Below, one piece after another: positions 1-64,000 of a DNA stretch of 64,000 bases. The position numbers and the translations under genes are program-made. Position 1 is the stretch's first letter. Each line of letters starts with the position of its first letter. The notes beneath the pieces are model-generated. The model saw only the letters and a list, made by a program, of their open reading frames with translations. It did no database searches and had not been told where the DNA came from. The DNA comes from Gilvimarinus xylanilyticus (GTDB lineage Bacteria > Pseudomonadota > Gammaproteobacteria > Pseudomonadales > Cellvibrionaceae), in the NCBI RefSeq assembly GCF_024195295.1, contig NZ_JAMFTH010000002.1:310001-374000 (forward strand). The letters run 5' to 3'.

Positions 1-428
1 AAGGCTACGACCGTAACCCGGCCGAAGCACTGGTAGAGCGCGCCGCACTGTTGGATTTAAGCGTGCCGGAAATGACCGCACTGGTGGGTGGTATGCGCGT
101 ACTGCAAGCCAACGCCGATGGCAGCCAGCACGGTGTGTTTACCGATCAGCCGGGCGCGCTCAGCAACGACTTTTTCGTCAACTTGGTGGACATGTCCACC
201 GTGTGGCAAAAGTCCGATGACCAGGCTGGTATTTTCCAGGGGTTGGATCGCGACACGGGCAAGGTGAAGTGGACCGCCACCCCGGTGGATTTGATCTTTG
301 GCTCCAACTCCGAGCTGCGCGCTATTGCCGAGTTTTACTCGCAAGACGACAGCGACGAGAAATTTGTGCAGGACTTTGTCAGCGCCTGGAGCAAAGTGAT
401 GACCGCCGACCGGTTTGATCTGAAGTAA
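1..428 (+). CDS. katG: Catalase-peroxidase KatG, C-terminal fragment (5' end outside window)
   Basis: This is the last 141 residues of a bifunctional haem catalase-peroxidase, which removes hydrogen peroxide in the cytoplasm. The open frame runs from base 3 without a start, so the gene begins upstream of the window. The text matches the end of the non-catalytic C-terminal KatG domain: [20 protein letters not shown], then [18 protein letters not shown], then [19 protein letters not shown], and the usual end at FDLK. The haem pocket itself is not in view. Two rho-independent terminators follow, so it ends its transcript. Identification is secure. Confidence 0.96.
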
Positions 429-438
429 TTGTCCTTTG

Positions 439-462
439 GCAGGGGTTCGCCCCTGCGTTTTT
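439..462 (+). terminator. Rho-independent terminator of katG (first of two)
   Basis: A 7-bp GC stem (GCAGGGG/CCCCTGC) closed by a TTCG tetraloop is followed by a T-rich run. It begins 11 bases after the katG stop. Confidence 0.9.
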
Positions 463-483
463 AATTCCCTTTCTAATGGCTTT

Positions 484-509
484 GCCCGGGTTTTACCCGG
501 GCTTTTTTT
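484..509 (+). terminator. Second tandem rho-independent terminator
   Basis: GCCCGGG and CCCGGGC pair around a five-base TTTTA loop, followed by seven T. With the hairpin at 439 it forms a tandem terminator behind katG. Confidence 0.88.
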
Positions 510-575
510 CGCGGCAATTCTGCCTAAGACCTGCCAATCAATATCTGACTGTAGCCTGCGCCCAGTATAATCTCC

Positions 576-1043
576 TTAAGAGTCATCTTCCGGCACCGGC
601 TTAATCACCGACACAGGTAGCACTCGTTCGCGCTGAGCGGGCTTAAGCGCTTCAATAGCTTTTTCTACCGATTGCTGTTCGGCGGTGCTTAACGCGCGAT
701 ATCCCCGGTATTCAGGCCAGCCGTAGCCCCAGCGAAAATCGGTGGGCACGAAAGGAGTGCCGCCCAGCCTTACGCCCATATACATCACGCTAGCGATTAC
801 CGGCTCATCCAGCTTGGCAACACAGGCCTCTAAAGCTTGATCGGCCTCGCGGCGCTGGGTGTAGGTGCCACCGCGCCAGTAGGCAAAGTCGTGTTTTTCA
901 CAGCACTCCAGCCACAAGTCTTGCTGCTCTAACGTGCCATTGGGAAACCGGCTACAACCGTCGCTGCTAAAAGGGGCGATGCTCTGCGCCTGAATCAGCG
1001 GAACCGACAGGCCTAGCGCGATAATGGCGACGCTTTTTCTCAT
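576..1043 (-). CDS. Secreted small protein with CCxxHD (phospholipase A2-like) motif
   Basis: A 155-aa exported protein of uncertain function. The start at 1043 gives a clean signal peptide (MRKSVAIIALGLSVPLIQAQ); an in-frame start 17 codons upstream would bury it. The mature part has DGCSRFP (residues 28-34), CC at 47-48, His-Asp at 51-52, YWRGGT at 55-60 and Cys74. The CCxxHD arrangement is the active-site signature of secreted phospholipases A2, where the Cys are disulfide-bonded and His-Asp is catalytic. No calcium loop of the classical type is obvious, so enzymatic activity is an inference. It is convergent with katG and has no operon partners. Confidence 0.75.
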   Translation of the reverse strand: MRKSVAIIALGLSVPLIQAQSIAPFSSDGCSRFPNGTLEQQDLWLECCEKHDFAYWRGGTYTQRREADQALEACVAKLDEPVIASVMYMGVRLGGTPFVPTDFRWGYGWPEYRGYRALSTAEQQSVEKAIEALKPAQRERVLPVSVIKPVPEDDS

Positions 1044-1476
1044 TGTCTTGTCATTGCTCAGGTTTACTCTGTTACCAACAAATACCCTCATCACGGGGTC
1101 ATTTATTCACACTCCCGCCAGCTTATGGTCCGCAGCAGCAATTCGTCACAGTTTACCGCAAGTGTCCGCCTTGCCCTGACCGGCCCGGACCAGCGGCTGG
1201 CTGGCGCTGCCTTCGGTCTCGCTGACCGCCGGAGAGGCCTCTAATGGCCGGCTTGGCTGTGAATAACTTTGTCCTGGGACGACGCTTTGTTTTCGATTTG
1301 TAAATTCCCTGTGAAACACCTGTTTAAATCGCAAACCAAAGTGTAATATTGACTATATGTCGGGAGAGCCATATGCCGACCGGGCGCCTTTACTCTTGTA
1401 GGGGCGCCCTTTTTACCGCTATGATCCCCACCTATCAAGAATAACCTCGTCCGATTTTAATAACAGGGTAAGATCC
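1044..1476. other. Intergenic region between divergent genes, containing a terminator-like hairpin
   Basis: No credible gene; the short ORFs here have no protein-like character. It carries the upstream regions of the minus-strand secreted protein and the plus-strand MFS permease, plus the hairpin at 1382-1414. Confidence 0.6.
1382..1414 (+). terminator. Intrinsic terminator upstream of the sugar porter (attenuator or small-RNA end)
   Basis: GGGCGCC (1382-1388) pairs with GGCGCCC (1403-1409), followed by five T. It lies about 60 bases before the permease start and is oriented toward it, with no gene upstream on this strand. It could end a short leader or small RNA. Confidence 0.65.
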
Positions 1477-2892
1477 ATGCGTAACTCCTCCGGCCCCAAC
1501 CAGGGCAGCACAGGCTTTATTATCTTCATCAGTGTGATCGCTACCATTGGCGGTTTTTTGTTCGGCTATGACAGCGGTGTCATTAACGGTACCGTGAAGG
1601 GCTTGCAGCAGGCTTTTGACTCAGAAGCCGCCGGTACCGGCTTTAGCGTCTCGTCCATGTTGCTGGGTTGCGCCGTGGGCGCCTTTTTTGCCGGCCGCCT
1701 GGCGGACGCCTACGGCCGCAAGGCACTTTTGATCGTCGCCTCGGTCTTTTTCATTGTCTCGGCCTGGGGCTCGGGCATCGCCACCTCGACCTTCGAGTTT
1801 GTCATCTACCGTATTCTGGGCGGTATGGCAGTGGGTGCCGCCTCGGTCATGGCACCGGCTTACATCAGTGAAGTGGCGCTGGCCAAGTATCGCGGCATGC
1901 TGACCTCGGTGCAGCAAATTGCCATTATCTGCGGCTTAACCGCGTCTTTTTTCTCTAACTATTTCCTTGCCGAGAGCGCCGGTGGCTCTACCGAGATGTT
2001 CTGGAGCGGCTACGAAACCTGGCGCTGGATGTTCTGGGTAGAGCTGATTCCCGCCAGCATTTTCTTTTTAGCTCTGCTGATTATTCCCGAAAGCCCGCGC
2101 TTTTTGGTGGCCTCGGGTAAACAAGAAAAAGCCCGCGAAGTGTTAATTAAGCTCTACGGCGATGTGGACGGCAGCGCCAAGCTAACCGATATCAGCAACT
2201 CGCTGGCGTCAGATCACCACAAGCCTCGCCTTTCAGACCTGTTTGACAAGGTTAAAGACCGGGTTCGCCCTATCGTCTGGGTGGGCATTGGCCTTGCGGT
2301 TCTGCAGCAATTTGTGGGCATTAACGTGGTTTTCTACTATGGCGCAGTGCTCTGGGAAGCCGCGGGCTTTACCGAGAGCGAGGCGCTGCAAACCAACGTG
2401 CTGTCCGGCACCATCAGTATTGCCGCCTGCCTGATTACCTTCTTTTTGGTGGATAAAATTGGTCGTAAGCCGCTGCTGTGGTTTGGCTCGGCGGGTATGG
2501 CGATCAGCCTGGCCGTGGTGGCCTACGCTTTTGCCGGTGCGCCGGTAGATGCCGATGGCAGCTTGAATCTGTCTAAAGAGTCGGGCCTGCTAGCGCTTTA
2601 CGGGGCCAACGTGTATGTATTCTTGTTCAACATGTCCTGGGGCCCGGTCATGTGGGTGATGCTGGGCGAGATGTTCCCCAACCAGATTCGCGGCTCGGGC
2701 CTGGCGGTGGCCGGTCTGTTTCAGTGGCTGGCGAACTTTTTGGTCACCTGGAGCTTCCCCATTATGCTGGCGGGTATTGGTCTGTCGGCGGCCTACAGCA
2801 TTTACGCCTTCTTCGCTCTGGTATCGGTGTTCTTCGTGCTGATCTTTGTGCGCGAGACCAAAGGCAAAGAACTGGAACAGATGGAAGGCTAA
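1477..2892 (+). CDS. MFS sugar porter (XylE/GlcP-like)
   Basis: A 471-aa inner-membrane sugar:proton symporter of the major facilitator superfamily, sugar porter family. Hallmarks in order: GGFLFGYDSGVINGT in TM1, GRLADAYGRK (loop 2-3 motif), PESPRFL after TM6, QQFVGINVVFYYG in TM7, DKIGRKPLL in loop 8-9 and the C-terminal RETKGKELEQ (usually PETKG). Length and about twelve hydrophobic segments are normal for the family. The sugar cannot be read from sequence; glucose, xylose or another monosaccharide is plausible. It is a single-gene unit with its own terminator. Confidence 0.93.
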   Translation: MRNSSGPNQGSTGFIIFISVIATIGGFLFGYDSGVINGTVKGLQQAFDSEAAGTGFSVSSMLLGCAVGAFFAGRLADAYGRKALLIVASVFFIVSAWGSGIATSTFEFVIYRILGGMAVGAASVMAPAYISEVALAKYRGMLTSVQQIAIICGLTASFFSNYFLAESAGGSTEMFWSGYETWRWMFWVELIPASIFFLALLIIPESPRFLVASGKQEKAREVLIKLYGDVDGSAKLTDISNSLASDHHKPRLSDLFDKVKDRVRPIVWVGIGLAVLQQFVGINVVFYYGAVLWEAAGFTESEALQTNVLSGTISIAACLITFFLVDKIGRKPLLWFGSAGMAISLAVVAYAFAGAPVDADGSLNLSKESGLLALYGANVYVFLFNMSWGPVMWVMLGEMFPNQIRGSGLAVAGLFQWLANFLVTWSFPIMLAGIGLSAAYSIYAFFALVSVFFVLIFVRETKGKELEQMEG

Positions 2893-2919
2893 CCGAGCCT
2901 GTTCATCTGTGCCCATTAA

Positions 2920-2942
2920 AGCCACCTACGGGTGGCTTTTTT
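2920..2942 (+). terminator. Rho-independent terminator of the sugar porter
   Basis: AGCCACC and GGTGGCT pair around a TACG loop and run into six T, 28 bases after the stop. Confidence 0.9.
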
Positions 2943-3023
2943 GTACCCCTTCGCAGTCTGCATCCAAAACCCGACGTAACGCGTCTATGGAGTAACGCCA
3001 GAACCTATGTAAAGGAGAGTGCC

Positions 3024-3392
3024 ATGCACGATTTGGTACCCATAGTCGCCATTGTTATGGTTTTTTCGACCCCCATCGCCTGCCTGGCGATCCTGATGTT
3101 CAGTCTGCACAAGCGCAAGAAGTTGCAACTGGAGATCGTCAATCGGCTGATAGAGGCCGGACAACCCGTGCCCGACACCCTGTTCAGCCAGGGGCCGGAT
3201 GCCGGTGACCCCAACACTTTGTACCGCCGCAGCCTGTATTTGCTGTGGGTGGGCGGCGCTACGTTTATCGCCCTGCTGCTGTTCGCAGGCTTGGATGTCG
3301 CCGCCCTGGCGCTGATTCCCCTGGCCATCGGCGCGGTGCACTACAAACTCTGGCAAGAGAGCAAAACCCGGGCGACACAGCAGCCCGAGTAA
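3024..3392 (+). CDS. DUF6249-like small membrane protein
   Basis: A 122-aa membrane protein with an N-terminal TM (about 5-27), a charged juxtamembrane segment (KRKKLQLEIVNRLIEAGQPVP) and two further hydrophobic segments near 75-110. The layout fits the DUF6249 family, often found beside ECF sigma factors. The ATG at 3024 has a strong AAAGGAG ribosome site; the open frame continues upstream without meaning. It lies 6 bases from the sigma factor and probably shares its transcript. A role as a membrane sensor or regulator of the sigma system is inferred. Confidence 0.82.
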   Translation: MHDLVPIVAIVMVFSTPIACLAILMFSLHKRKKLQLEIVNRLIEAGQPVPDTLFSQGPDAGDPNTLYRRSLYLLWVGGATFIALLLFAGLDVAALALIPLAIGAVHYKLWQESKTRATQQPE

Positions 3393-3398
3393 CGCCCC

Positions 3399-3959
3399 AT
3401 GGATATCCCCGACAAGGAACTGATTGCGCGGGCGGTCAAACACCAAGACCGCCACGCTTACAGCCAGCTGGTCAGGCGCCATCAGTCGCGCCTGCGCCAG
3501 GCGCTGCGCAACCTGTGTAACGGGGATGACGCCCTGGCCGACGATATGGCCCAGGAAGCCTTTATAAAAGCCTACAAAGCCCTGCCCGGCTTTAAAGGAC
3601 AGGCCCAGTTCTTTACCTGGCTGTACCAAATTGCCCGCAACCAGTTAATGAGCCACTACCGTAAAAAGCTGCCCGAGCCGGACAGCGAAAAAGTAGACAG
3701 GCTGAACGCCGATACCGCCTCAGACGAAACCTGCGAGCTGACCCGCCGGGACTTACACCGGGCGATGAGTCAGCTGTCAGCTGCACAGCGCGAGGCGCTG
3801 CACCTAACCTATCAATTGGGTCACAGTAACGAAGAAGCGGCCCGGCTTATGCAAGTGCCTGAGGGCACCATTAAATCTCATATACTGCGCGGTAAGGCAA
3901 AGCTCAAAACCCTACTGCAAGACTGGCAAGGAGAGACCTCTCATGACCCAGCACGATAA
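3399..3959 (+). CDS. ECF-type RNA polymerase sigma factor
   Basis: A 186-aa extracytoplasmic-function sigma-70 factor directing RNA polymerase to a small regulon. Region 2 is clear (DDMAQEAFIKAYKALPGFKG, then FFTWLYQIARNQ), and region 4 has the helix-turn-helix GHSNEEAARLMQVPEGTIKS followed by LRGKAKLK. It follows the DUF6249 gene by 6 bases, and its 3' end overlaps the next gene by 17 bases, the coupling typical of sigma/anti-sigma pairs. Target genes cannot be deduced. Confidence 0.93.
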   Translation: MDIPDKELIARAVKHQDRHAYSQLVRRHQSRLRQALRNLCNGDDALADDMAQEAFIKAYKALPGFKGQAQFFTWLYQIARNQLMSHYRKKLPEPDSEKVDRLNADTASDETCELTRRDLHRAMSQLSAAQREALHLTYQLGHSNEEAARLMQVPEGTIKSHILRGKAKLKTLLQDWQGETSHDPAR

Positions 3960-4263
3960 GCTCGACCACTGGCTGGAAGACGCCTTAACTGACGAGACTT
4001 ATTTAGACGACGACGGCTTCACCGAGCGGGTGATGGCGCGCCTGCCCGATCCGGCCGTCAATCCACACAGGGTGCGGCTGTTAAGTTGGGCCGCCGGTCT
4101 TAGCGCCGCGACGGTGGCCGCCGCGGTTTTCCCCTGGTCTAAAGCGGCACCTGCCTTAACAGCCCTAAGTGTTGACGCCTTGCTGAGCGGGGCGGTCATC
4201 CTCGGCGGTGCCTTTACCCTGGCGGCCTTAAGCGCGGGCCTATACACCCTCAACCGGGCCTGA
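3943..4263 (+). CDS. Putative anti-sigma partner (small membrane protein)
   Basis: A 106-aa protein with an acidic cytoplasmic N-terminus (residues 1-45), including the stretch GFTERVMARLP seen in many short sigma-associated membrane proteins, followed by TM segments at about 46-63 and 81-103. It overlaps the sigma gene by 17 bases, so translation is probably coupled. No zinc-finger anti-sigma motif (HxxxCxxC) is present, so the anti-sigma role rests on position and topology. Confidence 0.75.
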   Translation: MTQHDKLDHWLEDALTDETYLDDDGFTERVMARLPDPAVNPHRVRLLSWAAGLSAATVAAAVFPWSKAAPALTALSVDALLSGAVILGGAFTLAALSAGLYTLNRA

Positions 4264-4406
4264 GCCAAGGCCCTCTCAGGTGTCCTCCTGGCCTTAGCAC
4301 CAAATCGGCATTAAATCTGCAATATCCCCTGTGAAGACCAGAAATCGGCGAAAAACCGGTCTATTTTTGCAATAGCCTTGTAACTTTTGCTGCCAACGGG
4401 GGAGCT

Positions 4407-5147
4407 GTGACCTGCTTAAAAGTACTGACGGTGAACACCCACAAGGGTTTAACCTCATTTAACCAACGCTTTATGTTGCACGAGTTGCGCGATGCGGTGC
4501 GCATAGTCTCGGCCGACTTGGTTTTTATGCAGGAAGTACTGGGCGAGCACACTCGGTTGTCTGAGCGCCACGCCGAACTCTGGCCCGACACCCCGCAATA
4601 CGAGTTTATGGCCGACAGCATCTGGCACAGCTTTGCCTATGGCCGCAACGCCGTGTACGACGACGGCCACCACGGCAATGCGATTTTGAGCAAATACCCC
4701 ATTATCAGTTGGGACAACTGGGATATCTCGTTAAGCGGGATTGAAAAGCGCGGCCTGTTGCACTGCCAGATAGACGTTGAGGGCCACACGGTCCACGCCA
4801 TTTGCGTGCACCTCAGCCTGCGTGAACCGCATCGCCAAGTGCAATTAAAAAAGCTTGCCGAACACGTCAATCAAATTCCGCGCAACGAAGCGGTGATTGT
4901 GGCCGGCGACTTTAATGACTGGCGCCAGAAATCGCTGCGCATCTTGTCCCGCGATGCAGGGATGCAGGAGGTTTTTACCGAAGCCTACGGCAAACCGCCG
5001 CGCACATTCCCTGCGGTATGCCCCATATTGCGCCTGGACCGCATTTACGTGCGCTCGGCAAAATCCCACATGCCGATTGTTCTTTCGCGCAAACCCTGGT
5101 CGCGTTTGTCCGACCACGCCCCTCTATTAGCCGAAGTAGAATTTTAG
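4407..5147 (+). CDS. ybhP: YbhP-like endonuclease/exonuclease/phosphatase family protein
   Basis: A 246-aa soluble enzyme of the metal-dependent EEP hydrolase superfamily. Signature residues: Asn10 (TVNTHKG), Glu43 (QEV), His135 (HLSLR), Asp168-Asn170 (GDFND), Asp211 (LDRIY) and Asp236-His237 (SDHAPL). The start is GTG with GGAG only two bases away. Downstream lie ClsB and YbhN homologues, matching the E. coli ybhP-clsB-ybhN order. The substrate is unproven; a phospholipid-linked phosphoester is plausible from context. Confidence 0.88.
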   Translation: MTCLKVLTVNTHKGLTSFNQRFMLHELRDAVRIVSADLVFMQEVLGEHTRLSERHAELWPDTPQYEFMADSIWHSFAYGRNAVYDDGHHGNAILSKYPIISWDNWDISLSGIEKRGLLHCQIDVEGHTVHAICVHLSLREPHRQVQLKKLAEHVNQIPRNEAVIVAGDFNDWRQKSLRILSRDAGMQEVFTEAYGKPPRTFPAVCPILRLDRIYVRSAKSHMPIVLSRKPWSRLSDHAPLLAEVEF

Positions 5148-5174
5148 GGCCTAGTCACCCCACCGGAGTATCGA

Positions 5175-6476
5175 ATGTTTGGATTTCACCATTTTAAAGG
5201 TCGCTTTTCCCAGGGAAACCGCTTAACCCTGATGCAAAACGGCGAGGAGTTTTTCCCCCAGCTGCTGCGCCGTATTCGAGGCGCCGAGCACGAGATTTTT
5301 TTGGAAACCTTTATTCTGGAAAAAGACCGCGTGGGTGAAGACATTAAAAAAGCGCTGCTGCGCGCCGCCGAGCGAGGCGTTTGGATAGGCTTGACGGCAG
5401 ACAGCTGGGGCAGCCACTTTTTAGATAAAGACTATATTGAAGAGCTAACCGACGCGGGCATTGTGTTTCAAATTTACGACCCGCAGCCCCAGTGGTATAA
5501 CGGGCGCCCCAAGCTCTTTCGCAGACTGCATCGCAAACTCGCGATTATTGACGGCCGCTATGGTTTTATCGGTGGTATCAATTTGTGCCACGATCATTTA
5601 ATTTCTGTGGGCCCCCAAGGAAAAACCGATTACGCGGTCGAGATTGAGGGGCCGGTGGTGCCCGAAATGCGCGAGCTGTGTAAAAGCTATGTGCGCGACT
5701 CCAGCGATAAAAACCTGCAACAGAGTATCAAGTACATTGAAAACCCCGAACGCCCCGGAGAGTCCGAAGTCGCGTTTGTCTCGCGAGATAATCGCCGCAA
5801 CCGCAGCAACATCGAAAAATCTTATCTGGCCGCCATGCGTCAGGCCAAAAAACGCATCTGGATTGCCAATGCCTACTTCTTTCCCGGCTACCGGTTTATG
5901 CGCGCTATCCGCCAGGCGCGCAAGCGCGGGGTTGAGGTCAACCTTATTTTACAAGGCGACCCGGACATACCTTTTGCCCTGACCCTGGCGCGCACGCTAT
6001 ACGAGGTGTTGGTGCGCAGTGGCGTTAACGTCTACGAGTATCGCGATCGTCCGCTGCACGCCAAAATTGCCTTGGTTGACGACGAGTGGTCTACCATTGG
6101 CTCCAGTAATCTTGATCCTTTAAGCTTGGCGTTTAATTTAGAGGCCAATGTGGTGGTAAAAGACAAAGACTTTAATTCCCAGATTGCGCAAAAAATTGAA
6201 GCTTTGGTTGAGGACAGCGTGTTAATCGAAGACAGTTGGATTAAACGCCGCGCCTGGTATCTGGTGATTAAAGATTTTTTTATGTATCACGCGCTGCGTT
6301 ATTTCCCTCGCTTAAACGGCCTATTCCCTGCGCACACCCCGACTATTCGTGAATTGAAGCGCGAATGGCAAACCGATCCGGGTAAAACCGAGAATGATGA
6401 TTTAAGCAAACGCTACCCAGAATCGCGCGGCGCCCGTCGAGTGCGAAAAACCGATTACCACTCGGCGGAGGTATAA
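5175..6476 (+). CDS. clsB: Cardiolipin synthase B (phospholipase D family)
   Basis: A 433-aa phospholipase D-superfamily enzyme that makes cardiolipin from phosphatidylglycerol at the inner membrane. Both HKD motifs are intact: His119-Lys121-Asp126, followed by GFIGGIN, and His295-Lys297-Asp302, followed by TIGSSNLDPLS. There is no N-terminal membrane anchor, as in ClsB rather than ClsA. It sits between YbhP-like and YbhN-like genes with 27-base and 3-base gaps, so the three form one operon. Confidence 0.93.
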   Translation: MFGFHHFKGRFSQGNRLTLMQNGEEFFPQLLRRIRGAEHEIFLETFILEKDRVGEDIKKALLRAAERGVWIGLTADSWGSHFLDKDYIEELTDAGIVFQIYDPQPQWYNGRPKLFRRLHRKLAIIDGRYGFIGGINLCHDHLISVGPQGKTDYAVEIEGPVVPEMRELCKSYVRDSSDKNLQQSIKYIENPERPGESEVAFVSRDNRRNRSNIEKSYLAAMRQAKKRIWIANAYFFPGYRFMRAIRQARKRGVEVNLILQGDPDIPFALTLARTLYEVLVRSGVNVYEYRDRPLHAKIALVDDEWSTIGSSNLDPLSLAFNLEANVVVKDKDFNSQIAQKIEALVEDSVLIEDSWIKRRAWYLVIKDFFMYHALRYFPRLNGLFPAHTPTIRELKREWQTDPGKTENDDLSKRYPESRGARRVRKTDYHSAEV

Positions 6477-6479
6477 ACA

Positions 6480-7472
6480 ATGTCGGCGACCCAAGCGTTA
6501 AAGAACAGCTGTACAAGTGGCTATGACTGGGCCCGTGAAAAACTGCCCTGGCCCATTATTAAAAAGATATTAACAATTGTATTTTTTGTCTTGGTGGCGA
6601 CCTTACTGGTTAAGCAAGGCGCCACCATTGAATGGGCAAAGGTATGGCAAACCTTAAAAGATACCTCGGTGCTGACTCTCGGCATCGGGGCGGGGCTGGG
6701 GTTTCTCTGTTATTGCGTTTACGCCAGTTACGACTTGCTGGGCCGCTACCTGTTAAAACTTAACGTCTCATGGCCTAAAACCTGGTTTGCGGCCGGCCTT
6801 TGCTACGCGTTTAATTTGAATTTGAGTGCGCTGGTGGGCGGAGTTGCGTTTCGCTATCGGCTGTATTCTCGCTTGGGCATTAAAGCCGCCGATGTCACCC
6901 GTATTTTGGGTATCAGCGTGGTCACCAACTGGTCGGGCTATATTTTATTGGCCGGCGGCTTGTTTGTATCGGGGCAGATTAACCCGCCCGACTCCTGGGC
7001 AGTGGGCCAGACCAGCCTACAGGTTATCGGCGCGGCTTTTATATTTGTGATAGCCGCTTATGTGGGTGTTTGTTGGCGCGCGCGCAAACGCGAATACCGC
7101 TTTAAATCCACGACCATTACTCTACCCCCGGTGAGCATTGCCCTGTTACAGCTTGCCATGGCCTGCGCGCACTGGACATTAATGGCCAGCGTGATCTATC
7201 AGTTTATGCCGGACGAGATTGCCTTTGCCACGGTGTTTGCGGTGTTGCTGGTCAGTGCGCTGGCTGGGGTTATCACCCATATTCCCGGTGGCTTGGGTGT
7301 ACTTGAAGCGGTGTTTATCGCGTTACTGTCGGGCCAGGTTGCCAAAGCCGATATTCTTGCCGGGCTATTTGCCTACCGCTGTGTGTTCTATCTGCTGCCG
7401 CTGGCCGTGGCTACACCTCTGTATTTGATTTTTGAAGCCAGAACCCGGCCCCCCGAAAAAACCGCTGACTAG
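6480..7472 (+). CDS. ybhN: YbhN-like membrane protein (LPG synthase transmembrane-domain family)
   Basis: A 330-aa polytopic inner-membrane protein related to the transmembrane domain of lysylphosphatidylglycerol synthase/flippase (UPF0104). About eight hydrophobic segments are visible, with the conserved stretch GGVAFRYRLYSRLGI near residue 120 and HIPGGLGVLEAVF near 265, typical of the family. It follows clsB by 3 bases. The probable role is lipid handling or flipping in the cardiolipin pathway, inferred from family and operon. Confidence 0.9.
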   Translation: MSATQALKNSCTSGYDWAREKLPWPIIKKILTIVFFVLVATLLVKQGATIEWAKVWQTLKDTSVLTLGIGAGLGFLCYCVYASYDLLGRYLLKLNVSWPKTWFAAGLCYAFNLNLSALVGGVAFRYRLYSRLGIKAADVTRILGISVVTNWSGYILLAGGLFVSGQINPPDSWAVGQTSLQVIGAAFIFVIAAYVGVCWRARKREYRFKSTTITLPPVSIALLQLAMACAHWTLMASVIYQFMPDEIAFATVFAVLLVSALAGVITHIPGGLGVLEAVFIALLSGQVAKADILAGLFAYRCVFYLLPLAVATPLYLIFEARTRPPEKTAD

Positions 7473-7531
7473 CCGCATCCAAATCTCTTTTGTTGGCGTC
7501 TAAGAGATACCACAATAAAGGGAGGTGCATT

Positions 7532-8296
7532 ATGGCTACTCGTTTACTACTGACAATGGTGCTGGTGTTGACCAGCATCCTTAGCTTTGCCGATTCAAAC
7601 ACTCGATCCTTTTCCCTGGAGGATGTCACCAAACTACACCTTGACGGCGACATCACGGTTAACTTCAGCCAAACCGATCGCGCCCACGCGGAAATTACCC
7701 TTGTGGATGGCGCCTGGGAGGACGTTGAAATTGATCAAAACGGCGACAGATTTAAAGTGTCTGGCGAAACCGGCTTTTGGAATTTCTTTGGCGACAGTGA
7801 TGTCGAGCTGGATATCACCCTATCGCTGCCTGAGGTGACCCGCTTAGAGCTTGTCGGAGAAGTAGAGTTTTATGCTGACTCGCTCGATTCCGAAAAGCTG
7901 GATATCGAGCTGGTCGGCGCCTGTTTTGCCGTATTCAAAAATACCCTGGCCACTCAATCATTAGCCGTGGAAATGACCGGAGCCACTAAGCTCGAAGCCG
8001 AAACCCTAACCGCTCACACCGCCAAGCTGGAGCTAACCGGTGCGTCTACCTTAAAGGTATTGAGCGCGGGCAGCATTCCCACCCTGGACGTCCGCTTAAC
8101 CGGCGCGAGTAACGTCTATGCCAAACCTTTGCAAACCCAGTCGGTAAATACCGAGGCAACCGGGGCGTCTAATCTTGAGCTGCAAGTGAGTGACCACCTT
8201 AAAGCGCGTTTGTCGGGCGCTTCCAATGTTTATTACGGCGGTACGCCTAAGCTGGACATTAAAACCTCGGGCGCCAGCTCCGTGCAAACTTACTAA
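7532..8296 (+). CDS. GIN-domain (DUF2807) secreted protein
   Basis: A 254-aa exported protein with a signal peptide (MATRLLLTMVLVLTSILSFA) and a GIN domain, a right-handed beta-helix-like fold also called the putative auto-transporter adhesin head domain. Short repeating turns with G-A-S/T are plain: MTGATKLEAE, LTGASTLKVL, LTGASNVYAK, ATGASNLELQ, LSGASNVYYG and TSGASSVQTY. The ATG at 7532 is preceded by GGGAGGTG; an in-frame start at 7490 would bury the signal. Function is unknown in this family. A terminator follows. Confidence 0.88.
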   Translation: MATRLLLTMVLVLTSILSFADSNTRSFSLEDVTKLHLDGDITVNFSQTDRAHAEITLVDGAWEDVEIDQNGDRFKVSGETGFWNFFGDSDVELDITLSLPEVTRLELVGEVEFYADSLDSEKLDIELVGACFAVFKNTLATQSLAVEMTGATKLEAETLTAHTAKLELTGASTLKVLSAGSIPTLDVRLTGASNVYAKPLQTQSVNTEATGASNLELQVSDHLKARLSGASNVYYGGTPKLDIKTSGASSVQTY

Positions 8297-8318
8297 TGGT
8301 TCCACCCTCCCCCAGTTT

Positions 8319-8339
8319 CCGGGCACTGCCCGGCTTTTT
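8319..8339 (+). terminator. Rho-independent terminator of the GIN-domain gene
   Basis: CCGGGC and GCCCGG pair around ACT, followed by five T, 22 bases after the stop. Confidence 0.85.
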
Positions 8340-8407
8340 ATGGCATAATTAAGTGACAACTATAAATCTGCCATGATGGATGATAACAACAAAATAGGAG
8401 AGAACTT

Positions 8408-8818
8408 GTGAAGTTAAGCACCTTATTTTTACTGTTATCCATTCTTATTAACCTACCGGCAAACGCCGCCGAGCCTTCAGAGTTGTCCGGCACCTGGGAG
8501 CTAGTCAACGGCTATATTATTGATTCCGAGGGTAAAAAAATTGCCTATGATTTAGAGGCAATGGTCTCACGCAAAGTGTTAACAACCACCGATTATGGGT
8601 TTGTATCGCGTAAAGGCGGAGAGTTTTGGGCCGCCAGCACCGGTACCTATCTTGTTGAGGGAAATCAGTACACGGAAAAGCCCGAGCTTTTATCTTACCC
8701 GCTGGAGGCAGGCGCGACCTATACCTTCACGTTTGAGATAGAGGGCGACAATTGGTATACCCAACGCTTTGAAAAAGGCGAGCCTGTCGAGCAAGAGCAC
8801 TGGCGACGCTTACGGTAG
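8408..8818 (+). CDS. Small secreted lipocalin-like protein, function unknown
   Basis: A 136-aa protein with a signal peptide (MKLSTLFLLLSILINLPANA) and a small beta-rich domain beginning LSGTWELVNGYII, the opening of many lipocalin-like or DUF4488-type barrels, and ending in YTQRFEKGEPVEQEHWRRL. The start is GTG behind TAGGAGAG. Its stop lies one base from the stop of the convergent DTW gene. No catalytic residues are evident. Confidence 0.75.
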   Translation: MKLSTLFLLLSILINLPANAAEPSELSGTWELVNGYIIDSEGKKIAYDLEAMVSRKVLTTTDYGFVSRKGGEFWAASTGTYLVEGNQYTEKPELLSYPLEAGATYTFTFEIEGDNWYTQRFEKGEPVEQEHWRRLR

Positions 8819-8819
8819 G

Positions 8820-9287
8820 TTAAGACTGCATTGCCTCAAGCGCATCCGCTAAACAACGGGCAAAGCCCCCCATCCCATTAGTGGCTGCGATAGCAGCCAC
8901 ACTCTCACTGGTGCACAGACCACCGGGCACTTGGTTACGCCTTAAGCTAAACACCGAGCCTTCATTTGAGGAGAGATTTATGTGGGGCAGTGGATGAAGA
9001 TAGGGGCTGTGATTATAAATCTTGCGCGCCTGCTGCCAGGTACTGTCAATCAACACCCAGTGCTCAGGGGAAAATGCAGCATTAAGCTCTTTGGCGTTTT
9101 TAGCCGGGTATAAAAGTGCGCTGGTCTTATTGCGCAACCGCTCCAGCAACTGAGGGTCGGGAACTTTGCGCTGCCAAATGACCCGGGCACAGTCAACGTC
9201 GAAAGTACTGGCATACTCCGCCACCAGTCTACCGGTGTTCGTATTTTTCTTGAGCTCTTCGCTATGAGTTAGTAAAGTGATAAACAT
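8820..9287 (-). CDS. DTW-domain protein (tRNA uridine aminocarboxypropyltransferase family)
   Basis: A 155-aa protein of the DTW family, whose studied members transfer the aminocarboxypropyl group of SAM to uridine in tRNA (acp3U). It shows the eponymous motif as DSTW at 81-84 followed by QQARKI, the TNTGRL segment at 16-21, and LRRNQVPGGLCTSESVA at 115-131. It is shorter than TapT and lacks the N-terminal zinc cysteines, as in the shorter DTW subfamilies. The exact RNA site is not predictable. Confidence 0.88.
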   Translation of the reverse strand: MFITLLTHSEELKKNTNTGRLVAEYASTFDVDCARVIWQRKVPDPQLLERLRNKTSALLYPAKNAKELNAAFSPEHWVLIDSTWQQARKIYNHSPYLHPLPHINLSSNEGSVFSLRRNQVPGGLCTSESVAAIAATNGMGGFARCLADALEAMQS

Positions 9288-9348
9288 TGTGCGATTATGA
9301 AGGTCTATTAAGGTCGCGCCCTACGCGCCAACCTCAGGAGACACTATT

Positions 9349-9528
9349 ATGAAGCTTTTGACTCGCTTGCTGGTGTTAATCGGCTGCTTTTTTGCCGCCA
9401 TTGCCTGTTATGTCTTTGGCATTCCCGCCGGGGGCGCTATCTTTCTGGGTATCGGCCTGATTTTCGAGGCGTTTTTCTGGGTGGGACTCTTCTCTTTGCA
9501 AGACAAAGATAAGCATAAAGCCTCGTAG
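9349..9528 (+). CDS. 59-aa two-helix membrane protein
   Basis: A short ORF behind CAGGAG with good spacing. Two hydrophobic helices (about 3-24 and 28-50) flank FGIPAGGAIFL, and the tail QDKDKHKAS is charged. The second helix ends EAFFWVGLF. The stop is only 3 bases from the convergent GGDEF-EAL gene. A second tiny protein at 20236 has a similar layout (GPEMAVVLILP, then LEIYWAFL). I judge it real from the ribosome site, the membrane pattern and the conserved layout; function is unknown. Confidence 0.65.
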   Translation: MKLLTRLLVLIGCFFAAIACYVFGIPAGGAIFLGIGLIFEAFFWVGLFSLQDKDKHKAS

Positions 9529-9531
9529 CTT

Positions 9532-11028
9532 TTAAACACTAACATCCTTTGCCAACACCGTCTTCAACTGCTCAATAGGCACGGGATGCCCCAACCAATA
9601 CCCCTGTAGCACATCGCAACCATGGCTTTGTAAAAACTGCGCTTGCTCCTCGGTTTCCACTCCTTCGGCCACCACACTTAACGATAGGGTTTGCGCCATC
9701 GCCAATATCGCTCGGGTTAGAACCACATCATTGCTATCACCCGGTATATCTTGAATAAAGCTGCGGTCAATTTTTAGCTCGGTCAATGGCAATTGTTTAA
9801 GCCTCGCCAGGGACGAATAGCCGGTGCCAAAATCATCAATGGAAAAAGTAACGCCCCGACTCTGCCACTGCTTCATTGCTCCCAGGGTATCGTTCAGGTT
9901 TTCCATGGCCGCGGTTTCGGTAATTTCCATAATAATGTTGGGGCGGTTTTTATCGTGGGCGGTTAAGGTCGCAAACAACCGGTTCATCACGGTTTCATTG
10001 GTCAACACCGGGTATGACAGGTTAAGACTTAAATTATCCAGTGCCGTATTTGCCTCGGGGTGGTTCGACAATTCGTAGAGCGCACGTTCAAACACAAACT
10101 CGGTTATCGACTCAATGAGCCCCTCGCGCTCGGCCAAAGGAATAAACAATTCGGGCGATACAGGCCCCCGCTCGGGGTGATGCCAACGCAATAATACCTC
10201 GGCCCCAATCCAACACTTTTGCTTTAGTGACCACTGGGGCTGATAGACCAGAGTAAAGGCTTGCTCAACACAGGCGCTGCGCAAATCTTCCAGCAACGAC
10301 AAACGCTCTAGCAGGTTTTGTCGCAGCTGATCGTGAAAAAGCAAATGCCGATCCCGGCCCTGCTTTTTAGCCGCGGACAGGGCCATATCCGCATTGCGCA
10401 TCAAGTCTTTAGCCGTTTTACCGTGCTGAGGAAAAAAGCTGGTACCTGCACTGAGCGTCAACCGGTGAATACTGATTTTACTGGGTAATCGATTTTGTAC
10501 CCGATCTAACACCTCAACCAGGCTGCGATGATTGTCGCCGGTCGGGGACAATACGCCAAACTCGTCGCCGCCCAAACGCGCCACATACCAGTGTTCCTGA
10601 GACAGCTCATCGGCAAAGCCTTCGGCCAGCTGACTAATAAGACGATCACCCTCACCGTGCCCCAGCGAGTCGTTAATATCGGTAAAGTGATCAATATCCA
10701 ATAACGTCAGGGTAAACAGAGCTTGAGGCTTGGCCCGGCAGCGATACTTGAGGGCATTAATAAACGCCACCCGGTTGGGCAGCTGACAGAGGTTATCTTC
10801 CAGGGTAAGGCGCTCGATATTGCGAAACGACCGACTCAGCAGACCGTACAACAAGCCGGCGGTAATGGCGATAAACAACCATCCCTTAAAAGTTTGCGCC
10901 CAGCGAAACCAACCGCTGTCGCCAAAAATCCAGTAAGCCAGCTGATCGGAAAATAAAATCCAAACCGTGGCAAACACCACATACAACAGCGTTATGCGGC
11001 GCGCCGAGTGCGTAAATATCCGTTTCAT
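9532..11028 (-). CDS. Membrane GGDEF-EAL protein (cyclic-di-GMP turnover)
   Basis: A 498-aa inner-membrane protein with two N-terminal TM helices (about 11-34 and 46-64), a GGDEF domain with GGDEF intact at 153-157, and an EAL domain whose signature reads EVL (277-279), with MEITETA, DDFGTG (398-403) and LKIDRSF (418-424) retained. The inhibitory I-site RxxD before GGDEF is missing. Retention of the metal and base residues suggests phosphodiesterase activity; the cyclase could be active or act as a GTP sensor. It is a single gene, convergent with the 59-aa ORF. Confidence 0.92.
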   Translation of the reverse strand: MKRIFTHSARRITLLYVVFATVWILFSDQLAYWIFGDSGWFRWAQTFKGWLFIAITAGLLYGLLSRSFRNIERLTLEDNLCQLPNRVAFINALKYRCRAKPQALFTLTLLDIDHFTDINDSLGHGEGDRLISQLAEGFADELSQEHWYVARLGGDEFGVLSPTGDNHRSLVEVLDRVQNRLPSKISIHRLTLSAGTSFFPQHGKTAKDLMRNADMALSAAKKQGRDRHLLFHDQLRQNLLERLSLLEDLRSACVEQAFTLVYQPQWSLKQKCWIGAEVLLRWHHPERGPVSPELFIPLAEREGLIESITEFVFERALYELSNHPEANTALDNLSLNLSYPVLTNETVMNRLFATLTAHDKNRPNIIMEITETAAMENLNDTLGAMKQWQSRGVTFSIDDFGTGYSSLARLKQLPLTELKIDRSFIQDIPGDSNDVVLTRAILAMAQTLSLSVVAEGVETEEQAQFLQSHGCDVLQGYWLGHPVPIEQLKTVLAKDVSV

Positions 11029-11101
11029 ACAGACGCCGATAGAGAATGCATGGCTTCATCATAGCAACTGCAGTTTTCAGATAACAACAAGTGTCGTAAG
11101 A

Positions 11102-11116
11102 TAGTCATAATGACTA
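11102..11116. promoter_or_regulatory. Inverted repeat upstream of the O-acetylesterase
   Basis: TAGTCA-TAA-TGACTA is a perfect 6-bp inverted repeat about 20 bases before the start codon, a position suited to a repressor operator. The binding protein is unknown. Confidence 0.35.
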
Positions 11117-11135
11117 AAACGTTAACGGTGTCTCT

Positions 11136-13118
11136 ATGCTAATAAAAAAATTCACAGCCCTGCTGGCCTTGGCGGCCAGCACCAGTGTCCAGCTCGCTCA
11201 GGCCGAGGTGATCCCTAACCGTCTACTGACCGAAGGCGCAGTGCTTCAACGCCAGCAACCACTGACGCTGTGGGGCCAGGCAGATCCTGATGAGGCAATC
11301 AAGGTAAGCCTAAACGGCGAACAGGTAGGCAGTTTTAACGCCGATAACAACGGGCGCTGGCACTGGGAGGGAGACACCTACCCCGCGGGTGGCCCCCACA
11401 CTCTGGTGATTGAAGGTGACAACCGAATAGAGCTAAGCGATATTTATTTCGGCGACGTCTGGCTGGCGGCTGGGCAGTCCAATATGGAAATGAAAATGTC
11501 CAATATCAAAGAGCGCTATGCGGCTGTTTTGGCGCAATCGGACAACCCTCGCATTCGTCACTTTCAAGTTCCTAAAAACGCCGTTTACGACGGCCCCCAA
11601 AACGATTTACCCGGCGGTGAGTGGCTGGCAGCCAATCCTGATAACGCCCTCAACTTCAGCGCTGTGGGCTATTTTTTCGCCCGTCAGATTGAGCGCACCC
11701 AGAATGTACCTGTGGGCATTATTATGAACGCCTATGGCGGCTCGGGCGCACAGGCATGGATGAGCCCCGAGGCGCTTAAGAATTACCCTCACTATGTCGA
11801 GCAGGCCAAGCGCAACGCCCAGCCCGGCTATGTGGATGACGCCAAGGCCGCTGACAATGCCAAAGCGGCGCCCTGGTACGAAAACCTACATAAAGCCGAC
11901 CAAGGCACCCACGCTCAACCCCAGTGGTCAGCCACTGAGCTGGATGACAGCGATTGGCAACCCGTTAACTTGCCCGGCCAGTGGAGTGACAGCGGTATTG
12001 AGGACCTAAACGGCGTGCTCTGGCTGCGCAAAACCATCTCCGTTCCTGAAAGCGCTGCCGGTCAAGCCGGTATGCTGCGCTTGGGCCGTATTGTGGACGC
12101 CGATACCGCTTACATTAACGGCCAAAAAGTAGGCAATACGACCTACCTGTACCCCCAGCGACGCTATTCGATCCCCGAGGGTCTGCTAACCGCCGGCGAC
12201 AACACGATTGTGGTGCGTGCGGTTACCAATGCCGGTAACGGCGGCTTTGTTAAAGATAAGCCCTATCGACTGGAAGCCGGAGACACTCACGTCTCGCTCG
12301 AAGGCGAGTGGCGCGCCAAGGTAGGGGCCAGGGTCGAGCCCGCGCCCTCGCGTGAATTCTGGGATATGGGTCAACCCGTGGGTATTTACAACGCTATGCT
12401 GGCCCCTATGACCCCCATGCCACTCAAAGGGGTTATCTGGTACCAGGGCGAAAGCAACGCCGGTAAACCCGAAGAGTACACAACACTGCTTCCCGCCATG
12501 ATCCGCCAGTGGCGGCATGAATTCGGCCAGCCCGAGCTGCCGTTTATTTACGCTCAACTACCGGGCTTTGGCGAGCCTGTCGATGATCCTGTACAAGACG
12601 GCTGGGCAAACATGCGCCAAGCTCAGACAAAAGTCCTGTCTGAGCCCAATACCGCCATGGCGGTGACCATAGACCTGGGCGAGTGGAATGACATTCATCC
12701 GCTTAACAAAAAACCCGTCGGGGAGCGCCTGGCCCTGTTAGCACGCCAGCAAGTCTACGGAGAAACCCGCCTACAAGCCGAAGCACCCGCACCCTATGTT
12801 ATGCAAGTGAACGATGGCCAAGCGTTTATCAGCACTGCGCATGCTTATGGTGGCTTAACAAGTAAAGATGGGAAGCCGGATGGCTTCGCCATCGCCGGGA
12901 AAGATGGCGAGTTTGTCTGGGCCGAGGCCGAGCTGGATGGTGACCTGATTCGTATATGGAGCGACGACGTAAAAGAGCCCGTAAAAGTGCGTTATGCCTG
13001 GTCGGACTTTCCAGCCCGTGCCAATGTGTACAACAGTGCTGGCTTGCCGTTAATGCCTTTTGCGCTGGAGCTCAAGCCCTTAAACACCCAAGAATCCGCA
13101 ACGGTTGAAAAGCCATAA
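11136..13118 (+). CDS. Secreted sialate O-acetylesterase-type carbohydrate esterase
   Basis: A 660-aa exported SGNH-fold esterase of the sialate O-acetylesterase family, which removes acetyl groups from sugars. Signal peptide to about residue 23; nucleophile Ser115 in AAGQSNMEMK; block III-type WYQGESN at 435-441; catalytic Asp519/His521 in WNDIHPLN. A beta-jelly-roll of about 120 residues (near 265-385) is inserted between the two halves of the SGNH domain, usual for long members. Beside alginate lyases it probably deacetylates algal or bacterial polysaccharide, possibly O-acetylated alginate; this is inferred from neighbours. A terminator follows. Confidence 0.9.
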   Translation: MLIKKFTALLALAASTSVQLAQAEVIPNRLLTEGAVLQRQQPLTLWGQADPDEAIKVSLNGEQVGSFNADNNGRWHWEGDTYPAGGPHTLVIEGDNRIELSDIYFGDVWLAAGQSNMEMKMSNIKERYAAVLAQSDNPRIRHFQVPKNAVYDGPQNDLPGGEWLAANPDNALNFSAVGYFFARQIERTQNVPVGIIMNAYGGSGAQAWMSPEALKNYPHYVEQAKRNAQPGYVDDAKAADNAKAAPWYENLHKADQGTHAQPQWSATELDDSDWQPVNLPGQWSDSGIEDLNGVLWLRKTISVPESAAGQAGMLRLGRIVDADTAYINGQKVGNTTYLYPQRRYSIPEGLLTAGDNTIVVRAVTNAGNGGFVKDKPYRLEAGDTHVSLEGEWRAKVGARVEPAPSREFWDMGQPVGIYNAMLAPMTPMPLKGVIWYQGESNAGKPEEYTTLLPAMIRQWRHEFGQPELPFIYAQLPGFGEPVDDPVQDGWANMRQAQTKVLSEPNTAMAVTIDLGEWNDIHPLNKKPVGERLALLARQQVYGETRLQAEAPAPYVMQVNDGQAFISTAHAYGGLTSKDGKPDGFAIAGKDGEFVWAEAELDGDLIRIWSDDVKEPVKVRYAWSDFPARANVYNSAGLPLMPFALELKPLNTQESATVEKP

Positions 13119-13146
13119 GTTCCATTTAAAGGCAGATGTTACCCTG

Positions 13147-13182
13147 TAAGCCGCGAGCAATATGCTCACGGCTTATTTTTTT
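13147..13182 (+). terminator. Rho-independent terminator of the O-acetylesterase
   Basis: TAAGCCG pairs with CGGCTTA, with an inner GAGC/GCTC stem and a short loop, followed by a run of T. It lies 28 bases after the stop. Confidence 0.85.
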
Positions 13183-13191
13183 CGGTGACAG

Positions 13192-14841
13192 TTAATCCGG
13201 GATTCGCGAGTAGCTTACGTTGGTCATGGTCACGGTCGATTCGGTAATGCCCAAATCGGCAAAACACTGGGCAAAGGATTCAGAATCTCCGGGCTCGCCG
13301 CAGTTTTTCCGCGTGTAGGTATTTTGCGATTGCAGGTAATTGCCAAACTTAAAGTAAGAATCCGCATCATCCTCCACCGGCATACCAAACGCACGCCCCA
13401 TACCATAGACGGTGACATAACCGTAATCGTTCACCATTTTAAAGTCGAAGCTATCGCCGCTGCGAATGGTGCCCAGGGCGTACTTTTCTTCTTCGCCATC
13501 GGTATTGCGCAAACGTACATAGACATCAAAAATGCCGTTTCCGGCCACACTGTCATCAAAGCCAGACTCTGAGGAGTCGGCCACGTACAGTTTCATAATG
13601 GTACCTAAGCCGCCGGCATGATGCTGAGCGATAATGGTTTTTCCGGCATCGGACATTTCTACCTTAACGTCAGCCTCAAACACTTCATACACGTCGGTCA
13701 TAGCAACCCGCAGGCTTTGTTTAACTTTATATTCCTGACGCCAGCCGTTGCCGTTGGGTGACACATAACGGGCCTCAAGAGGAACAAACTCCAAGGCGGA
13801 GGCGTTTACCAGCGGATGTGGGCTGGCCCCTTCCAAGTCGAAAATACTGCCGTCGGTAATGTTCGCTGGAATTTCCGTGCCTACGCCCGGACTGTCGTTG
13901 CTATTACCGTATAGCTCTACCTCAGTGATGTTGGTCCAGTTGCTACCCGAGGTGTTGGTAAAGGTTTTAATGCGCACCTGCTTGGCAGCAATGTCGGATA
14001 CATCTACGAGTTCAATACCGCTGTTTGAGCCACTGCTGACGCCGTCAAAAATTTTTGTCCAGATATTGGGGTCACTGCTATCGGTGCGAGCATACACCTC
14101 AAAGGTGTAGGCGCGTTCATCGCCGCGGCCCCAGGCGATACCCAGCTTGGTGACATCGCTCAACTCTTCGAGCTCAAGGGTGAGGTTTACCGGCGAACCA
14201 GAGGCGGCCCAGCGCGACGCCCAGCCAGTGTCACCGTCAATAACGTGACCTGCCGGGTAGCTGGCGTGACTGCTACCATCGTCAAAGGCATTTGCTACCG
14301 CGAGACGATTGTCAGCGTCATTATTATCGTCGGGGTTATCGCTGCCGTCGTCGACGCGAATTAATTCCCACTGTTGATTGATGTTGTCACTATTGGAGTT
14401 CCACAGATAAATAGATTGTCGGTTTGCCCCATCGCGATTGCCATCAAGGGAAAAGTCATCGGCATTACGCTTAGCGAAACGGTAAACCTCACTACCGGAG
14501 TAAACCTTTATTTTGGAAAAGTGTTGGTCGTAATTATTTTCATCGCACTCTTGTAAGGTTACGGCTTGTTGGCGCGAGGCGCCGCTACCGGCATCCCAAC
14601 AGAGGTTTGTGTTCTCTTTTTTGTAGGCGTAGTAACCATTGCCTCTGTCGAGTTGAACCCAGTGCTGGTTAAGGTTAGTGAGGTTAGTTTCCCACAAATA
14701 CAATTGCTGGCCCGCCTGGGCGCCGCCATTACCATCAATAGCGTATCCAGTGCCGTGTTTTTCCATAACAAAATTGGCCGCCTGAGCCAGACTACCAGTA
14801 ACGGCGAGAGAAGCTGCGAGCATAAATTTATACAGTGTCAT
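13192..14841 (-). CDS. Secreted modular polysaccharide lyase, divergent PL7 type (ricin-like + F5/8C + lyase)
   Basis: A 549-aa exported protein: signal peptide (about 1-22), ricin-type beta-trefoil (about 23-165, with repeated QQW/NQHW turns), Asp/Asn linker, F5/8 type C carbohydrate-binding module (about 178-312), and a C-terminal beta-jelly-roll resembling alginate lyase family 7. The lyase motifs are altered: RQEYK (368-372) instead of RSELRE, QHH (406-408) instead of QIH, and YFKFGNYLQ (496-504) close to consensus. The start at 14841 gives the best signal peptide; the frame is open to 14883. Residues 22-310 align without gaps with the next gene. It probably cleaves alginate or another uronate polymer. 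Confidence 0.86.
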   Translation of the reverse strand: MTLYKFMLAASLAVTGSLAQAANFVMEKHGTGYAIDGNGGAQAGQQLYLWETNLTNLNQHWVQLDRGNGYYAYKKENTNLCWDAGSGASRQQAVTLQECDENNYDQHFSKIKVYSGSEVYRFAKRNADDFSLDGNRDGANRQSIYLWNSNSDNINQQWELIRVDDGSDNPDDNNDADNRLAVANAFDDGSSHASYPAGHVIDGDTGWASRWAASGSPVNLTLELEELSDVTKLGIAWGRGDERAYTFEVYARTDSSDPNIWTKIFDGVSSGSNSGIELVDVSDIAAKQVRIKTFTNTSGSNWTNITEVELYGNSNDSPGVGTEIPANITDGSIFDLEGASPHPLVNASALEFVPLEARYVSPNGNGWRQEYKVKQSLRVAMTDVYEVFEADVKVEMSDAGKTIIAQHHAGGLGTIMKLYVADSSESGFDDSVAGNGIFDVYVRLRNTDGEEEKYALGTIRSGDSFDFKMVNDYGYVTVYGMGRAFGMPVEDDADSYFKFGNYLQSQNTYTRKNCGEPGDSESFAQCFADLGITESTVTMTNVSYSRIPD

Positions 14842-14946
14842 CGTAGTCAGTACCTGTTTTATATTTAGCCGATCAAAACCCATAGAAAGGGCGCACAGGA
14901 CTGTCTGCCTGCGTGCAGGGTTTAAATTTAAAAGGTAGGGAGCAAA

Positions 14947-14978
14947 TCACCCGACCACAGACGGGTGTGATCGGGTGA
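14947..14978 (-). terminator. Strong 13-bp hairpin between the two lyase genes
   Basis: Read on the minus strand, TCACCCGATCACA pairs with TGTGGTCGGGTGA (one G-U) around a six-base loop. It lies 36 bases beyond the stop of the upstream lyase. The T tract after it is short (TTT), so it may terminate partially or stabilise the upstream message against 3' decay. Confidence 0.6.
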
Positions 14979-15014
14979 GAAGCTAACTGTCCAGCCCGTG
15001 GGCCGGGCCTATAA

Positions 15015-16763
15015 TTACTGATGATCTACCCAGAAGTCGTAAACAACCACTTCACCATAGTTGTCAGGATCACCGGTGGCGCTACCCTCGCGGTCGGCAT
15101 TACTTTGCGTGTAATTACCGATTTTGAAATAGGCATCGCCGTAGCTGCGGTCCATCACATAATCATTAGAACCGTCGCGCACTAGGTACTGGTCGGCATT
15201 GCCCGCGTTATAGGCGCTTTCCAGGTTGCCGTCTTCACTGTAGTAGACGTAGTGTTTGCCATCGATTACTTCAAAGATAACCTCGTGGTTGGTACCCAGG
15301 CTATAGTTGTTGGTAACGGTGACATCGCTGCGCAACTTTCCGCCATTAAAGCTCAGGAATAAATGCGAGTCTTCTAAGCGCAGCACTAGTGCGTCATCAA
15401 TGCCTTCGTCTTTGTTACCGTGAATTTGCGTGGCAACCAGATGACTTTTGACAATGGGGAGATGGGTAATGGCTTGGTTAACGTAAACGACATGCTCGCC
15501 CGATGTGCTCCAGTAAATGTCTTTGCTGCCATCGGCTTCACGTTCGCGAAGCTCAGAGCGAATATAGCTGGAGTTGGGTGTGGTGCCGTTGCCGTCGCGT
15601 ACCGGAGCGAAGAACACCATCGCGTTGCCAGAGTTATTGACGTAGAAATACTCGTTGTTTTCTTCACCACATAAAGTTTTGTCTTCTACGCCATCGGGGT
15701 AAGTAATTTTCCACTGGTTACAGTTATCCATTAAATCCGAGGGAACTTCGGCAGAACCTGGGGGAACGTCATCGTCTCCGCCTCCGGTGTTATCGTCATC
15801 GCCACCACCGGAACCATCGCTTTCGCCGCCGTAGACTTCCACTTCGGTAATGTTGGTCCAGCTGCTACCAGAGGTGTTTTCAAACGTTTTAATTCGCACT
15901 TGCTTGGCGTCAATATCGGTCACATCAACTACTTCGAAACCGCTCTCAGAGCCACTGCTTACGCCGTCGTAGATTTTGGTCCAGCTATTGGCGCCACTAG
16001 TGGTGGGGCGTGCATAAACTTCAAAGGTATAGGCGCGCTCATTGCCGCGACCCCACGCAATACCCAGCTCGGTGATTTTACTCACTTCATTCAGCTCTAG
16101 GGTTAAGTTAACTGGCGAGCCGGACGCTGCCCAGCGTGAAGCCCAACCGGAATCACCATCTATGGCATTGCCAGCGGGGTAGCTGTTATGGCTGCTGCCA
16201 TCGTCAAAGGCGGTATCAACGGTTAATTTGTTGAACCCGTTGCTGCCACCCCCGTCATCTCTGTTGCCGTCGTCAATACGGTGCAGCTCCCACTGCTGGT
16301 TAATATTGCTGTCGCTAGAGTTCCACAGATAGATCGACTGGCGGTTCTCGGCTCCGCCTCCCCCATCCAGAGAGAATCCTGTGGCGTTGCGTTTTTCGAA
16401 CCGATAAATTTCAGTTCCCTCATAGATTTTTACTTTGGAAAAGTGCTGATTGTAATTTCCTTCGTTACATTCTTGCAGAGTCACTGCCTGCTGACGGCTT
16501 CCACTACTTCCGGCGTCCCAGCATAAGTTGGTATCTTCCTTTTTATAAGAGTAATAGCCATTACCCCGACTTAGCTGAACCCACTGCTGGTTTACGTTAT
16601 TGAGGTTTGTATCCCACAGATATAACTGTTGACCAACTTGGGCGCCACCGTTTCCATCAATGGAGTAACCGGTACCATATTTTTCCATTACAAAAGAGGC
16701 TGCGCTGGCGTAGGAACCTAGTGTTGCGATTGAGGCTGAAAGTAATAATTTATGAAACATCAT
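15015..16763 (-). CDS. Secreted modular alginate lyase, PL7 (ricin-like + F5/8C + lyase)
   Basis: A 582-aa exported endo-acting alginate lyase. Signal peptide to about 21, ricin-like beta-trefoil 23-165, F5/8C module about 180-312, Gly/Asp linker 313-337 and a PL7 catalytic jelly-roll 340-582. All three family motifs are canonical: RSELRE (402-407), QIH (446-448) and YFKIGNYTQ (545-553). QIH types often accept guluronate-containing blocks. It lies 173 bases upstream of its paralogue on the same strand; a strong hairpin separates the two. The product acts outside the cell and cleaves alginate by beta-elimination. Confidence 0.94.
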   Translation of the reverse strand: MMFHKLLLSASIATLGSYASAASFVMEKYGTGYSIDGNGGAQVGQQLYLWDTNLNNVNQQWVQLSRGNGYYSYKKEDTNLCWDAGSSGSRQQAVTLQECNEGNYNQHFSKVKIYEGTEIYRFEKRNATGFSLDGGGGAENRQSIYLWNSSDSNINQQWELHRIDDGNRDDGGGSNGFNKLTVDTAFDDGSSHNSYPAGNAIDGDSGWASRWAASGSPVNLTLELNEVSKITELGIAWGRGNERAYTFEVYARPTTSGANSWTKIYDGVSSGSESGFEVVDVTDIDAKQVRIKTFENTSGSSWTNITEVEVYGGESDGSGGGDDDNTGGGDDDVPPGSAEVPSDLMDNCNQWKITYPDGVEDKTLCGEENNEYFYVNNSGNAMVFFAPVRDGNGTTPNSSYIRSELREREADGSKDIYWSTSGEHVVYVNQAITHLPIVKSHLVATQIHGNKDEGIDDALVLRLEDSHLFLSFNGGKLRSDVTVTNNYSLGTNHEVIFEVIDGKHYVYYSEDGNLESAYNAGNADQYLVRDGSNDYVMDRSYGDAYFKIGNYTQSNADREGSATGDPDNYGEVVVYDFWVDHQ

Positions 16764-17578
16764 GATGTGTTTACCTATTATTCGTTTGCATGAATTAACA
16801 GAGCATCAATCTCTGGGCGATACTGACCCGGCTGATTTATCCCGAAGAATATTCAGCTAAAAGATTGATTACCGATTCAGACGAATACAAGGCACTGGTC
16901 GAAGCGGACGATGACAACAAGAGTTTGCTATTATTTTGTGGAGATTAAAAATTCACAAGACAAGTAATCACGGCGGAATTTTTATCTCTTTTAACTCGTT
17001 TGCGTTAGCGCAATATTTGACTCTACATCATCCTCATGCAACGTCGGGTCGAAGACTACACTAAATTTTCTGGTTTAATAACAGCAAATGCACTGAATCT
17101 TTTAAGCGTTTCTTTCTATGTTACTTTTTGAATCAGGTGTAACAGATTAAATAGCGTGGTTTTCCTAAAAGTCATTAGATTTTCGAATAGTAAGACAGCA
17201 AATCTATAAAAATTTCACATTAAAATATTGAACAAACGCCGATTTCGTTAGGGTTTAGCGAATAAATTGTGACACTTTTCATATTCAAGTTATATTCAAA
17301 ATGACAGTTACACTTTTGTAGCCTGACTTTTCAGGATTTATGCGAAGTTCCGGCCAAAAGCATTAGCGCTTACCTTAAACGAAGGCTGACTGGCAATACG
17401 GGCCGATTAGCACCCAGACTTTTGCACGTCGATTACCGGCGCATCTATACCCGCTGCGATGCCCCTTGGGTAATGGCATTTAGGTGAACCAGATTCGCCA
17501 CGAATCCCCTACCCCGAATGTGGGTTTACCCCATCGCCTGGGCGGGGCAGAATAACCGTATTTGGCCAAGGAACAACC
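16764..17578. other. Long divergent intergenic region with possible structured leader
   Basis: No gene is visible in 815 bases. The first 570 bases are AT-rich and contain upstream sequence for the alginate lyase. From about 17340 the composition becomes GC-rich, running to the DASS transporter start. Within it GATTCG/CGAATC (17492-17506) forms a perfect 6-bp hairpin with a CCA loop, and a second stem (GATGCC with GGCATT) lies just upstream. I could not match any known riboswitch class. Confidence 0.5.
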
Positions 17579-18982
17579 ATGCGTACAACCACCCGCCTGT
17601 GGGCCGCCCTGTTAGGTGCAGCCGCATTTATGGCGACGTTCGTGCTGCCCCCACCGGGCACCTTGAGTGTCCCGGCCTGGCAAACGGCAGGGCTTGCCGC
17701 CGTTATGGCTATTTTCTGGATTGCGCAGGTACTGCCTTTTGCGGTAACCGCCCTTTTACCCCTATTAGCGGCGCCCCTGCTGGGTTTGGCCGATCTCAAA
17801 ACCCTGGGCGCCAGCTATGGGCACCCTTTGGTCTTTTTATTTTTGGGCGGCTTTGTGCTGGGGTTGGCCATGGAACGCTGGCAACTGCACCGCCGCATTG
17901 CCCTGATGCTTCTGGTGTACTTTGGCGGCAGCCCCAGACGCCAACTGGGGGCGTTTATGCTGGCCACAGCCCTGTTAAGCATGTGGGTCAGCAATACCGC
18001 CACCGCGATTATGATGCTGCCCATTGCTCTGTCGGTCATCGTGCAAACACCTTCTGACGAATCCCCGATAGCGGCCCGCCGCTTGTTGCTGGGTGTGGCC
18101 TATGCCGCCAGCATAGGCGGTGTAGCCACTTTAATAGGCACCCCGCCCAATGCGCTGATGGCCGCCTATTTAGAGCAGGAACACAATATTAACCTCACGT
18201 TTATCGGCTGGATGGCAATGGGTTTACCCCTGTCGGCCACCCTGCTACTGCTTTGCTGGTGGTGGCTGGGGCGCGATTTAAATACCCAGACTAAGGCCAA
18301 TACCACTGCCTCTAGCGCCGTGTTGCGCACCCAGCTTACCGAGCTTGGCGCCATGAGCACCATGGAAAAACGCGTCGCGCTGGTGTTTGTGATTACGGCC
18401 CTTTGCTGGGTCTTGCGCCCGCTGCTGGCCACCTGGGTGCCGGGCCTAACCGATACCAGTATAGCGCTCGGCGCTGCCATCGCGTTGCACGCCCTGCCCG
18501 CTGGCGACGGAAAAGGCTCGGCGCTAATGGACTGGGAGCACAGCAAAACCCTGCCCTGGGGGGTATTGCTATTGTTTGGCGGCGGTCTGGCCCTGGCGCA
18601 GCTAATGAGCAGCAGCGGCCTGGCCCAGGCACTGGCCGATATGCTGCAAGGTGCGGCCGGCTGGCCCCCATTGGTGCTAGTACTGGTGGTGGCGGGGTTA
18701 ATTATTTTCCTGACCGAAATAACCAGTAACACCGCCACGGCAGCGGCTTTTTTACCTTTATTGGGGGCTTTGGCAGTAGCCGTCGGCCTAGCGCCGCAAA
18801 CCCTGGTCATCCCCGCCGCCGTCGCGGCCAGTTGCGCCTTTATGATGCCTGTAGCCACCCCGCCCAATGCCATTGTATTTGCCGCCGAACGCCTCAGCGT
18901 GGCCGACATGGCGCGCGCGGGGCTGATGATCAACCTGTTAGCCTGGGGCTGTATTGGGGCACTGGGTTTATGGCTATTGTGA
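17579..18982 (+). CDS. DASS/SLC13-family sodium:anion symporter
   Basis: A 467-aa polytopic inner-membrane transporter of the divalent anion:sodium symporter family (dicarboxylates, sulfate or phosphate). The two sodium/substrate motifs are present, SNT at 138-140 and SNT at 383-385, each followed by an ATA-type stretch; re-entrant GTPPN (187-191) and ATPPN (near 428) are also conserved. It precedes the SpmAB-like gene by 20 bases, so the two are probably co-transcribed. Substrate not assignable. Confidence 0.92.
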   Translation: MRTTTRLWAALLGAAAFMATFVLPPPGTLSVPAWQTAGLAAVMAIFWIAQVLPFAVTALLPLLAAPLLGLADLKTLGASYGHPLVFLFLGGFVLGLAMERWQLHRRIALMLLVYFGGSPRRQLGAFMLATALLSMWVSNTATAIMMLPIALSVIVQTPSDESPIAARRLLLGVAYAASIGGVATLIGTPPNALMAAYLEQEHNINLTFIGWMAMGLPLSATLLLLCWWWLGRDLNTQTKANTTASSAVLRTQLTELGAMSTMEKRVALVFVITALCWVLRPLLATWVPGLTDTSIALGAAIALHALPAGDGKGSALMDWEHSKTLPWGVLLLFGGGLALAQLMSSSGLAQALADMLQGAAGWPPLVLVLVVAGLIIFLTEITSNTATAAAFLPLLGALAVAVGLAPQTLVIPAAVAASCAFMMPVATPPNAIVFAAERLSVADMARAGLMINLLAWGCIGALGLWLL

Positions 18983-19002
18983 ACAGGCCCTAGGGAGCTA
19001 AG

Positions 19003-20223
19003 GTGCTGAATCGTATTTGGGCGACATTGATACTGGTTTCGCTGCTCTGGGGCATTGGCGCCACCGTAATGGGCCAGGCCGAAGTAGCCGATGCTTTGGT
19101 GGCATCGCTGTTCGAGATGGCCGAACTCGCCACCAAGATTTGTCTGGGCTTAATTGGCGTTATGTGTTTCTGGCTGGGGCTAATGCAGATCGCGAATGTC
19201 AGCGGCTTGAGTGAAAAGCTGGCCCGCGCGCTGGCGCCGCTGTTTAGCCGCCTGATGCCTGAGGTGCCCAGAGGCGATAAAGCCATTAGCAGTATCAGTA
19301 TGAATATGGCGGCTAACATGTTGGGGCTGGACAATGCCGCCACCCCGGCCGGGATTCAGGCCATGCGCGATCTGCAGGTGCACAATAAAACGCCTGCCAT
19401 ACTCAGCAATGCGCAGATTTTGTTTTTAGTCATCAACACTTCGTCGGTGACTTTAATTCCCACGACGGTGTTTGTTTATCGCGCCCAGCTGGGAGCCGCC
19501 GCGCCCACCGATGTATTTTTACCGGTTCTATTAGCCACCAGCTGTTCCACGCTGGTGGGATTATTGACCGTCGCCTGGATACAAAAGCTGCGGCTCTGGT
19601 CGCCGGTGGTGTTGGCTTACTTTATCGGGGCCGCGGTAATCTTGGGCGGATTACTGGCCGCGAGCATCGACGACGGCGAGATCGGTAAGCGCTCGGCACT
19701 TGTGGGCAATCTAACCCTGCTGGCATTAATCGCGGGCCTATTCGCTTACGGTTTTAAACGCCGTGTAAAAATGTACGACGCGTTTATCGACGGAGCCAAA
19801 AATGGTTTTGATATTGCCATTGGTATTATTCCCTATTTGGTCGCTATGCTTTTTGCGCTGGGACTGTTGCGCGCCTCGGGTCTGCTGGATTTATCACTAG
19901 AGCAACTGCGTTTTGTAGTGGCTTACTGCGGCGGCGATACACGCTTTGTCGATGCTCTGCCCACCGCCATTATGAAGCCTTTTTCGGGCTCGGGCTCGCG
20001 CGCACTGATGATCGAAACCATGGAAACCTATGGCGCTGACGCTTTTGCCGGGCGTCTGGCATCGGCCTACCAAGGCAGCACCGAAACCACCTTTTACGTT
20101 TTGGCGGTATACTGTGGTGCAGTGGCCATTACTCACACCCGCTACGCCCTGGCCTGCGCGCTGCTCGCCGACGGCGCGGGCATTATTGCCGCGACCCTAC
20201 TGGGTTATTGGTTTTTTACTTAA
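19003..20223 (+). CDS. Nucleoside-recognition (Gate) domain protein, SpmA-SpmB fusion type
   Basis: A 406-aa membrane protein joining the two halves known in Bacillus as spore maturation proteins A and B. The first Gate domain shows SISMNMAANMLGLDNAATPA near 95-115; the second shows IMKPFSGSGSRALMIETMET near 325-345. In non-sporulating bacteria this fusion is a presumed transporter of unknown substrate. The start is GTG, 7 bases after GGGAG. It follows the DASS transporter directly. Confidence 0.88.
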   Translation: MLNRIWATLILVSLLWGIGATVMGQAEVADALVASLFEMAELATKICLGLIGVMCFWLGLMQIANVSGLSEKLARALAPLFSRLMPEVPRGDKAISSISMNMAANMLGLDNAATPAGIQAMRDLQVHNKTPAILSNAQILFLVINTSSVTLIPTTVFVYRAQLGAAAPTDVFLPVLLATSCSTLVGLLTVAWIQKLRLWSPVVLAYFIGAAVILGGLLAASIDDGEIGKRSALVGNLTLLALIAGLFAYGFKRRVKMYDAFIDGAKNGFDIAIGIIPYLVAMLFALGLLRASGLLDLSLEQLRFVVAYCGGDTRFVDALPTAIMKPFSGSGSRALMIETMETYGADAFAGRLASAYQGSTETTFYVLAVYCGAVAITHTRYALACALLADGAGIIAATLLGYWFFT

Positions 20224-20235
20224 TTGAAGCTCTGT

Positions 20236-20391
20236 ATGGCACTTAATAAACTACGCGTGTGGCTTTTGCTTTTATTGGTCGTTTTACTCGCCTTTCTGGC
20301 CTATCTTTTAGGGCCGGAAATGGCCGTAGTACTAATATTGCCGGTCGGTGCAGCTCTGGAAATTTACTGGGCTTTCTTGCGGCGTCGCTAG
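20236..20391 (+). CDS. 51-aa two-helix membrane protein
   Basis: A short ORF starting 12 bases after the SpmAB-like stop. Two hydrophobic helices (about 7-25 and 29-47) surround LLGPEMAVV, ending IYWAFLRRR. Its layout resembles that of the 59-aa protein at 9349. The ribosome site is weak (GAAGC), so translation may be coupled to the gene upstream. Function unknown. Confidence 0.6.
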   Translation: MALNKLRVWLLLLLVVLLAFLAYLLGPEMAVVLILPVGAALEIYWAFLRRR

Positions 20392-20445
20392 CAATACCAA
20401 ATTTGAAATAATAATAATCAAAGAACCTCACACCAGGATGTGACT

Positions 20446-21183
20446 ATGATAAAAACCCTAATACTCTGTTTTTTTCTGTTGTTTTTTGGCCTCTCGGGTT
20501 GCTCGCGCACCATCGTGCATCTTCACGCGGATAAGCTCACCACCGCTGAGCAAAAGGCAATTCGGGCAGAGCTTCAAGCTCAGGGCTTTGTCGTCGAGCG
20601 CCAGCACAATGAGCCACCCGCTTATCGCAACTTGATTCTCTACACCCCGCACGATGGGATTGATAATGATCTGAATACGATTGATACCATTTTAGCCGCC
20701 CACGGTTTCTCGGCAGATCACAGATACACGCCGCCCAGCAAGCAATTGGGAAAACACGAGTATACGGCAGGCAATATCGGGGTATATCTTATTCCCGCCG
20801 GTTTTCAGCCATACACATCTCCTGCGCTTCAGGTGAGAAATACTTTTCCAATTACCGAAACCGACGCGGACTTCATCAGTACGGATTGCGACAAAGAGTA
20901 TGTTTACGAGCTGTTCGACGATGGTCGAGCCATTGCCAATGATTTTAGCCTGCCGGTGGGTGAAGCCGCGCTGGCGACAGGCCGCTGGCAAAGCAATGAA
21001 GAAAGCGTAACGTTAAACATTGAGGGAAAGCAGTTCCAATATAAGAAAACGCGGTTTCACCGAGAGTATGCCAACGAGTACAGTGATCATGTCATTAGCT
21101 ACTATATTCTTTTGGAGCCTGAGGGGTACTATGAATTACCCTTTGGTTGCACCTTCAAAAGCTCCTTCTCGGAAGCGACCTAG
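20446..21183 (+). CDS. Hypothetical lipoprotein
   Basis: A 245-aa protein with a lipoprotein signal (lipobox LSGC near residue 20) and a basic N-terminus. The ATG at 20446 has AGGA seven bases away; a GTG two codons upstream is the alternative. The N-terminal half (KLTTAEQKAIRAELQAQGF, then DNDLNTIDTILAAHGF) has the alpha/beta pattern of a small periplasmic domain comparing angular or repeat-like units; the C-terminal half is beta-rich with two cysteines (DCDKEYVYEL and PFGCTF). I do not recognise a family. Confidence 0.75.
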   Translation: MIKTLILCFFLLFFGLSGCSRTIVHLHADKLTTAEQKAIRAELQAQGFVVERQHNEPPAYRNLILYTPHDGIDNDLNTIDTILAAHGFSADHRYTPPSKQLGKHEYTAGNIGVYLIPAGFQPYTSPALQVRNTFPITETDADFISTDCDKEYVYELFDDGRAIANDFSLPVGEAALATGRWQSNEESVTLNIEGKQFQYKKTRFHREYANEYSDHVISYYILLEPEGYYELPFGCTFKSSFSEAT

Positions 21184-21243
21184 AGCCTCTCGAACACAGA
21201 TCGCTCTATCAGCCAGGCCACCATTAACCTTTAAAGGACAACC

Positions 21244-21576
21244 GTGAAAAAAATATTTTTTATCTTGCTATGTGCAGCCGTTTTATTGAAATCCGGATTC
21301 ATACCTAACCCGTTTGCACCTGGCACGGAGGTGGTTAAGGGCTACGGTGACGAAACCACCCTTTACGCCACCAGCTGGTGTGGCTACTGCAAGAAAACCC
21401 GCGAGCTATTGCGCGAGCACAACATTCCTTACACTGAATACGACATTGAAAAATCGGCAAAAGGCGAGCGCGAATACCGGGCGCTTGACGGGAATGGTGT
21501 GCCGCTTATGGTGATTAACGGCGAAGTTGTGCGTGGATATAACCCGCGCAAGATTCTAGCACTAGCTTCCCCTTAG
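21244..21576 (+). CDS. Membrane-anchored or exported glutaredoxin-like protein
   Basis: A 110-aa thioredoxin-fold protein with an N-terminal hydrophobic segment (about 3-20) and a glutaredoxin domain: CGYC at 46-49, GVP with the cis-proline at 87, and GYNPRKIL at the end. The pair of cysteines suggests a dithiol oxidoreductase. The hydrophobic N-terminus would place it at the membrane or in the periplasm, unusual for glutaredoxins. The start is GTG behind AAAGGA. Confidence 0.85.
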   Translation: MKKIFFILLCAAVLLKSGFIPNPFAPGTEVVKGYGDETTLYATSWCGYCKKTRELLREHNIPYTEYDIEKSAKGEREYRALDGNGVPLMVINGEVVRGYNPRKILALASP

Positions 21577-21622
21577 GCTCCCTGATCGCCGTCAACAGTT
21601 TGGCTATTGGGGAAATTGCAAC

Positions 21623-23047
21623 TTAAATAATATTCTTCCCCTCTTCTGGGTCGCGGGAATTTTTAGCCTGCTCTTGAATAGCCTGGGTGTCGCTGTCTAG
21701 ATCGTCCAGCAAACGCTCTGTGGCTGGATTAGACGTCGGGGCTTTTGCATCCTGGGTCTGCGCGGGTGGCACAGACCGGCCCTGAGGTGCAGCAGTGGAT
21801 TGTTCTTGCTCAATCCAGGGAACGCCCTGAGGAAAAATAATCTCGCGCGCATCATCGGGCATAGAAACATCGGCCGCCTCAAAGGCACGCACGATTTGCC
21901 GCATTAGCGCCGAGGCAACTTTAATAACACTGTACTGATTGGCATCCACCCAGAAATAAACCCGCAAATTAATGGTGGAAGAGGCTAGATCTTCAATCAG
22001 CACCTGAGGTTCGGGATCGCTGAGCACCGCCGGATGCTCCAACATTATGCTCATAGCCGTTTCCTGGGCGAAGCGCACTTTCGCATCGTAACCCACACCA
22101 ATTAAAAAATTTCCCCGTATATTGGGATTCGCAGAAAAGTTTTGAATAACGTTTTTGTAGATTGTGGCGTTGGGAACCTGAATATGGTTGCCATCAAAAT
22201 CAACCAGTGTGGTTCCCCGGGTCGTTACTTTTTGCACCACCCCTCTGTACCCCGACACGTCAATAACGTCGCCCAAACGAAAAGGCCGCTGCATGCTGAT
22301 CAGCAAGCTAGCGATAAAGTTTTCGGCAATATCACGGAAGGCAAAACCTACCACCAAACCAAGCAGGCCCGTACCACTCATAATTGCGACGGCAAACTGG
22401 GTTAGGCCCGCTATGCGCAAAAAGAAATACAGCCCTAACAGCACTACAAATACCGCGACGATGCGGCGCAACACGACCTTAATCAGCTCACTGTCGGTAA
22501 CGTAGCGCACTGGCCCCACCACGAATGCGGAAATAGGGCGAGAAACTAGAAAGAAAAACACGAAAGTAATAACCGCTGCCAGCAGCAGAGGTAGTGCGTG
22601 AACGAATCTACCCCAGGCGCTCAAAAACTCAGCCTTAAAAACCGATGCACTAAAGTAGTCAACCGGGCTCATCTCAAGATTATTGACAACCGCAACTACG
22701 CCTTCGGTGTTATCGGCAATTTCACCGGCCCAGTCGATAAAAGCACGCTTTTCGGCATAGCCATCGATAAACACCAATCCATTGTCGACGCGAAGCTGGA
22801 GCTGTGAAAATTGCTGGGAACTATCGAGAATGGCTTGTAGCCGATTTTTAATTTCGGCGTCGGGTGGCGCGGATTGGGTGGTAATCAGTTGCCCACTGCT
22901 ATGCAGATTATCGACATCCAGCCCTTCGCTGGACTCAGCGCTGTCACTGGCGGCCAGGGCCGAAGGATTCAGCAGCAATACAATAATAAAGGTAATCAGC
23001 CGGTAAAGCTTGGCTGGTTTAAGTACCGTTGTTCTGTTTAGGCTCAT
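21623..23047 (-). CDS. MscS-family mechanosensitive channel with N-terminal BON-like domain
   Basis: A 474-aa inner-membrane channel that opens under osmotic downshock. Signal peptide, then a periplasmic BON-like domain (about 65-130: LQLRVDNGLVFIDGYAEKRA), three or four TM helices, the pore-lining glycine-rich TM3 (SGTGLLGLVVGFAFRDIAEN) and the cytoplasmic MscS beta domain (GVVQKVTTRGTTLVDFDGNH, then VPNATIYKNVIQNFS). The C-terminal 80 residues are polar and probably disordered. Its 5' end overlaps the zinc-ribbon ORF by 29 bases. Confidence 0.92.
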   Translation of the reverse strand: MSLNRTTVLKPAKLYRLITFIIVLLLNPSALAASDSAESSEGLDVDNLHSSGQLITTQSAPPDAEIKNRLQAILDSSQQFSQLQLRVDNGLVFIDGYAEKRAFIDWAGEIADNTEGVVAVVNNLEMSPVDYFSASVFKAEFLSAWGRFVHALPLLLAAVITFVFFFLVSRPISAFVVGPVRYVTDSELIKVVLRRIVAVFVVLLGLYFFLRIAGLTQFAVAIMSGTGLLGLVVGFAFRDIAENFIASLLISMQRPFRLGDVIDVSGYRGVVQKVTTRGTTLVDFDGNHIQVPNATIYKNVIQNFSANPNIRGNFLIGVGYDAKVRFAQETAMSIMLEHPAVLSDPEPQVLIEDLASSTINLRVYFWVDANQYSVIKVASALMRQIVRAFEAADVSMPDDAREIIFPQGVPWIEQEQSTAAPQGRSVPPAQTQDAKAPTSNPATERLLDDLDSDTQAIQEQAKNSRDPEEGKNII

Positions 23048-23264
23048 CGTCTTGTTCCGACCACGCTATAGACAGGTTTTCACCGCACGACTTACATCGC
23101 GTTGTACTCCACTTCCAGCTTGGCAATTTACCACACTTGGCGCAACCGGCCTTGTGCATTGCTAACGATAGAAATACCAAGCCTATAAATTTCAGCGTCA
23201 GATCCAAACCAGCCCATTGTGAATCACTCACGAACATCAACACCAGAGATGAACCCCAAAACAA
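23019..23264 (-). CDS. Small membrane protein with CxxC...CxxC zinc ribbon (start uncertain)
   Basis: An 81-aa reading frame from a TTG start: one or two hydrophobic segments, then CAKCGK...CKSCGE, a zinc ribbon. Upstream, the same frame holds convincing sequence (KRRRLTYQWLFGLFW) and, beyond a TAA codon at 23307-23309, the run MSTEKLLNSAAIY starting at an ATG (23348) behind AGGAATG. So either translation starts at TTG, or the gene is 110 codons long with a nonsense mutation at codon 14. The 3' end overlaps the MscS gene start. Confidence 0.6.
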   Translation of the reverse strand: MFWGSSLVLMFVSDSQWAGLDLTLKFIGLVFLSLAMHKAGCAKCGKLPSWKWSTTRCKSCGENLSIAWSEQDDEPKQNNGT

Positions 23265-23376
23265 GCCAAAAAGCCATTGATAGGTGAGACGGCGTCTTTT
23301 GTTGCCTTAATAGATAGCAGCGCTGTTTAAGAGCTTTTCAGTGCTCATTTTTTACATTCCTGTATTTAACGGAAGA

Positions 23377-24000
23377 TTAACGTAACCGACCTTCTCGAAA
23401 CCATAAATTACACGCCCACTTTTCTCCGTCTACCACTGGCAACCCGCCGTGTAAACTGTCGGGGTGGCGCTGCGTGCTATTGGGAATGCAGTTATAGAAC
23501 ATCACCATACGGCCGCGCCTGGCGTCTATCTCAAGATCCAACTTGGGAAATCCGGTACCGCCACCTTCGGCGACATCGTTTAAGTAAAAAAGACAGGTCA
23601 CCAAACGCTGGCCACCCTTCGCCATACAACGCTGTCCGCGTTCGGTATCCGGGTCCCAGGCATCATAGTGCGCCTTGTACTCCTGACTTTTTCCGTAGTG
23701 GATCATCTGCAGAGATTCGGCCTGGTTTAAGGGTAAACCCACCAACTCGCTGGCGCGCTGGCACATTTTTTTAATCACCGGGGTTTCGCGGTGGGGAATC
23801 CAACAGTTCTGCCCGGTTCGACCCTTGCTCTGAATACCACCCTTCGCACCACTGACTAATGCCTGACGAAACTTGGTAGAGGCCACTTTTTTAAGCGCGG
23901 AGATTTCCTGATCTGTTAGAAAATTATCAAAGACCACGATATAAGGGGTTTTATTGAGTTCAAACTCGGCGGGGAAATCGTCTCTTAGTTGGATGGTCAT
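23377..24000 (-). CDS. Prolyl 4-hydroxylase-like 2OG-Fe(II) dioxygenase
   Basis: A 207-aa soluble 2-oxoglutarate/iron dioxygenase resembling the catalytic domain of prolyl 4-hydroxylase. Iron ligands are His111 and Asp113 (HYDAWD) and His184 (SLHGG), and Lys194 in DGEKWACNLWFRE binds 2-oxoglutarate. The fold segments ALVSGAKGGIQSKGRTGQNC and GGQRLVTCLFYLND are typical. Its substrate could be a proline-rich protein; a Glu-Pro linker protein lies directly upstream at 24130-25470 on the same strand, but a link is speculative. Confidence 0.9.
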   Translation of the reverse strand: MTIQLRDDFPAEFELNKTPYIVVFDNFLTDQEISALKKVASTKFRQALVSGAKGGIQSKGRTGQNCWIPHRETPVIKKMCQRASELVGLPLNQAESLQMIHYGKSQEYKAHYDAWDPDTERGQRCMAKGGQRLVTCLFYLNDVAEGGGTGFPKLDLEIDARRGRMVMFYNCIPNSTQRHPDSLHGGLPVVDGEKWACNLWFREGRLR

Positions 24001-24076
24001 GGGGCACCTTTTTGTTATCGATATAGAATTAAAGGTTACACGAGAGCTATAGAGGGCTCAAAATGAAATTTTAAAT

Positions 24077-24103
24077 AAAAAGGCCCCGCCATCTGGCGGG
24101 GCC
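24077..24103 (-). terminator. Rho-independent terminator of the EP-linker lipoprotein
   Basis: Nine-bp stem GGCCCCGCC/GGCGGGGCC with a four-base loop; on the minus strand it is followed by TTTTTATTT. It lies 26 bases past the stop at 24130. Confidence 0.9.
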
Positions 24104-24129
24104 TTCGGGATAACTCCCGTTCAGCTTAT

Positions 24130-25470
<1,341 letters not shown>

Positions 25471-25916
25471 TAGACTTACCTCATTGTTATTATTGAATCT
25501 CCGATGACTTTACTGCGACAAAAACTTATGCCTTTTACTTGGCGTGAATTATTGTTTCGTCGAGCAGCAGAAAACTTACCATCATATTTTCGATCTGACT
25601 ATATGATGCGGAGGTGAAGGTTAAGGAATGTATATGGCGCGAGTATCAATACCACCTTTCAGGTATGCCGTGACTTGTTGCCCCAAGGATTCATCAACAG
25701 CAATTTACCCTTTAAATACAGATACTTATATAACAAATATAAGCTTTTGAGGGGGTTCATTAAAACCGAGGGTGTTATGTTATCGGTTACTTGAAAATGT
25801 TAAGATTTATTTGAAATATAAAGGTTACTCTATATTTCAAATACCCTTTTAATGTTTTTACTTATAAAAATACTTTAATATATAGCCATTATTTTGGCTT
25901 CACACAGCGCTAAAAT
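25471..25916. other. AT-rich divergent intergenic region
   Basis: 446 bases with no gene or recognisable hairpin element. It separates the divergent EP-linker lipoprotein and DUF2007 gene and should hold both promoters. Confidence 0.6.
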
Positions 25917-26219
25917 ATGAAACTTGTCTATACCCACGAGAACAAACTTCTTGTCGAGAATACGGCAAACCTGCTGCGCCAAAAGGGCATAGAATCGACC
26001 CTTGAAAATGAGTTTGCCGCCGGTGCTATGGGTGAGTTATCACCCCTACAAACCTGGCCGGAGCTTTGGGTGAACGAGGGCGATTACCTCCATGCTAAAG
26101 GCATTATTGCTCAGCTAGCTGAGACCGCTATGGGGGCCCCTTGGCAATGCCCAGCGTGTAGCGAAGAAAACGACGCCAGCTTCGAGCTATGCTGGAGCTG
26201 CCAGCAGGAAAAGCCATAA
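25917..26219 (+). CDS. DUF2007 protein with C-terminal zinc ribbon
   Basis: A 100-aa cytoplasmic protein. The N-terminal 70 residues match the DUF2007 putative signal-transducing domain (HENKLLVENTANLLRQKGIE, then ELWVNEGDYLHAKGII). The C-terminal zinc ribbon has Cys78, Cys81, Cys92 and Cys95 (CPACSEENDASFELCWSC). Members may bind ligands or RNA polymerase components, but no function is established. It is a single gene, convergent with the TSUP permease. Confidence 0.88.
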   Translation: MKLVYTHENKLLVENTANLLRQKGIESTLENEFAAGAMGELSPLQTWPELWVNEGDYLHAKGIIAQLAETAMGAPWQCPACSEENDASFELCWSCQQEKP

Positions 26220-26240
26220 CTGGAAAACGTCGGCGGCGTG

Positions 26241-27029
26241 TTAGGCCACTAAAAAACGAATCCCCACCACAAAAAGCAATACCGCAAACAATTTTTTAAG
26301 AAGTTTAGCGTCCAGCGAATGGGCCAATTTCGCTCCAACTCGGGCGCTGGGCACACTGGCAATAGCAATGCCCAGCACCGCTGGCCAGTATACGTAACCG
26401 GTACTCCATGGGGGTAAGTTCGGGTGATTCCAGCCCGCAACTATATTGGTAATGGTTGCCACAAGCGCAATGGGTAAACCGCAGGCGGCGGAAGTTGCCA
26501 CAGCGTTTCGCATACTAACCCGCAACCAGGATAAATAAGGCACGGTAAAAGTACCGCCGCCAATGCCGAACCAGGACGAGCCAAACCCTATCACCCCGCC
26601 TGCAACCCCTAAACCGACTGCACCCGGTTCACTTCCCTCGCCCGGCGGCTGCCAGTTAAGCAGCATTTTGATCGACAGCAGTAACGCGAATACACCGATC
26701 AGCTTTTGCAGCACGGGCCCGGGTACCGAGGAAATAAAGAACACCCCTATCGCCGTACCGGCCACAAGGCCCAGTGCCATCAGCTTAACGATTCGCCAAA
26801 TAACCGCGTTGTTACGGTGGTGCGTCCATACCGAACTGATGGAGGTAAACACAATACTGGCCAACGACGTTGCCACAGCCATATGGGTAAGCACGTTCGG
26901 CGAGACACCGGCGCCGATAAAGCTGAAAATAAGTACCGGCACAATCACCATACCGCCGCCAATGCCAAATAACCCCGCAAGCAGACCGGCGAAAGCGCCC
27001 ACCAATAAGTACATCAAAAACAGGAACAT
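26241..27029 (-). CDS. TSUP-family permease (TauE/SafE type)
   Basis: A 262-aa inner-membrane protein of the sulfite exporter TauE/SafE family. Two similar halves carry GLLAGLFGIGGGMVIVPVL and GFGSSWFGIGGGTFTVPYL, the duplicated family motif. The ATG at 27029 follows AAGGGGATCC; six further codons upstream are open but lack a better start. It lies 71 bases downstream of mesD on the same strand, so it may belong to the methionine operon, with a sulfur-compound or organic anion as a likely substrate. Confidence 0.9.
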   Translation of the reverse strand: MFLFLMYLLVGAFAGLLAGLFGIGGGMVIVPVLIFSFIGAGVSPNVLTHMAVATSLASIVFTSISSVWTHHRNNAVIWRIVKLMALGLVAGTAIGVFFISSVPGPVLQKLIGVFALLLSIKMLLNWQPPGEGSEPGAVGLGVAGGVIGFGSSWFGIGGGTFTVPYLSWLRVSMRNAVATSAACGLPIALVATITNIVAGWNHPNLPPWSTGYVYWPAVLGIAIASVPSARVGAKLAHSLDAKLLKKLFAVLLFVVGIRFLVA

Positions 27030-27100
27030 GGATCCCCTTAAAATCAAAATCCCGAATCCGCCTCAGCCACGCCCACCAGGCGGGGCGCTGAGGGCGTTTA

Positions 27101-28141
27101 CTAGCAAGCCGTTTCAGCTGATAACTCTTGACGCACGATTTGTGCACCCGCACTCAGGGCATTCAGTTTACCTCTGGCAACCTGTCGCGGCAGGGGCGCC
27201 ATACCGCAATTGGTGCAAGGGTAAAGCTTGTCCGCATCCACAAACCTTAGGGCTTGTCGCAGGGTATCGGCGACCTCCTGTGGCGTTTCGATTTTCTGGC
27301 TTGCCACATCAATAGCCCCTACCATCACTTTTTTACCGCGAATCAGCTCCAGCAAATCCATTGGCACGCGAGAGTTGTGGCATTCCAGTGAAATAAAATT
27401 AATACTTGAAGCTTGCAGCTTGGGAAATACCTCTTCGTACTGACGCCATTCAGAGCCCAGAGTCTTTTTCCAATCAGTGTTGGCCTTAATGCCATAGCCA
27501 TAGCAAATATGCACCGCTGTTTCACACCGAAGCCCTTCAATGGCCTTTTCCAATGCGGCAATACCCCAGTCGTTTACCTCGTCAAAAAATACATTAAAGG
27601 CAGGCTCATCAAACTGAATAATGTCTACACCTGCCGCCTCTAGCTCTTTCGCCTCCTGGTTAAGAATTTTGGCAAACTCCCAGGCCAGCTTCTCGCGACT
27701 TTGGTAATAATCGTCAAACAGGGTATCGATCATGGTCATCGGACCGGGTAACGCCCATTTAATCGGCTGCTGGGTTTGGTTACGCAAAAATTTCGCATCG
27801 TCTACGAATACCGGGTTTTTCCTGGCCACAGAATCCACCACCACGGGCACACTTGCCTCATAGCGATCGCGAATTTTAACCGTTTTTCGCCGTTCAAAAT
27901 CCACACCGTTTAAGTACTCGATAAAGGTCGTCACAAAGTGTTGTCGGGTTTGCTCGCCGTCGCTGACGATATCAATACCAGCTTGCTGTTGCTCTTGCAC
28001 GGCCACACGCAAAGCGTCCTGCTTGCCTTCAATCAATTTATCGCCCTGCAGCTTCCAGGGGGACCACAGTTTTTCCGGTTCAGCAATCCAGGCGGGCTTA
28101 GGCAAACTACCCGCCGTTGAAGTTGGTAATAATTTTTTCAT
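27101..28141 (-). CDS. mesD: MesD, core-type oxygen-dependent methionine synthase
   Basis: A 346-aa protein with only the C-terminal catalytic half of MetE. Family knowledge: MesD makes methionine from homocysteine without folate, needing MesX and oxygen. Zinc ligands are visible as His211 and Cys213 (VHICYG), Glu253 (SLECH) and Cys312 (TNCGMAPL); the homocysteine-binding start STAGSLPKP and IIQFDEPA (174-181) are also intact. MesX follows the rule of adjacency, 24 bases upstream in the same operon. The identification rests on size, motifs and the DUF1852 partner. Confidence 0.9.
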   Translation of the reverse strand: MKKLLPTSTAGSLPKPAWIAEPEKLWSPWKLQGDKLIEGKQDALRVAVQEQQQAGIDIVSDGEQTRQHFVTTFIEYLNGVDFERRKTVKIRDRYEASVPVVVDSVARKNPVFVDDAKFLRNQTQQPIKWALPGPMTMIDTLFDDYYQSREKLAWEFAKILNQEAKELEAAGVDIIQFDEPAFNVFFDEVNDWGIAALEKAIEGLRCETAVHICYGYGIKANTDWKKTLGSEWRQYEEVFPKLQASSINFISLECHNSRVPMDLLELIRGKKVMVGAIDVASQKIETPQEVADTLRQALRFVDADKLYPCTNCGMAPLPRQVARGKLNALSAGAQIVRQELSAETAC

Positions 28142-28165
28142 GGGTGTCTCGAGTTTTCTAATGGC

Positions 28166-29143
28166 TTAAACCGCGCAGCTGGCTGCCCAGTGCTCCAGAA
28201 CGCTTTGATAGGGTTTCATAAAATGCTCTTCGGCAAACTTACCCTGCTCAACGCCCAGCTTGCTGCGCTCCTCGCGGTCATACTCAACCTGAGTTAGGGA
28301 GTAGTCACGGTGTTGCAAACTCGGCTGATAGCGTGCTCCCGCTTCACTGTTGGCATTGTAGATTTCCGGGCGATAGATCTTCTGAAAAGTCTCCATTGTG
28401 CTAATGGTGCTGATAAGCTCAAGATTGCTATAATCGCTCAGCAAGTCGCCAAAAAAGTAGAACGCCAAAGGCGCCGCACTCTTGGGCGGCATAAAATAGC
28501 GAACCTGCAGCCCCATTTTTTTAAAATACTGCTCTGTTAGCGACGACACATTCGGTTGGTACTCAACCCCCAACACCGGATGCTGATTCTCAGTACGGCT
28601 ATAAGTTTTGTTATCCGACACACTCAAACAAATAACGGGTGGCTTACGAAAACTCTGTTTGTAGGCGGCAGAGCTGATAAAGCTTTTAAATATTTTTCCA
28701 TGCAACTCGCCAAAGTCTGCAGGAACACTAAACTTCGCTTGATTTTTATTGTGCTCGCGCAGCACCACACTAAAGTCGTAATCGCGCACGTACGAAGAAA
28801 AGTTGTTACCCACAATGCCCTCAATACGCTTGTTCGTTTTGCGATCAACGATATGGGTTTTGAGAACCTCAATGGCCGGAAAGGCATCATCACTACCGGC
28901 AATATCCATTTCCACCGAAATTATCTCCAGCTCCACCGAGTAACGATCGCCTGTGGGGTTGTCCCAATGGGCCAAAGCATTAAACCGATTGTCAATCATC
29001 CCGAGCGCGTTGCGCAGATTCTCCTGCCGGCTCTCCCCGCGCGCTAAATTGGCGAAGTTCGTGGTAATGCGCGTACTGTCCGCAGGGTGATAATTTTCAT
29101 CGAAATCGATGCGTTTAATCGAAAACGTAAACTCGCTATTCAT
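28166..29143 (-). CDS. mesX: MesX (DUF1852), partner of the MesD methionine synthase
   Basis: A 325-aa cytoplasmic protein of the DUF1852 family, required for MesD-type methionine synthesis. Conserved-looking stretches include ITTNFANLARGESRQENLRN (26-45), GNNFSSYVRDYDFSVVLREH and RYFMPPKSAAPLAFYFFGDL. Its chemistry is not established; it may help supply the methyl group in an oxygen-dependent step. It is the first gene of mesX-mesD. No SAM riboswitch or MetJ box was found upstream. Confidence 0.88.
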   Translation of the reverse strand: MNSEFTFSIKRIDFDENYHPADSTRITTNFANLARGESRQENLRNALGMIDNRFNALAHWDNPTGDRYSVELEIISVEMDIAGSDDAFPAIEVLKTHIVDRKTNKRIEGIVGNNFSSYVRDYDFSVVLREHNKNQAKFSVPADFGELHGKIFKSFISSAAYKQSFRKPPVICLSVSDNKTYSRTENQHPVLGVEYQPNVSSLTEQYFKKMGLQVRYFMPPKSAAPLAFYFFGDLLSDYSNLELISTISTMETFQKIYRPEIYNANSEAGARYQPSLQHRDYSLTQVEYDREERSKLGVEQGKFAEEHFMKPYQSVLEHWAASCAV

Positions 29144-29498
29144 GATAATCCGCTGCCCTATAGTCCGATAAATCCAATTTAGCTTTCGGTCTTACAAGGC
29201 ATTTGAGCGTTCCAGTCAGTAACCATCTTGCCTAACGCCGAAAACAGGTGTGATTTATACGCCAGCAAACACATGAATAAAAATGCTATTAATTCATCTA
29301 AAGATGCACTTAATTCATACTTTGCAAAAGTACCAGTTTCAGGGAGGCTTAAAGGACGCAAAGAGGGGCCGGGCTGGCACCCGGATTCGAGGACACCCAT
29401 ATATTTGACACTTTGCAAAGGATTCAAGGACATCCACATATTTGACAACACCACACCGCTGAACCAAAGTACAATCACAGTGTGCTCAAGGAGGAGCT
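29144..29498. other. Intergenic region between mesX and the transposase gene
   Basis: 355 bases without a convincing gene. It holds the mesXD promoter region and, near its right end, two 28-bp direct repeats in front of the transposase. ORFs of 99 and 128 codons on either strand look like noise. Confidence 0.55.
29383..29447 (+). repeat. Two 28-bp direct repeats upstream of the HUH transposase
   Basis: Copies at 29383-29410 and 29420-29447 differ at three positions and are separated by nine bases. Each holds GGACAYCCAYATATTTGACA. The reverse complement contains GGGTGTCC or GGATGTCC, which recurs at the ends of the 160-bp repeats behind the gene (GGGTGTCYTATATTT). They may be recognition sites or the left end of the element. 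Confidence 0.7.
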
Positions 29499-30518
29499 AT
29501 GACCCAGCCACGGAAACAGCTGATTTCTCTCGACGACACCCCCTATTATCATTGCGTCTCGCGCTGCGTTCGCCGGGCCTTTCTATGTGGCTCGGGGGAA
29601 GGCTACAACTTTGAGCATCGCAGGGGCTGGATCGTGCAGAGACTCAAGCAGCTATCGGCGGTATTTGCAGTGGATGTGGCCGCTTACGCTGTTATGTCCA
29701 ACCACTATCATGTGGTGCTTCGTGTTAATAAGCCCCTTTCCGACAACCTCAGCCGGGACGAGATCATTCGCCGCTGGCGGACACTGTTTAAGGGTCCACC
29801 CCTGGTTCAGCGCTATCTAACAGGCGCAAGACTGAACAAACCCGAAGTGGACGTAGTAGACGAAGTTGTCGAACAATGGCGCAGCCGCCTATGCGACATC
29901 AGCTGGTTCATGCGCTGCCTCAATGAACCCATAGCGCGCTGGGCCAACCAGGAAGACAATTGCACCGGCCGGTTCTTTGAGGGGCGCTTTAAAAGCCAGG
30001 CGCTGCTGGATGAACGCGCCATACTCAGCTGTATGGCCTATGTAGACCTTAACCCCATCCGCGCCACCATAGCTGATACCCCCGAGGCCTCAGACTTTAC
30101 CAGCATTCAGGAGCGCCTGGGTATAGAGCCCACCACCTCAGTCGAATCACCGGCCGGTAACGATCAAGACAAGCCCTTGGCACTGGCCGAGCTGATGCCC
30201 TTTGCCGGGAGCGAGCATCAAAACAACTCACCCAACCACCTGCCTTTTGATCTGAGCGACTACCTAGAGCTGGTAGACTGGACCGGTCGCGCCATTCGAG
30301 GCGACAAACGCGGCGCCATCGACACAAAGCTCCCCACTATACTCGACAGGCTTGGCCTACCCTCAAAAGACTGGCTTGATACCTGCTGCCACATCGAGCG
30401 GCGTTTTGGCCGAGCCATTGGCCCGGTCGCCAAAGTCAGTGAGTTGTGTGAATCGTTAAACTTAAACTGGATACACGGCATTCAGAACTGCCGAAAGCTT
30501 TACCCGAAAACCAGCTGA
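29499..30518 (+). CDS. REP-associated tyrosine transposase (Y1 HUH nuclease)
   Basis: A 339-aa single-strand DNA transposase of the IS200-like Y1 superfamily, REP-associated subgroup. The HUH motif is His69-Tyr70-His71 in VMSNHYHVVLRV; the probable catalytic tyrosine is Tyr181 in MAYVDLNPIRA; GRFFEGRFKSQALL (157-170) is typical. The gene starts behind AAGGAGG. Such proteins are thought to mobilise palindromic extragenic repeats; matching repeats flank it here. The C-terminal 140 residues are an extension seen in some members. Confidence 0.9.
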   Translation: MTQPRKQLISLDDTPYYHCVSRCVRRAFLCGSGEGYNFEHRRGWIVQRLKQLSAVFAVDVAAYAVMSNHYHVVLRVNKPLSDNLSRDEIIRRWRTLFKGPPLVQRYLTGARLNKPEVDVVDEVVEQWRSRLCDISWFMRCLNEPIARWANQEDNCTGRFFEGRFKSQALLDERAILSCMAYVDLNPIRATIADTPEASDFTSIQERLGIEPTTSVESPAGNDQDKPLALAELMPFAGSEHQNNSPNHLPFDLSDYLELVDWTGRAIRGDKRGAIDTKLPTILDRLGLPSKDWLDTCCHIERRFGRAIGPVAKVSELCESLNLNWIHGIQNCRKLYPKTS

Positions 30519-30539
30519 CAACTACCCCTCCTCCAGAAG

Positions 30540-30859
30540 CCTTAGCGCTAGCGGCTAGCAAGGATTCGCGTGTCCGAAATACGCCATTTTCACTAAAAAG
30601 CCGTTTATGGCTTTCCACCGGATAGCCTGAGCCAAGAACCGTCGGCTATAAGCGCGAACAGAGAGCGCGTTAATCAGTCTGTGGGTGTCTTATATTTACC
30701 GTTAGTGCTCGCGTCGAGCAAGGGTTCGCGTGTCCGAAATACGCCATTTTCACTAAAAAGCCGTTTATAGCTTGTCACCGGATAAACTGAGCCAAGAACC
30801 GTCGGCTATAAACGCGAACAGAGAGCGCGTTTATCAATCTGTGGGTGTCCTATATTTTC
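30540..30859 (+). repeat. Two tandem 160-bp structured repeats behind the transposase
   Basis: Units at 30540-30699 and 30700-30859 are in exact 160-base register with about a dozen differences in the core 142 bases. Each holds an inverted repeat CGTTTATAGC...GCTATAAACG (copy 2, perfect) that copy 1 keeps through G-U-type changes, and a second stem AAACGCG...CGCGTTT. Each ends GTGGGTGTCYTATATTT. The conserved pairing suggests a folded single-stranded substrate of the transposase. Confidence 0.85.
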
Positions 30860-31230
30860 GTTATGCCTGCCTCGACGCCCATAATACTTCCCACGGAGGC
30901 AGCAACAGTAGCAACTATGACTTTTGTACCCTGCTCACTTACTTCTTCAAGTGATTTTCTCAATTGGTCGTATTTTGAATCACTCCTGCATATCAAAGTG
31001 AAAATTTCATGTTTGACCTGCTTCCAATAGCTTTTTGGAGGCCTCGATTCTTTTTCTTGTTTGGCTCGGGCAATAAAAACTTCTTTGTCGCCAGCGGCGG
31101 CCATAGGTTTGGATAACCCTTCTCTGTACATAAAGATTGCAGCATCTTCTGGATCATCTTCATATACGAACAAGGCTGGAGCCATATACTTCAACTCTGT
31201 TTCAGATAATCCTGCTATCCAGTTATTCAT
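30850..31230 (-). CDS. Hypothetical protein ending inside the repeat (possibly truncated)
   Basis: A 126-aa ORF with a good ribosome site (AGGAAGATC before ATG at 31230). The N-terminus MNNWIAGLSETELKYMAPAL and basic middle (KQEKESRPPKSYWKQVKHEI) look like real protein; the C-terminus is hydrophobic (TKVIVATVAASVGSIMGVEA). The stop codon and last residues lie in the end of the second 160-bp repeat, so the gene may once have been longer. I do not recognise a family. Confidence 0.6.
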   Translation of the reverse strand: MNNWIAGLSETELKYMAPALFVYEDDPEDAAIFMYREGLSKPMAAAGDKEVFIARAKQEKESRPPKSYWKQVKHEIFTLICRSDSKYDQLRKSLEEVSEQGTKVIVATVAASVGSIMGVEAGITKI

Positions 31231-31867
31231 GATCTTCCTAATTGATTACACGTAACAGCTAATTCATCAGCATGGTCAGATACACACATAATGTCTATAT
31301 CTGACCATATATTCCTATATAGACATGTCTGAATATGAATGCGCAAGAAACTGCTGGGGCGATTATCCTTTATTCGCTATTTTTAACAGACCGCTAAAGG
31401 CTACCTCTGAACAACAAGCAACTCGGAAACATTAAAATGATGGGCATGCGTCAATGATGAGATACTGCCCTGTATGTCCCCAGCCTCCTGGCTACGCCAA
31501 TGTTTTATAGTTGTACTGCGTAACAACAATAAACGCATGTTTTGATGAAGAAAATAGTGCCATAGGCCAGCCCGTTTAGCAACGGGCTGGCGTCGGACGT
31601 TTACATCTGAGCCGAACAATCGTCCGCTACGAAGCGCCGCTTTTGGCCCCCGTATATCCCGCCGAACGGAGGCCTGCTTATTGGGGGTACGCGCACAGGA
31701 CGTGCGCACAAGCATCGACAGGCCATGGACGGCCTGTCGATGCGGCCCCCAAAAACAGGTCGGAGTGAGGGAACCCGCAGGGCGGGATCTCCGGGGTGAG
31801 TTTCTTGGCTACTTCTTTACTCATCTAAAGAAGTAGCTCGCAACGCCCGGCGACCCGGGCAAAAAAC
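31231..31867. other. Intergenic region, mostly structured repeat DNA
   Basis: 637 bases. The first 300 are AT-rich and hold upstream sequence of the orphan ORF. From 31566 to 31860 the DNA is packed with perfect hairpins. A 104-codon minus-strand ORF (31401-31715) runs through these and is not protein-like. Confidence 0.6.
31566..31860. repeat. Extragenic element with nested perfect hairpins, including a three-way junction
   Basis: Hairpins in order: 11-bp stem with TAGC loop (31566-31591); CGGACG/CGTCCG (31594-31626); outer stem TTGGGGG/CCCCCAA (31681-31687 with 31746-31752) enclosing GCGCAC/GTGCGC and a 13-bp stem at 31712-31743; CCCGC/GCGGG (31774-31786); 12-bp stem GCTACTTCTTTA/TAAAGAAGTAGC (31808-31837); GCCCGG/CCGGGC (31845-31860). 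It looks like a family of extragenic repeats or a structured RNA. It lies just beyond the stop of the nine-gene operon. Confidence 0.75.
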
Positions 31868-32839
31868 CTACAGTTGCGGCAAAAAATTCAAAGTATAATT
31901 CCGCGTAGTCACCACCACATCATCCCTTGCCGGAAAGGTAATCAACTTAACCCGCGCCAACACCTTCGCCTCCAACTCGGGATCGTTAAGACCCGAGCTA
32001 ACAATGGTGACATCGGCGAGGGTACCATTGGGGTTAATCACCAGCGCCAGTACTATTTTACCCTGCAACGCGGGGTTGCTGCGCAGGGCGCGGCGGTAGT
32101 AACGGTCCAGCGCGCTGGCGTGCTGGCTCATGACCTGCCGAATTTCTTCGTCGCTGCGCTGGCCACGGCTTTTGCTTTTCTCGGGCTGGGTTGAAGCCAC
32201 GGCATCTTCGCCGCCCAGCGGGCTTTCAACCTGGGTAGTTTCGCGCCCCGACAGAGCCACGCCGCCGGTATCGGTGGAAAGCTCGGCGGTGTTAATGCCG
32301 CCACTATCGGCTTGGGCGTTGCTGGTAATGAGGTCGCGCTGGGTTTGCTCGGCTTCGGCCTGGCCCCGGGTAATGTCATTGCTGGCTACGGCCTGGGTGT
32401 CGATGGCCTCGCGCATATCGCTCAGGGCATCCTGGAATTGCAGCACGCCGGTGGTTTTGGCTTTTTCCCGCGCTTTATCCACTTCAGTGACCGGTTCTGG
32501 TTCGGGCTCGGGCGTTTCTTCGGGTTCTGGTTCCGGTTCGTCTTCGGGCTCAGGTTCCGGTTCGGGTTCTGTTTCTTCTTCAGGCTCCGGCTCCGGTTCC
32601 GGCTCGGGTTCAGGTTCCGGCTCTGGCTCCATCTCCTGCTTTTCCAGCAGTACCCGCGCCAGCTGCGGGGGCAGCTCTTCTTTTTCTTCGCGCTCGATTT
32701 CTGGCAGGTTAATCAGCGGTATGGTCACCCCCAGCACGACAAATATTGCCACGGCGCCTACAAGTATTTTGCCAAAGCGCGAGTCGTCGGCGGCGCTGCG
32801 ATTAAAGGGTGACGAAAGCTCGGGGTTACGGCGGGCCAT
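31868..32839 (-). CDS. TonB-like AgmX/PglI C-terminal domain protein (energy transducer)
   Basis: A 323-aa inner-membrane protein that should carry energy from the ExbB/ExbD complex across the periplasm. Short cytoplasmic N-terminus, one TM (about 26-44), EP-rich rod (71-116), a Gln/Ala/Ser-rich segment, and a C-terminal domain starting [20 protein letters not shown] and ending LNFLPQL, the AgmX/PglI C-terminal family, distinct from the TonB fold. In Myxococcus AgmX belongs to the gliding machinery. Last gene of the operon; it overlaps the ExbD gene by one base (TAATG). Confidence 0.9.
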
Positions 32840-33360
32840 TACCGGGCGGCCCCCTCAAGCGCTTCGCCGCGCTTGTCGGCGGTTTTATTAACCGCCAGGG
32901 AAATATCGCGGTAACCCGCCTGGGCGCAGGTGTTCATGACCTGTTTAAGCAGCGTATAGGGAATGGCCTTATCGCCCATAATGGTAATGGGCAGGCCCTT
33001 GGCCTGTTGCTCGGGGGTGATGTTGCGGCGCGAGGCGCGGTATTCCAGCTCGGTTAACAGCGGGGTAATTTCCGCGTCCTCGCCAATGCTGGCGATGTCG
33101 GTTACCGGGCGGCCGCCCACCAGAATATTCTGGTCGTTTACCATGACCACCAGAGTGGTCTCGGGCACGGTGTCGGCGATAGAAGCCGGCAGCTTAATGG
33201 ATTTATCGTTGGTTAGTACCTCAACGTCGGAGGAGTTCACCAACAAAAAGAACACCAAAATGGTGAAGATATCCATCAGCGACACCAGATTCAGCTTGGG
33301 CACATTCTGGTTGCGGCGATGGTGCTTGGCCATACGTTTGGCGCGCAGCGATTGCTTCAT
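32839..33360 (-). CDS. ExbD/TolR-family protein with the conserved Asp
   Basis: A 173-aa inner-membrane protein with one TM (about 28-42) and a periplasmic domain. The proton-carrying Asp is present as Asp30 in [18 protein letters not shown]. The periplasmic part ends in the ExbD-like pattern [20 protein letters not shown]. Its start overlaps the upstream exbD-like gene by 4 bases (ATGA). Together with its paralogue it should form the peripheral ExbD dimer in the ExbB pentamer. Confidence 0.92.
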
Positions 33361-33929
33361 GGCGCACCTCCGGTAACGGTGTCGCAGGGCACCTGATCGC
33401 GCAGCGGATCATTCTCGGGGGCATCGCCCAAAGACACATCGGGGAAGAGCGAGGCGTCCACCACGTTTGCCGCTACCACCGCTTTAAACGAGCGCACCGC
33501 ATCCATGGTGCTGACAATGGTCTGGTAATCGGTATCGGGCTGGGCGAGCAAAACAATGTCGTTTTTCTCGATTTGATACTCGTCTTCCAGGCGCACCTTA
33601 ATCTGCTGCAGGGCTTCGTTCAGTTGGGTGTAGTTATGGCTACCGGCCAGCTCGCCCTCTGGGTGGGGGCAGACCGAAAAGGCGCGGTTACCCGCCGGAT
33701 GGTTAATTCCGAGATAATCGGGGTAAATAACCACCTCTAAAAAGTCCATGTCTTCGGTTTCTGTCGCACTGCTGGACGAGGCCGAATCGGGTAGATTCAG
33801 CTCCAGCACGGTAATGCGCGAGAACACCATGCTCAGCAACAGCACCGGCACCAATACGATCATCAGATTCATAAAGGAGGTGATGTTGAGCTCGGCTTCC
33901 TCGTTGTGGCGCCGTCTTCTAAAGCGCAT
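33357..33929 (-). CDS. Second ExbD/TolR-family protein, Asp replaced by Asn
   Basis: A 190-aa paralogue with basic N-terminus (MRFRRRRH), TM about 16-37 and a periplasmic domain. Where ExbD and TolR have the essential TM aspartate, this protein reads ITSFMNLMIVLVPVLL with Asn21. The periplasmic part has an insertion around FSVCPHPEGELAGSH and the QPDTDYQTIVSTMDAVRSF motif typical of ExbD. It lies 9 bases after the exbB-like gene. It may be the non-protonatable half of an ExbD heterodimer. Confidence 0.9.
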   Translation of the reverse strand: MRFRRRRHNEEAELNITSFMNLMIVLVPVLLLSMVFSRITVLELNLPDSASSSSATETEDMDFLEVVIYPDYLGINHPAGNRAFSVCPHPEGELAGSHNYTQLNEALQQIKVRLEDEYQIEKNDIVLLAQPDTDYQTIVSTMDAVRSFKAVVAANVVDASLFPDVSLGDAPENDPLRDQVPCDTVTGGAP

Positions 33930-33938
33930 GAGCCCGCC

Positions 33939-34613
33939 TTAAACGCCCGCCTTGGGGGCCGCCTGGGCGGCGGGTTTGGCTGGGGCCTTACCGGTTAGCA
34001 GGTTCAGGCATTTCACCCCGGTCATTTCCAGCGAATCCACAAGCTCGGTGGTTTTGGTTTGCAGCATGGCGTGAAACAACAAAAGCGGAATGGCGGAAAT
34101 AAGACCAAAGGCGGTGGTGTTCATGGCCACCGAAATACTGTTAGACAGCAAGGTCGCTTTCTCGGCCGGGTCGGCCTCGGCGACGGCGGTAAAGGCGGCG
34201 ATTAGGCCGATAATAGTGCCCAGCAGCCCGAGCAAGGTGGCGATATTGGCAAGGGTGGCGAGATAGGGCGTGCGCTTTTCCAAGCGGGGCATGGCCTCTA
34301 ACACGCCCTCTTCCATGGCCAGCTCGATATCATCGCGGTTGCCCGACTGGCCCATGCGCGCCACCCCGGCGGCGACAATGCGCGCGATGGGCGCGTCATC
34401 GGAGCGGCCCATTTGCACCGCGCCCTGATAGTCGCGCTTTCTAAGCAGCGGCATAACCCGGTTAAACGCATTGGCATTGGCGCGCTTGGCGGCGCTAAGC
34501 ACTAGGTAGCGTTCTACGGCAATCACCAAACCAATAATCAGCACCAGCGCAATGGGGTACATAAAAGGTCCGCCGTTTTGAAAAAAACGTACGATCGTCG
34601 AGAAAAAATCCAT
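33939..34613 (-). CDS. ExbB/TolQ/MotA-family proton channel subunit
   Basis: A 224-aa inner-membrane protein: three TM helices (about 18-38, 115-140, 160-185). The family core is intact: LLGLLGTIIGLIAAF with Thr133, and SVAMNTTAFGLISAIPLLLF with Thr166/Thr167, which line the proton path. The periplasmic/cytoplasmic loop 45-110 is ExbB-like. It forms the motor with the two ExbD-type proteins encoded just downstream. The C-terminal 20 residues are Ala/Pro/Lys-rich. Confidence 0.93.
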   Translation of the reverse strand: MDFFSTIVRFFQNGGPFMYPIALVLIIGLVIAVERYLVLSAAKRANANAFNRVMPLLRKRDYQGAVQMGRSDDAPIARIVAAGVARMGQSGNRDDIELAMEEGVLEAMPRLEKRTPYLATLANIATLLGLLGTIIGLIAAFTAVAEADPAEKATLLSNSISVAMNTTAFGLISAIPLLLFHAMLQTKTTELVDSLEMTGVKCLNLLTGKAPAKPAAQAAPKAGV

Positions 34614-34671
34614 AGTCTTTTTACCTTATTAATGACTCGCTGCAGCCGGTTTGACGCCGACCCATTATGCC

Positions 34672-34977
34672 TTAATTTTCCAGCTCTGTTTGTGACTGCG
34701 CTGGGCTTTTTACTTCAGTATTTTCCGAAGGCGCCTCAACGTCATCTAACAACTTTAATTCCCGGGTTAACTCCGAGCGCTCCAAGTGTTGATAAACCGC
34801 CGCGGATTGATCGCGCACCACATCATACTTGAGTGTGGGACTGTCGAGCGTTTGCCAGGGCACAATATACAATACCTGAGGTTGCTCCTGGTTGCCGGTA
34901 ATGTTGCTTTGCAGGTTATCGTCCTGCCCCACGGCCAGCGCGGGTACCAGTACCAATCCATACAATATTTTGTTCAC
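34672..34977 (-). CDS. Small exported protein of the ExbBD-TPR operon
   Basis: A 101-aa protein with a signal peptide (MNKILYGLVLVPALAVG) and a short periplasmic domain containing PQVLYIVPWQTLDSPTLKYD and a polar C-terminus. It starts at GTG overlapping the previous gene by 4 bases (GTGTGA), so translation is coupled; a longer upstream-open frame is not needed. No family recognised. Context suggests an accessory part of the machine. Confidence 0.75.
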   Translation of the reverse strand: MNKILYGLVLVPALAVGQDDNLQSNITGNQEQPQVLYIVPWQTLDSPTLKYDVVRDQSAAVYQHLERSELTRELKLLDDVEAPSENTEVKSPAQSQTELEN

Positions 34978-35663
34978 ACGCCCTCCCCGGCTTTGATGCG
35001 CCTTTGCAAATCGATAATCCAACCGTTCAGCGTCGCATTCGGCTCGCCCTGGGTTTGCTCGATAATAATTTGCGCGGCCTGATAGTGTTCCAACGCTTCG
35101 GGCCAGTCGCCGGTGTAAATATCCAACAAAATGCCCAGGTTTTTGTGGGCGGCGACACTGTGAGGCCAAACCTCCAAAGCCTGCTCGTAGTTGTTTTGCG
35201 CCTGCGTGAAGTTACCCTCGCGCCGCTCCAGTGCGCCCAAATGGTTGTAGGCATCTACGTTTAAGGGGTTGGCGGCCAGCGCGCGTTCAAACGCGGCGCG
35301 GGCCTGGCCGGGCTCGTTAAGTTGTACCCAGACAATACCCAGGTTTAACCAGGGACCGGACAGTTCCGGCGCCTGAACCACCAACTGCTGCAGGGTTTGG
35401 CGCGCGCCGCTCCACTGCGCGTTTTGCATTTGCCGCTGGGCGCGGGCAAAGGCGCTTTGGACATCGGCGCTGACGTTGGGTGCAGGCGAGTCTAAATAAG
35501 GGTTACGGGTGATAGGGCCTGCGGGTAAAGCCGAATTATCAAACTCGGGGACTACCGCCTCGGCGTCGGTGGGTTCGGGCACGGGCGCTTTTTCGGGCGC
35601 ACTGGAACAACCGATCAGCAGCAACCCCACGATAAGTGGCGCAAACCATTTAGCGAATCTCAC
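34974..35663 (-). CDS. TPR lipoprotein of the ExbBD operon
   Basis: A 229-aa lipoprotein (lipobox LLIGC) with four or so TPR units, for example GPWLNLGIVWVQLNEPGQAR, NVDAYNHLGALERREGNFTQ and VAAHKNLGILLDIYTGDWPE. The GTG at 35663 sits behind GGAGG and lies inside the end of the upstream gene, overlapping it by 14 bases. It probably acts as a protein scaffold at the membrane. Confidence 0.88.
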   Translation of the reverse strand: MRFAKWFAPLIVGLLLIGCSSAPEKAPVPEPTDAEAVVPEFDNSALPAGPITRNPYLDSPAPNVSADVQSAFARAQRQMQNAQWSGARQTLQQLVVQAPELSGPWLNLGIVWVQLNEPGQARAAFERALAANPLNVDAYNHLGALERREGNFTQAQNNYEQALEVWPHSVAAHKNLGILLDIYTGDWPEALEHYQAAQIIIEQTQGEPNATLNGWIIDLQRRIKAGEGV

Positions 35664-38610
35664 GGGCCACCTCCACGGTCTGTTCTTGTTTGCCGTAACG
35701 CGCGGGCAAAAGTTTAGCCAGCGAGTCGATACTGGCCGCGACCCATTCATCGTAAATACCGCCCCAGCTGCGCTCGGCGTTGGCCTTGTGCAGGTCGATG
35801 GCTTTTTCCTCGAGGGGGAAGACCTGCTCTTCCAACAGAATATCGTACTGTTCCAGCTCCAGGGCGTTAAGATTATCCGGGCGTTCGGAGTCCATTAAAT
35901 CCCGCGCCAGCGAGGTATAAATCTGGCCGATAAAATAATTGGCGCGGGTGGTAAAGTCGGCCACCTTAAAATCCAACACTCGCTGCTGTGCCGCCAGGGC
36001 GTCATCCAGGGCGGCGCGCTTATTCCCCAGGCTTTGTTTAATGGGCAGGGTTAAGGCGATATTTTTAAAGCGGTTGTACGGGGCCTCGGCCAGGGTGGCG
36101 GCGGCCTGGGCACCCAAATACTGGCTGCGCTCGGTGGGGTTGGCGCGGGCGGTTTTAATAATCCGGTCGAGCCAGAAGTCCCGGCTTTGGACATCGCCGA
36201 CCTCGTTGTACAACTCGGACAAACGCAGCTCGACCTCTAACCGATCGGTCACCGGCTCGGCGTAGGTGTGTGCATAGTCGCGGTAGTGATCGCGCGCGCC
36301 CTGCCAGTCGCCGTCTTTATCGTAGTACTCGGCCGCGCTAAGCAGTGATTGCCGCCCCAGCTCAGTGCCGGAATTGGCCGTCGCCTGTTCGCTTAGCAGG
36401 GCGGCGGCCTGGGACCAATCTTCCTGCGCCTCGTAAATCACAATCAGTTTAGCGGGTAAGCGTGTACCCAGCTCGTGGCCCGGGTAACTGGCATTAAACT
36501 CGGTCAGCAGGCTTTCGGCCTGGGCGTAATCACCCGCCATTTGCGCGGCGTGGCCGGCGTCGAACAACGCGGTGGCAGCGATGTCGGTAGCGGGTAATTC
36601 GCGGTGAATCCGCAGCAGCAGATCAATGCCTGCGGCGGTTTCCCCGGCGGCCAGTTGCGCCTGGCCCTGCTGGTAAATACTGGCGGCAATACGCTCGTGA
36701 ATCTCGGCGGCGGTGGGGGCGCCCGACTGCTGACCATACTCAGTGTGCAAATCCAGCGCTTGCCAATAGGCCTGTTCGGCGGCTGGGTAATCTTCTTGCG
36801 CAAAGCGCGCGTGGGCCAGGGTTAGCCAGGCGGTGTAGCGCGAGTCGCCACCCGGCTCGGGCTGCCAGTCGATAACCTGCTGAGCAACGGTCGCGGCGCG
36901 GTGATAATCCTGCTGCTGCAACAGCTCGGGCGCGGTTTGGGTAAGTACCGCCAGGGCGCGGCTGTCATCCGGGTAAATGCGCGCAAACTGCAGGGCGTTA
37001 TCAATTTTGCGCTCTTGCCACTGCCACAGCTGGCTTTGCACTGGCTCGTCGGCGAGCGTTGAGGTGGCCAATGGCTCGCCCTTGCTGGCGCGCTCCACCA
37101 GTGTTTGCGCCAAGAGTACCGAGCTGTAACCCGCCTCGGCGCCGTAGTCTTTGTCAATGCGGTCAAACGCAACTGTCTCGTAGGCGCTTAAGGCGGCAAT
37201 GGTGCGGCCGCTGTCTTGATAGGCCTCGGCCATTAAAAAGTTCATTTCCCCCGCGCGCTCGTCCAGCGGGAAAGTCACAATAAACTCTTCGTAGCGCGCC
37301 GCGGCGGCGCTGTAGGCGCGGTTTACATCGGCGCGCGAGGGCGCCTCGGCCGCAGGCTGATTTAAGGCCAGTTGCAAGCGCTGGGCTTCGGCGTGGTTAT
37401 GGCGCGCCAACTCTTCCAAATACAGCCTTAGCTGGGCCAGGGCCTCGCTGCTCATATTGCGCGGGCGGTTGTTGCGCACTTGCTGGCGGGCGGCCAGGGC
37501 ACTGGTGGTTTGGGGAATGCCCGCGCGGGCCTGCCAGTAGCGGCTGTAAATGCCGTATTGATCCACATAGGCCTCTTTGGCGGGCAGCACCAGCGAGGGA
37601 AAACCACCTGCCTGGTAAGCCTTAATCTCGCGAATGGAAAAATCCGGCGCCATGTCCGACTCGGGGTTATTACTCACAAACCGGGCGTAGGTATCGGCGC
37701 TATCCAGGTAGCGATCTTGGGTTTGGTACAGCTGCCCCAACTGCTGATACAGCCGGTGCTGGTAGGGCCGGGTGCCGATTGCGCGCTGCTGCTCGGCAAT
37801 GGACTGGGCGCCGTCGAGGTTGGCGTAGGTAAAACTAATAACCCGCAGGGTGTCGTCCACCAGGTTGCGCTGGTTGGGGTCCATGCGGGTCAGGCGCGTC
37901 TCGACCTGAGAGGGCAAGGTCGCCCCAGCAAAGGCCTGATCCAGCAGCTGGGTAAACCGCGCCAGAGCGTCCTCGTAACGCCCCTGTTTGTAGGCCGCCC
38001 AGCCCTGCATATAGAGCGCATTATCGGCAAAGGCGCTGGTGGGGCTGGCGGCCACCACCTGATACAACCCACCGGCGCGCTCGTAGTCACCCGCGGCAAA
38101 GGCCCGTTCGGCGCGGCGGAACTGGGCCTCGTGAATATAGGGCGACTCGGGAAAGCGGCGCGCCAGCTCGTCCAGGGTGGCGGCGGCCTCTTGGTCGCGG
38201 CCATCCAGCGCGTAGGCTTTGGCGAGTTTGTAATAGAGCGCATCCGGCGCGGTGGCGACCGACTGCTCGGGGTCTTGTTGGTAGTCCTCCACCAAAGCTT
38301 GATAGTGGGCGATAGGCTCAGCAAAAAATGCGGTTAGGGTGCGGGCCTCTTGCTGGGCTTGCTCGCTGCGGGCCATTTCCAAATCGGCCAGGCGCACCTG
38401 AATATGGTGGCGTACCTCGGGGTCGGTGGCCACCTGCAAAGCGGTGCGGTACTGGGCCTCAATCTGGGCCAGGTCCGCCGCCTTAACGCCTTCGTCTTGA
38501 TCGGGCAGAGTCGCCTCGGGCAAATCCGCGAGGGTGCGGCTGTCCTCCACCGGATTATGGCTGCAGGCGGCGAGCAGCACCGCGAGGGCTAAAGGCGTCA
38601 CCCGGATCAC
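35650..38610 (-). CDS. Large TPR-repeat lipoprotein (986 aa)
   Basis: A 986-aa lipoprotein with a signal and lipobox LLAAC near residue 16, then TPR-like helical repeats over nearly the whole length; clear units include ALYYKLAKAYALDGRDQEAA, RRAERAFAAGDYERAGGLYQ and ALYMQGWAAYKQGRYEDALA. It is probably anchored in the inner leaflet of the outer membrane or the inner membrane and faces the periplasm. ATGA-type overlap with the preceding gene shows coupling. Function is unknown; the length suggests a long solenoid that could span the periplasm. Confidence 0.88.
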   Translation of the reverse strand: MIRVTPLALAVLLAACSHNPVEDSRTLADLPEATLPDQDEGVKAADLAQIEAQYRTALQVATDPEVRHHIQVRLADLEMARSEQAQQEARTLTAFFAEPIAHYQALVEDYQQDPEQSVATAPDALYYKLAKAYALDGRDQEAAATLDELARRFPESPYIHEAQFRRAERAFAAGDYERAGGLYQVVAASPTSAFADNALYMQGWAAYKQGRYEDALARFTQLLDQAFAGATLPSQVETRLTRMDPNQRNLVDDTLRVISFTYANLDGAQSIAEQQRAIGTRPYQHRLYQQLGQLYQTQDRYLDSADTYARFVSNNPESDMAPDFSIREIKAYQAGGFPSLVLPAKEAYVDQYGIYSRYWQARAGIPQTTSALAARQQVRNNRPRNMSSEALAQLRLYLEELARHNHAEAQRLQLALNQPAAEAPSRADVNRAYSAAAARYEEFIVTFPLDERAGEMNFLMAEAYQDSGRTIAALSAYETVAFDRIDKDYGAEAGYSSVLLAQTLVERASKGEPLATSTLADEPVQSQLWQWQERKIDNALQFARIYPDDSRALAVLTQTAPELLQQQDYHRAATVAQQVIDWQPEPGGDSRYTAWLTLAHARFAQEDYPAAEQAYWQALDLHTEYGQQSGAPTAAEIHERIAASIYQQGQAQLAAGETAAGIDLLLRIHRELPATDIAATALFDAGHAAQMAGDYAQAESLLTEFNASYPGHELGTRLPAKLIVIYEAQEDWSQAAALLSEQATANSGTELGRQSLLSAAEYYDKDGDWQGARDHYRDYAHTYAEPVTDRLEVELRLSELYNEVGDVQSRDFWLDRIIKTARANPTERSQYLGAQAAATLAEAPYNRFKNIALTLPIKQSLGNKRAALDDALAAQQRVLDFKVADFTTRANYFIGQIYTSLARDLMDSERPDNLNALELEQYDILLEEQVFPLEEKAIDLHKANAERSWGGIYDEWVAASIDSLAKLLPARYGKQEQTVEVAREIR

Positions 38611-40541
38611 GGTTGCACCTCGGGCAATTGCGGGCCGTCGGACGGGGGATCAGCGCGGTAGGCATCGTCCAGCAGCCGGGCAATACTTAAACGCGTCTGG
38701 GCCAAATAATCGTTTAGGCGCACACGGTGATTGGATAAATGCTCGCTCAGGGTATCGGCCAAGGCATTACCTCGCTCTTGTATGGCCTGCCTGAGCGCCG
38801 CCAACTCGCGATCATTGCGCGCACTTAAACGGTTTAACGCCGCGAGCCCGGCATCGATATCCGGCTCGCTTTGCAACAGCGATTGAATCCGGGTGGCGCG
38901 CTCGTCCGCCTCGGCCAGGGTTGCCTCGGCGGTGGTTAGCGGCTTTTGTACCTGCCACAGGTTGTGGGCAAACTGCTCGTGGGCGCGCCAACGGAGAATA
39001 CCGCGATAAAGCTGTAGCTTTGCGGCAGTATCGGGCGGCAGGTTTTGCTGCCCTTGCAACTGGCTGAAGCTTTGTTCGGCGCGCTGCAAACGCAGCCACA
39101 GTTTAGCGGTATCGCCCGTTGCCAGCGCCATGGCATTGCGCTCTTGCGCCAGAGTTTGCAAGCGCTGCCGTTGTTCACGATGTGCAGCACCAAGCGCCGC
39201 CGGTTGTTGTAGTGTTTGTTGCTGCTGCAATTGCGCGGCGCGTTCGACCCGGCGCTGACGTTTGTCCTCCCACAGCTGGGTGTAAATCACGAGTTTGTTT
39301 TGCCACTGTTGCAGTTTATCCGCCAGGCCCAACAGGTCGCGAAGGTTCTGCACCCGGGCCTGAAAATCATCGCTAATCAGTAATTCATCCAGGTAAGTTA
39401 AGTCGCTTTGCAGCACACTGACCTGATCCAGCGAAAGCCAGTTTTGACGGGAATGGGTGTCGCCCCATTGCAGGCTGGGGTGCGACTCGGCATCGTTTAA
39501 GTGGGCTAAAAGCTCCGATCCGCTCATGCGCGCGAGCGCGGCATCCAGCTCGGCCAATTCGGCGGTGAGTAGCAGCTCGGACTCGCGATAGGCGCCGAGC
39601 GCGGCGCCAGTGGAGTCAATCTGCTCGTAGGCCCAGGGCACGGCGATTAACGATTCCTGCACCGCCGGGTCCAGCAGGGATCGCTGGCGCAGCGCTTGCC
39701 AGGGCTTTAGCGCCAATACGTAATCGTGGTAGCTGGCCGCCGCCCAGCCATAGCCCAGCAGGGCGCGATTGGCGAGCGAGGTATCCAGCCGCACCCCGCG
39801 AAACGCCGCCTTGGCCGAGGCGTAGTCGCGCTGTTCCAAGTAGCTGTAGCCCAGCGCGGTGTAGACCTTATCGCGAATGGCCAAATACTCATCCACCCGC
39901 GCCTCGTCCTCGGGGGCATCTTCGTCCAGCATGGCCCGGTAGTAGCTTTGCGCCCGAATCGGATCGCCCCCACGGGCGGCGCTGTTGCCCAAGTTCAACA
40001 GTGCCAGATAGCGATTGTCCGCCAGAGGCTCAAGCAAGGGGGCGGCCGTTGCTAGGCTGGGAGCCCCGGATTGCTGAATGCGCAAATGCACTGCCAGCAG
40101 GGCTGACTCGTCGCTAAGATGCGGGGGAAGCGCCTCGCCCACGGCCTGTAAATGCTGCCGGGCGGCGGCATAGTCGCGGGCTTGGTAACTGAGCCGCGCC
40201 AAATAATAATGCGCTGTGTCGCGAACCGGCTCGGGCTCGCCCTGGCCCAAATGGGCCGAGAATTCGGCGCGCGCGCGCTCGGTCATGCCATAGGCGAGGT
40301 ACATCCCGGCGCGCATTAGCTGGGGGTAATGGCCGTGGCCGCTCATGCCGCCGCGCTGATTGGCAAGCTCCAGGGTAGTGAGGGCCTGGGCAAAATCGCC
40401 CTGATAGTAGTGGTACAAGCCTTCGCCGTAATCCAGATCTTGCGCCGCCGAGTGGGTCTGCGTTGCAGGCGGGCTCGCCGCCAGGGCCGCGGCGCCCCAC
40501 AGCGTCAGCGCTAGGGCGATACTGTGACTTACAGCTCCCAT
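38607..40541 (-). CDS. Exported TPR/coiled-coil protein (644 aa)
   Basis: A 644-aa exported protein with signal peptide (IALALTLWGAAALA), an N-terminal TPR half (DLDYGEGLYHYYQGDFAQAL, then TAHYYLARLSYQARDYAAAR) and a C-terminal half rich in Gln, Leu, Ala and Arg likely to form coiled coils (for example ERAAQLQQQQTLQQ). No lipobox. It overlaps the next gene by 4 bases and the previous one by 13. It should be a periplasmic structural part of the machine. Confidence 0.85.
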   Translation of the reverse strand: MGAVSHSIALALTLWGAAALAASPPATQTHSAAQDLDYGEGLYHYYQGDFAQALTTLELANQRGGMSGHGHYPQLMRAGMYLAYGMTERARAEFSAHLGQGEPEPVRDTAHYYLARLSYQARDYAAARQHLQAVGEALPPHLSDESALLAVHLRIQQSGAPSLATAAPLLEPLADNRYLALLNLGNSAARGGDPIRAQSYYRAMLDEDAPEDEARVDEYLAIRDKVYTALGYSYLEQRDYASAKAAFRGVRLDTSLANRALLGYGWAAASYHDYVLALKPWQALRQRSLLDPAVQESLIAVPWAYEQIDSTGAALGAYRESELLLTAELAELDAALARMSGSELLAHLNDAESHPSLQWGDTHSRQNWLSLDQVSVLQSDLTYLDELLISDDFQARVQNLRDLLGLADKLQQWQNKLVIYTQLWEDKRQRRVERAAQLQQQQTLQQPAALGAAHREQRQRLQTLAQERNAMALATGDTAKLWLRLQRAEQSFSQLQGQQNLPPDTAAKLQLYRGILRWRAHEQFAHNLWQVQKPLTTAEATLAEADERATRIQSLLQSEPDIDAGLAALNRLSARNDRELAALRQAIQERGNALADTLSEHLSNHRVRLNDYLAQTRLSIARLLDDAYRADPPSDGPQLPEVQP

Positions 40542-41035
40542 TGCTTAATTTCAAACACCGGTTGTAACTTGGCCGTCGAGTCGACAATTTTTAACTCTAG
40601 CACCAGCGGGGCGGTGGTCTTTTCTACCTGCAGCGACGCCGCACGTTTGTAGGGCTGGCCCTGGGGCCCTTCGCCGGTAAAGAAGGCGCTGATTTCGTGT
40701 GCGCCGCTTTTGATGTTGCCCAAGTACAGTTTCTGCACGCCGCCGCGAATCAGTGCGTCCACCTGATTGTCGGTATAGAGTTCGCTGGTGACAAACGTGT
40801 CGTCAATTTTGACCTTGACCGCATCCAGGGCGAAGTACTCGGCAACATCCATACTCAAGTACAGGGCAATTTGACTGCTGGGCGGGTAGAGCAGCTCTTC
40901 TTCCAGAATAAGCAAATCGCGATTTAGCTCTAGGGCGCGCTGCTTCAGCGTCTGGGCGTCCGCAGCGGGATCGCTCTGGGCGCCGGCGGGCAAGCACACC
41001 AGGCACAGCGCCAGTAATAATAGTGTTCGAATCAT
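40529..41035 (-). CDS. Exported protein, first gene of the ExbBD-TPR operon
   Basis: A 168-aa protein with signal peptide (MIRTLLLLALCLVCLPAGA). The mature part starts with a helix (ADAQTLKQRALELNRDLLIL) and continues as a beta-rich domain (VKVKIDDTFVTSELY, then LYLGNIKSGAHEISAFFTGE), reminiscent of PEGA or carbohydrate-binding-like sandwiches. The ATG at 41035 has AGGAAG in good position; an in-frame ATG ten codons upstream would bury the signal. Function unknown. Confidence 0.82.
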   Translation of the reverse strand: MIRTLLLLALCLVCLPAGAQSDPAADAQTLKQRALELNRDLLILEEELLYPPSSQIALYLSMDVAEYFALDAVKVKIDDTFVTSELYTDNQVDALIRGGVQKLYLGNIKSGAHEISAFFTGEGPQGQPYKRAASLQVEKTTAPLVLELKIVDSTAKLQPVFEIKQWEL

Positions 41036-41080
41036 TGTATCTTCCTGTGAGGCCGGCCCCGCCATCGCCGGGTCCGCGCT

Positions 41081-41130
41081 ATACCCTATTGTAGAGAGAT
41101 GCGCCGCGTCGCGTTGTGATAGCTATCACC
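41081..41130 (-). promoter_or_regulatory. Candidate class II CRP-type promoter of the nine-gene operon
   Basis: TGTGATAGCTATCACC (41115-41130) contains a perfect 14-bp palindrome and matches the CRP consensus TGTGA-N6-TCACA at nine of ten positions. On the minus strand, TACAAT (41093-41088) is a good -10 box; a start at about 41081 puts the palindrome centre at -41.5, the class II activator geometry. The regulator (CRP/Vfr family) is inferred. Confidence 0.6.
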
Positions 41131-41199
41131 CTGTTGTCCACCGCTGTCTGATGCACCTACTATTGCCGATCAGCGCGACGCGATCAAGGCCCGGGCCGC

Positions 41200-42195
41200 T
41201 CACTGTTCGCCCGCCGCCAAACCATCGCTGTAATGCACCTTGCCCTTACGGGTGATAATCACCGCATCGAAACCGCTCAGACGATTAATCAGCGCCAGCC
41301 CCTCGTCTGCGCCCAGCACAAACACACTGGTCGATAGGGCATCGGTATCAAACCCTCGGGGGCCAATTATGGTCACACTGGCAAGCTCGGCGGTGCTTTT
41401 ACCGGTTTGCGGGTTAATAATATGGTGGACCCAGTCGCCATCCTCATTGATAAAGTAGCGTTCGTAATCCCCCGAAGTGGATATAGCGGTATCAGTTAAA
41501 GGTAAGGTAATAGCGACCCCCTCGCCACCGCGAGGCTTTTTAATGCCCACCATCCAGGGGCGGCCGCGCCTGTCACCCAGCACCCGGCTGTCGCCCCCGG
41601 CGCTGACGCTGGCGTGCTGCACGCCGTCGTTTTCCAGCAACTCGATAGCGCGATCCACGGCATAGCCCTTGGCGATTCCGCCCAAATCGATATACACCGC
41701 CGGGTGCTGGTAATAAACGCTCTGCTCCGTTTTATCCAACACGACATGGCGGTAATCAATGGCTTCGGCCAGCTGCTGAGCTTGACTGTCGCTTGGGGCC
41801 TTGCCCGCGCGATAGTCGTAATAACGCCCCACCGAGGCAAAAGTAATATCGAAGGCGCCATCGGTTAAGCGGCCGTAAAAAAGCGACTTATCCAGCAGGC
41901 GTGTCATTTCTGCGTCTATTGCAATCGGCTTGTTTACCGCTTGAGGCTTGGCAGCCTCGCGATTGAGCCGCGATAGCTCGCTGGTCTCTCGGTAGGGACT
42001 GTAAGTATTATCGATGCGCTTCATTTCCTGCATCACTTGCGCGGCCAAGGCCTCGCCGCGCGCTTGGTCGGTGTGCCACAAGCTGACACTGACCCGAGTG
42101 CCCATAATATCGGCTTGCCGATGCACCCATTCGGCATGGGCAACCGTACTCAAAACCAGTGCGGCTAAGGCCCACACAAACACCAACAATCGCAT
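41200..42195 (-). CDS. apbE: FAD:protein FMN transferase (ApbE)
   Basis: A 331-aa exported flavin transferase that attaches FMN to Thr/Ser of periplasmic or membrane proteins such as Nqr subunits. Signal peptide to about residue 21; conserved IMGTRVSVSLW, the Mg/FAD segment IDLGGIAKGYAVDRA, VSAGGDSRVLGDRRGRPW, and near the end DTDALSTSVFVLG. Lipobox absent. It lies 60 bases downstream of the PAS-GGDEF-EAL gene and may share its transcript. Its target protein is not in this window. Confidence 0.93.
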   Translation of the reverse strand: MRLLVFVWALAALVLSTVAHAEWVHRQADIMGTRVSVSLWHTDQARGEALAAQVMQEMKRIDNTYSPYRETSELSRLNREAAKPQAVNKPIAIDAEMTRLLDKSLFYGRLTDGAFDITFASVGRYYDYRAGKAPSDSQAQQLAEAIDYRHVVLDKTEQSVYYQHPAVYIDLGGIAKGYAVDRAIELLENDGVQHASVSAGGDSRVLGDRRGRPWMVGIKKPRGGEGVAITLPLTDTAISTSGDYERYFINEDGDWVHHIINPQTGKSTAELASVTIIGPRGFDTDALSTSVFVLGADEGLALINRLSGFDAVIITRKGKVHYSDGLAAGEQ

Positions 42196-42255
42196 ACCGG
42201 CGTATCCACTCCCACAGATTAAAAACCTATAATACGAGAGTCATAGCGCCTGTGG

Positions 42256-44619
42256 CTAACAATCTGTTTCTTTGAGTAGCTCAATCAGCGAGCTGGGCTT
42301 GTGCACGCCAAAGCCCTGAGCGTAATCCACGCCCATGGCCTTGAGTAACTGCAAACACTCGTCGTTTTCTACAAATTCGGCAATCGTGGACTTACTGAGG
42401 GTTTGTCCGACTTCGTTAATCGCCCGCACCATAGCCAAGTCGGTTTTGTCATCGACAATATCGCGCACAAATACCCCGTCAATTTTTAACGTATCGACAG
42501 GCAGGCGGCGCAAGTAACTAAACGAGGACAGGCCGGTACCGAAATCATCTAACGCAAAGCTGCAGCCAATTTCGCCCAGAGCTTCCATCAGCGCAATGGC
42601 CTCCAATAGGTTATTAACCGCTGCCGTTTCGGTGACTTCAAAACAGATTTTCTCGGGCGGCACCGGGTAGCGCTCAAAGCATTGCACCACAAAAGTGTAA
42701 AACTCCGGCTGATCCAGCGAGACGCCGGACAAATTGATATGGCATTTCGCCAGCTTCTGCAAATGTTTGGGGTGCGCCGCCAAAAGCGATAAGGTGTGTT
42801 CAATCACCCAGCGGTCAATTTGATTGGCCGCACCGAAACGCTCCGCTGCGGGTAAAAAAGCCGCCGGCGAGACAATCTTGCCACTTTCATCGCGCAGCCG
42901 CACCAGCACTTCGTAGGAAAGCAAATCGGTCTCTTGTTGCAAAGGGGCAATGCGTTGCGCATCCAAAAAGAGCCGATCATTTTCCATAGCTTCGCGAATC
43001 CGGCCCAGCCAGTGCATTTCACCTTCGCGCTGCTGTTGAAACTGATCGTTCTCGCGCGAGACATATACCCGGTTGCGACCCTTATCTTTCGCCAGGTAGC
43101 AGGCGATATCCGCCGCCCGCATAATCGATTCGGTATTTTGCGCGGTGGCCGAAATAGCCACCACGCCAATACTGCAGCTGATGTTATAGCTGTGACCGTC
43201 CCAGCTAAAATGAAACTCCTCCAAAGCCGCACGGAGTTTTTCGGCAACTTTCTCTGCCGCCTCCAGCGAGCAATTCTCTAAAACCATGGCAAATTCGTCG
43301 CCCCCCAGGCGGGCAAACATATCGCAGTCGCGCAGTTCACGACGAAAAACATCCACTACCTGTTGCAGCAATCGGTCACCGGCAAAATGCCCCGAGGTAT
43401 CGTTAACCACTTTAAATTGATCTAAATCGATAAAGCAGAGCGCATGGCTGGTACCCTCCACTCGGGCACGCTTAAACGACTCGCCCAAGCGCCGCTCAAA
43501 CGCGCGGCGATTGTACAAACCGGTAAGCACATCGTGGGTGGCCTGAAAGTTCAACTCTTTGGACAGCCGGCGAGACTCGGAGATATCTTCCACAATTACC
43601 ACACAATCGGCCGCACTGCTGGCGCGCGAATAGGTCAGCCGCGCCCATAAGACCCCGCCACCCAAACGGTTTAAACGCTGCTCTACGGTAAAGCGGGGTA
43701 AAACCCCGGTGGCCAGCTGGCGACATTGGGCATCGTCAATCTCCCAATCTTCGGGGTGCACAAAATCGCGCAACGGGGTACCCGTTAATTGCTCGGCCTG
43801 AATATTTAAAATATCGGCAATGGCCGGGTTCGCCCGAGTGACTACCCCCGCGGCATCCAGGTGAACGATACCCACCGCCGCCTGGGTGAATATCGCCTGA
43901 AATTTTTCCTGGGTACCTTGTAGCAGTCGCACCAAGCGCCAGATAAGTAATGAGGCCAGAACCGCAAACACAATAAAAAACACCAGACTCGCCAGCGTTA
44001 ACGTATCGGTTAACCAGCGATTGGTGCTAGTCATGACCTCGCGAAACTCGGATGCCAGCTGTTGCAACCTTATATTGTTGCCGTGCAGCGCCTGCTTGAG
44101 TTGCTGCAATCGTTGAGGATTCGGTGGGCCACGCCAATAGTGCTCTAAATCATCAGCGATACGGGCTAGCTCAAGAATATAGGGATCGGAGTCACGCCAG
44201 AGAGAAAAGGCTCGTTGCAGCTGGCCCAGATCGCCAAAATCGCGATAGAGCCAAATCATCAGGCGGGCATCATCGGGATGATTGGCGCCACGAACAAACG
44301 CCGCCACCACCACATCATCGGATGATTTCGCTTCCAGCTCCAGGCGCCCGTGTCGATCGGACAGCGGAACGGACAAATACTCGCGGGCGGCTTGTAAATC
44401 GCTGCGCTGCCCCTGTTCGGCGTAGCGACTTAGGTGATGAACGGCACCTATCTGCGATTGATTCCAAACACTCAGACCACTTAAATAAGCGCTGGCTGCG
44501 GCCTGTAGCTGAACCATACCTACGGACATACTGGTGGCAAGCCCCAACAGAGTCAGCAAACCTGCAACCAACAAGGCGATTTTAAACGGAGGAGCAAACT
44601 GGGGTTGCGATCGATCCAT
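42256..44619 (-). CDS. Membrane PAS-GGDEF-EAL protein (cyclic-di-GMP turnover)
   Basis: A 787-aa protein: N-terminal TM (about 14-36), helical periplasmic sensor (about 40-200), TM (about 205-230), PAS domain (about 236-350), GGDEF domain with GGDEF at 439-443 and an intact I-site RDCD (430-433), and EAL domain with EVL at 570-572 and DDFGTG retained. Both catalytic centres look usable; the I-site would give feedback inhibition. It differs from the protein at 9532, which lacks the I-site. The ligand of the sensor is unknown. Confidence 0.93.
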   Translation of the reverse strand: MDRSQPQFAPPFKIALLVAGLLTLLGLATSMSVGMVQLQAAASAYLSGLSVWNQSQIGAVHHLSRYAEQGQRSDLQAAREYLSVPLSDRHGRLELEAKSSDDVVVAAFVRGANHPDDARLMIWLYRDFGDLGQLQRAFSLWRDSDPYILELARIADDLEHYWRGPPNPQRLQQLKQALHGNNIRLQQLASEFREVMTSTNRWLTDTLTLASLVFFIVFAVLASLLIWRLVRLLQGTQEKFQAIFTQAAVGIVHLDAAGVVTRANPAIADILNIQAEQLTGTPLRDFVHPEDWEIDDAQCRQLATGVLPRFTVEQRLNRLGGGVLWARLTYSRASSAADCVVIVEDISESRRLSKELNFQATHDVLTGLYNRRAFERRLGESFKRARVEGTSHALCFIDLDQFKVVNDTSGHFAGDRLLQQVVDVFRRELRDCDMFARLGGDEFAMVLENCSLEAAEKVAEKLRAALEEFHFSWDGHSYNISCSIGVVAISATAQNTESIMRAADIACYLAKDKGRNRVYVSRENDQFQQQREGEMHWLGRIREAMENDRLFLDAQRIAPLQQETDLLSYEVLVRLRDESGKIVSPAAFLPAAERFGAANQIDRWVIEHTLSLLAAHPKHLQKLAKCHINLSGVSLDQPEFYTFVVQCFERYPVPPEKICFEVTETAAVNNLLEAIALMEALGEIGCSFALDDFGTGLSSFSYLRRLPVDTLKIDGVFVRDIVDDKTDLAMVRAINEVGQTLSKSTIAEFVENDECLQLLKAMGVDYAQGFGVHKPSSLIELLKETDC

Positions 44620-44692
44620 GAGCGACGATTATTTCGATGCGGGTGTTTACATTATATTTAAGCATCCCGTGGCGGTGTTTGCCACATTACTT

Positions 44693-45244
44693 CTAGCCCA
44701 GGGAGGGCTCAATACCGGTTTCCAAGCCATCAATACTCTGCCGGTTCTTATTAGCCCAATAATCGCGCACTCCTGTGTCACCTTTTTTCTCGGCCCATTG
44801 CTTTAACTGGTCGCGATCCCCTTGATAGTCAAAAAAAGGAACCGCCATACCGCAGGAGGCCTGTACTAAATCCACATCCAATTCAAACACCTGGCGCGCG
44901 CCGGGCAGTGGCGTAAAGTGAGAGTAGTACGACTGCCATTCGCTATCGCCATGATGAATAACACGCGCCTGACCATAGAGGCGCAAAATCATCGGCGCCC
45001 CCTCGAAAGCGCAAAACATAATGGTCATGCGGGGGTTGATACGCACATGCGCCGCCGTTTCGTTACCCGAGCCGGTCACGTTTAGCCAGACAACCCGGTT
45101 GGGCCCTAAAACCTTAAGAGAATCCATCCCTTTGGGAGAGACGTTAACGCGACTATTGTCGGTGGCAGTCGCGACAAAAAACATTTTTTGGCGGGCAATA
45201 AAAGTTTGTAGAGGTTCACTGATTTCGCTGTATTGGCGTCCCAT
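44693..45244 (-). CDS. Pyridoxamine 5'-phosphate oxidase-like flavin-binding protein
   Basis: A 183-aa protein of the split beta-barrel FMN-binding family. The start shows the family pattern FIARQKMFFVATATDNSRVN followed by SPKG and DRVVW-type strands (GPNRVVWLNVTGSGNETAAH). The C-terminal third (YDWALK-like region) is specific to a longer subfamily. It follows the DUF4919 lipoprotein by 12 bases and is probably co-transcribed. Substrate unknown. Confidence 0.88.
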   Translation of the reverse strand: MGRQYSEISEPLQTFIARQKMFFVATATDNSRVNVSPKGMDSLKVLGPNRVVWLNVTGSGNETAAHVRINPRMTIMFCAFEGAPMILRLYGQARVIHHGDSEWQSYYSHFTPLPGARQVFELDVDLVQASCGMAVPFFDYQGDRDQLKQWAEKKGDTGVRDYWANKNRQSIDGLETGIEPSLG

Positions 45245-45256
45245 AATTCCTTTAAC

Positions 45257-45913
45257 CTACAGAGTGTTATATTCGCTCCAGCCTTTGTCCCACTGGCTGG
45301 TGATATCAAAGTACCAGGTAAATTGCCGCCCCGTTACCGGCTCTTTGACCTCGACCACATCATAGGCGCGTCCGCCCTCTTCACGCTCCAGCCCCTGACC
45401 AATCATCTCCAACCCCTGGCTTTGAATAAACACCTGCAGCTCGGGGGTACTGGTACAGAAAAAGGCTTCGTCTTTGCTAGTGCCATTGCCCGAAGACCAA
45501 ATGGCCTCGACCAAACCGTTCAGCATAACTTGATGAAAGCTGCCCGCATCGTCGTTGCCCAGCATTTCCTCACACATCATCGCACCATAATGGCCGGGCA
45601 AGCTGATGTAGTTGGTTTTTAAAATGCTTTGGGCATGCTCGGAACAGCTGCGCCAGTCTTCGCGCCCCATAGCCTCGAACATAACCGGGGAAAGCGTAAT
45701 TTCGGCACCCGCGTAAGGGGAGTAGTAGCTGGTTTTAACATAGACTTCGCGCAGGCTGATCAGATCGGGCAGGGTCGTGTTTATGGCCACACTCTGGACT
45801 AGTTCGCGGTAAGCACTGTCGGCCCCCTTCTGAGATTGGGTATCGGGGCCGCTCCCCGTATGGCTACAGCCACTCAGGCACAGTATTAACCACGCCAGTC
45901 CAATCGCGCGCAT
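45257..45913 (-). CDS. DUF4919-like lipoprotein
   Basis: A 218-aa lipoprotein with signal MRAIGLAWLILCLSGC. The mature part resembles DUF4919: SAYRELVQSVAINTTLPDLI, YVKTSYYSPYAGAE and NYISLPGHYGAMMC. The ATG at 45913 lies behind AAGGAG; the open frame extends upstream but would bury the signal. Function unknown. It is upstream of the PNPOx-like gene. Confidence 0.82.
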   Translation of the reverse strand: MRAIGLAWLILCLSGCSHTGSGPDTQSQKGADSAYRELVQSVAINTTLPDLISLREVYVKTSYYSPYAGAEITLSPVMFEAMGREDWRSCSEHAQSILKTNYISLPGHYGAMMCEEMLGNDDAGSFHQVMLNGLVEAIWSSGNGTSKDEAFFCTSTPELQVFIQSQGLEMIGQGLEREEGGRAYDVVEVKEPVTGRQFTWYFDITSQWDKGWSEYNTL

Positions 45914-46098
45914 ATCAAGCTCCTTTTTGCCTGCTCTGATACCCGACACTGTCCGCAAAACCGGGCAGTGGCCGGGAGGGGCACTTGCCCACACCTGGAA
46001 AAGACGAAGCATAGCACGCTACTGCTGCGATGCTGAGCCTGCCATGGGGTTTCAACAGCCTGGGTGACAATCTTTTTCACATAACGCACACGAAATAG

Positions 46099-46113
46099 TA
46101 ATGATTTGTATTA
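46099..46113 (+). promoter_or_regulatory. Possible Fur box upstream of the PepSY gene
   Basis: TAATGATTTGTATTA matches the 15-bp core of a Fur box at 11 positions and lies 46 bases before the start codon. PepSY membrane proteins are often iron-regulated, so the site is plausible but degenerate. Confidence 0.4.
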
Positions 46114-46158
46114 CAATGGCGTCTTATTTTTAAGCAGTAACAGTTTCAGGTAATTCCA

Positions 46159-47418
46159 ATGCGCGCTTTTATGCTACGTCTGCACCGGTATATGGGGCTG
46201 ACTATCGCCGTTTTCCTGGTCATCACCGGTGTAACCGGTGCCATTATCTCGTGGGATCACGAGCTGGACGAATGGCTCAACCCCCATCTAAACGAGACAC
46301 ACACGAAAGGCACTCCCATCGCCGCCACCGAACTGGCAGCAATGGTTGAGAAGGAATTCCCCAAGGTAGAAGTCACCTACTTTGAGCTGGCGCCCGAGCC
46401 CGGCCACTCGCAATACTTTTGGGTGGCGCCCCGGGTCAACCCGGAAACCGGGCACTTGTACAAGCCCGAGTTTAACCAGGTGTACGTTGACCCGGTCAGC
46501 GGCGAGATTATGGGCAAGCGCCTGTGGGGCCAGGTGTGGCCTATTACCGGCGAGACGTTTATGTCTTTCTTGTACAAGCTGCACTTCAGCCTGCACATCC
46601 CCGAGTTTTTCGACATAGACCACTGGGGCCTTTGGCTGCTGGGCGTAATCGCACTGATTTGGACCTTTGACTGTTTTGTGGGCTTTTACCTCACCTTGCC
46701 GCGCAACAAAGGTCGCGAGCGCAAAAACGGCCGCGGTTGGATGAGCCGCTGGGCACCGGCGTGGAAAATCCGCCGCACCGCAGGGCCCATACGTTTTAAC
46801 TTTGATTTGCACCGCGCCCTGGGCCTGTGGACCTGGCTGCTGCTGTTTATCATTGCCTTTACCGCCTTCTCGCTCAACCTGTATCGCGAGGTGTTTTATC
46901 CGGTAATGTCTATGGTGTCGGATGTGACCCCATCGCCGCTGGAAGAACGCGTGCCCAACGACCACGACGAGCCCATTACACCGACACTGACCTTCAGCGA
47001 TATCGAGACCCTGGCGCGCACCGAGGGTGATGCCATCGGCTGGACTCAACCCGTGGGCTCTATTTGGTACGCCCGAGAGTGGGGCATGTACCGCGTAGAG
47101 TATTTCGCCGGTGGTGACAGCCACGGCGCTGGCGGCGTGGGCCACGAGGCCCTGTTCTTTGATGGCCATACCGGCGAAGTACTGGGCGATTTTGTGCCCT
47201 GGGAAGGCACGGCCGCCGATATTTTTGTGCAGGCGCAATTCCCGTTGCACTCGGGCCGTATTCTCGGCTTACCCGGTCGCATTTTAATTTCCATTATGGG
47301 TATTGTGGTGGCCGCCCTCAGCATCACCGGGGTGGTTATCTGGTGGCGCAAAGTGAAGGCCAAAGAAAAGCGCATAGCACAAATGCAAGCCGAGGCGCGG
47401 CCCGCTACCGCCTCTTAA
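46159..47418 (+). CDS. PepSY-associated TM protein (iron-regulated reductase-like)
   Basis: A 419-aa inner-membrane protein of the PepSY_TM family. Four TM helices: about 9-30, 155-180, 215-240 and 370-392; conserved His residues at the membrane (LHRYMGL, KLHFSLHIP, FDLHRALGLW, FPLHSGRILG) suggest haem binding. The periplasmic PepSY regions lie between TM1-2 and TM3-4. Relatives reduce ferric siderophores or accompany TonB receptors; none is adjacent here. A terminator follows. Confidence 0.9.
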   Translation: MRAFMLRLHRYMGLTIAVFLVITGVTGAIISWDHELDEWLNPHLNETHTKGTPIAATELAAMVEKEFPKVEVTYFELAPEPGHSQYFWVAPRVNPETGHLYKPEFNQVYVDPVSGEIMGKRLWGQVWPITGETFMSFLYKLHFSLHIPEFFDIDHWGLWLLGVIALIWTFDCFVGFYLTLPRNKGRERKNGRGWMSRWAPAWKIRRTAGPIRFNFDLHRALGLWTWLLLFIIAFTAFSLNLYREVFYPVMSMVSDVTPSPLEERVPNDHDEPITPTLTFSDIETLARTEGDAIGWTQPVGSIWYAREWGMYRVEYFAGGDSHGAGGVGHEALFFDGHTGEVLGDFVPWEGTAADIFVQAQFPLHSGRILGLPGRILISIMGIVVAALSITGVVIWWRKVKAKEKRIAQMQAEARPATAS

Positions 47419-47429
47419 ACACCGATCAA

Positions 47430-47452
47430 GGCCAGCTTAGCTGGCCTTTTTT
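47430..47452 (+). terminator. Rho-independent terminator of the PepSY gene
   Basis: GGCCAGC/GCTGGCC hairpin with TTA loop followed by six T, 11 bases after the stop. Confidence 0.88.
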
Positions 47453-47534
47453 GTGGGCATAGACAAGCGGACTTTCAATCGCAAAGTTTACGCGCTATTT
47501 TTACTGTTCACCCGCGCGGCAAAGGAACTTAGCC

Positions 47535-48623
47535 ATGCCATACAGCCCAGGTACTAATCTTTTACGTCGTCTCGCCATGGGCGCAGCCTTAAGCATCAGC
47601 ACCACACTCGCCTGCGCCCAAGCCACCGGCGACGCCAGCCCCCACGAAAAGAAAGAATCCCCCTGGTTGCTGGTACCCAAAATCAGCAGCAACCCCAAAA
47701 TTGGCACTTCGGTGGGCGGCGTGGGCGGCTACCTGTTTCAACTTGATAAAGAGTCCACCGCCTCAATGGCGGCGCTGATGGCCAACTACAGCGATACCGA
47801 CTCGGTGACGGCCTCGGGCTTTTTCAAAGGCTTTTGGGACGGCGACAGCAAACGTTTGATTGCCGGTTTGGCCGGAGGAAAAATTCGCAACGATTACGAA
47901 GATTACCTGGGCACCGGTCAGGAAGTTTCCACCACCGATGATATGAAATTTGCGTTTGTGCGCTACCTGCAAGAGGTCCACAAAAACTGGTTTGTGGGTG
48001 GCCAGGCGGTCTACACCAATTACTACATCGACGGCGAAGGTTTACTCACCGATGAAATTTTCTCGCTGCTGGGTCTTACCGGTTATACCTCGGGTGGGGT
48101 GGGCTTAACCGCTATGTACGATAGCCGCGACAATCAGAACTCACCCCTTCGGGGGATGAACCTGAACCTTAGCAACATCGCCTACCGGGAAAATTTAGGG
48201 GGTGACCAGGACTTCGACACCTACCGGTTGCAGTTTAAACACTACTTACCCGTGGGCGCCAAATCGGTCTTTGCCTACCGCGCGGTGGGCCGCTGGAGCG
48301 ATGACGCCCCAACAGGCGCTTACTCAAGCGTGGCCCTGCGCGGCTACACACGGGGCCAGTATCTGGCGCCCAACTCGGTGATGGCTGAGGGTGAACTGCG
48401 CTGGAACCTCACCGGTAAATGGGGGCTGCACCTGTTTGGCGGTGTGTCTTGCCTATACGGTGACGACAAAAGCTGCGGCGACAGTGAGAATATTTACACC
48501 AGTGGCGGTGTGGGTGGCGAGTATATGCTTAAGCCCTCGCAGCGCATGGTGGTCTCGGCTGACTATGCCGTGGGCGAGGGGGATAACCAGGGGTTTTATT
48601 TGCGCTTTGGTCAGGCGTTTTAA
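47535..48623 (+). CDS. Omp85/BamA-type outer-membrane barrel, short form
   Basis: A 362-aa exported beta-barrel of the Omp85 superfamily (surface antigen family) without POTRA domains. Signal peptide to about residue 29 (ALSISTTLACA), a short periplasmic start with WLLVPKISSNPKIGTSVGG, then alternating strands; the sixteen-strand barrel ends YLRFGQAF with terminal Phe. LRGYTRGQYLAPN resembles the RGF-type motif on loop 6. Short Omp85 proteins are porin- or lipid-related; substrate unknown. Confidence 0.86.
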   Translation: MPYSPGTNLLRRLAMGAALSISTTLACAQATGDASPHEKKESPWLLVPKISSNPKIGTSVGGVGGYLFQLDKESTASMAALMANYSDTDSVTASGFFKGFWDGDSKRLIAGLAGGKIRNDYEDYLGTGQEVSTTDDMKFAFVRYLQEVHKNWFVGGQAVYTNYYIDGEGLLTDEIFSLLGLTGYTSGGVGLTAMYDSRDNQNSPLRGMNLNLSNIAYRENLGGDQDFDTYRLQFKHYLPVGAKSVFAYRAVGRWSDDAPTGAYSSVALRGYTRGQYLAPNSVMAEGELRWNLTGKWGLHLFGGVSCLYGDDKSCGDSENIYTSGGVGGEYMLKPSQRMVVSADYAVGEGDNQGFYLRFGQAF

Positions 48624-48708
48624 CGTTTTACGTTAGTTTACCTGCCCACATTCAACTGCAAACACCATTCACTGGTCTATACAGGCAACTTTTCATTAGG
48701 AGTTGTCT

Positions 48709-49161
48709 ATGCCCCGTTTATTGCTTTGCAGCCTTACCGTATTCCTTACCGCCTGCGCCAACGGCCCGGATCGCGAGCCACCACACATGGAACATAAGCT
48801 TCATACCAGTATTTACGACAACGGCTCGAAGTTGTTTGTGTTCCAGATGTTGCGCGCCTCTGGGCAGGATGGGGCCAGAGAAGGCGCCGGGCCGAGGGGC
48901 GGTGGCCATGGCGGGCCGCCACCGGGGGGTAGCCGCGGAGGTAAACCCGGCAAGGGGCCAGACCCGGACAAATTGCTCAAGCAAGCCCACGAGGCCTTAG
49001 CACTTACGCTGGCAGAAACCGGCTACTGCCGCGAAGGCTATATGACGCTGGAAGAAAAAACCGACCGCGGCCAGCTGGCCATTCGCGGTGAGTGCACCGA
49101 AACTGCGACCGAGGCGGATAGAGAAGAATTTGGCAAGGGAAAGCTGCCCCAGTGGTATTAG
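48709..49161 (+). CDS. Gly-rich hypothetical lipoprotein
   Basis: A 150-aa lipoprotein (lipobox LTAC) with a central Gly/Pro-rich segment (GPRGGGHGGPPPGGSRGGKP) and a C-terminal half with three charged helices and two cysteines (GYCREGYMTL and GECTETA). The ATG at 48709 has AGGAG at seven bases; a TTG two codons upstream is the alternative. No family recognised. It is convergent with the deaminase. Confidence 0.75.
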   Translation: MPRLLLCSLTVFLTACANGPDREPPHMEHKLHTSIYDNGSKLFVFQMLRASGQDGAREGAGPRGGGHGGPPPGGSRGGKPGKGPDPDKLLKQAHEALALTLAETGYCREGYMTLEEKTDRGQLAIRGECTETATEADREEFGKGKLPQWY

Positions 49162-49179
49162 CCCTGGGGCACACGCTTT

Positions 49180-49662
49180 TTAATAAAGTGTTTTTCCGGC
49201 GTTACTGTGCCACTGCGCAAAGGGTCGCTCACTGTCGTTATCCGCAAGGTGCTGAAACGGTATTTGCCGTTGGGACAATGGCTGCGCGACCTCGCGGTAG
49301 ATAAGCGAATCATCAAAACCCGCCGCGGCGGCCTGCTCGCGGGTTGCGGCGAAGTACACGGCATCCAGTCGCGCCCAGTAAATGGCGCCCAGGCACATGG
49401 GGCAGGGTTCGCAACTGGCGTAGAGCACGCACCCGGTTAGCTGGTGACTCTGCAAATACTCGCAGGCCTCGCGTATGGCGACGACTTCGGCATGGGCCGT
49501 AGGATCGCAACTTGAGGTAACTTTATTGCTGGCGGCAGCCAGCACTTTGCCATCACCCACAATCACCGCGCCGAAAGGGCCACCGCCACTGGCGGCGGAA
49601 TCGGCGGCAAGGTCTATGCTGCGCTGTAAATAATCGCGATGCTCCATAACGCTCCCGGTCAT
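49180..49662 (-). CDS. Nucleoside/guanine deaminase family protein
   Basis: A 160-aa zinc deaminase of the cytidine-deaminase-like fold. Zinc ligands and proton shuttle: His57 and Glu59 (HAEV), Cys87 and Cys90 (PCPMC). The text GGPFGAVIV and NKVTSSCDPTAHAE is closest to the guanine deaminases of the GuaD/YkoA kind. Its start overlaps the response-regulator stop by one base (TAATG), so the two are translationally coupled. Confidence 0.9.
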   Translation of the reverse strand: MTGSVMEHRDYLQRSIDLAADSAASGGGPFGAVIVGDGKVLAAASNKVTSSCDPTAHAEVVAIREACEYLQSHQLTGCVLYASCEPCPMCLGAIYWARLDAVYFAATREQAAAAGFDDSLIYREVAQPLSQRQIPFQHLADNDSERPFAQWHSNAGKTLY

Positions 49663-50471
49663 TATCGCCCAAGCATATGCGACAACTGTTCGGCCTTGGC
49701 GCTGTCGTTGTCTACAAAGCGCAGCTGAATTTTCACCAGCCGACTGTCGGGCTTGGCCTCGGCGGCCTGTAAACTGTGGGTATAGGCGTTAAGCTGCAGG
49801 GTTTCGCTGCCGTCCTCGGTGCCCACATCAATCACCACCTGATCAAACAGTCCCGGCAAGCCGTTATCTTTGGCGATGGCCGCCGACAACATCTGCAAAT
49901 TTAAATCGCGAATCACGCAAGCGACAGGCGGCTTATTACTGTCAAAACGCAATTGCGCGCGCAGTTTTTTGGCTTTTTCCGGCGCGGCGGCGGGTGCGGT
50001 TTCGGGACTGGCGCCGCCGGTTAGCACATCCACCGAACCAAAGGCGTGACCCTGGGGCTGGGCACCGCCACGGCCGGGACCAGCGGGAAGCTTGCCAACC
50101 TTTTTCAGCTGTTTAAAGACTTTGCGGATCAACTCGTCGGGGGTAAAGGGCTTGGTAATGTAATCCGACACCCCGGCCTGCACGGCCTTCACCACATGGG
50201 CGCGGTCGCCCTGGCTGGAAATCATGATAAAAGGCGTGGCCTGGTAGCGTTCATCCTTGCGCAGCTGGCGCAACAATTCTTCGCCGCTGACATTGGGCAT
50301 TTCCCAGTCGGATAAAATTAAATCCATGGTCTGACCGCGCAGGGCCGCCAGGGCCCTGCTGCCATCCGGCGCCTCGTAAATTTCAGCCCCGGGCAGCTTG
50401 TCGCGCAGGTGTTTTTTTACCATGTCGCGGACAAAGCTGGCGTCATCCGCCACGAGTATTCTCAACGCCAT
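49662..50471 (-). CDS. CheY-like response regulator with extra C-terminal domain
   Basis: A 269-aa protein with a receiver domain (about 1-120): acidic pocket Asp9-Asp10, phosphorylation site Asp55, and Lys107 in YITKPF. A Gly/Pro/Ala-rich hinge (about 130-165) leads to a C-terminal domain of about 100 residues resembling PilZ-type beta-barrels (LRAQLRFDSNKPPVACVIRD), though the RxxxR cyclic-di-GMP motif is not convincing. No kinase is adjacent. It overlaps the deaminase start. Confidence 0.88.
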   Translation of the reverse strand: MALRILVADDASFVRDMVKKHLRDKLPGAEIYEAPDGSRALAALRGQTMDLILSDWEMPNVSGEELLRQLRKDERYQATPFIMISSQGDRAHVVKAVQAGVSDYITKPFTPDELIRKVFKQLKKVGKLPAGPGRGGAQPQGHAFGSVDVLTGGASPETAPAAAPEKAKKLRAQLRFDSNKPPVACVIRDLNLQMLSAAIAKDNGLPGLFDQVVIDVGTEDGSETLQLNAYTHSLQAAEAKPDSRLVKIQLRFVDNDSAKAEQLSHMLGR

Positions 50472-50545
50472 TCCTGGCCCTCGGTATTAACAGGTGTATG
50501 TCAGAGCATAGCCGAAACTGCGGCGCGCGGCTCAGACGCGCCGTA

Positions 50546-51316
50546 TTATTCTTTGCGGGTAAAGACCCACTCGCGCTCTTTGGATAGCTCGGGGGCAAAG
50601 CCGTAGCCGTCTACATCAAAGCCTTTAAGGTCTTCGGCCGATGTAATGCGATTTTTAATAATATAGGCGCTCATCAGCCCGCGTGCCTTTTTAGCGTAAA
50701 AGCTGATGATTTTGTACTGGCCGTTTTTCCAGTCTTTAAAGAGCGGGGTAATAATCTCGGCGTCGACCTGTTTGGGCTTAACCGCTTTGTAGTATTCGTT
50801 CGAGGCCAGATTCACCAGCACCTTACCTTTAGTCGCCGCCAGCTGTTCATTAATGGCGGTGGTCAGACTATCGCCCCAAAACTGGTACAAGTTATCGCCA
50901 CGCTGGTTTTTAAATTTAGTGCCCATCTCCAGCCGGTAAGGCTGAATCAGATCCAGCGGTCGCAAAAGGCCGTACAGTCCCGAGAGAATCCGCAGATGCT
51001 TTTGCGCAAAGTCAAAGTCTCGCGCTTTAAAGGTCTCGGCCGCCAGCCCTGTATACACATCGCCCTGAAACGCCAAAGCCGCCTGTTTGGCATTGGCGGG
51101 GCTAAAGGGGGTTTTAAAGGCCTGGTAGCGGTCGAAATTCAGCACCCCCAGCTTGTCCGAGATTTTCATTAAGCCCGAGATATCCGCCGGCGACAGCTCC
51201 CGCAGCTCTTTTATCAAAGCGTCAGAATCTTTTAAAAAATCCGGCTGAGTATATTTGTCGGTCACCGGAGCGGTGTCAAAATCCAGGGTTTTGGCTGGCG
51301 AAATCAGTATTAGCAT
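50546..51316 (-). CDS. yaaA: Peroxide stress protein YaaA
   Basis: A 256-aa cytoplasmic protein of the YaaA/DUF328 family, which limits unincorporated iron during peroxide stress and has DNA-binding activity. Family text is clear from [14 protein letters not shown] through [20 protein letters not shown] and [11 protein letters not shown] to the C-terminal [19 protein letters not shown]. Length is normal. It lies downstream of the DUF4265-like gene by 16 bases, likely co-transcribed. Confidence 0.95.
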
Positions 51317-51332
51317 AGCTCTCTCGTCGGGG

Positions 51333-51809
51333 TTATTCGGGCTTTAAAATCTCTTGCCACCAGTTTAAGGGGGTGACGCCGTCGGCGGGGTCGTAGACAT
51401 TGCCGTACAGCCACATGGCGTTTTCACTGTTGATGGGGTTAAACACATTCTCGATGGCGGTAAAGCCGCAGCTGACGTGAATGGTATAAATCAGCATGCG
51501 CGGTGTTTCAAAATCCAGCTCGCCACCCAATTTGGCCACCGGGCCATTGAGTTGATCGGCCAATGCCCCGGTATCGGTTTTGCTGTAGACCCGCACGCTC
51601 AAGTTACCGCTATGCTGGACAATTTCAAACTCGCGCTTGTCCGGCTCGGCTTTAATGATATCGCCCCCCGCCAGGCCTTTTACGAAGGCGGGCGAGCGCA
51701 CCAACTGCACGGTATCGTCAGGCAGTACTTTAACCGCCAATCGCTCAACCATAGGTTGGCCGTCGGGTTTAAGGCCGGCAAATAATTCTATCGCTTGCAG
51801 TGATTCCAT
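51333..51809 (-). CDS. DUF4265-like hypothetical protein
   Basis: A 158-aa soluble protein. The beta-rich middle ([20 protein letters not shown], then [19 protein letters not shown]) resembles DUF4265, and the C-terminal part ([20 protein letters not shown]) is well conserved-looking. No catalytic motif is visible. It is the first gene of a likely pair with yaaA. Confidence 0.75.
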
Positions 51810-51933
51810 GTATCCTCTGTGCAGGTAAAATGGGCATTATAAATGCTAGCTAAATGCTTAAGCTATGCGTTACATCAATTACGCCTGCGCTCACGCCCGA
51901 GCATTAAGGTTATAACAACATAAGGAGTCAGTT

Positions 51934-53217
51934 GTGAAATTGCTTCGATCTATCGCCTCTATTGCGCTGCTGGCGGCACTGGCCACAGGTTGCAGCGTCA
52001 ACCCGGTCACCGGCAGCAACGAGTTGTCACTAATGTCGCCCGAGCAAGAGGTGGCCATTGGCGAACAGCAATACGAACCCAGCCAACAGTCCCAGGGCGG
52101 CCGCTATGTGGTGGACCCGGATTTAAACGTCTACGTCAATAACGTGGGCCAAAAGCTTGCCCGCGTCAGCGACCGGCCCGACTTGCCCTACGAGTTTGTG
52201 GTGTTGAATAACAACGTGCCCAACGCCTGGGCCCTGCCCGGCGGCAAGATTGCCATTAACCGCGGCCTGCTGGTACTGCTGGATGACGAGTCGGAGCTGG
52301 CGGCGGTGCTGGGCCATGAAATTGTTCACGCCGCAGCGCGCCACGGTGCCCAGCAGCAAACTCAGGGTACCTTGCTGAATGTAGGCCTAATGGCCGCCGG
52401 GGTCGCTCTGGCCACCCAGGACCACGAGGCCGCTGGCTTGGCCGTGGGCGCGCTGGGTGTGGGCGCCCAGGCATGGCAAGCCCAGTATGGCCAGCGCCAG
52501 GAATTGCAGGCCGATAAATACGGCATAGATTATATGGTTCGCGCCGGTTACGACCCTCAGGGCGCGGTAGAATTGCAAAAAACCTTTGTAAAATTGTCCG
52601 AGGGCCAGAGCGCCAGCTGGATGGAAAGCTTCTTCGCGAGTCACCCGCCATCGCAAAAACGGGTGGAGGCCAATCGCGAAATGGCCGCCGAGCACCCGGG
52701 CGGGGTGCGCAACCGAGCGGAGTACCAAAACGCCATTGCCCAGCTCAAAGAAGACATGGATGCCTATAAAGATTACCAGCAAGCTTTAAAGGCCATGAGC
52801 GAGGAAAACTACACCCGGGCACAACAGCTGGCCGATAGCGCGGTTAAAGCCCAGCCCAAAGAACCGCTGTTTTGGGAGTTACAGGGCCGTCTGGATGCCC
52901 AGAAAAAGGATATGGACGCCGCCGCCCAGGCCTTTGGCCGCGCCATTAGCGCCAACCCCGAATACTTTCGCCCCTATGTCTATCGCGGCATGGCCTATAA
53001 GCAGCTGGACAAACCCCAGCAAGCCGCCGCCGACTTTCAAAAAAGCATGAACCTGCTACCCACCCAGATCAGCGCCTACTATTTGGGTGAGTACGCCATG
53101 GAGAACGGCGATCGGCAAAAAGCTATTCAATACTTTCAAATGGCGGCCCAGGGCGATGGCGAAATCGCCAAGGCGGCGCAGGCCAAACTACAGCAATTGC
53201 AGCAGCAGGGCGGTTAA
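51934..53217 (+). CDS. M48-family metalloprotease lipoprotein with C-terminal TPR
   Basis: A 427-aa exported zinc protease related to BepA (YfgC), which removes stalled outer-membrane proteins. Lipobox ATGC at Cys20; zinc motif HEIVH (128-132) in LGHEIVHAAARHG; third ligand Glu190 (ELQADKYGIDYM). The C-terminal third contains TPR units (PLFWELQGRLDAQKKDMDAA and FRPYVYRGMAYKQLDKPQQA). Start is GTG, seven bases after AAGGAG. A terminator follows, overlapping the upstream region of the TRAP gene. Confidence 0.92.
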   Translation: MKLLRSIASIALLAALATGCSVNPVTGSNELSLMSPEQEVAIGEQQYEPSQQSQGGRYVVDPDLNVYVNNVGQKLARVSDRPDLPYEFVVLNNNVPNAWALPGGKIAINRGLLVLLDDESELAAVLGHEIVHAAARHGAQQQTQGTLLNVGLMAAGVALATQDHEAAGLAVGALGVGAQAWQAQYGQRQELQADKYGIDYMVRAGYDPQGAVELQKTFVKLSEGQSASWMESFFASHPPSQKRVEANREMAAEHPGGVRNRAEYQNAIAQLKEDMDAYKDYQQALKAMSEENYTRAQQLADSAVKAQPKEPLFWELQGRLDAQKKDMDAAAQAFGRAISANPEYFRPYVYRGMAYKQLDKPQQAAADFQKSMNLLPTQISAYYLGEYAMENGDRQKAIQYFQMAAQGDGEIAKAAQAKLQQLQQQGG

Positions 53218-53231
53218 CCCTGCAATCATAG

Positions 53232-53258
53232 AAAGCGCCCGCTATAATGGGCGCTTTT
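53232..53258 (+). terminator. Rho-independent terminator of the M48 protease
   Basis: Nine-bp stem AAAGCGCCC/GGGCGCTTT with an eight-base loop and a short T run. It covers an in-frame ATG at 53247, which argues against that start for the next gene. Confidence 0.8.
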
Positions 53259-53285
53259 GCGATGCAGGCCGATAATAATAAGCTC

Positions 53286-53819
53286 ATGACTGAACACCAA
53301 AGCTTGCCCCCCACTCCCGCCATGGTTCGCCATCTGGACGCGATTACCGAATGGACCGGCCGCTGCTGCGCCTGGCTGACCCTGGTGATGGTGCTGACCA
53401 CCGTCGCCGTGGTTTTGCTGCGACGCTTTTTGGGCCTGGGCGCCACGGGCCTGCAAGAGGCGGTTATTTACATGCACGCGGCCGTGTTTTTGCTGGGGGC
53501 AGGCTATGCGCTCAAGCACGGCGAACAGGTGCGGGTGGATATTTTCTACCGCCGGTTTAGCCCGCGCACCCGCGCCTGGGTCGACGCCCTGGGCACTCTG
53601 GTTTTTTTGCTGCCAATGTGCGTATTTGTCGCGGCGATCTGTTGGTCTTTTGTGCTTAACTCGTGGCACATAGGCGAAGTGTCTACCGATGCCGGCGGGC
53701 TGCCCACCGTGTATTTACTCAAATCCCTGATGCTGCTGTTCGCGCTCAGCCTGGGGCTGGCGGCACTGGCCGAGCTGGGCCGGGCCATTGCTGTGCTGGT
53801 GTGGGGAGAGCGGTCGTGA
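53286..53819 (+). CDS. TRAP transporter small permease (DctQ type)
   Basis: A 177-aa inner-membrane subunit of a tripartite ATP-independent periplasmic transporter, with four TM helices. Family text: TLVMVLTTVAVVLLRRFLGL, LQEAVIYMHAAVFLLGAGYA and HGEQVRVDIFYRRF. I chose ATG 53286; an earlier in-frame ATG at 53247 lies in the preceding terminator. It overlaps the large permease by 4 bases. No periplasmic binding protein gene is near. Confidence 0.9.
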   Translation: MTEHQSLPPTPAMVRHLDAITEWTGRCCAWLTLVMVLTTVAVVLLRRFLGLGATGLQEAVIYMHAAVFLLGAGYALKHGEQVRVDIFYRRFSPRTRAWVDALGTLVFLLPMCVFVAAICWSFVLNSWHIGEVSTDAGGLPTVYLLKSLMLLFALSLGLAALAELGRAIAVLVWGERS

Positions 53820-55171
53820 TTGAGTTGCTGCCGATTATTATGTTCGCGGTGGTGTGTCTGGCACTGATGCTGGGCTACCCGGTGGCCTTTACCCTGGCGG
53901 GTGTGGCCCTGCTGTTTGCCGGAGGCGGTATTATCGGCGGGGTCTTCGAGCCCGCTTTGCTGCTCACCTTTCCCAATCGCCTGTTCGGCATTATGAGCAA
54001 TTACACCCTGGTCGCGGTGCCCCTGTTTGTGTTTATGGGTGTGATGCTGGAAAAATCCCGTTTGGCCGAAGAGCTGCTGAGCAATATGGCCAAAGCTTGC
54101 GGGCGCCTGCCAGGTGGATTGGGACTGGCGGTAATATTGGTGGGAGCGCTGCTGGCCGCCAGTACCGGTATTGTCGGCGCCACAGTGGTGACCATGGGGC
54201 TGATGTCGCTGCCCACCATGCTGCGCCACGGCTACAATCCCTCTTTGGCAACGGGCACCATTTGCGCCACCGGCACCCTAGGGCAAATTATTCCCCCCTC
54301 TATCGCCCTGGTATTGCTGGGCGATGTCATCTCCAGCGCTTACCAACAGGCCCAGCTGCACCTGGGCGTGCTCAACCTGCAAACCGTTTCGGTGGGCGAC
54401 TTATTTGTGGGTGCGGTAGTGCCCGGGTTGATGCTGGTGGCAATGTATATGGGCTATGTACTTTTGGTCGCCTGGCGACGTCCGGCACAGGCGCCCCGCG
54501 CCCGCTTAGAGACCCATGAACAAACGGTATCGCGTACCCAGCTGCTGCTGTCGCTGGTGCCGGTACTGGTGCTTATTACCCTGGTGCTGGGCTCGATTAT
54601 CACCGGTGTCGCTACCCCCACCGAAGCCGCAGGCGTTGGCGCAGCTGGCGCCCTGGTGCTGGCGGGGCTTAAGAAACAGCTGGATTGGGCACGCCTAAGC
54701 GAGGTGATGACCACCACCACCCGCATCAGCGCAATGATTTTTACCATCTTGATCGGCGCGTCGCTGTTTTCTCTGGTGTTTCGCGGATTCGGCGGCGAAG
54801 AGCTGGTGCACCACCTGTTTGACCAGCTACCCGGCGGCACCCTGGGTGCGGTGCTGGTGGTAATGCTGGTGATATTCCTGCTGGGCTTTATACTCGACTT
54901 TATTGAAATCACCTTTGTGGTGGTGCCTATTGTGGGCCCCGTGCTGTTGGCCATGGGCGTAGACCCGGTGTGGCTGGGTATTATGATCGCCATTAACCTA
55001 CAGACCTCGTTTTTAACCCCGCCGTTTGGCTTTGCCCTGTTTTATCTGCGCGGGGTCGCGCCCGAATCCGTTCCCACCGCCGCAATTTATCGCGGCGTTG
55101 CACCCTTTATTGTCTTACAATTACTATTATTACTGGCGCTGGCGCTCTGGCCCCAATTGGTGATTAGCTAG
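53816..55171 (+). CDS. TRAP transporter large permease (DctM type)
   Basis: A 451-aa membrane subunit catalysing sodium- or proton-coupled uptake of organic acids, with about 12 TM helices. Recognisable pieces: LMLGYPVAFTLAGVALLFAG, VPLFVFMGVMLEKS, ATGTLGQIIPPSIALVLLGD and LQTSFLTPPFGFALFYLRGV. GTG start overlaps the small subunit stop (GTGA), so an upstream open extension is not used. Long-loop members transport keto acids or mannitol/chloroaromatics; substrate unknown. Confidence 0.94.
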   Translation: MIELLPIIMFAVVCLALMLGYPVAFTLAGVALLFAGGGIIGGVFEPALLLTFPNRLFGIMSNYTLVAVPLFVFMGVMLEKSRLAEELLSNMAKACGRLPGGLGLAVILVGALLAASTGIVGATVVTMGLMSLPTMLRHGYNPSLATGTICATGTLGQIIPPSIALVLLGDVISSAYQQAQLHLGVLNLQTVSVGDLFVGAVVPGLMLVAMYMGYVLLVAWRRPAQAPRARLETHEQTVSRTQLLLSLVPVLVLITLVLGSIITGVATPTEAAGVGAAGALVLAGLKKQLDWARLSEVMTTTTRISAMIFTILIGASLFSLVFRGFGGEELVHHLFDQLPGGTLGAVLVVMLVIFLLGFILDFIEITFVVVPIVGPVLLAMGVDPVWLGIMIAINLQTSFLTPPFGFALFYLRGVAPESVPTAAIYRGVAPFIVLQLLLLLALALWPQLVIS

Positions 55172-55273
55172 TGGGCAACACCTAATACGGGAACCCGGGC
55201 AGCCTTTGCCTGTCGTTAAAGCATTCCCGTATGCTTTGATGTATCGACCACATACAACCTAAAGGTAAACCAC

Positions 55274-55672
55274 ATGGCCATGCACGGTCTGGACGACGAC
55301 CCCACCCCCCACGGCGAACTCACCCTGCAAACCCTGTCTATGCCCGCCGACACCAACCCCTACGGGGATATTTTTGGCGGCTGGCTAATGTCGCAAATGG
55401 ACATAGGCGGCGCGATTTTAGCGCAGGATATTGCCGGTGGGCGTGTTACCACCGTTGCCGTGGGCAGCATGGTGTTTTTGCGCCCGGTGCCCGTGGGCGC
55501 CACGGTAAGTGTTTACGCCGAACAAATCGAAGTAGGGCGCTCGTCCATTCGAATTATGATTGAGGTGTGGATTAAAGATCACCGCAACAGTGAAGTGGCG
55601 AAAGTCACCGAGGGCGAGTTTGTTTACGTGGCCATTGATGATAACGGCCGCACCCGCCCCGTCGAGCGCTAA
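55274..55672 (+). CDS. yciA: Acyl-CoA thioesterase YciA
   Basis: A 132-aa cytoplasmic hotdog-fold thioesterase. The YciA/BACH signature is intact: LSMPADTNPYGDIFGGWLMS with the catalytic Asp in NPYGDIFGGWLMSQMD, followed by VGSMVFLRPVPVGATVSVYA. Start ATG behind AAAGG. It follows the TRAP gene by 102 bases and may be transcribed separately. Confidence 0.93.
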   Translation: MAMHGLDDDPTPHGELTLQTLSMPADTNPYGDIFGGWLMSQMDIGGAILAQDIAGGRVTTVAVGSMVFLRPVPVGATVSVYAEQIEVGRSSIRIMIEVWIKDHRNSEVAKVTEGEFVYVAIDDNGRTRPVER

Positions 55673-55707
55673 AACCCAAGCAAATTGCCAGGTAGTAGGC
55701 CATGCAC

Positions 55708-55840
55708 AAAAGTAGGTAACAGTTCGCTGCGCCAAAACGCCCAGCTCTGCGGTGGAAAAACTTGAAATAGACCCACTATTGCAGCATTTTTCCGTCTTGA
55801 TCTGGTCATTTTGGTTGTGCTCCTTTGTCACCTAACTTTA
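55708..55840. repeat. Possible miniature inverted-repeat element
   Basis: Two imperfect inverted ends (AAAAGTAGGTAACA and TGTCACCTAACTTTA, sharing the ACCTA...CTTT core) flank about 105 bases with no gene. Target duplications were not seen. Confidence 0.35.
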
Positions 55841-55865
55841 CCCACGGCCCACTAGCTGACAAAAA

Positions 55866-55888
55866 GCGCGCAATATTGGCGCGCCTTT
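55866..55888 (+). terminator. Weak hairpin terminator before the cytochrome b561 gene
   Basis: GCGCGC/GCGCGC stem with a seven-base AT loop followed by CTTTC; T tract is short, so termination is uncertain. Confidence 0.5.
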
Positions 55889-55977
55889 CATCCTTTTCTC
55901 ACAGTTCTTAACCGCAGTACCGCTCTTTCTCTGATAGCTTATACTCAGTTAACCACAAGCTTGATTAGGACACCCAC

Positions 55978-56538
55978 ATGCTGCGGGATAAGCGCGAAGG
56001 CTTCGGCCTGGTATCCATCGCCGTTCACTGGCTTAGCGCCCTGGCGATCATTTTTTTATTCGGCTTAGGGCTGTATATGACCAGCCTTAGCTACTACGAA
56101 CCCTGGTACCACAAGGGGCCCACACTGCACGTCAGTGTTGGTCTGCTACTGTTTGCGCTGACCCTGATGCGGGTTATCTGGCGCCTTGTTAACCCCAAAC
56201 CGGCCGCACTGCCCAATCACACCCCGGTCATGCGTCTGGGCGCTAGCGCGATTAAAGTGTTGCTATACGCGCTATTGTTTACGCTGCTGATCACCGGCTA
56301 CTTAATAAACACCGCCGAGGGCAAAGGCGCCGAAATCTTTGGCCTTGTCACCATACCCGCACTGATCGAGCTGGGCCCCGACACCGTAGATCTTGCCGGA
56401 AGCGTGCACCTGATTTTCGCCTGGAGCATTATCGTGCTCGCGGCTCTGCATGGCGGCGCTGCACTGTTGCACCACTTTTACCATCGCGATAAAACATTAG
56501 TCCGTATGTTAAAACCCGTTAAAACCGATTCCCATTAA
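55978..56538 (+). CDS. Cytochrome b561 family membrane protein
   Basis: A 186-aa di-haem membrane cytochrome transferring electrons from ubiquinol across the inner membrane. Four TM helices; haem-ligand histidines at SIAVHWLSALAI (TM1), HKGPTLHVSVGLLL (TM2), and HLIFAWSIIVLAALHGGAAL (TM4). The partner YceI gene follows by 25 bases, matching the E. coli yceJ-yceI order. Confidence 0.93.
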   Translation: MLRDKREGFGLVSIAVHWLSALAIIFLFGLGLYMTSLSYYEPWYHKGPTLHVSVGLLLFALTLMRVIWRLVNPKPAALPNHTPVMRLGASAIKVLLYALLFTLLITGYLINTAEGKGAEIFGLVTIPALIELGPDTVDLAGSVHLIFAWSIIVLAALHGGAALLHHFYHRDKTLVRMLKPVKTDSH

Positions 56539-56563
56539 ATGAAATACCATCAAGGAGATACAC

Positions 56564-57166
56564 ATGAACGCATTTAAAACTCTGGCCAAATCAGCCGCCG
56601 CTGCCGCGATTATTACCAGCGCCAGCTTAACCGCCAGCCAGGCCCTGGCCGATGACTATGTCATCGACACCAAAGGCGCCCACGCCGCCATCAACTTTAA
56701 AATTAAGCACCTGGGTTACAGCTGGCTGACTGGCCGCTTTAACACCTTCAGCGGTAACTTCAGTTACGACCCCGCCGATGTGGCGGCCAGCAGAATCAAT
56801 GTCACCATCGACACCACCAGCATTGACAGCAACCACGCCGAGCGCGATAAGCACTTGCGCGGCGGCGACTTTCTGGAGGTGAGCAAATACCCCGAAGCCA
56901 AATTTGTCAGTAAAAGCATTACCGACATTGACGACGACGGCGAAGAGTTCGACGTAGTGGGCGACTTAACCCTGCACGGCGTGACCAAAGAAATCACCAT
57001 TGAAGTGGAAAAAGTCGGTGAAGGTAAAGACCCCTGGGGCGGCTACCGCGTCGGCTTTGAAGGCGAAACCACCATTATGCTGAAAGACTTTGGTATCGAC
57101 TACGACCTGGGCCCAGCCTCACGTTCGGTTGAGCTGGAACTGCATGTGGAAGGTATTAAGCAGTAG
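56564..57166 (+). CDS. yceI: YceI-family periplasmic lipocalin-like protein
   Basis: A 200-aa exported protein with signal peptide to about residue 29 (ASQALA) and a YceI lipocalin-like barrel that binds polyisoprenoids or ubiquinone-type lipids. Family text: YVIDTKGAHAAINFKIKHLG, RDKHLRGGDFLEVSKYPEAK, LHGVTKEITIEVE and DYDLGPASRSVELELHVEG. It should work with the adjacent cytochrome b561. A terminator follows. Confidence 0.94.
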   Translation: MNAFKTLAKSAAAAAIITSASLTASQALADDYVIDTKGAHAAINFKIKHLGYSWLTGRFNTFSGNFSYDPADVAASRINVTIDTTSIDSNHAERDKHLRGGDFLEVSKYPEAKFVSKSITDIDDDGEEFDVVGDLTLHGVTKEITIEVEKVGEGKDPWGGYRVGFEGETTIMLKDFGIDYDLGPASRSVELELHVEGIKQ

Positions 57167-57578
57167 GTTAGACAGTCTGACGTCGGATGTCTGAGGTCAG
57201 ATGCGGCTGAACGCTGAACGGTTCAGCTTAAAGCTCAGCCAGCCTGCGGGCTGGCTTTTTTGTGTCCGCTGTAGACAACAGCGCCATAATGTTAAACATC
57301 CCGCCCCGCTTTCTTGCGCCTACTCCGAGCGTCATCTACTATACTCCCGCAAGGCTTATGTTGACACGACTGCGCCAGGGACCCACGCAATTCATCTCAG
57401 AAACAATATCCCCCCGAGGGATTTCCCTTCGCGTCATAGACTGACGACCCATTCCAAAACCTTGCCGTAGGTAGCACAGCCGTTTGTGTACCCAAAAACA
57501 GCTTGAAACTAAAGCCATTTATAAATCGATGCGATTTTATTAGGTGACGCTCTAAACAGACCAGTAGGAAGGAACTCT
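57167..57578. other. Intergenic region with one terminator
   Basis: 412 bases: the YceI terminator at 57237-57261 near the left end, then upstream sequence of the DUF1254 gene. No gene or other structure seen in the rest. Confidence 0.6.
57237..57261 (+). terminator. Rho-independent terminator of the cytochrome b561-YceI operon
   Basis: AGCCAGCC/GGCTGGCT stem, four-base loop, then six T. Confidence 0.9.
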
Positions 57579-58652
57579 ATGATCTCTTTAATCTCGCTGC
57601 GAATTAACCCTCGCATTATTGCCACCTCCATACTCACCGCCGCACTAACCTTGCCCTTGACTCTGCAAGCCGATGACAGCGTCCCCGTCACCGATGAAAA
57701 CTTCGCCTACGCCATGACTGACTTGGCGATGCAAAAAGAGTTTGTACAGGGCGCCGATAACACCTGGAACCACCACCGCAAACCTATGCCCCTTGACGAA
57801 CAACCGGCGCCATTAATGAACCGCGATACTCTCTATTCATTCGCCATTCTCGACGGCCGTGGCGATGTCGCAATAACGCTTCCAGAGAACGATGGTCGCT
57901 ATATGTCACTGCACATTATGAATCACGACCATATAACCAACCGCGTACTCTATGGCCCCGGCCGCTATGTACTGCCTGCCGATGAAACGTCAGACTTTTA
58001 TTACGCCAATGTGCGTATGCAGCTTGATGCCAGTAACCCGGCGGATGTCGCCAAGGTGAACAACTATCAGGATCAGCTAAAAGTAGAGCACCTAAACGGC
58101 TACCAACCTGAGTCTTTTCAGGTAACCCAATGGGATATGGATGACTTTACCAAGGTGCGCGATAAATACGTTGAACTCGCGCAAAAACAAGGCGTCACCG
58201 GAACCATGGGTACGGTTAAACATCCGGTATCGCTGGAGGCGCGCAATCGCGGCGTCGCTATTGCCACGGGCTTGTTACCCGATAAAGATGCGGTTTATTT
58301 TACTGCCAAGCACGACGTAAAAATGGGAAAAGCTTATAAAGCCACCTTTGAGGTACCAAAGCTGTCCGATCCTGAACTCGGATTTTTTTCCATCACGATT
58401 TATGGCGAAGACCAATACCTAAAAACAGACCAAGGTTCCATTCTTAACAATAAAACCATCAAGCTAAACCCCGACGGCAAAACCTTTGATGTCTGGTTTG
58501 TGCCGGAAAGTGAATTTGGCAAAGGTAACTATCAGAATGAAGTCATTATCCCCACCGCACCTTTTTGGACTTGTTTCCGAGTGTATATGCCGAGCGAATC
58601 GGTACAGCAGGGTGAGTACAAATTGCCACCATTGATCGAACAGAAAGACTAA
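57579..58652 (+). CDS. Secreted DUF1254/DUF1214 protein
   Basis: A 357-aa exported protein. Signal peptide to about residue 30 (LTLPLTLQA). The first half has the DUF1254 pattern (NFAYAMTDLAMQKEF, PLMNRDTLYSFAILD, YMSLHIMNHDHITNRVLYGP); the last third matches DUF1214 (ELGFFSITIYGEDQYLKTDQ, ending PFWTCFRVYMPSESV). Function of these domains is unproven. It is followed 137 bases later by a longer relative. Confidence 0.9.
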   Translation: MISLISLRINPRIIATSILTAALTLPLTLQADDSVPVTDENFAYAMTDLAMQKEFVQGADNTWNHHRKPMPLDEQPAPLMNRDTLYSFAILDGRGDVAITLPENDGRYMSLHIMNHDHITNRVLYGPGRYVLPADETSDFYYANVRMQLDASNPADVAKVNNYQDQLKVEHLNGYQPESFQVTQWDMDDFTKVRDKYVELAQKQGVTGTMGTVKHPVSLEARNRGVAIATGLLPDKDAVYFTAKHDVKMGKAYKATFEVPKLSDPELGFFSITIYGEDQYLKTDQGSILNNKTIKLNPDGKTFDVWFVPESEFGKGNYQNEVIIPTAPFWTCFRVYMPSESVQQGEYKLPPLIEQKD

Positions 58653-58789
58653 AGCCGTTTTTCGCAAAAAGCTGCCCGAATTTTAGGACGAAGGATAAAT
58701 AGAGCAGGACGATCTATTTATCTGCCGAGTTAATAGTTCCATAAACTCAATAGACAGTAATGTCATTAATTTTCATCAAGGGAAAGAAA

Positions 58790-60364
58790 ATGAAACTACC
58801 TAATCTCATAACCGCAGGCGCATTGTTATTAAGCACGCTTAGCTTTGTAGGCTGCGGCCCAGACGCACTCAACCATGCCAACGCCGCCGACAACAGTGGC
58901 AACCAAGAGGCGCAGAAAAATCGTTTTGAATCGCTGGCCAACAGTGCCATGGATCACAATCGCCCCACTGCCGAATCTGCCGAGCAATTACAAGATGAGT
59001 TATTGTTTCAGCGCGCCACCCAGGCGTACCTTTGGGCGATGCCGATGATTAACACCATGGGCATGTACGATGGCTTCAAAGAAGTCTACGGTGCCGATTA
59101 CAACCAAATGGCCATTTGGGAAAAACGGCTGGACGCCAAGACTCATATCACCACGCCAAACTCTGATTTAATTTACGGTATTAGCTGGGCCAACCTTGCC
59201 AAAACGGGGCCATTGGTACTCGATGCGCCGCCCAAACTGCAAGGCATTTTGCTCGACATGTGGCAACGCCCCATTCCTGTGGACGGCGGCAAGTTCTTTG
59301 GCGATCTCGGCTTGCCTGGCCCCGATGAAGGCAAGGGCGGCAAGTTCCTGCTGCTGCCGCCGGGCTACGACGGCGAGATACCCAAAGATCACTACGTCTA
59401 CCGCTCTGGCACCAACAATGTGTTTATTTTTTTGCGGTCATTCTATCAATCGCTCGATAATATTCAGCCCGCGGTTGATGTGTTAGAAAAAACCAAAATT
59501 TATCCATTGGGAAAACAAGCCGACGCCAAGCCCATGAAGTTTCACTACGCCTCGGGCAAGCGCCACGATATGTTGCCGCGTACCGACATCGAAGCCTTCG
59601 AGCAATTAAAATGGCTACTGGATGCCGAGGGAAGCAATCTTGCCGACGCCGATGGATTAGCCATGCTCGCCGGTATGGGCATTGTGCAAGGCAAACCCTT
59701 CGAGCCCGATACACACGAGCAGGAAATCCTCAATGCCGCCGCATCAACGGCCTACAAAATGTCCCGCGTGATCGGCATGCAAGATCACGTCGGCGATGTG
59801 GATTTTAGAGTGTACGAAGATCGCCAGTGGCTCAACCCCATTAACAATCTCGATTCACGCTACCCTAACTCCCATGTTGACCTGGGCTGGACCGATGCAA
59901 CACACGGTTTCCGCAACGTCGATGCACGTGCCTGGATGTTCACCGATTACTACTCAATCAGCCCCGGCATGGTATCAATGACACCCGGCAAGGGCGCGTT
60001 CTATATGATTGCGTTTAAAGATGGCGATGGCGAATGGCTCGACGGAGAACACAGCTACACAGTCCGACTGCCTAAAGACATTCCCGCCGCGCTGTTCTGG
60101 TCGGTCACCTTGTATGAAGCGGAAAACGCATCCGGCCTCGACAACGGCCAACCATTCCCGTCACTGGGAAAACTCAACAAACCCGCGCAAGAGGCCGACG
60201 GCAGCACCATCTTACACCTGGGCCCCAAAGCGCCTGAAGGTAAAGAGAGCAACTGGCTCGCCACAGTTCCCGGTAAAGGCTACTTTGTCATCTTGCGCCT
60301 GTATGCCCCCACGGAGCCCGCTATCAACCTGACTTGGAAACCCGGGGATATCGAAAGAAAATAA
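58790..60364 (+). CDS. DUF1254-DUF1214 lipoprotein
   Basis: A 524-aa lipoprotein (lipobox VGC near residue 22). DUF1254 region (YLWAMPMINTMGMYDGFKEV, then TTPNSDLIYGISWANLAKTG and VLDAPPKLQGILLDMWQRPI), DUF1214 in the C-terminal third (YTVRLPKDIPAALFWSVTLY, ending FVILRLYAPTEP). The ATG at 58790 lies behind AAGGGAAAG; ten further codons upstream are open. With the gene before it, a two-gene unit of related proteins closed by a terminator. Confidence 0.92.
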   Translation: MKLPNLITAGALLLSTLSFVGCGPDALNHANAADNSGNQEAQKNRFESLANSAMDHNRPTAESAEQLQDELLFQRATQAYLWAMPMINTMGMYDGFKEVYGADYNQMAIWEKRLDAKTHITTPNSDLIYGISWANLAKTGPLVLDAPPKLQGILLDMWQRPIPVDGGKFFGDLGLPGPDEGKGGKFLLLPPGYDGEIPKDHYVYRSGTNNVFIFLRSFYQSLDNIQPAVDVLEKTKIYPLGKQADAKPMKFHYASGKRHDMLPRTDIEAFEQLKWLLDAEGSNLADADGLAMLAGMGIVQGKPFEPDTHEQEILNAAASTAYKMSRVIGMQDHVGDVDFRVYEDRQWLNPINNLDSRYPNSHVDLGWTDATHGFRNVDARAWMFTDYYSISPGMVSMTPGKGAFYMIAFKDGDGEWLDGEHSYTVRLPKDIPAALFWSVTLYEAENASGLDNGQPFPSLGKLNKPAQEADGSTILHLGPKAPEGKESNWLATVPGKGYFVILRLYAPTEPAINLTWKPGDIERK

Positions 60365-60387
60365 TCGCTAAATAGTAGATAAATAGT

Positions 60388-60413
60388 AAGCCAGCCTTCG
60401 GGCTGGCTTTTTT
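60388..60413 (+). terminator. Rho-independent terminator of the DUF1254 pair
   Basis: Nine-bp stem AAGCCAGCC/GGCTGGCTT closed by TTCG, running into six T. Confidence 0.92.
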
Positions 60414-60444
60414 ATGTGTACAAAAATTTGATCGATTCACCCGT

Positions 60445-61479
60445 TTAGCGTAATAACTTTCGCTTTAGCCAAGTTTGCATGGGCTTTTCTACCCAGCGCC
60501 AAATAAGCCACGACGCCAGCAACATAAACGCCAGCACCCCGGCTATCAGAGCCCAAGCTGGCACATAGGTATGCCAGGCGTTAAACATCATAAAGCCGAC
60601 GTTTTCGTGCAATAGATATAACGGGTAAGTGAGTACGCCCAGGTAATAAAACCGTGGGTCGCGCAATAAACCGTTTTTACGTAAAGCCACCAGCGCTAAG
60701 AATGCGTAAAACAGTAAGGTGGCGCCAGCGACAATCCAGGCTTTAAATTCCACCTGATAAAAGTCCGTGAGAATTTGGGCAAACACCTGATTCTGGCGCA
60801 CACAGAAAATAATGCTCAGCAATACCAGTAAGCCGTAGCCCCAGTTAAAACCGTGTAGTCGAATTAAATAGAGTACGCAGCCGCAGGCAAAGTAGCCCGC
60901 CCAATGCGGAAAGCCCACAACAAAGGTTGCTACGCTTGTCGCCAGCGAAGTGCTCAGGCCAATAATAGACCCCACTAACACCGCGCCACAAAACCAGGGT
61001 AAAAAGCGAATCCAACGCAGCCAGACCATAACCAGCACCAGCGCGTAGAATTTAAGCTCCATCCACAGAGTCCAGTAAACCCCATCCACCAAAGGGACAT
61101 CCAACCCGCTTTGCAGCATGGTCAGGTTAATGAGCACATCGGTCCAGGGCAGCTGAAACGCCTCTTGGGAAAATACCACCGCCGCTCCAGCGGTTAGCAA
61201 AACGCACAGCCAATAGGCTGGGTAAAGACGGATAAAGCGCGACAGAACAAACTTGCGCGGCTCTCCATCCTTGGCGCTGAGCAAGATGACAAAACCGCTG
61301 ATAATAAAAAAGAAGTTAATACCCAAGTACATATAGCGGCTGTACTCGCCAAAGCCTTCGGTGCGCGGCTGAGGTGAAAAATCGAGCATCCAACCCACGA
61401 AGGTGTAGTGAAACAAGACCACTAACACCGCCGAAACCAGACGCAACAGATCTATCTCGTAAAATCGATTACCCTGCAC
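60445..61479 (-). CDS. Acyltransferase family 3 membrane protein (OafA/YrhL type)
   Basis: A 344-aa inner-membrane acyltransferase with about ten TM helices, adding acetyl or other acyl groups to exported sugars. The family start is clear: YEIDLLRLVSAVLVVLFHY with the catalytic-type His, then FFFIISGFVILLSAK and SRFIRLYPAYWLCVL, and near the end TYPLYLLHENVGF. No sugar-polymer genes are adjacent, so its target is unknown. Confidence 0.9.
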   Translation of the reverse strand: MQGNRFYEIDLLRLVSAVLVVLFHYTFVGWMLDFSPQPRTEGFGEYSRYMYLGINFFFIISGFVILLSAKDGEPRKFVLSRFIRLYPAYWLCVLLTAGAAVVFSQEAFQLPWTDVLINLTMLQSGLDVPLVDGVYWTLWMELKFYALVLVMVWLRWIRFLPWFCGAVLVGSIIGLSTSLATSVATFVVGFPHWAGYFACGCVLYLIRLHGFNWGYGLLVLLSIIFCVRQNQVFAQILTDFYQVEFKAWIVAGATLLFYAFLALVALRKNGLLRDPRFYYLGVLTYPLYLLHENVGFMMFNAWHTYVPAWALIAGVLAFMLLASWLIWRWVEKPMQTWLKRKLLR

Positions 61480-61660
61480 TTATTTTTCTCCCGTATTCAA
61501 GCATAACGAGCAGTGTAACGGGATCAAATCAGCACTGATAGTTAATATCTGTTAACTATTGGAATAATGAAAATATTTTTCGTCCACATTCTCGGGTGAG
61601 AACACTTCCTGTAACAACACGACAATAACTTTATGAAACGAGTTACCCACGCATCCTTTG

Positions 61661-62302
61661 CTAAAAATCAAACCCAGTTTCAAACGGCAAGACCAACTGC
61701 TCGGGGGTGCGATAACACTTGAACTTACGCCATGGCCTAACCACTTCATTCCCTCGACCACCAGGATCCAACGGTAATGGCCTCTGGCAATCGGCTAAAA
61801 TTCTTACTTTCTGAAAACGCCGGTAGCCTTGCGACCGCGATAGCTTCAAAAACCGTGCGACGGTCAGCATTCTATTGCCATTAAGCTCCAACACCAAAAG
61901 CCAAGCATTGCCCAGACTCATTCCTTGTTCAGAGAGTTTATAGGCTTCTCGCTGCTCTCGCTCGCTCCGTACAAACTCATCCGGAACGCCGTTACCGCTG
62001 GGTAGACGCTCGTATAAATTGGCTTCGCTTTCGCTCCAAGGGCAATCCATGCTTTTCGCGTAACGCACCGTCGTTTCGGCGTACTTCACCAGCTTTTGAT
62101 AAGTGAACTTTAGCACCAAGTCCCTGTGCTCAGGGTTATCAAAATTAAATTCGATCGTGTAACGATCTTCCACCTCGAGCGCCATTAACCATAGTTCATT
62201 GCTAACATCACCAATACTGTGTTCACCGCCCGTGCAGCGAGCTATTCGGGCAATGCTTTTCCTACAATCCCGCACAAATCGCTCGTAAGCTGAAAGCCTC
62301 AT
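61661..62302 (-). CDS. Sigma-70-like orphan regulatory protein
   Basis: A 213-aa protein not matched to a named family. The N-terminal half resembles sigma region 2 (GDVSNELWLMALEVEDRYTI, then FTYQKLVKYAETTVRYAKSM) and the C-terminal part has an HTH-like pattern (VARFLKLSRSQGYRRFQKVR). The polar linker in between holds ERLPSGNGVPDEFV. Start 62302 is at MRLSAYERF behind AAGGGACG. DNA binding is inferred. Isolated gene. Confidence 0.68.
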   Translation of the reverse strand: MRLSAYERFVRDCRKSIARIARCTGGEHSIGDVSNELWLMALEVEDRYTIEFNFDNPEHRDLVLKFTYQKLVKYAETTVRYAKSMDCPWSESEANLYERLPSGNGVPDEFVRSEREQREAYKLSEQGMSLGNAWLLVLELNGNRMLTVARFLKLSRSQGYRRFQKVRILADCQRPLPLDPGGRGNEVVRPWRKFKCYRTPEQLVLPFETGFDF

Positions 62303-62946
62303 GAAACGTCCCTTTATGTAGCCAATTGAGAGCAAGCCTACAAAGGCGCTGTTACAGTTTCGGGTAAGTGAATCCGCCGCTGCACACCAAAATCAGCAGC
62401 CCCAAAAGCACTCTATTTGGCCAGACTTATGGTTATCAGTGCACGATTAGCAAACCACACAAAGGAGTATTTATGCAGTCCTTGTCACGTTAACGCCAAC
62501 TGGCAACCAAAGTGCAGGCGTTTATTGATTATTTAGATGTGTTTGGGGAGAAACCGTATGGGGAGAAAGAGATTTAGCGCTGCCGCTAAACTTAAAGTAA
62601 ACCGTCATTTTTAAATGTGACTTATAGTCCGTAGACCTTGCAGCCTAGGCGTACAACAATACTCCTGTAACCACCACAGAGCTGCTCTTATTTGCAGGCA
62701 GGAGCCTATAGGCCCTTGATTTGTTCAAACTTCCCCGGCGGCGGAAAGCGCCAAGGCACCCGAAATGCTGCACCGCCCAACAAACGCTGTGATTGATCAA
62801 TGATGGCGGGCCACCAGCGAACGATTTGGTAGGCTTTATCCCAATAAGACACATTAGACCATTGCTTGGCTAGACAAAATACTGTTAGCCCTGCGCGGCG
62901 GATAGCCAGCAAACCCATACATTCTTTGTTCAGATCAAGGGCAGCC
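62303..62946. other. Intergenic region with a gene remnant
   Basis: 644 bases: upstream sequence of the sigma-like gene, a short remnant at 62497-62577, and a 70-codon minus ORF (62706-62918) that adjoins the Fic gene but has no recognised relatives. Confidence 0.5.
62497..62577 (+). pseudogene. C-terminal remnant resembling a LysR-type regulator
   Basis: The frame QLATKVQAFIDYLDVFGEKP resembles the end of LysR-type regulators (the usual KVRAFIDFL run before the stop). A nearby ATG at 62473 behind AAAGGAG stops after six codons in another frame. It looks like a decayed gene end, but the match is short. Confidence 0.4.
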
Positions 62947-64000
62947 TTAGCTGTGCGCCATTAGCAGGCTGCACAGTGGGGTATTGATATAGTAATTAGC
63001 GCGGCCAATTTTTTGCTTTTCCAGAAAATCATGTTCTACCAACATCTCAAGATACTTGGTCGCCGTGATACGCGAGACGGACAAATCCTCCATAACGAAC
63101 TCAATCTTGGTGTAGGGGTGGTTAAACATATTGTTTAACAACTCCTGACGGTAGATTTTGGGCAATTGTTCGCGCAAGCGGTGCTTGTAGGCCTTCATCA
63201 GCCTTTTTATTTCCTTAATCAACTCAATGGTGTTTTGCGCTGTATTGGAAACACCCTCAAGTATGTACAGCAGCCAGGGCTCCCAATCGCCAGTCACTCG
63301 CACCGCCTGGAGGTGTTGATAATAATCGGCTTTATTGCGGATAAGAAAACGGCTCAAGTACAGAACAGGCAAATTAAGCAGATCTTTTGCCACCAGGTAC
63401 AACATATTAAGAATACGCCCCGTGCGGCCATTGCCATCATAGAAGGGGTGAATGCTTTCAAACTGATGATGAATAATCGCCATCTTGACCAGTGGGTCGG
63501 CGTCACAGAGGGCGTCATCGTTAATATACGCCACCAAGTTGTCCATCAACCGGGCTACATCTTCGGCATGCTGTGGTGGCGTGTAGACGACTTCACCGGT
63601 CCTGGAGCTTTTAAGTTCGGTACCCGGCAAACGGCGAAAGCCTGCGTTATTTTTTTCAAGAGTTTGCTGGATTGCTAGAATATCTGACAGCCGAATCAGC
63701 TTTTGATGGCGCACAATCTGAAACCCTTGCTTGAGAGCGACAGCGTAGTCTTGCACCTCTTTGGCGGCCGGGTTGGGCAGGTTTTCTTCAAACAGGCTTG
63801 CCTTGTAAAGTTCGTCGTGGGTGGTGACGATGTTTTCAATCTCAGAGCTGTCCTTCGCCTCTTGCAGACTCAATGTATTGATCAGAATGGCTTCGTTGGG
63901 AATGGTGGCCGCCACGCCTTTTAGCTCCGCCAAAAAGCGATGCGCTTCCGCCGTTTTTTTCAAAACAGCTCGAGTCTCCAGCTCTGTGATATTGGGCAGA
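62947..64000 (-). CDS. Fic-domain protein (5' end outside window)
   Basis: A Fic family protein transferring AMP or another nucleotide part to target hydroxyls. The visible 350 residues include the N-terminal inhibitory-type helix SLQEAKDSSEIENIVTT with the (S/T)xxxE(G/N) pattern, the active-site loop HPFYDGNGRTGRIL and a C-terminal winged helix (VMEDLSVSRITATKYLEMLV). The frame stays open to the window edge (LPNITELETRAVLKKT), so an internal TTG at 63963 is not the real start. The class with helix and winged domain often acts as a self-regulating toxin-like or stress protein. Confidence 0.92.
   Translation of the reverse strand, partial: LPNITELETRAVLKKTAEAHRFLAELKGVAATIPNEAILINTLSLQEAKDSSEIENIVTTHDELYKASLFEENLPNPAAKEVQDYAVALKQGFQIVRHQKLIRLSDILAIQQTLEKNNAGFRRLPGTELKSSRTGEVVYTPPQHAEDVARLMDNLVAYINDDALCDADPLVKMAIIHHQFESIHPFYDGNGRTGRILNMLYLVAKDLLNLPVLYLSRFLIRNKADYYQHLQAVRVTGDWEPWLLYILEGVSNTAQNTIELIKEIKRLMKAYKHRLREQLPKIYRQELLNNMFNHPYTKIEFVMEDLSVSRITATKYLEMLVEHDFLEKQKIGRANYYINTPLCSLLMAHS

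Follow-up and report, generated by a model that had tools for sequence, protein, structure and literature searches.

A Nine-Gene Operon of Gilvimarinus xylanilyticus Almost Certainly Encodes the Gammaproteobacterial Agl-Glt Core Complex, a Candidate Proton-Driven Envelope Machine

Nine minus-strand genes at positions 31868-41035 of the window (the whole 64,000-nt stretch of DNA analyzed, to which all coordinates refer) almost certainly constitute the gammaproteobacterial Agl-Glt core complex. This name designates a single cluster of gltC, gltD, gltE, gltG, aglR, aglQ, aglS, and one additional gene in Gammaproteobacteria, Saccharophagus, Teredinibacter, and Marinobacter being among the taxa named; in the sections of the paper available, the Myxococcus gliding motor is described as descending from it, and the function of the complex is given as unknown (Luciano et al. 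2011, PMC3169522). The sequence-only reading of this DNA had proposed an undescribed energy-transducing envelope machine: the machine stands and is conserved as one gene set, while the claim to novelty falls with the 2011 publication, except that no function of the gammaproteobacterial version is published. In the open-licence literature (supplements excluded), we found no experimental work on any gammaproteobacterial copy, nor anything beyond PMC3169522 and PMC3858216 on function, on Asn in the AglQ-type subunit, or on a link to adhesins; the Asn/Asp pattern, sister-clade surface proteins, apbE and type II secretion system (T2SS) neighbors, and natural fusions reported below were likewise not found in print there. 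On balance, we lean toward a machine powered by protons whose task is to move or display surface proteins attached to the outer membrane.

Organization and Conservation of the Operon

The genes run from 41035 to 31868 and are tightly packed: six junctions overlap (by 13, 4, 14, 4, 4, and 1 bases) and two leave gaps (58 and 9 bases), in agreement with the sequence-only reading. In order of transcription, and preceded by their upstream neighbor, they are:

41200-42195, minus strand: apbE (FAD:protein FMN transferase), upstream neighbor; PF02424, 272 bits
40529-41035, minus strand: g1, 168 aa, exported
38607-40541, minus strand: GltC-like, 644 aa, exported TPR/coiled-coil protein
35650-38610, minus strand: GltD-like, 986 aa, TPR lipoprotein; GTG start, lipobox judged by eye
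34974-35663, minus strand: GltE-like, 229 aa, TPR lipoprotein; lipobox judged by eye
34672-34977, minus strand: g5, 101 aa, exported; GTG start
33939-34613, minus strand: AglR-like, 224 aa, ExbB/TolQ/MotA proton-channel subunit
33357-33929, minus strand: ExbD-a, AglQ-type, 190 aa; Asn21 at the proton-carrying Asp site
32839-33360, minus strand: ExbD-b, AglS-type, 173 aa; conserved Asp30
31868-32839, minus strand: GltG/AgmX-type transducer, 323 aa; one TM helix, EP-rich linker, AgmX/PglI C-terminal domain

Searches of the nine proteins against Pfam and NCBIfam recovered MotA_ExbB (103 bits), ExbD in two proteins (61 and 50 bits), and TPRs in three, with no match for g1 and g5. Together with the lipoboxes seen by eye, they uphold the earlier assignment of one ExbB-type and two ExbD-type proteins, an AgmX/PglI transducer, and TPR lipoproteins. 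Promoter and terminator signals in 31500-42300 were not clearly more frequent than in shuffled sequences (4 versus 4.5 expected, and 17 versus 14.1, sd 4.4).

Searching for this gene order in other genomes, as the sequence-only reading had suggested, found it in 39 of the 41 loci examined; the arrangement is therefore not a matter of chance, and the TPR genes are conserved together with exbBD. One of the 41 loci (L065) breaks off at a contig end; L060, reduced to g1 and GltC, and L181 carry a partial set that is devoid of motor genes in the stretch read.

Relationship to Agl-Glt Systems

Proteins of the operon have recognizable counterparts in myxobacteria, contrary to the statement that the set does not match Agl/Glt. 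In Myxococcus sp. CA023, the AglR model singles out the two aglRQS loci (171 and 159 bits, the next ExbB-type protein scoring 74), the models for the AglQ and AglS types each match the subunit expected, and both the aglR-aglQ-aglS order and the AglQ/AglS assignment are reproduced. The GltD-like model retrieves GltD-type ORFs of the same genome at 248, 186, 177, and 118 bits. For the others, hhalign to the corresponding myxobacterial sets gave 98.4% for GltC (E 6.6e-15), 99.7% for GltE (E 1.3e-26), and 99.5% for GltG (E 1.3e-22, the alignment covering 97 columns at the C-terminus), against 0.3% or less for mismatched-set controls; as the myxobacterial sets were chosen with the same models, the values are a second opinion and not an independent one, and TPR repeats may raise the scores of GltC, GltD, and GltE. 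Orthology is additionally supported by gene order.

Compared with the Myxococcus Agl-Glt gliding and Agl-Nfs spore-coat motors, the operon thus shares homologues of AglR, AglQ, AglS, GltG/NfsG, and GltC/D/E, as well as the order of the motor genes (PMC3858216, in the sections available). With the published core complex it shares the gene set in one gammaproteobacterial cluster, as seen both in the window and in the 39 loci above; as compared with the sections available, the set differs by a ninth small gene, g5, that is regularly present, and by an AglQ-type subunit carrying Asn (PMC3169522).

Motor Subunits and Transducer

AglR and the two ExbD-type proteins very likely form a proton motor. 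The pore Thr residues of AglR are found in 55/55 and 53/55 (two not parsed) members of a set of 55 related loci, eight of them from one genus. Across the same set, ExbD-b invariably has Asp at the proton-carrying site (55/55), whereas ExbD-a has Asn in 54 loci, including the window, the exception (L170) having Asp. Among the remaining ExbD-family proteins of the genus, the Asp is retained in all 26 readable cases (30 loci examined, four of them with no readable match), and the window genome has seven ExbD-family matches in all. AglQ of Myxococcus sp. CA023 has the essential Asp at position 28, in agreement with the literature; Asn, which the AglQ-type protein of the window bears naturally at the equivalent site, is the very residue that paralyzes the Myxococcus motor when introduced at D28 (PMC3858216, in the sections available). 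Asn in ExbD-a combined with Asp in ExbD-b points to a mixed axle in which a single site can be protonated, which we consider likely; since ExbD-a would carry no proton there, a functional homodimer of ExbD-a is improbable and the axle is probably an obligate heterodimer. This bears on how AglQ and AglS pair, whether each with itself or with the other, a point that PMC9389320 gives as open. In the PVC group, other motor clusters with two TolR proteins are described that use a vWA transducer; the main text makes no mention of AgmX or GltG (PMC12204202).

The transducer is assigned through its AgmX/PglI C-terminal domain, which scores 66 bits (cut-off 40) and has a single match in the window genome; the full GltG model reaches 47 bits, far below its cut-off of 650.

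Platform Proteins

The g1 gene is present in 41/41 loci and in 85 of 370 sampled Gammaproteobacteria genomes, and is probably the additional gene of the core complex. That gene is given, in the sections available, as having no homologue in Myxococcales (PMC3169522), whereas g1 does have a relative in Myxococcaceae (hhalign 95%, E 3e-8), in a Glt-like cluster linked to mglA. This cluster follows mglA and has g1, GltC, and GltD in the same order as the window, joined in Hyalangium by GltE, a small gene, and GltG; unlike the operon of the window, it has no aglRQS in the stretch fetched. We take it to be Luciano's G4 (MXAN_1922). A polar mutation in a Myxococcus relative (MXAN_1922, G4) left motility unaffected (PMC3169522, section 13). 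The predicted structure of g1 consists of a helix (23-49) followed by a beta-sandwich (AF2 mean pLDDT 88.5). Foldseek returned no match at E <=1e-3; the top VIA-align hit was the PepT2 ectodomain (Z 9.1, rmsd 2.6, 97 residues), the next rows, at 8.5 or below, including transthyretins. The predicted sandwich is thus a common fold that is uninformative on function.

For the GltC-like protein, the count of relatives is 40/58, some few of them weak. Natural fusions join GltC to GltD in three loci (L057, L180, and L185) and g1 to GltC in two (L170 and L171), and g1, GltC, and GltD are probably in direct contact. The g5 protein carries the motif GNQEQPxVLYIVPW and is encoded in every locus with both GltE and AglR (39/39); a regular-expression search for this motif in 16 myxobacterial loci found nothing. 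GltF was considered as a homologue of g5, having the same position and size, but hhalign to the GltF-position set gave only 1%, and homology is therefore not claimed. An HMM search with g5 gave a single hit to the small gene of Hyalangium, scoring 19 bits with an E value of 1.3e-4 over a small search space.

Neighboring Genes and Candidate Cargo

The neighbors of the operon differ between clades and provide concrete candidate partners in bacteria for which gliding is not known. In the clade with long GltG, a large same-strand protein is encoded directly after GltG in 10/10 loci, representing seven families; these giants are of surface type, with DUF11/isopeptide domains in 4/4 tested, and the next genes encode OmpA domains, again in 4/4 tested. 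In a second sister clade, lipoproteins with a fibro-slime domain follow the operon in four of five loci, L070 having no such gene. That sister copies adjoin giant surface proteins suggests that the machine handles such proteins, a cargo we regard as plausible at somewhat less than even chance. For the group of the window itself it is tentative: no surface-protein gene lies directly downstream, and no fibro-slime or DUF11 match was obtained in the window genome (in one search run with no positive control and one whose controls matched).

The upstream side is where the group of the window has its own signature. There, apbE is the same-strand upstream neighbor in 28 of 30 loci, itself often preceded by gspK-L-M-N on the same strand (gspN in 17/30); in the window genome, gspN is on another contig. 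T2SS (T2SSN) co-occurrence is 28/29 versus 3/8, counts uncorrected for kinship or small genomes. These data could indicate an accessory energizer of the T2SS, which would act on T2SS substrates at the outer membrane, helping to release, retain, or spread them, and would not move adhesins. We nonetheless hold this to be unlikely: no gsp match was seen upstream of the operon in either sister clade, within the stretches read; of three genomes of the family whose only copy is of the long-GltG type, G010 and G020 have no T2SSN and G011 has it; and synteny inside one family may reflect frozen gene order. The ApbE substrate motif D..[ST]GA[TS] is absent from all nine proteins.

Proposed Mechanism and Alternatives

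In the favored reading, that of a machine moving or displaying surface proteins, a pentamer of AglR and a mixed ExbD-a/ExbD-b pair would form a proton-driven motor in the inner membrane, with a presumed 5:2 stoichiometry. GltG would cross the periplasm and transmit force from this motor to a periplasmic and outer-membrane platform made of g1, GltC, GltD, and GltE, which would in turn pull, position, or display proteins attached to the outer membrane. The cargo would vary by clade: giant DUF11 proteins and fibro-slime lipoproteins in the two sister clades, and probably substrates delivered by the T2SS in the group of the window. If so, the machine would resemble in its working the Bacteroidetes GldLM motor and its adhesin SprB, a proton motor moving a surface adhesin (PMC8986121, in the part available); no relation in sequence is claimed. 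More speculatively, core complexes might be widespread mixed-axle motors with one proton site, each clade having its own surface protein (DUF11/isopeptide with an OmpA barrel, fibro-slime, or T2SS-delivered), Myxococcus gliding and spore-coat building then being late adaptations of a machine that ancestrally moved adhesins.

A Tol-Pal- or TonB-like system, acting in envelope stability or polymer uptake, would have the same ExbB/ExbD motor class and a TonB-like transducer, but is a rather poor fit. The operon has two unlike ExbDs and a TPR platform; no TolB, Pal, or receptor domain was detected in its nine proteins (flanking genes being identified in part), the sequence-only reading having already noted the lack of Pal and of a TonB-dependent receptor; and the genome has further ExbD-family genes. 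Moreover, the TM His that belongs to the motor-binding motif of TolA and TonB (PMC12204202, in the part available) is missing from the GltG sequence of the window and, as judged with a simple hydrophobicity window, from 51/55 GltG proteins. Less probable again is a role in gliding, with the complex propelling cells across surfaces in the way known for the Agl-Glt motor of Myxococcus: the core proteins are homologous, but no counterpart of gltA, B, H, I, J, or K was recognized in the operon by the Pfam and NCBIfam searches, and a search for MglA, run with no positive control, had no match in 8/8 genomes of the genus. Finally, an undescribed machine unrelated to Agl/Glt, which has nothing beyond the anatomy of the operon in its favor, is scarcely credible in view of the published core complex and of the Myxococcus matches obtained with the AglR and GltD models and with hhalign.

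Identity and Distribution of the Operon

Core-complex operon of the window: 31868-41035, minus strand, in the order g1 (small exported protein, 168 aa), GltC-like, GltD-like, GltE-like, g5 (small exported protein, 101 aa), AglR-like, ExbD-a, ExbD-b and GltG/AgmX-like

This operon, which the sequence-only reading had put forward as a candidate undescribed envelope machine, is of a kind already in print. Luciano et al. (2011; PMC3169522) sort the Myxococcus gliding genes into two groups. Group A does not extend beyond Myxococcales and Bdellovibrionales; Group B comprises gltC, D, E, G and aglR, Q, S and, together with one additional gene, is also clustered in Gammaproteobacteria and a few others as a "core complex". 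The same authors report the core complex from Geobacter representatives and describe its function as unknown. Wartel et al. (2013; PMC3858216) later suggested that it may be a basal machinery for transport.

The nine genes of that reading, with their lengths, junctions and families, were borne out by gene calls and domain matches. Lipoprotein status was read from the sequence for the GltD-like protein, whose N-terminus is MIRVTPLALAVLLAAC, and for the GltE-like protein, which carries LLLIGC; a lipobox pattern is present in 47 of the 58 rows for GltD and in 48 of the 56 for GltE, the starts of some rows being doubtful. The two AglR pore threonines are conserved in 55/55 and 53/55 rows (2 not parsed).

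Named myxobacterial genomes were picked via an MglA scan, and an AglR model of 18 gammaproteobacterial rows was searched in eight genomes, three of which belong to the Geobacter group. The model matches Myxococcus sp. CA023 at two places (171 and 159 bits; next match, 74 bits), and at both an AglQ-type and then an AglS-type gene follow; at the first, AglQ residue 28 is Asp, and changing Asp28 to Asn in Myxococcus AglQ paralysed gliding and blocked sporulation (Wartel et al., 2013; PMC3858216). GltD-type proteins were found in four clusters at 118-248 bits with the GltD model. Alignment with hhalign to myxobacterial sets gave 98.4% for GltC, 99.7% for GltE and 99.5% for GltG; controls with mismatched sets did not exceed 0.3%. 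This is a second opinion and non-independent, since the sets were chosen with the same models. A full AglR match was absent from the three Geobacter-group genomes, two having none and the third one partial match of 53 bits.

Of 58 relatives, 40 have a GltC-like match (8/8 in the genus, 32/37 in the family); outside the family a few matches are weak, and one has internal stops. Full stretches were read for 41 loci (the window and 40 fetched, i.e., 33 best and 7 second copies), and the order g1-GltC-GltD-GltE-AglR-ExbD-a-ExbD-b-GltG is kept in 39 of them, the exceptions being L065, cut by a contig end, and L060, with g1 and GltC alone in 17.8 kb; g5 separates GltE from AglR in 39/39. Across the class, g1 was present in 85 of 370 sampled genomes. 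Twenty of these 85 loci were read, a selection made for diversity and for unusual frame lengths: the motor trio is found in 16, contig ends terminate L171, L174 and L182, and L181 runs from g1 to g5 and shows no motor genes in the following 6.7 kb; two of the 20 (L179, L186) gave no recognisable GltE. The core complex is therefore far wider spread than the cases of 2011. L060 and L181, both motor-less in the stretch read, are possibly decayed or split operons.

The Axle Residue

Across 55 gammaproteobacterial loci, 8 of them from one genus, the position of the proton-carrying Asp is occupied in ExbD-a (AglQ-type) by Asn in 54 and by Asp in L170; in ExbD-b (AglS-type) it is Asp in all 55. The eight myxobacterial pairs have Asp in seven AglQ and all eight AglS proteins. 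The remaining AglQ, with Asn, is that of Nannocystis, where a single cluster (L164:4004-13928) carries GltD-GltE-AglR-AglQ-AglS-GltG with an AglQ-type protein like the gammaproteobacterial one. As to other ExbD-family loci of the genus, 30 were examined from 56 matches, and the 26 that yielded a readable protein all have Asp. A review predicts Asp in both AglQ and AglS, leaving homo- versus heterodimer undecided (PMC9389320). The simplest reading of the residue pattern would be that the axle is mixed and has a single protonatable site.

AglR Groups and Their Neighbours

The AglR tree, built from 55 gammaproteobacterial and 8 myxobacterial rows and showing long branches, yielded type 1 (30 loci including the window; SH-aLRT 73, a weakly supported clade that may not exclude type 2), type 2 (5 loci; SH-aLRT 100) and type 3 (10 loci; SH-aLRT 96), with 10 loci outside all three.

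Type 1 operons have a same-strand apbE upstream in 28 of 30 loci (the exceptions are L032 and L047), within 0.5 kb in 25, and the stretches read include gspN (17), gspM (17), gspL (16) and gspK (15) of the type II secretion system (T2SS), Pfam-confirmed in one locus. Of the 29 family genomes scored type 1 (G023 by identity only), 28 have T2SSN, the sole miss being G030, versus 3 of 8 others (Fisher 0.0007, uncorrected for kinship and small genomes). Two further features flank the window's operon, the second of which may mark a break in the neighbourhood:

42256-44619, PAS-GGDEF-EAL protein adjoining apbE, upstream of the operon
29499-30518, opposite strand to the operon, transposase-like ORF (IS200/REP type, by eye), downstream

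In type 2, seen in one family only, 4 of 5 loci (cut locus L065 left out) encode a protein that has a fibro-slime domain above cut-off and, judging by eye from its lipobox, is a lipoprotein; both of the two Pfam-scanned have PKD repeats. L070 has an unrelated 400-aa gene.

Type 3, whose neighbour was seen across seven families (f1, f40, f94, f98, f109, f131, f143), has a GltG of 446-477 aa versus 303-358 aa in other loci. In one such long GltG (L168:12933-14294) the GltG model matches from residue 152 on, so its extra part is N-terminal. A large same-strand gene begins 37-511 bases past GltG in 10/10 loci; eight of the products measure 2,790-4,859 aa (from the first possible start) and two are cut by contig ends. 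Of these ten, four were tested as fragments, all with DUF11 and isopeptide fimbrial domains above cut-off. The next gene encodes 1,589-1,740 aa in 8/8 uncut loci, with OmpA domains above cut-off in 4/4 tested and a C-terminus that is beta-barrel-like by eye (one Pfam barrel match just below cut-off); its product, which has no named family, would seem to be a dedicated anchor or exporter in the outer membrane:

1.6-1.74 kaa protein after the giant: L061, L063, L064, L069, L168, L169, L178, L184, with downstream stretches L188-L195

No giant or fibro-slime-type gene lies directly downstream of the window's operon; DUF11 matches occur in 3 of 8 genus genomes and not in the window's own.

Fusions and Proposed Mechanism

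GltC and GltD share a single reading frame in L057 (1534 aa), L180 and L185 (1415 aa each), and g1 and GltC in L170 (757 aa) and L171 (694 aa), which suggests a contact chain g1-GltC-GltD. The GltD frame of L173 has 1353 aa, its first 500 residues not being recognised as GltC.

Parts, order, residue pattern, fusions and neighbours of the core complex are direct observations. As a mechanism, we propose that protons passing through AglR and the two ExbD proteins would turn or move the axle, that GltG would transmit this force to the TPR platform on the far side of the periplasm, and that this platform would act on surface proteins attached to the outer membrane. The scheme is weakest for type 1, where a T2SS product is the likely partner. 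In the open-licence papers searched (main text), we found no description of the Asn axle, of surface proteins linked to the operon, of the synteny with T2SS genes and apbE, of the fusions, or of a myxobacterial relative of the additional gene.

A Myxobacterial Cluster Linked to mglA

Both Myxococcus sp. CA023 and Hyalangium carry a Glt-like cluster that follows immediately after mglA in the same orientation (L152:115-6592 and L158:4185-14081). It includes a g1 relative, and its GltD-type proteins have the best scores among the myxobacterial GltD-types found (248 and 255 bits with the gammaproteobacterial GltD model).
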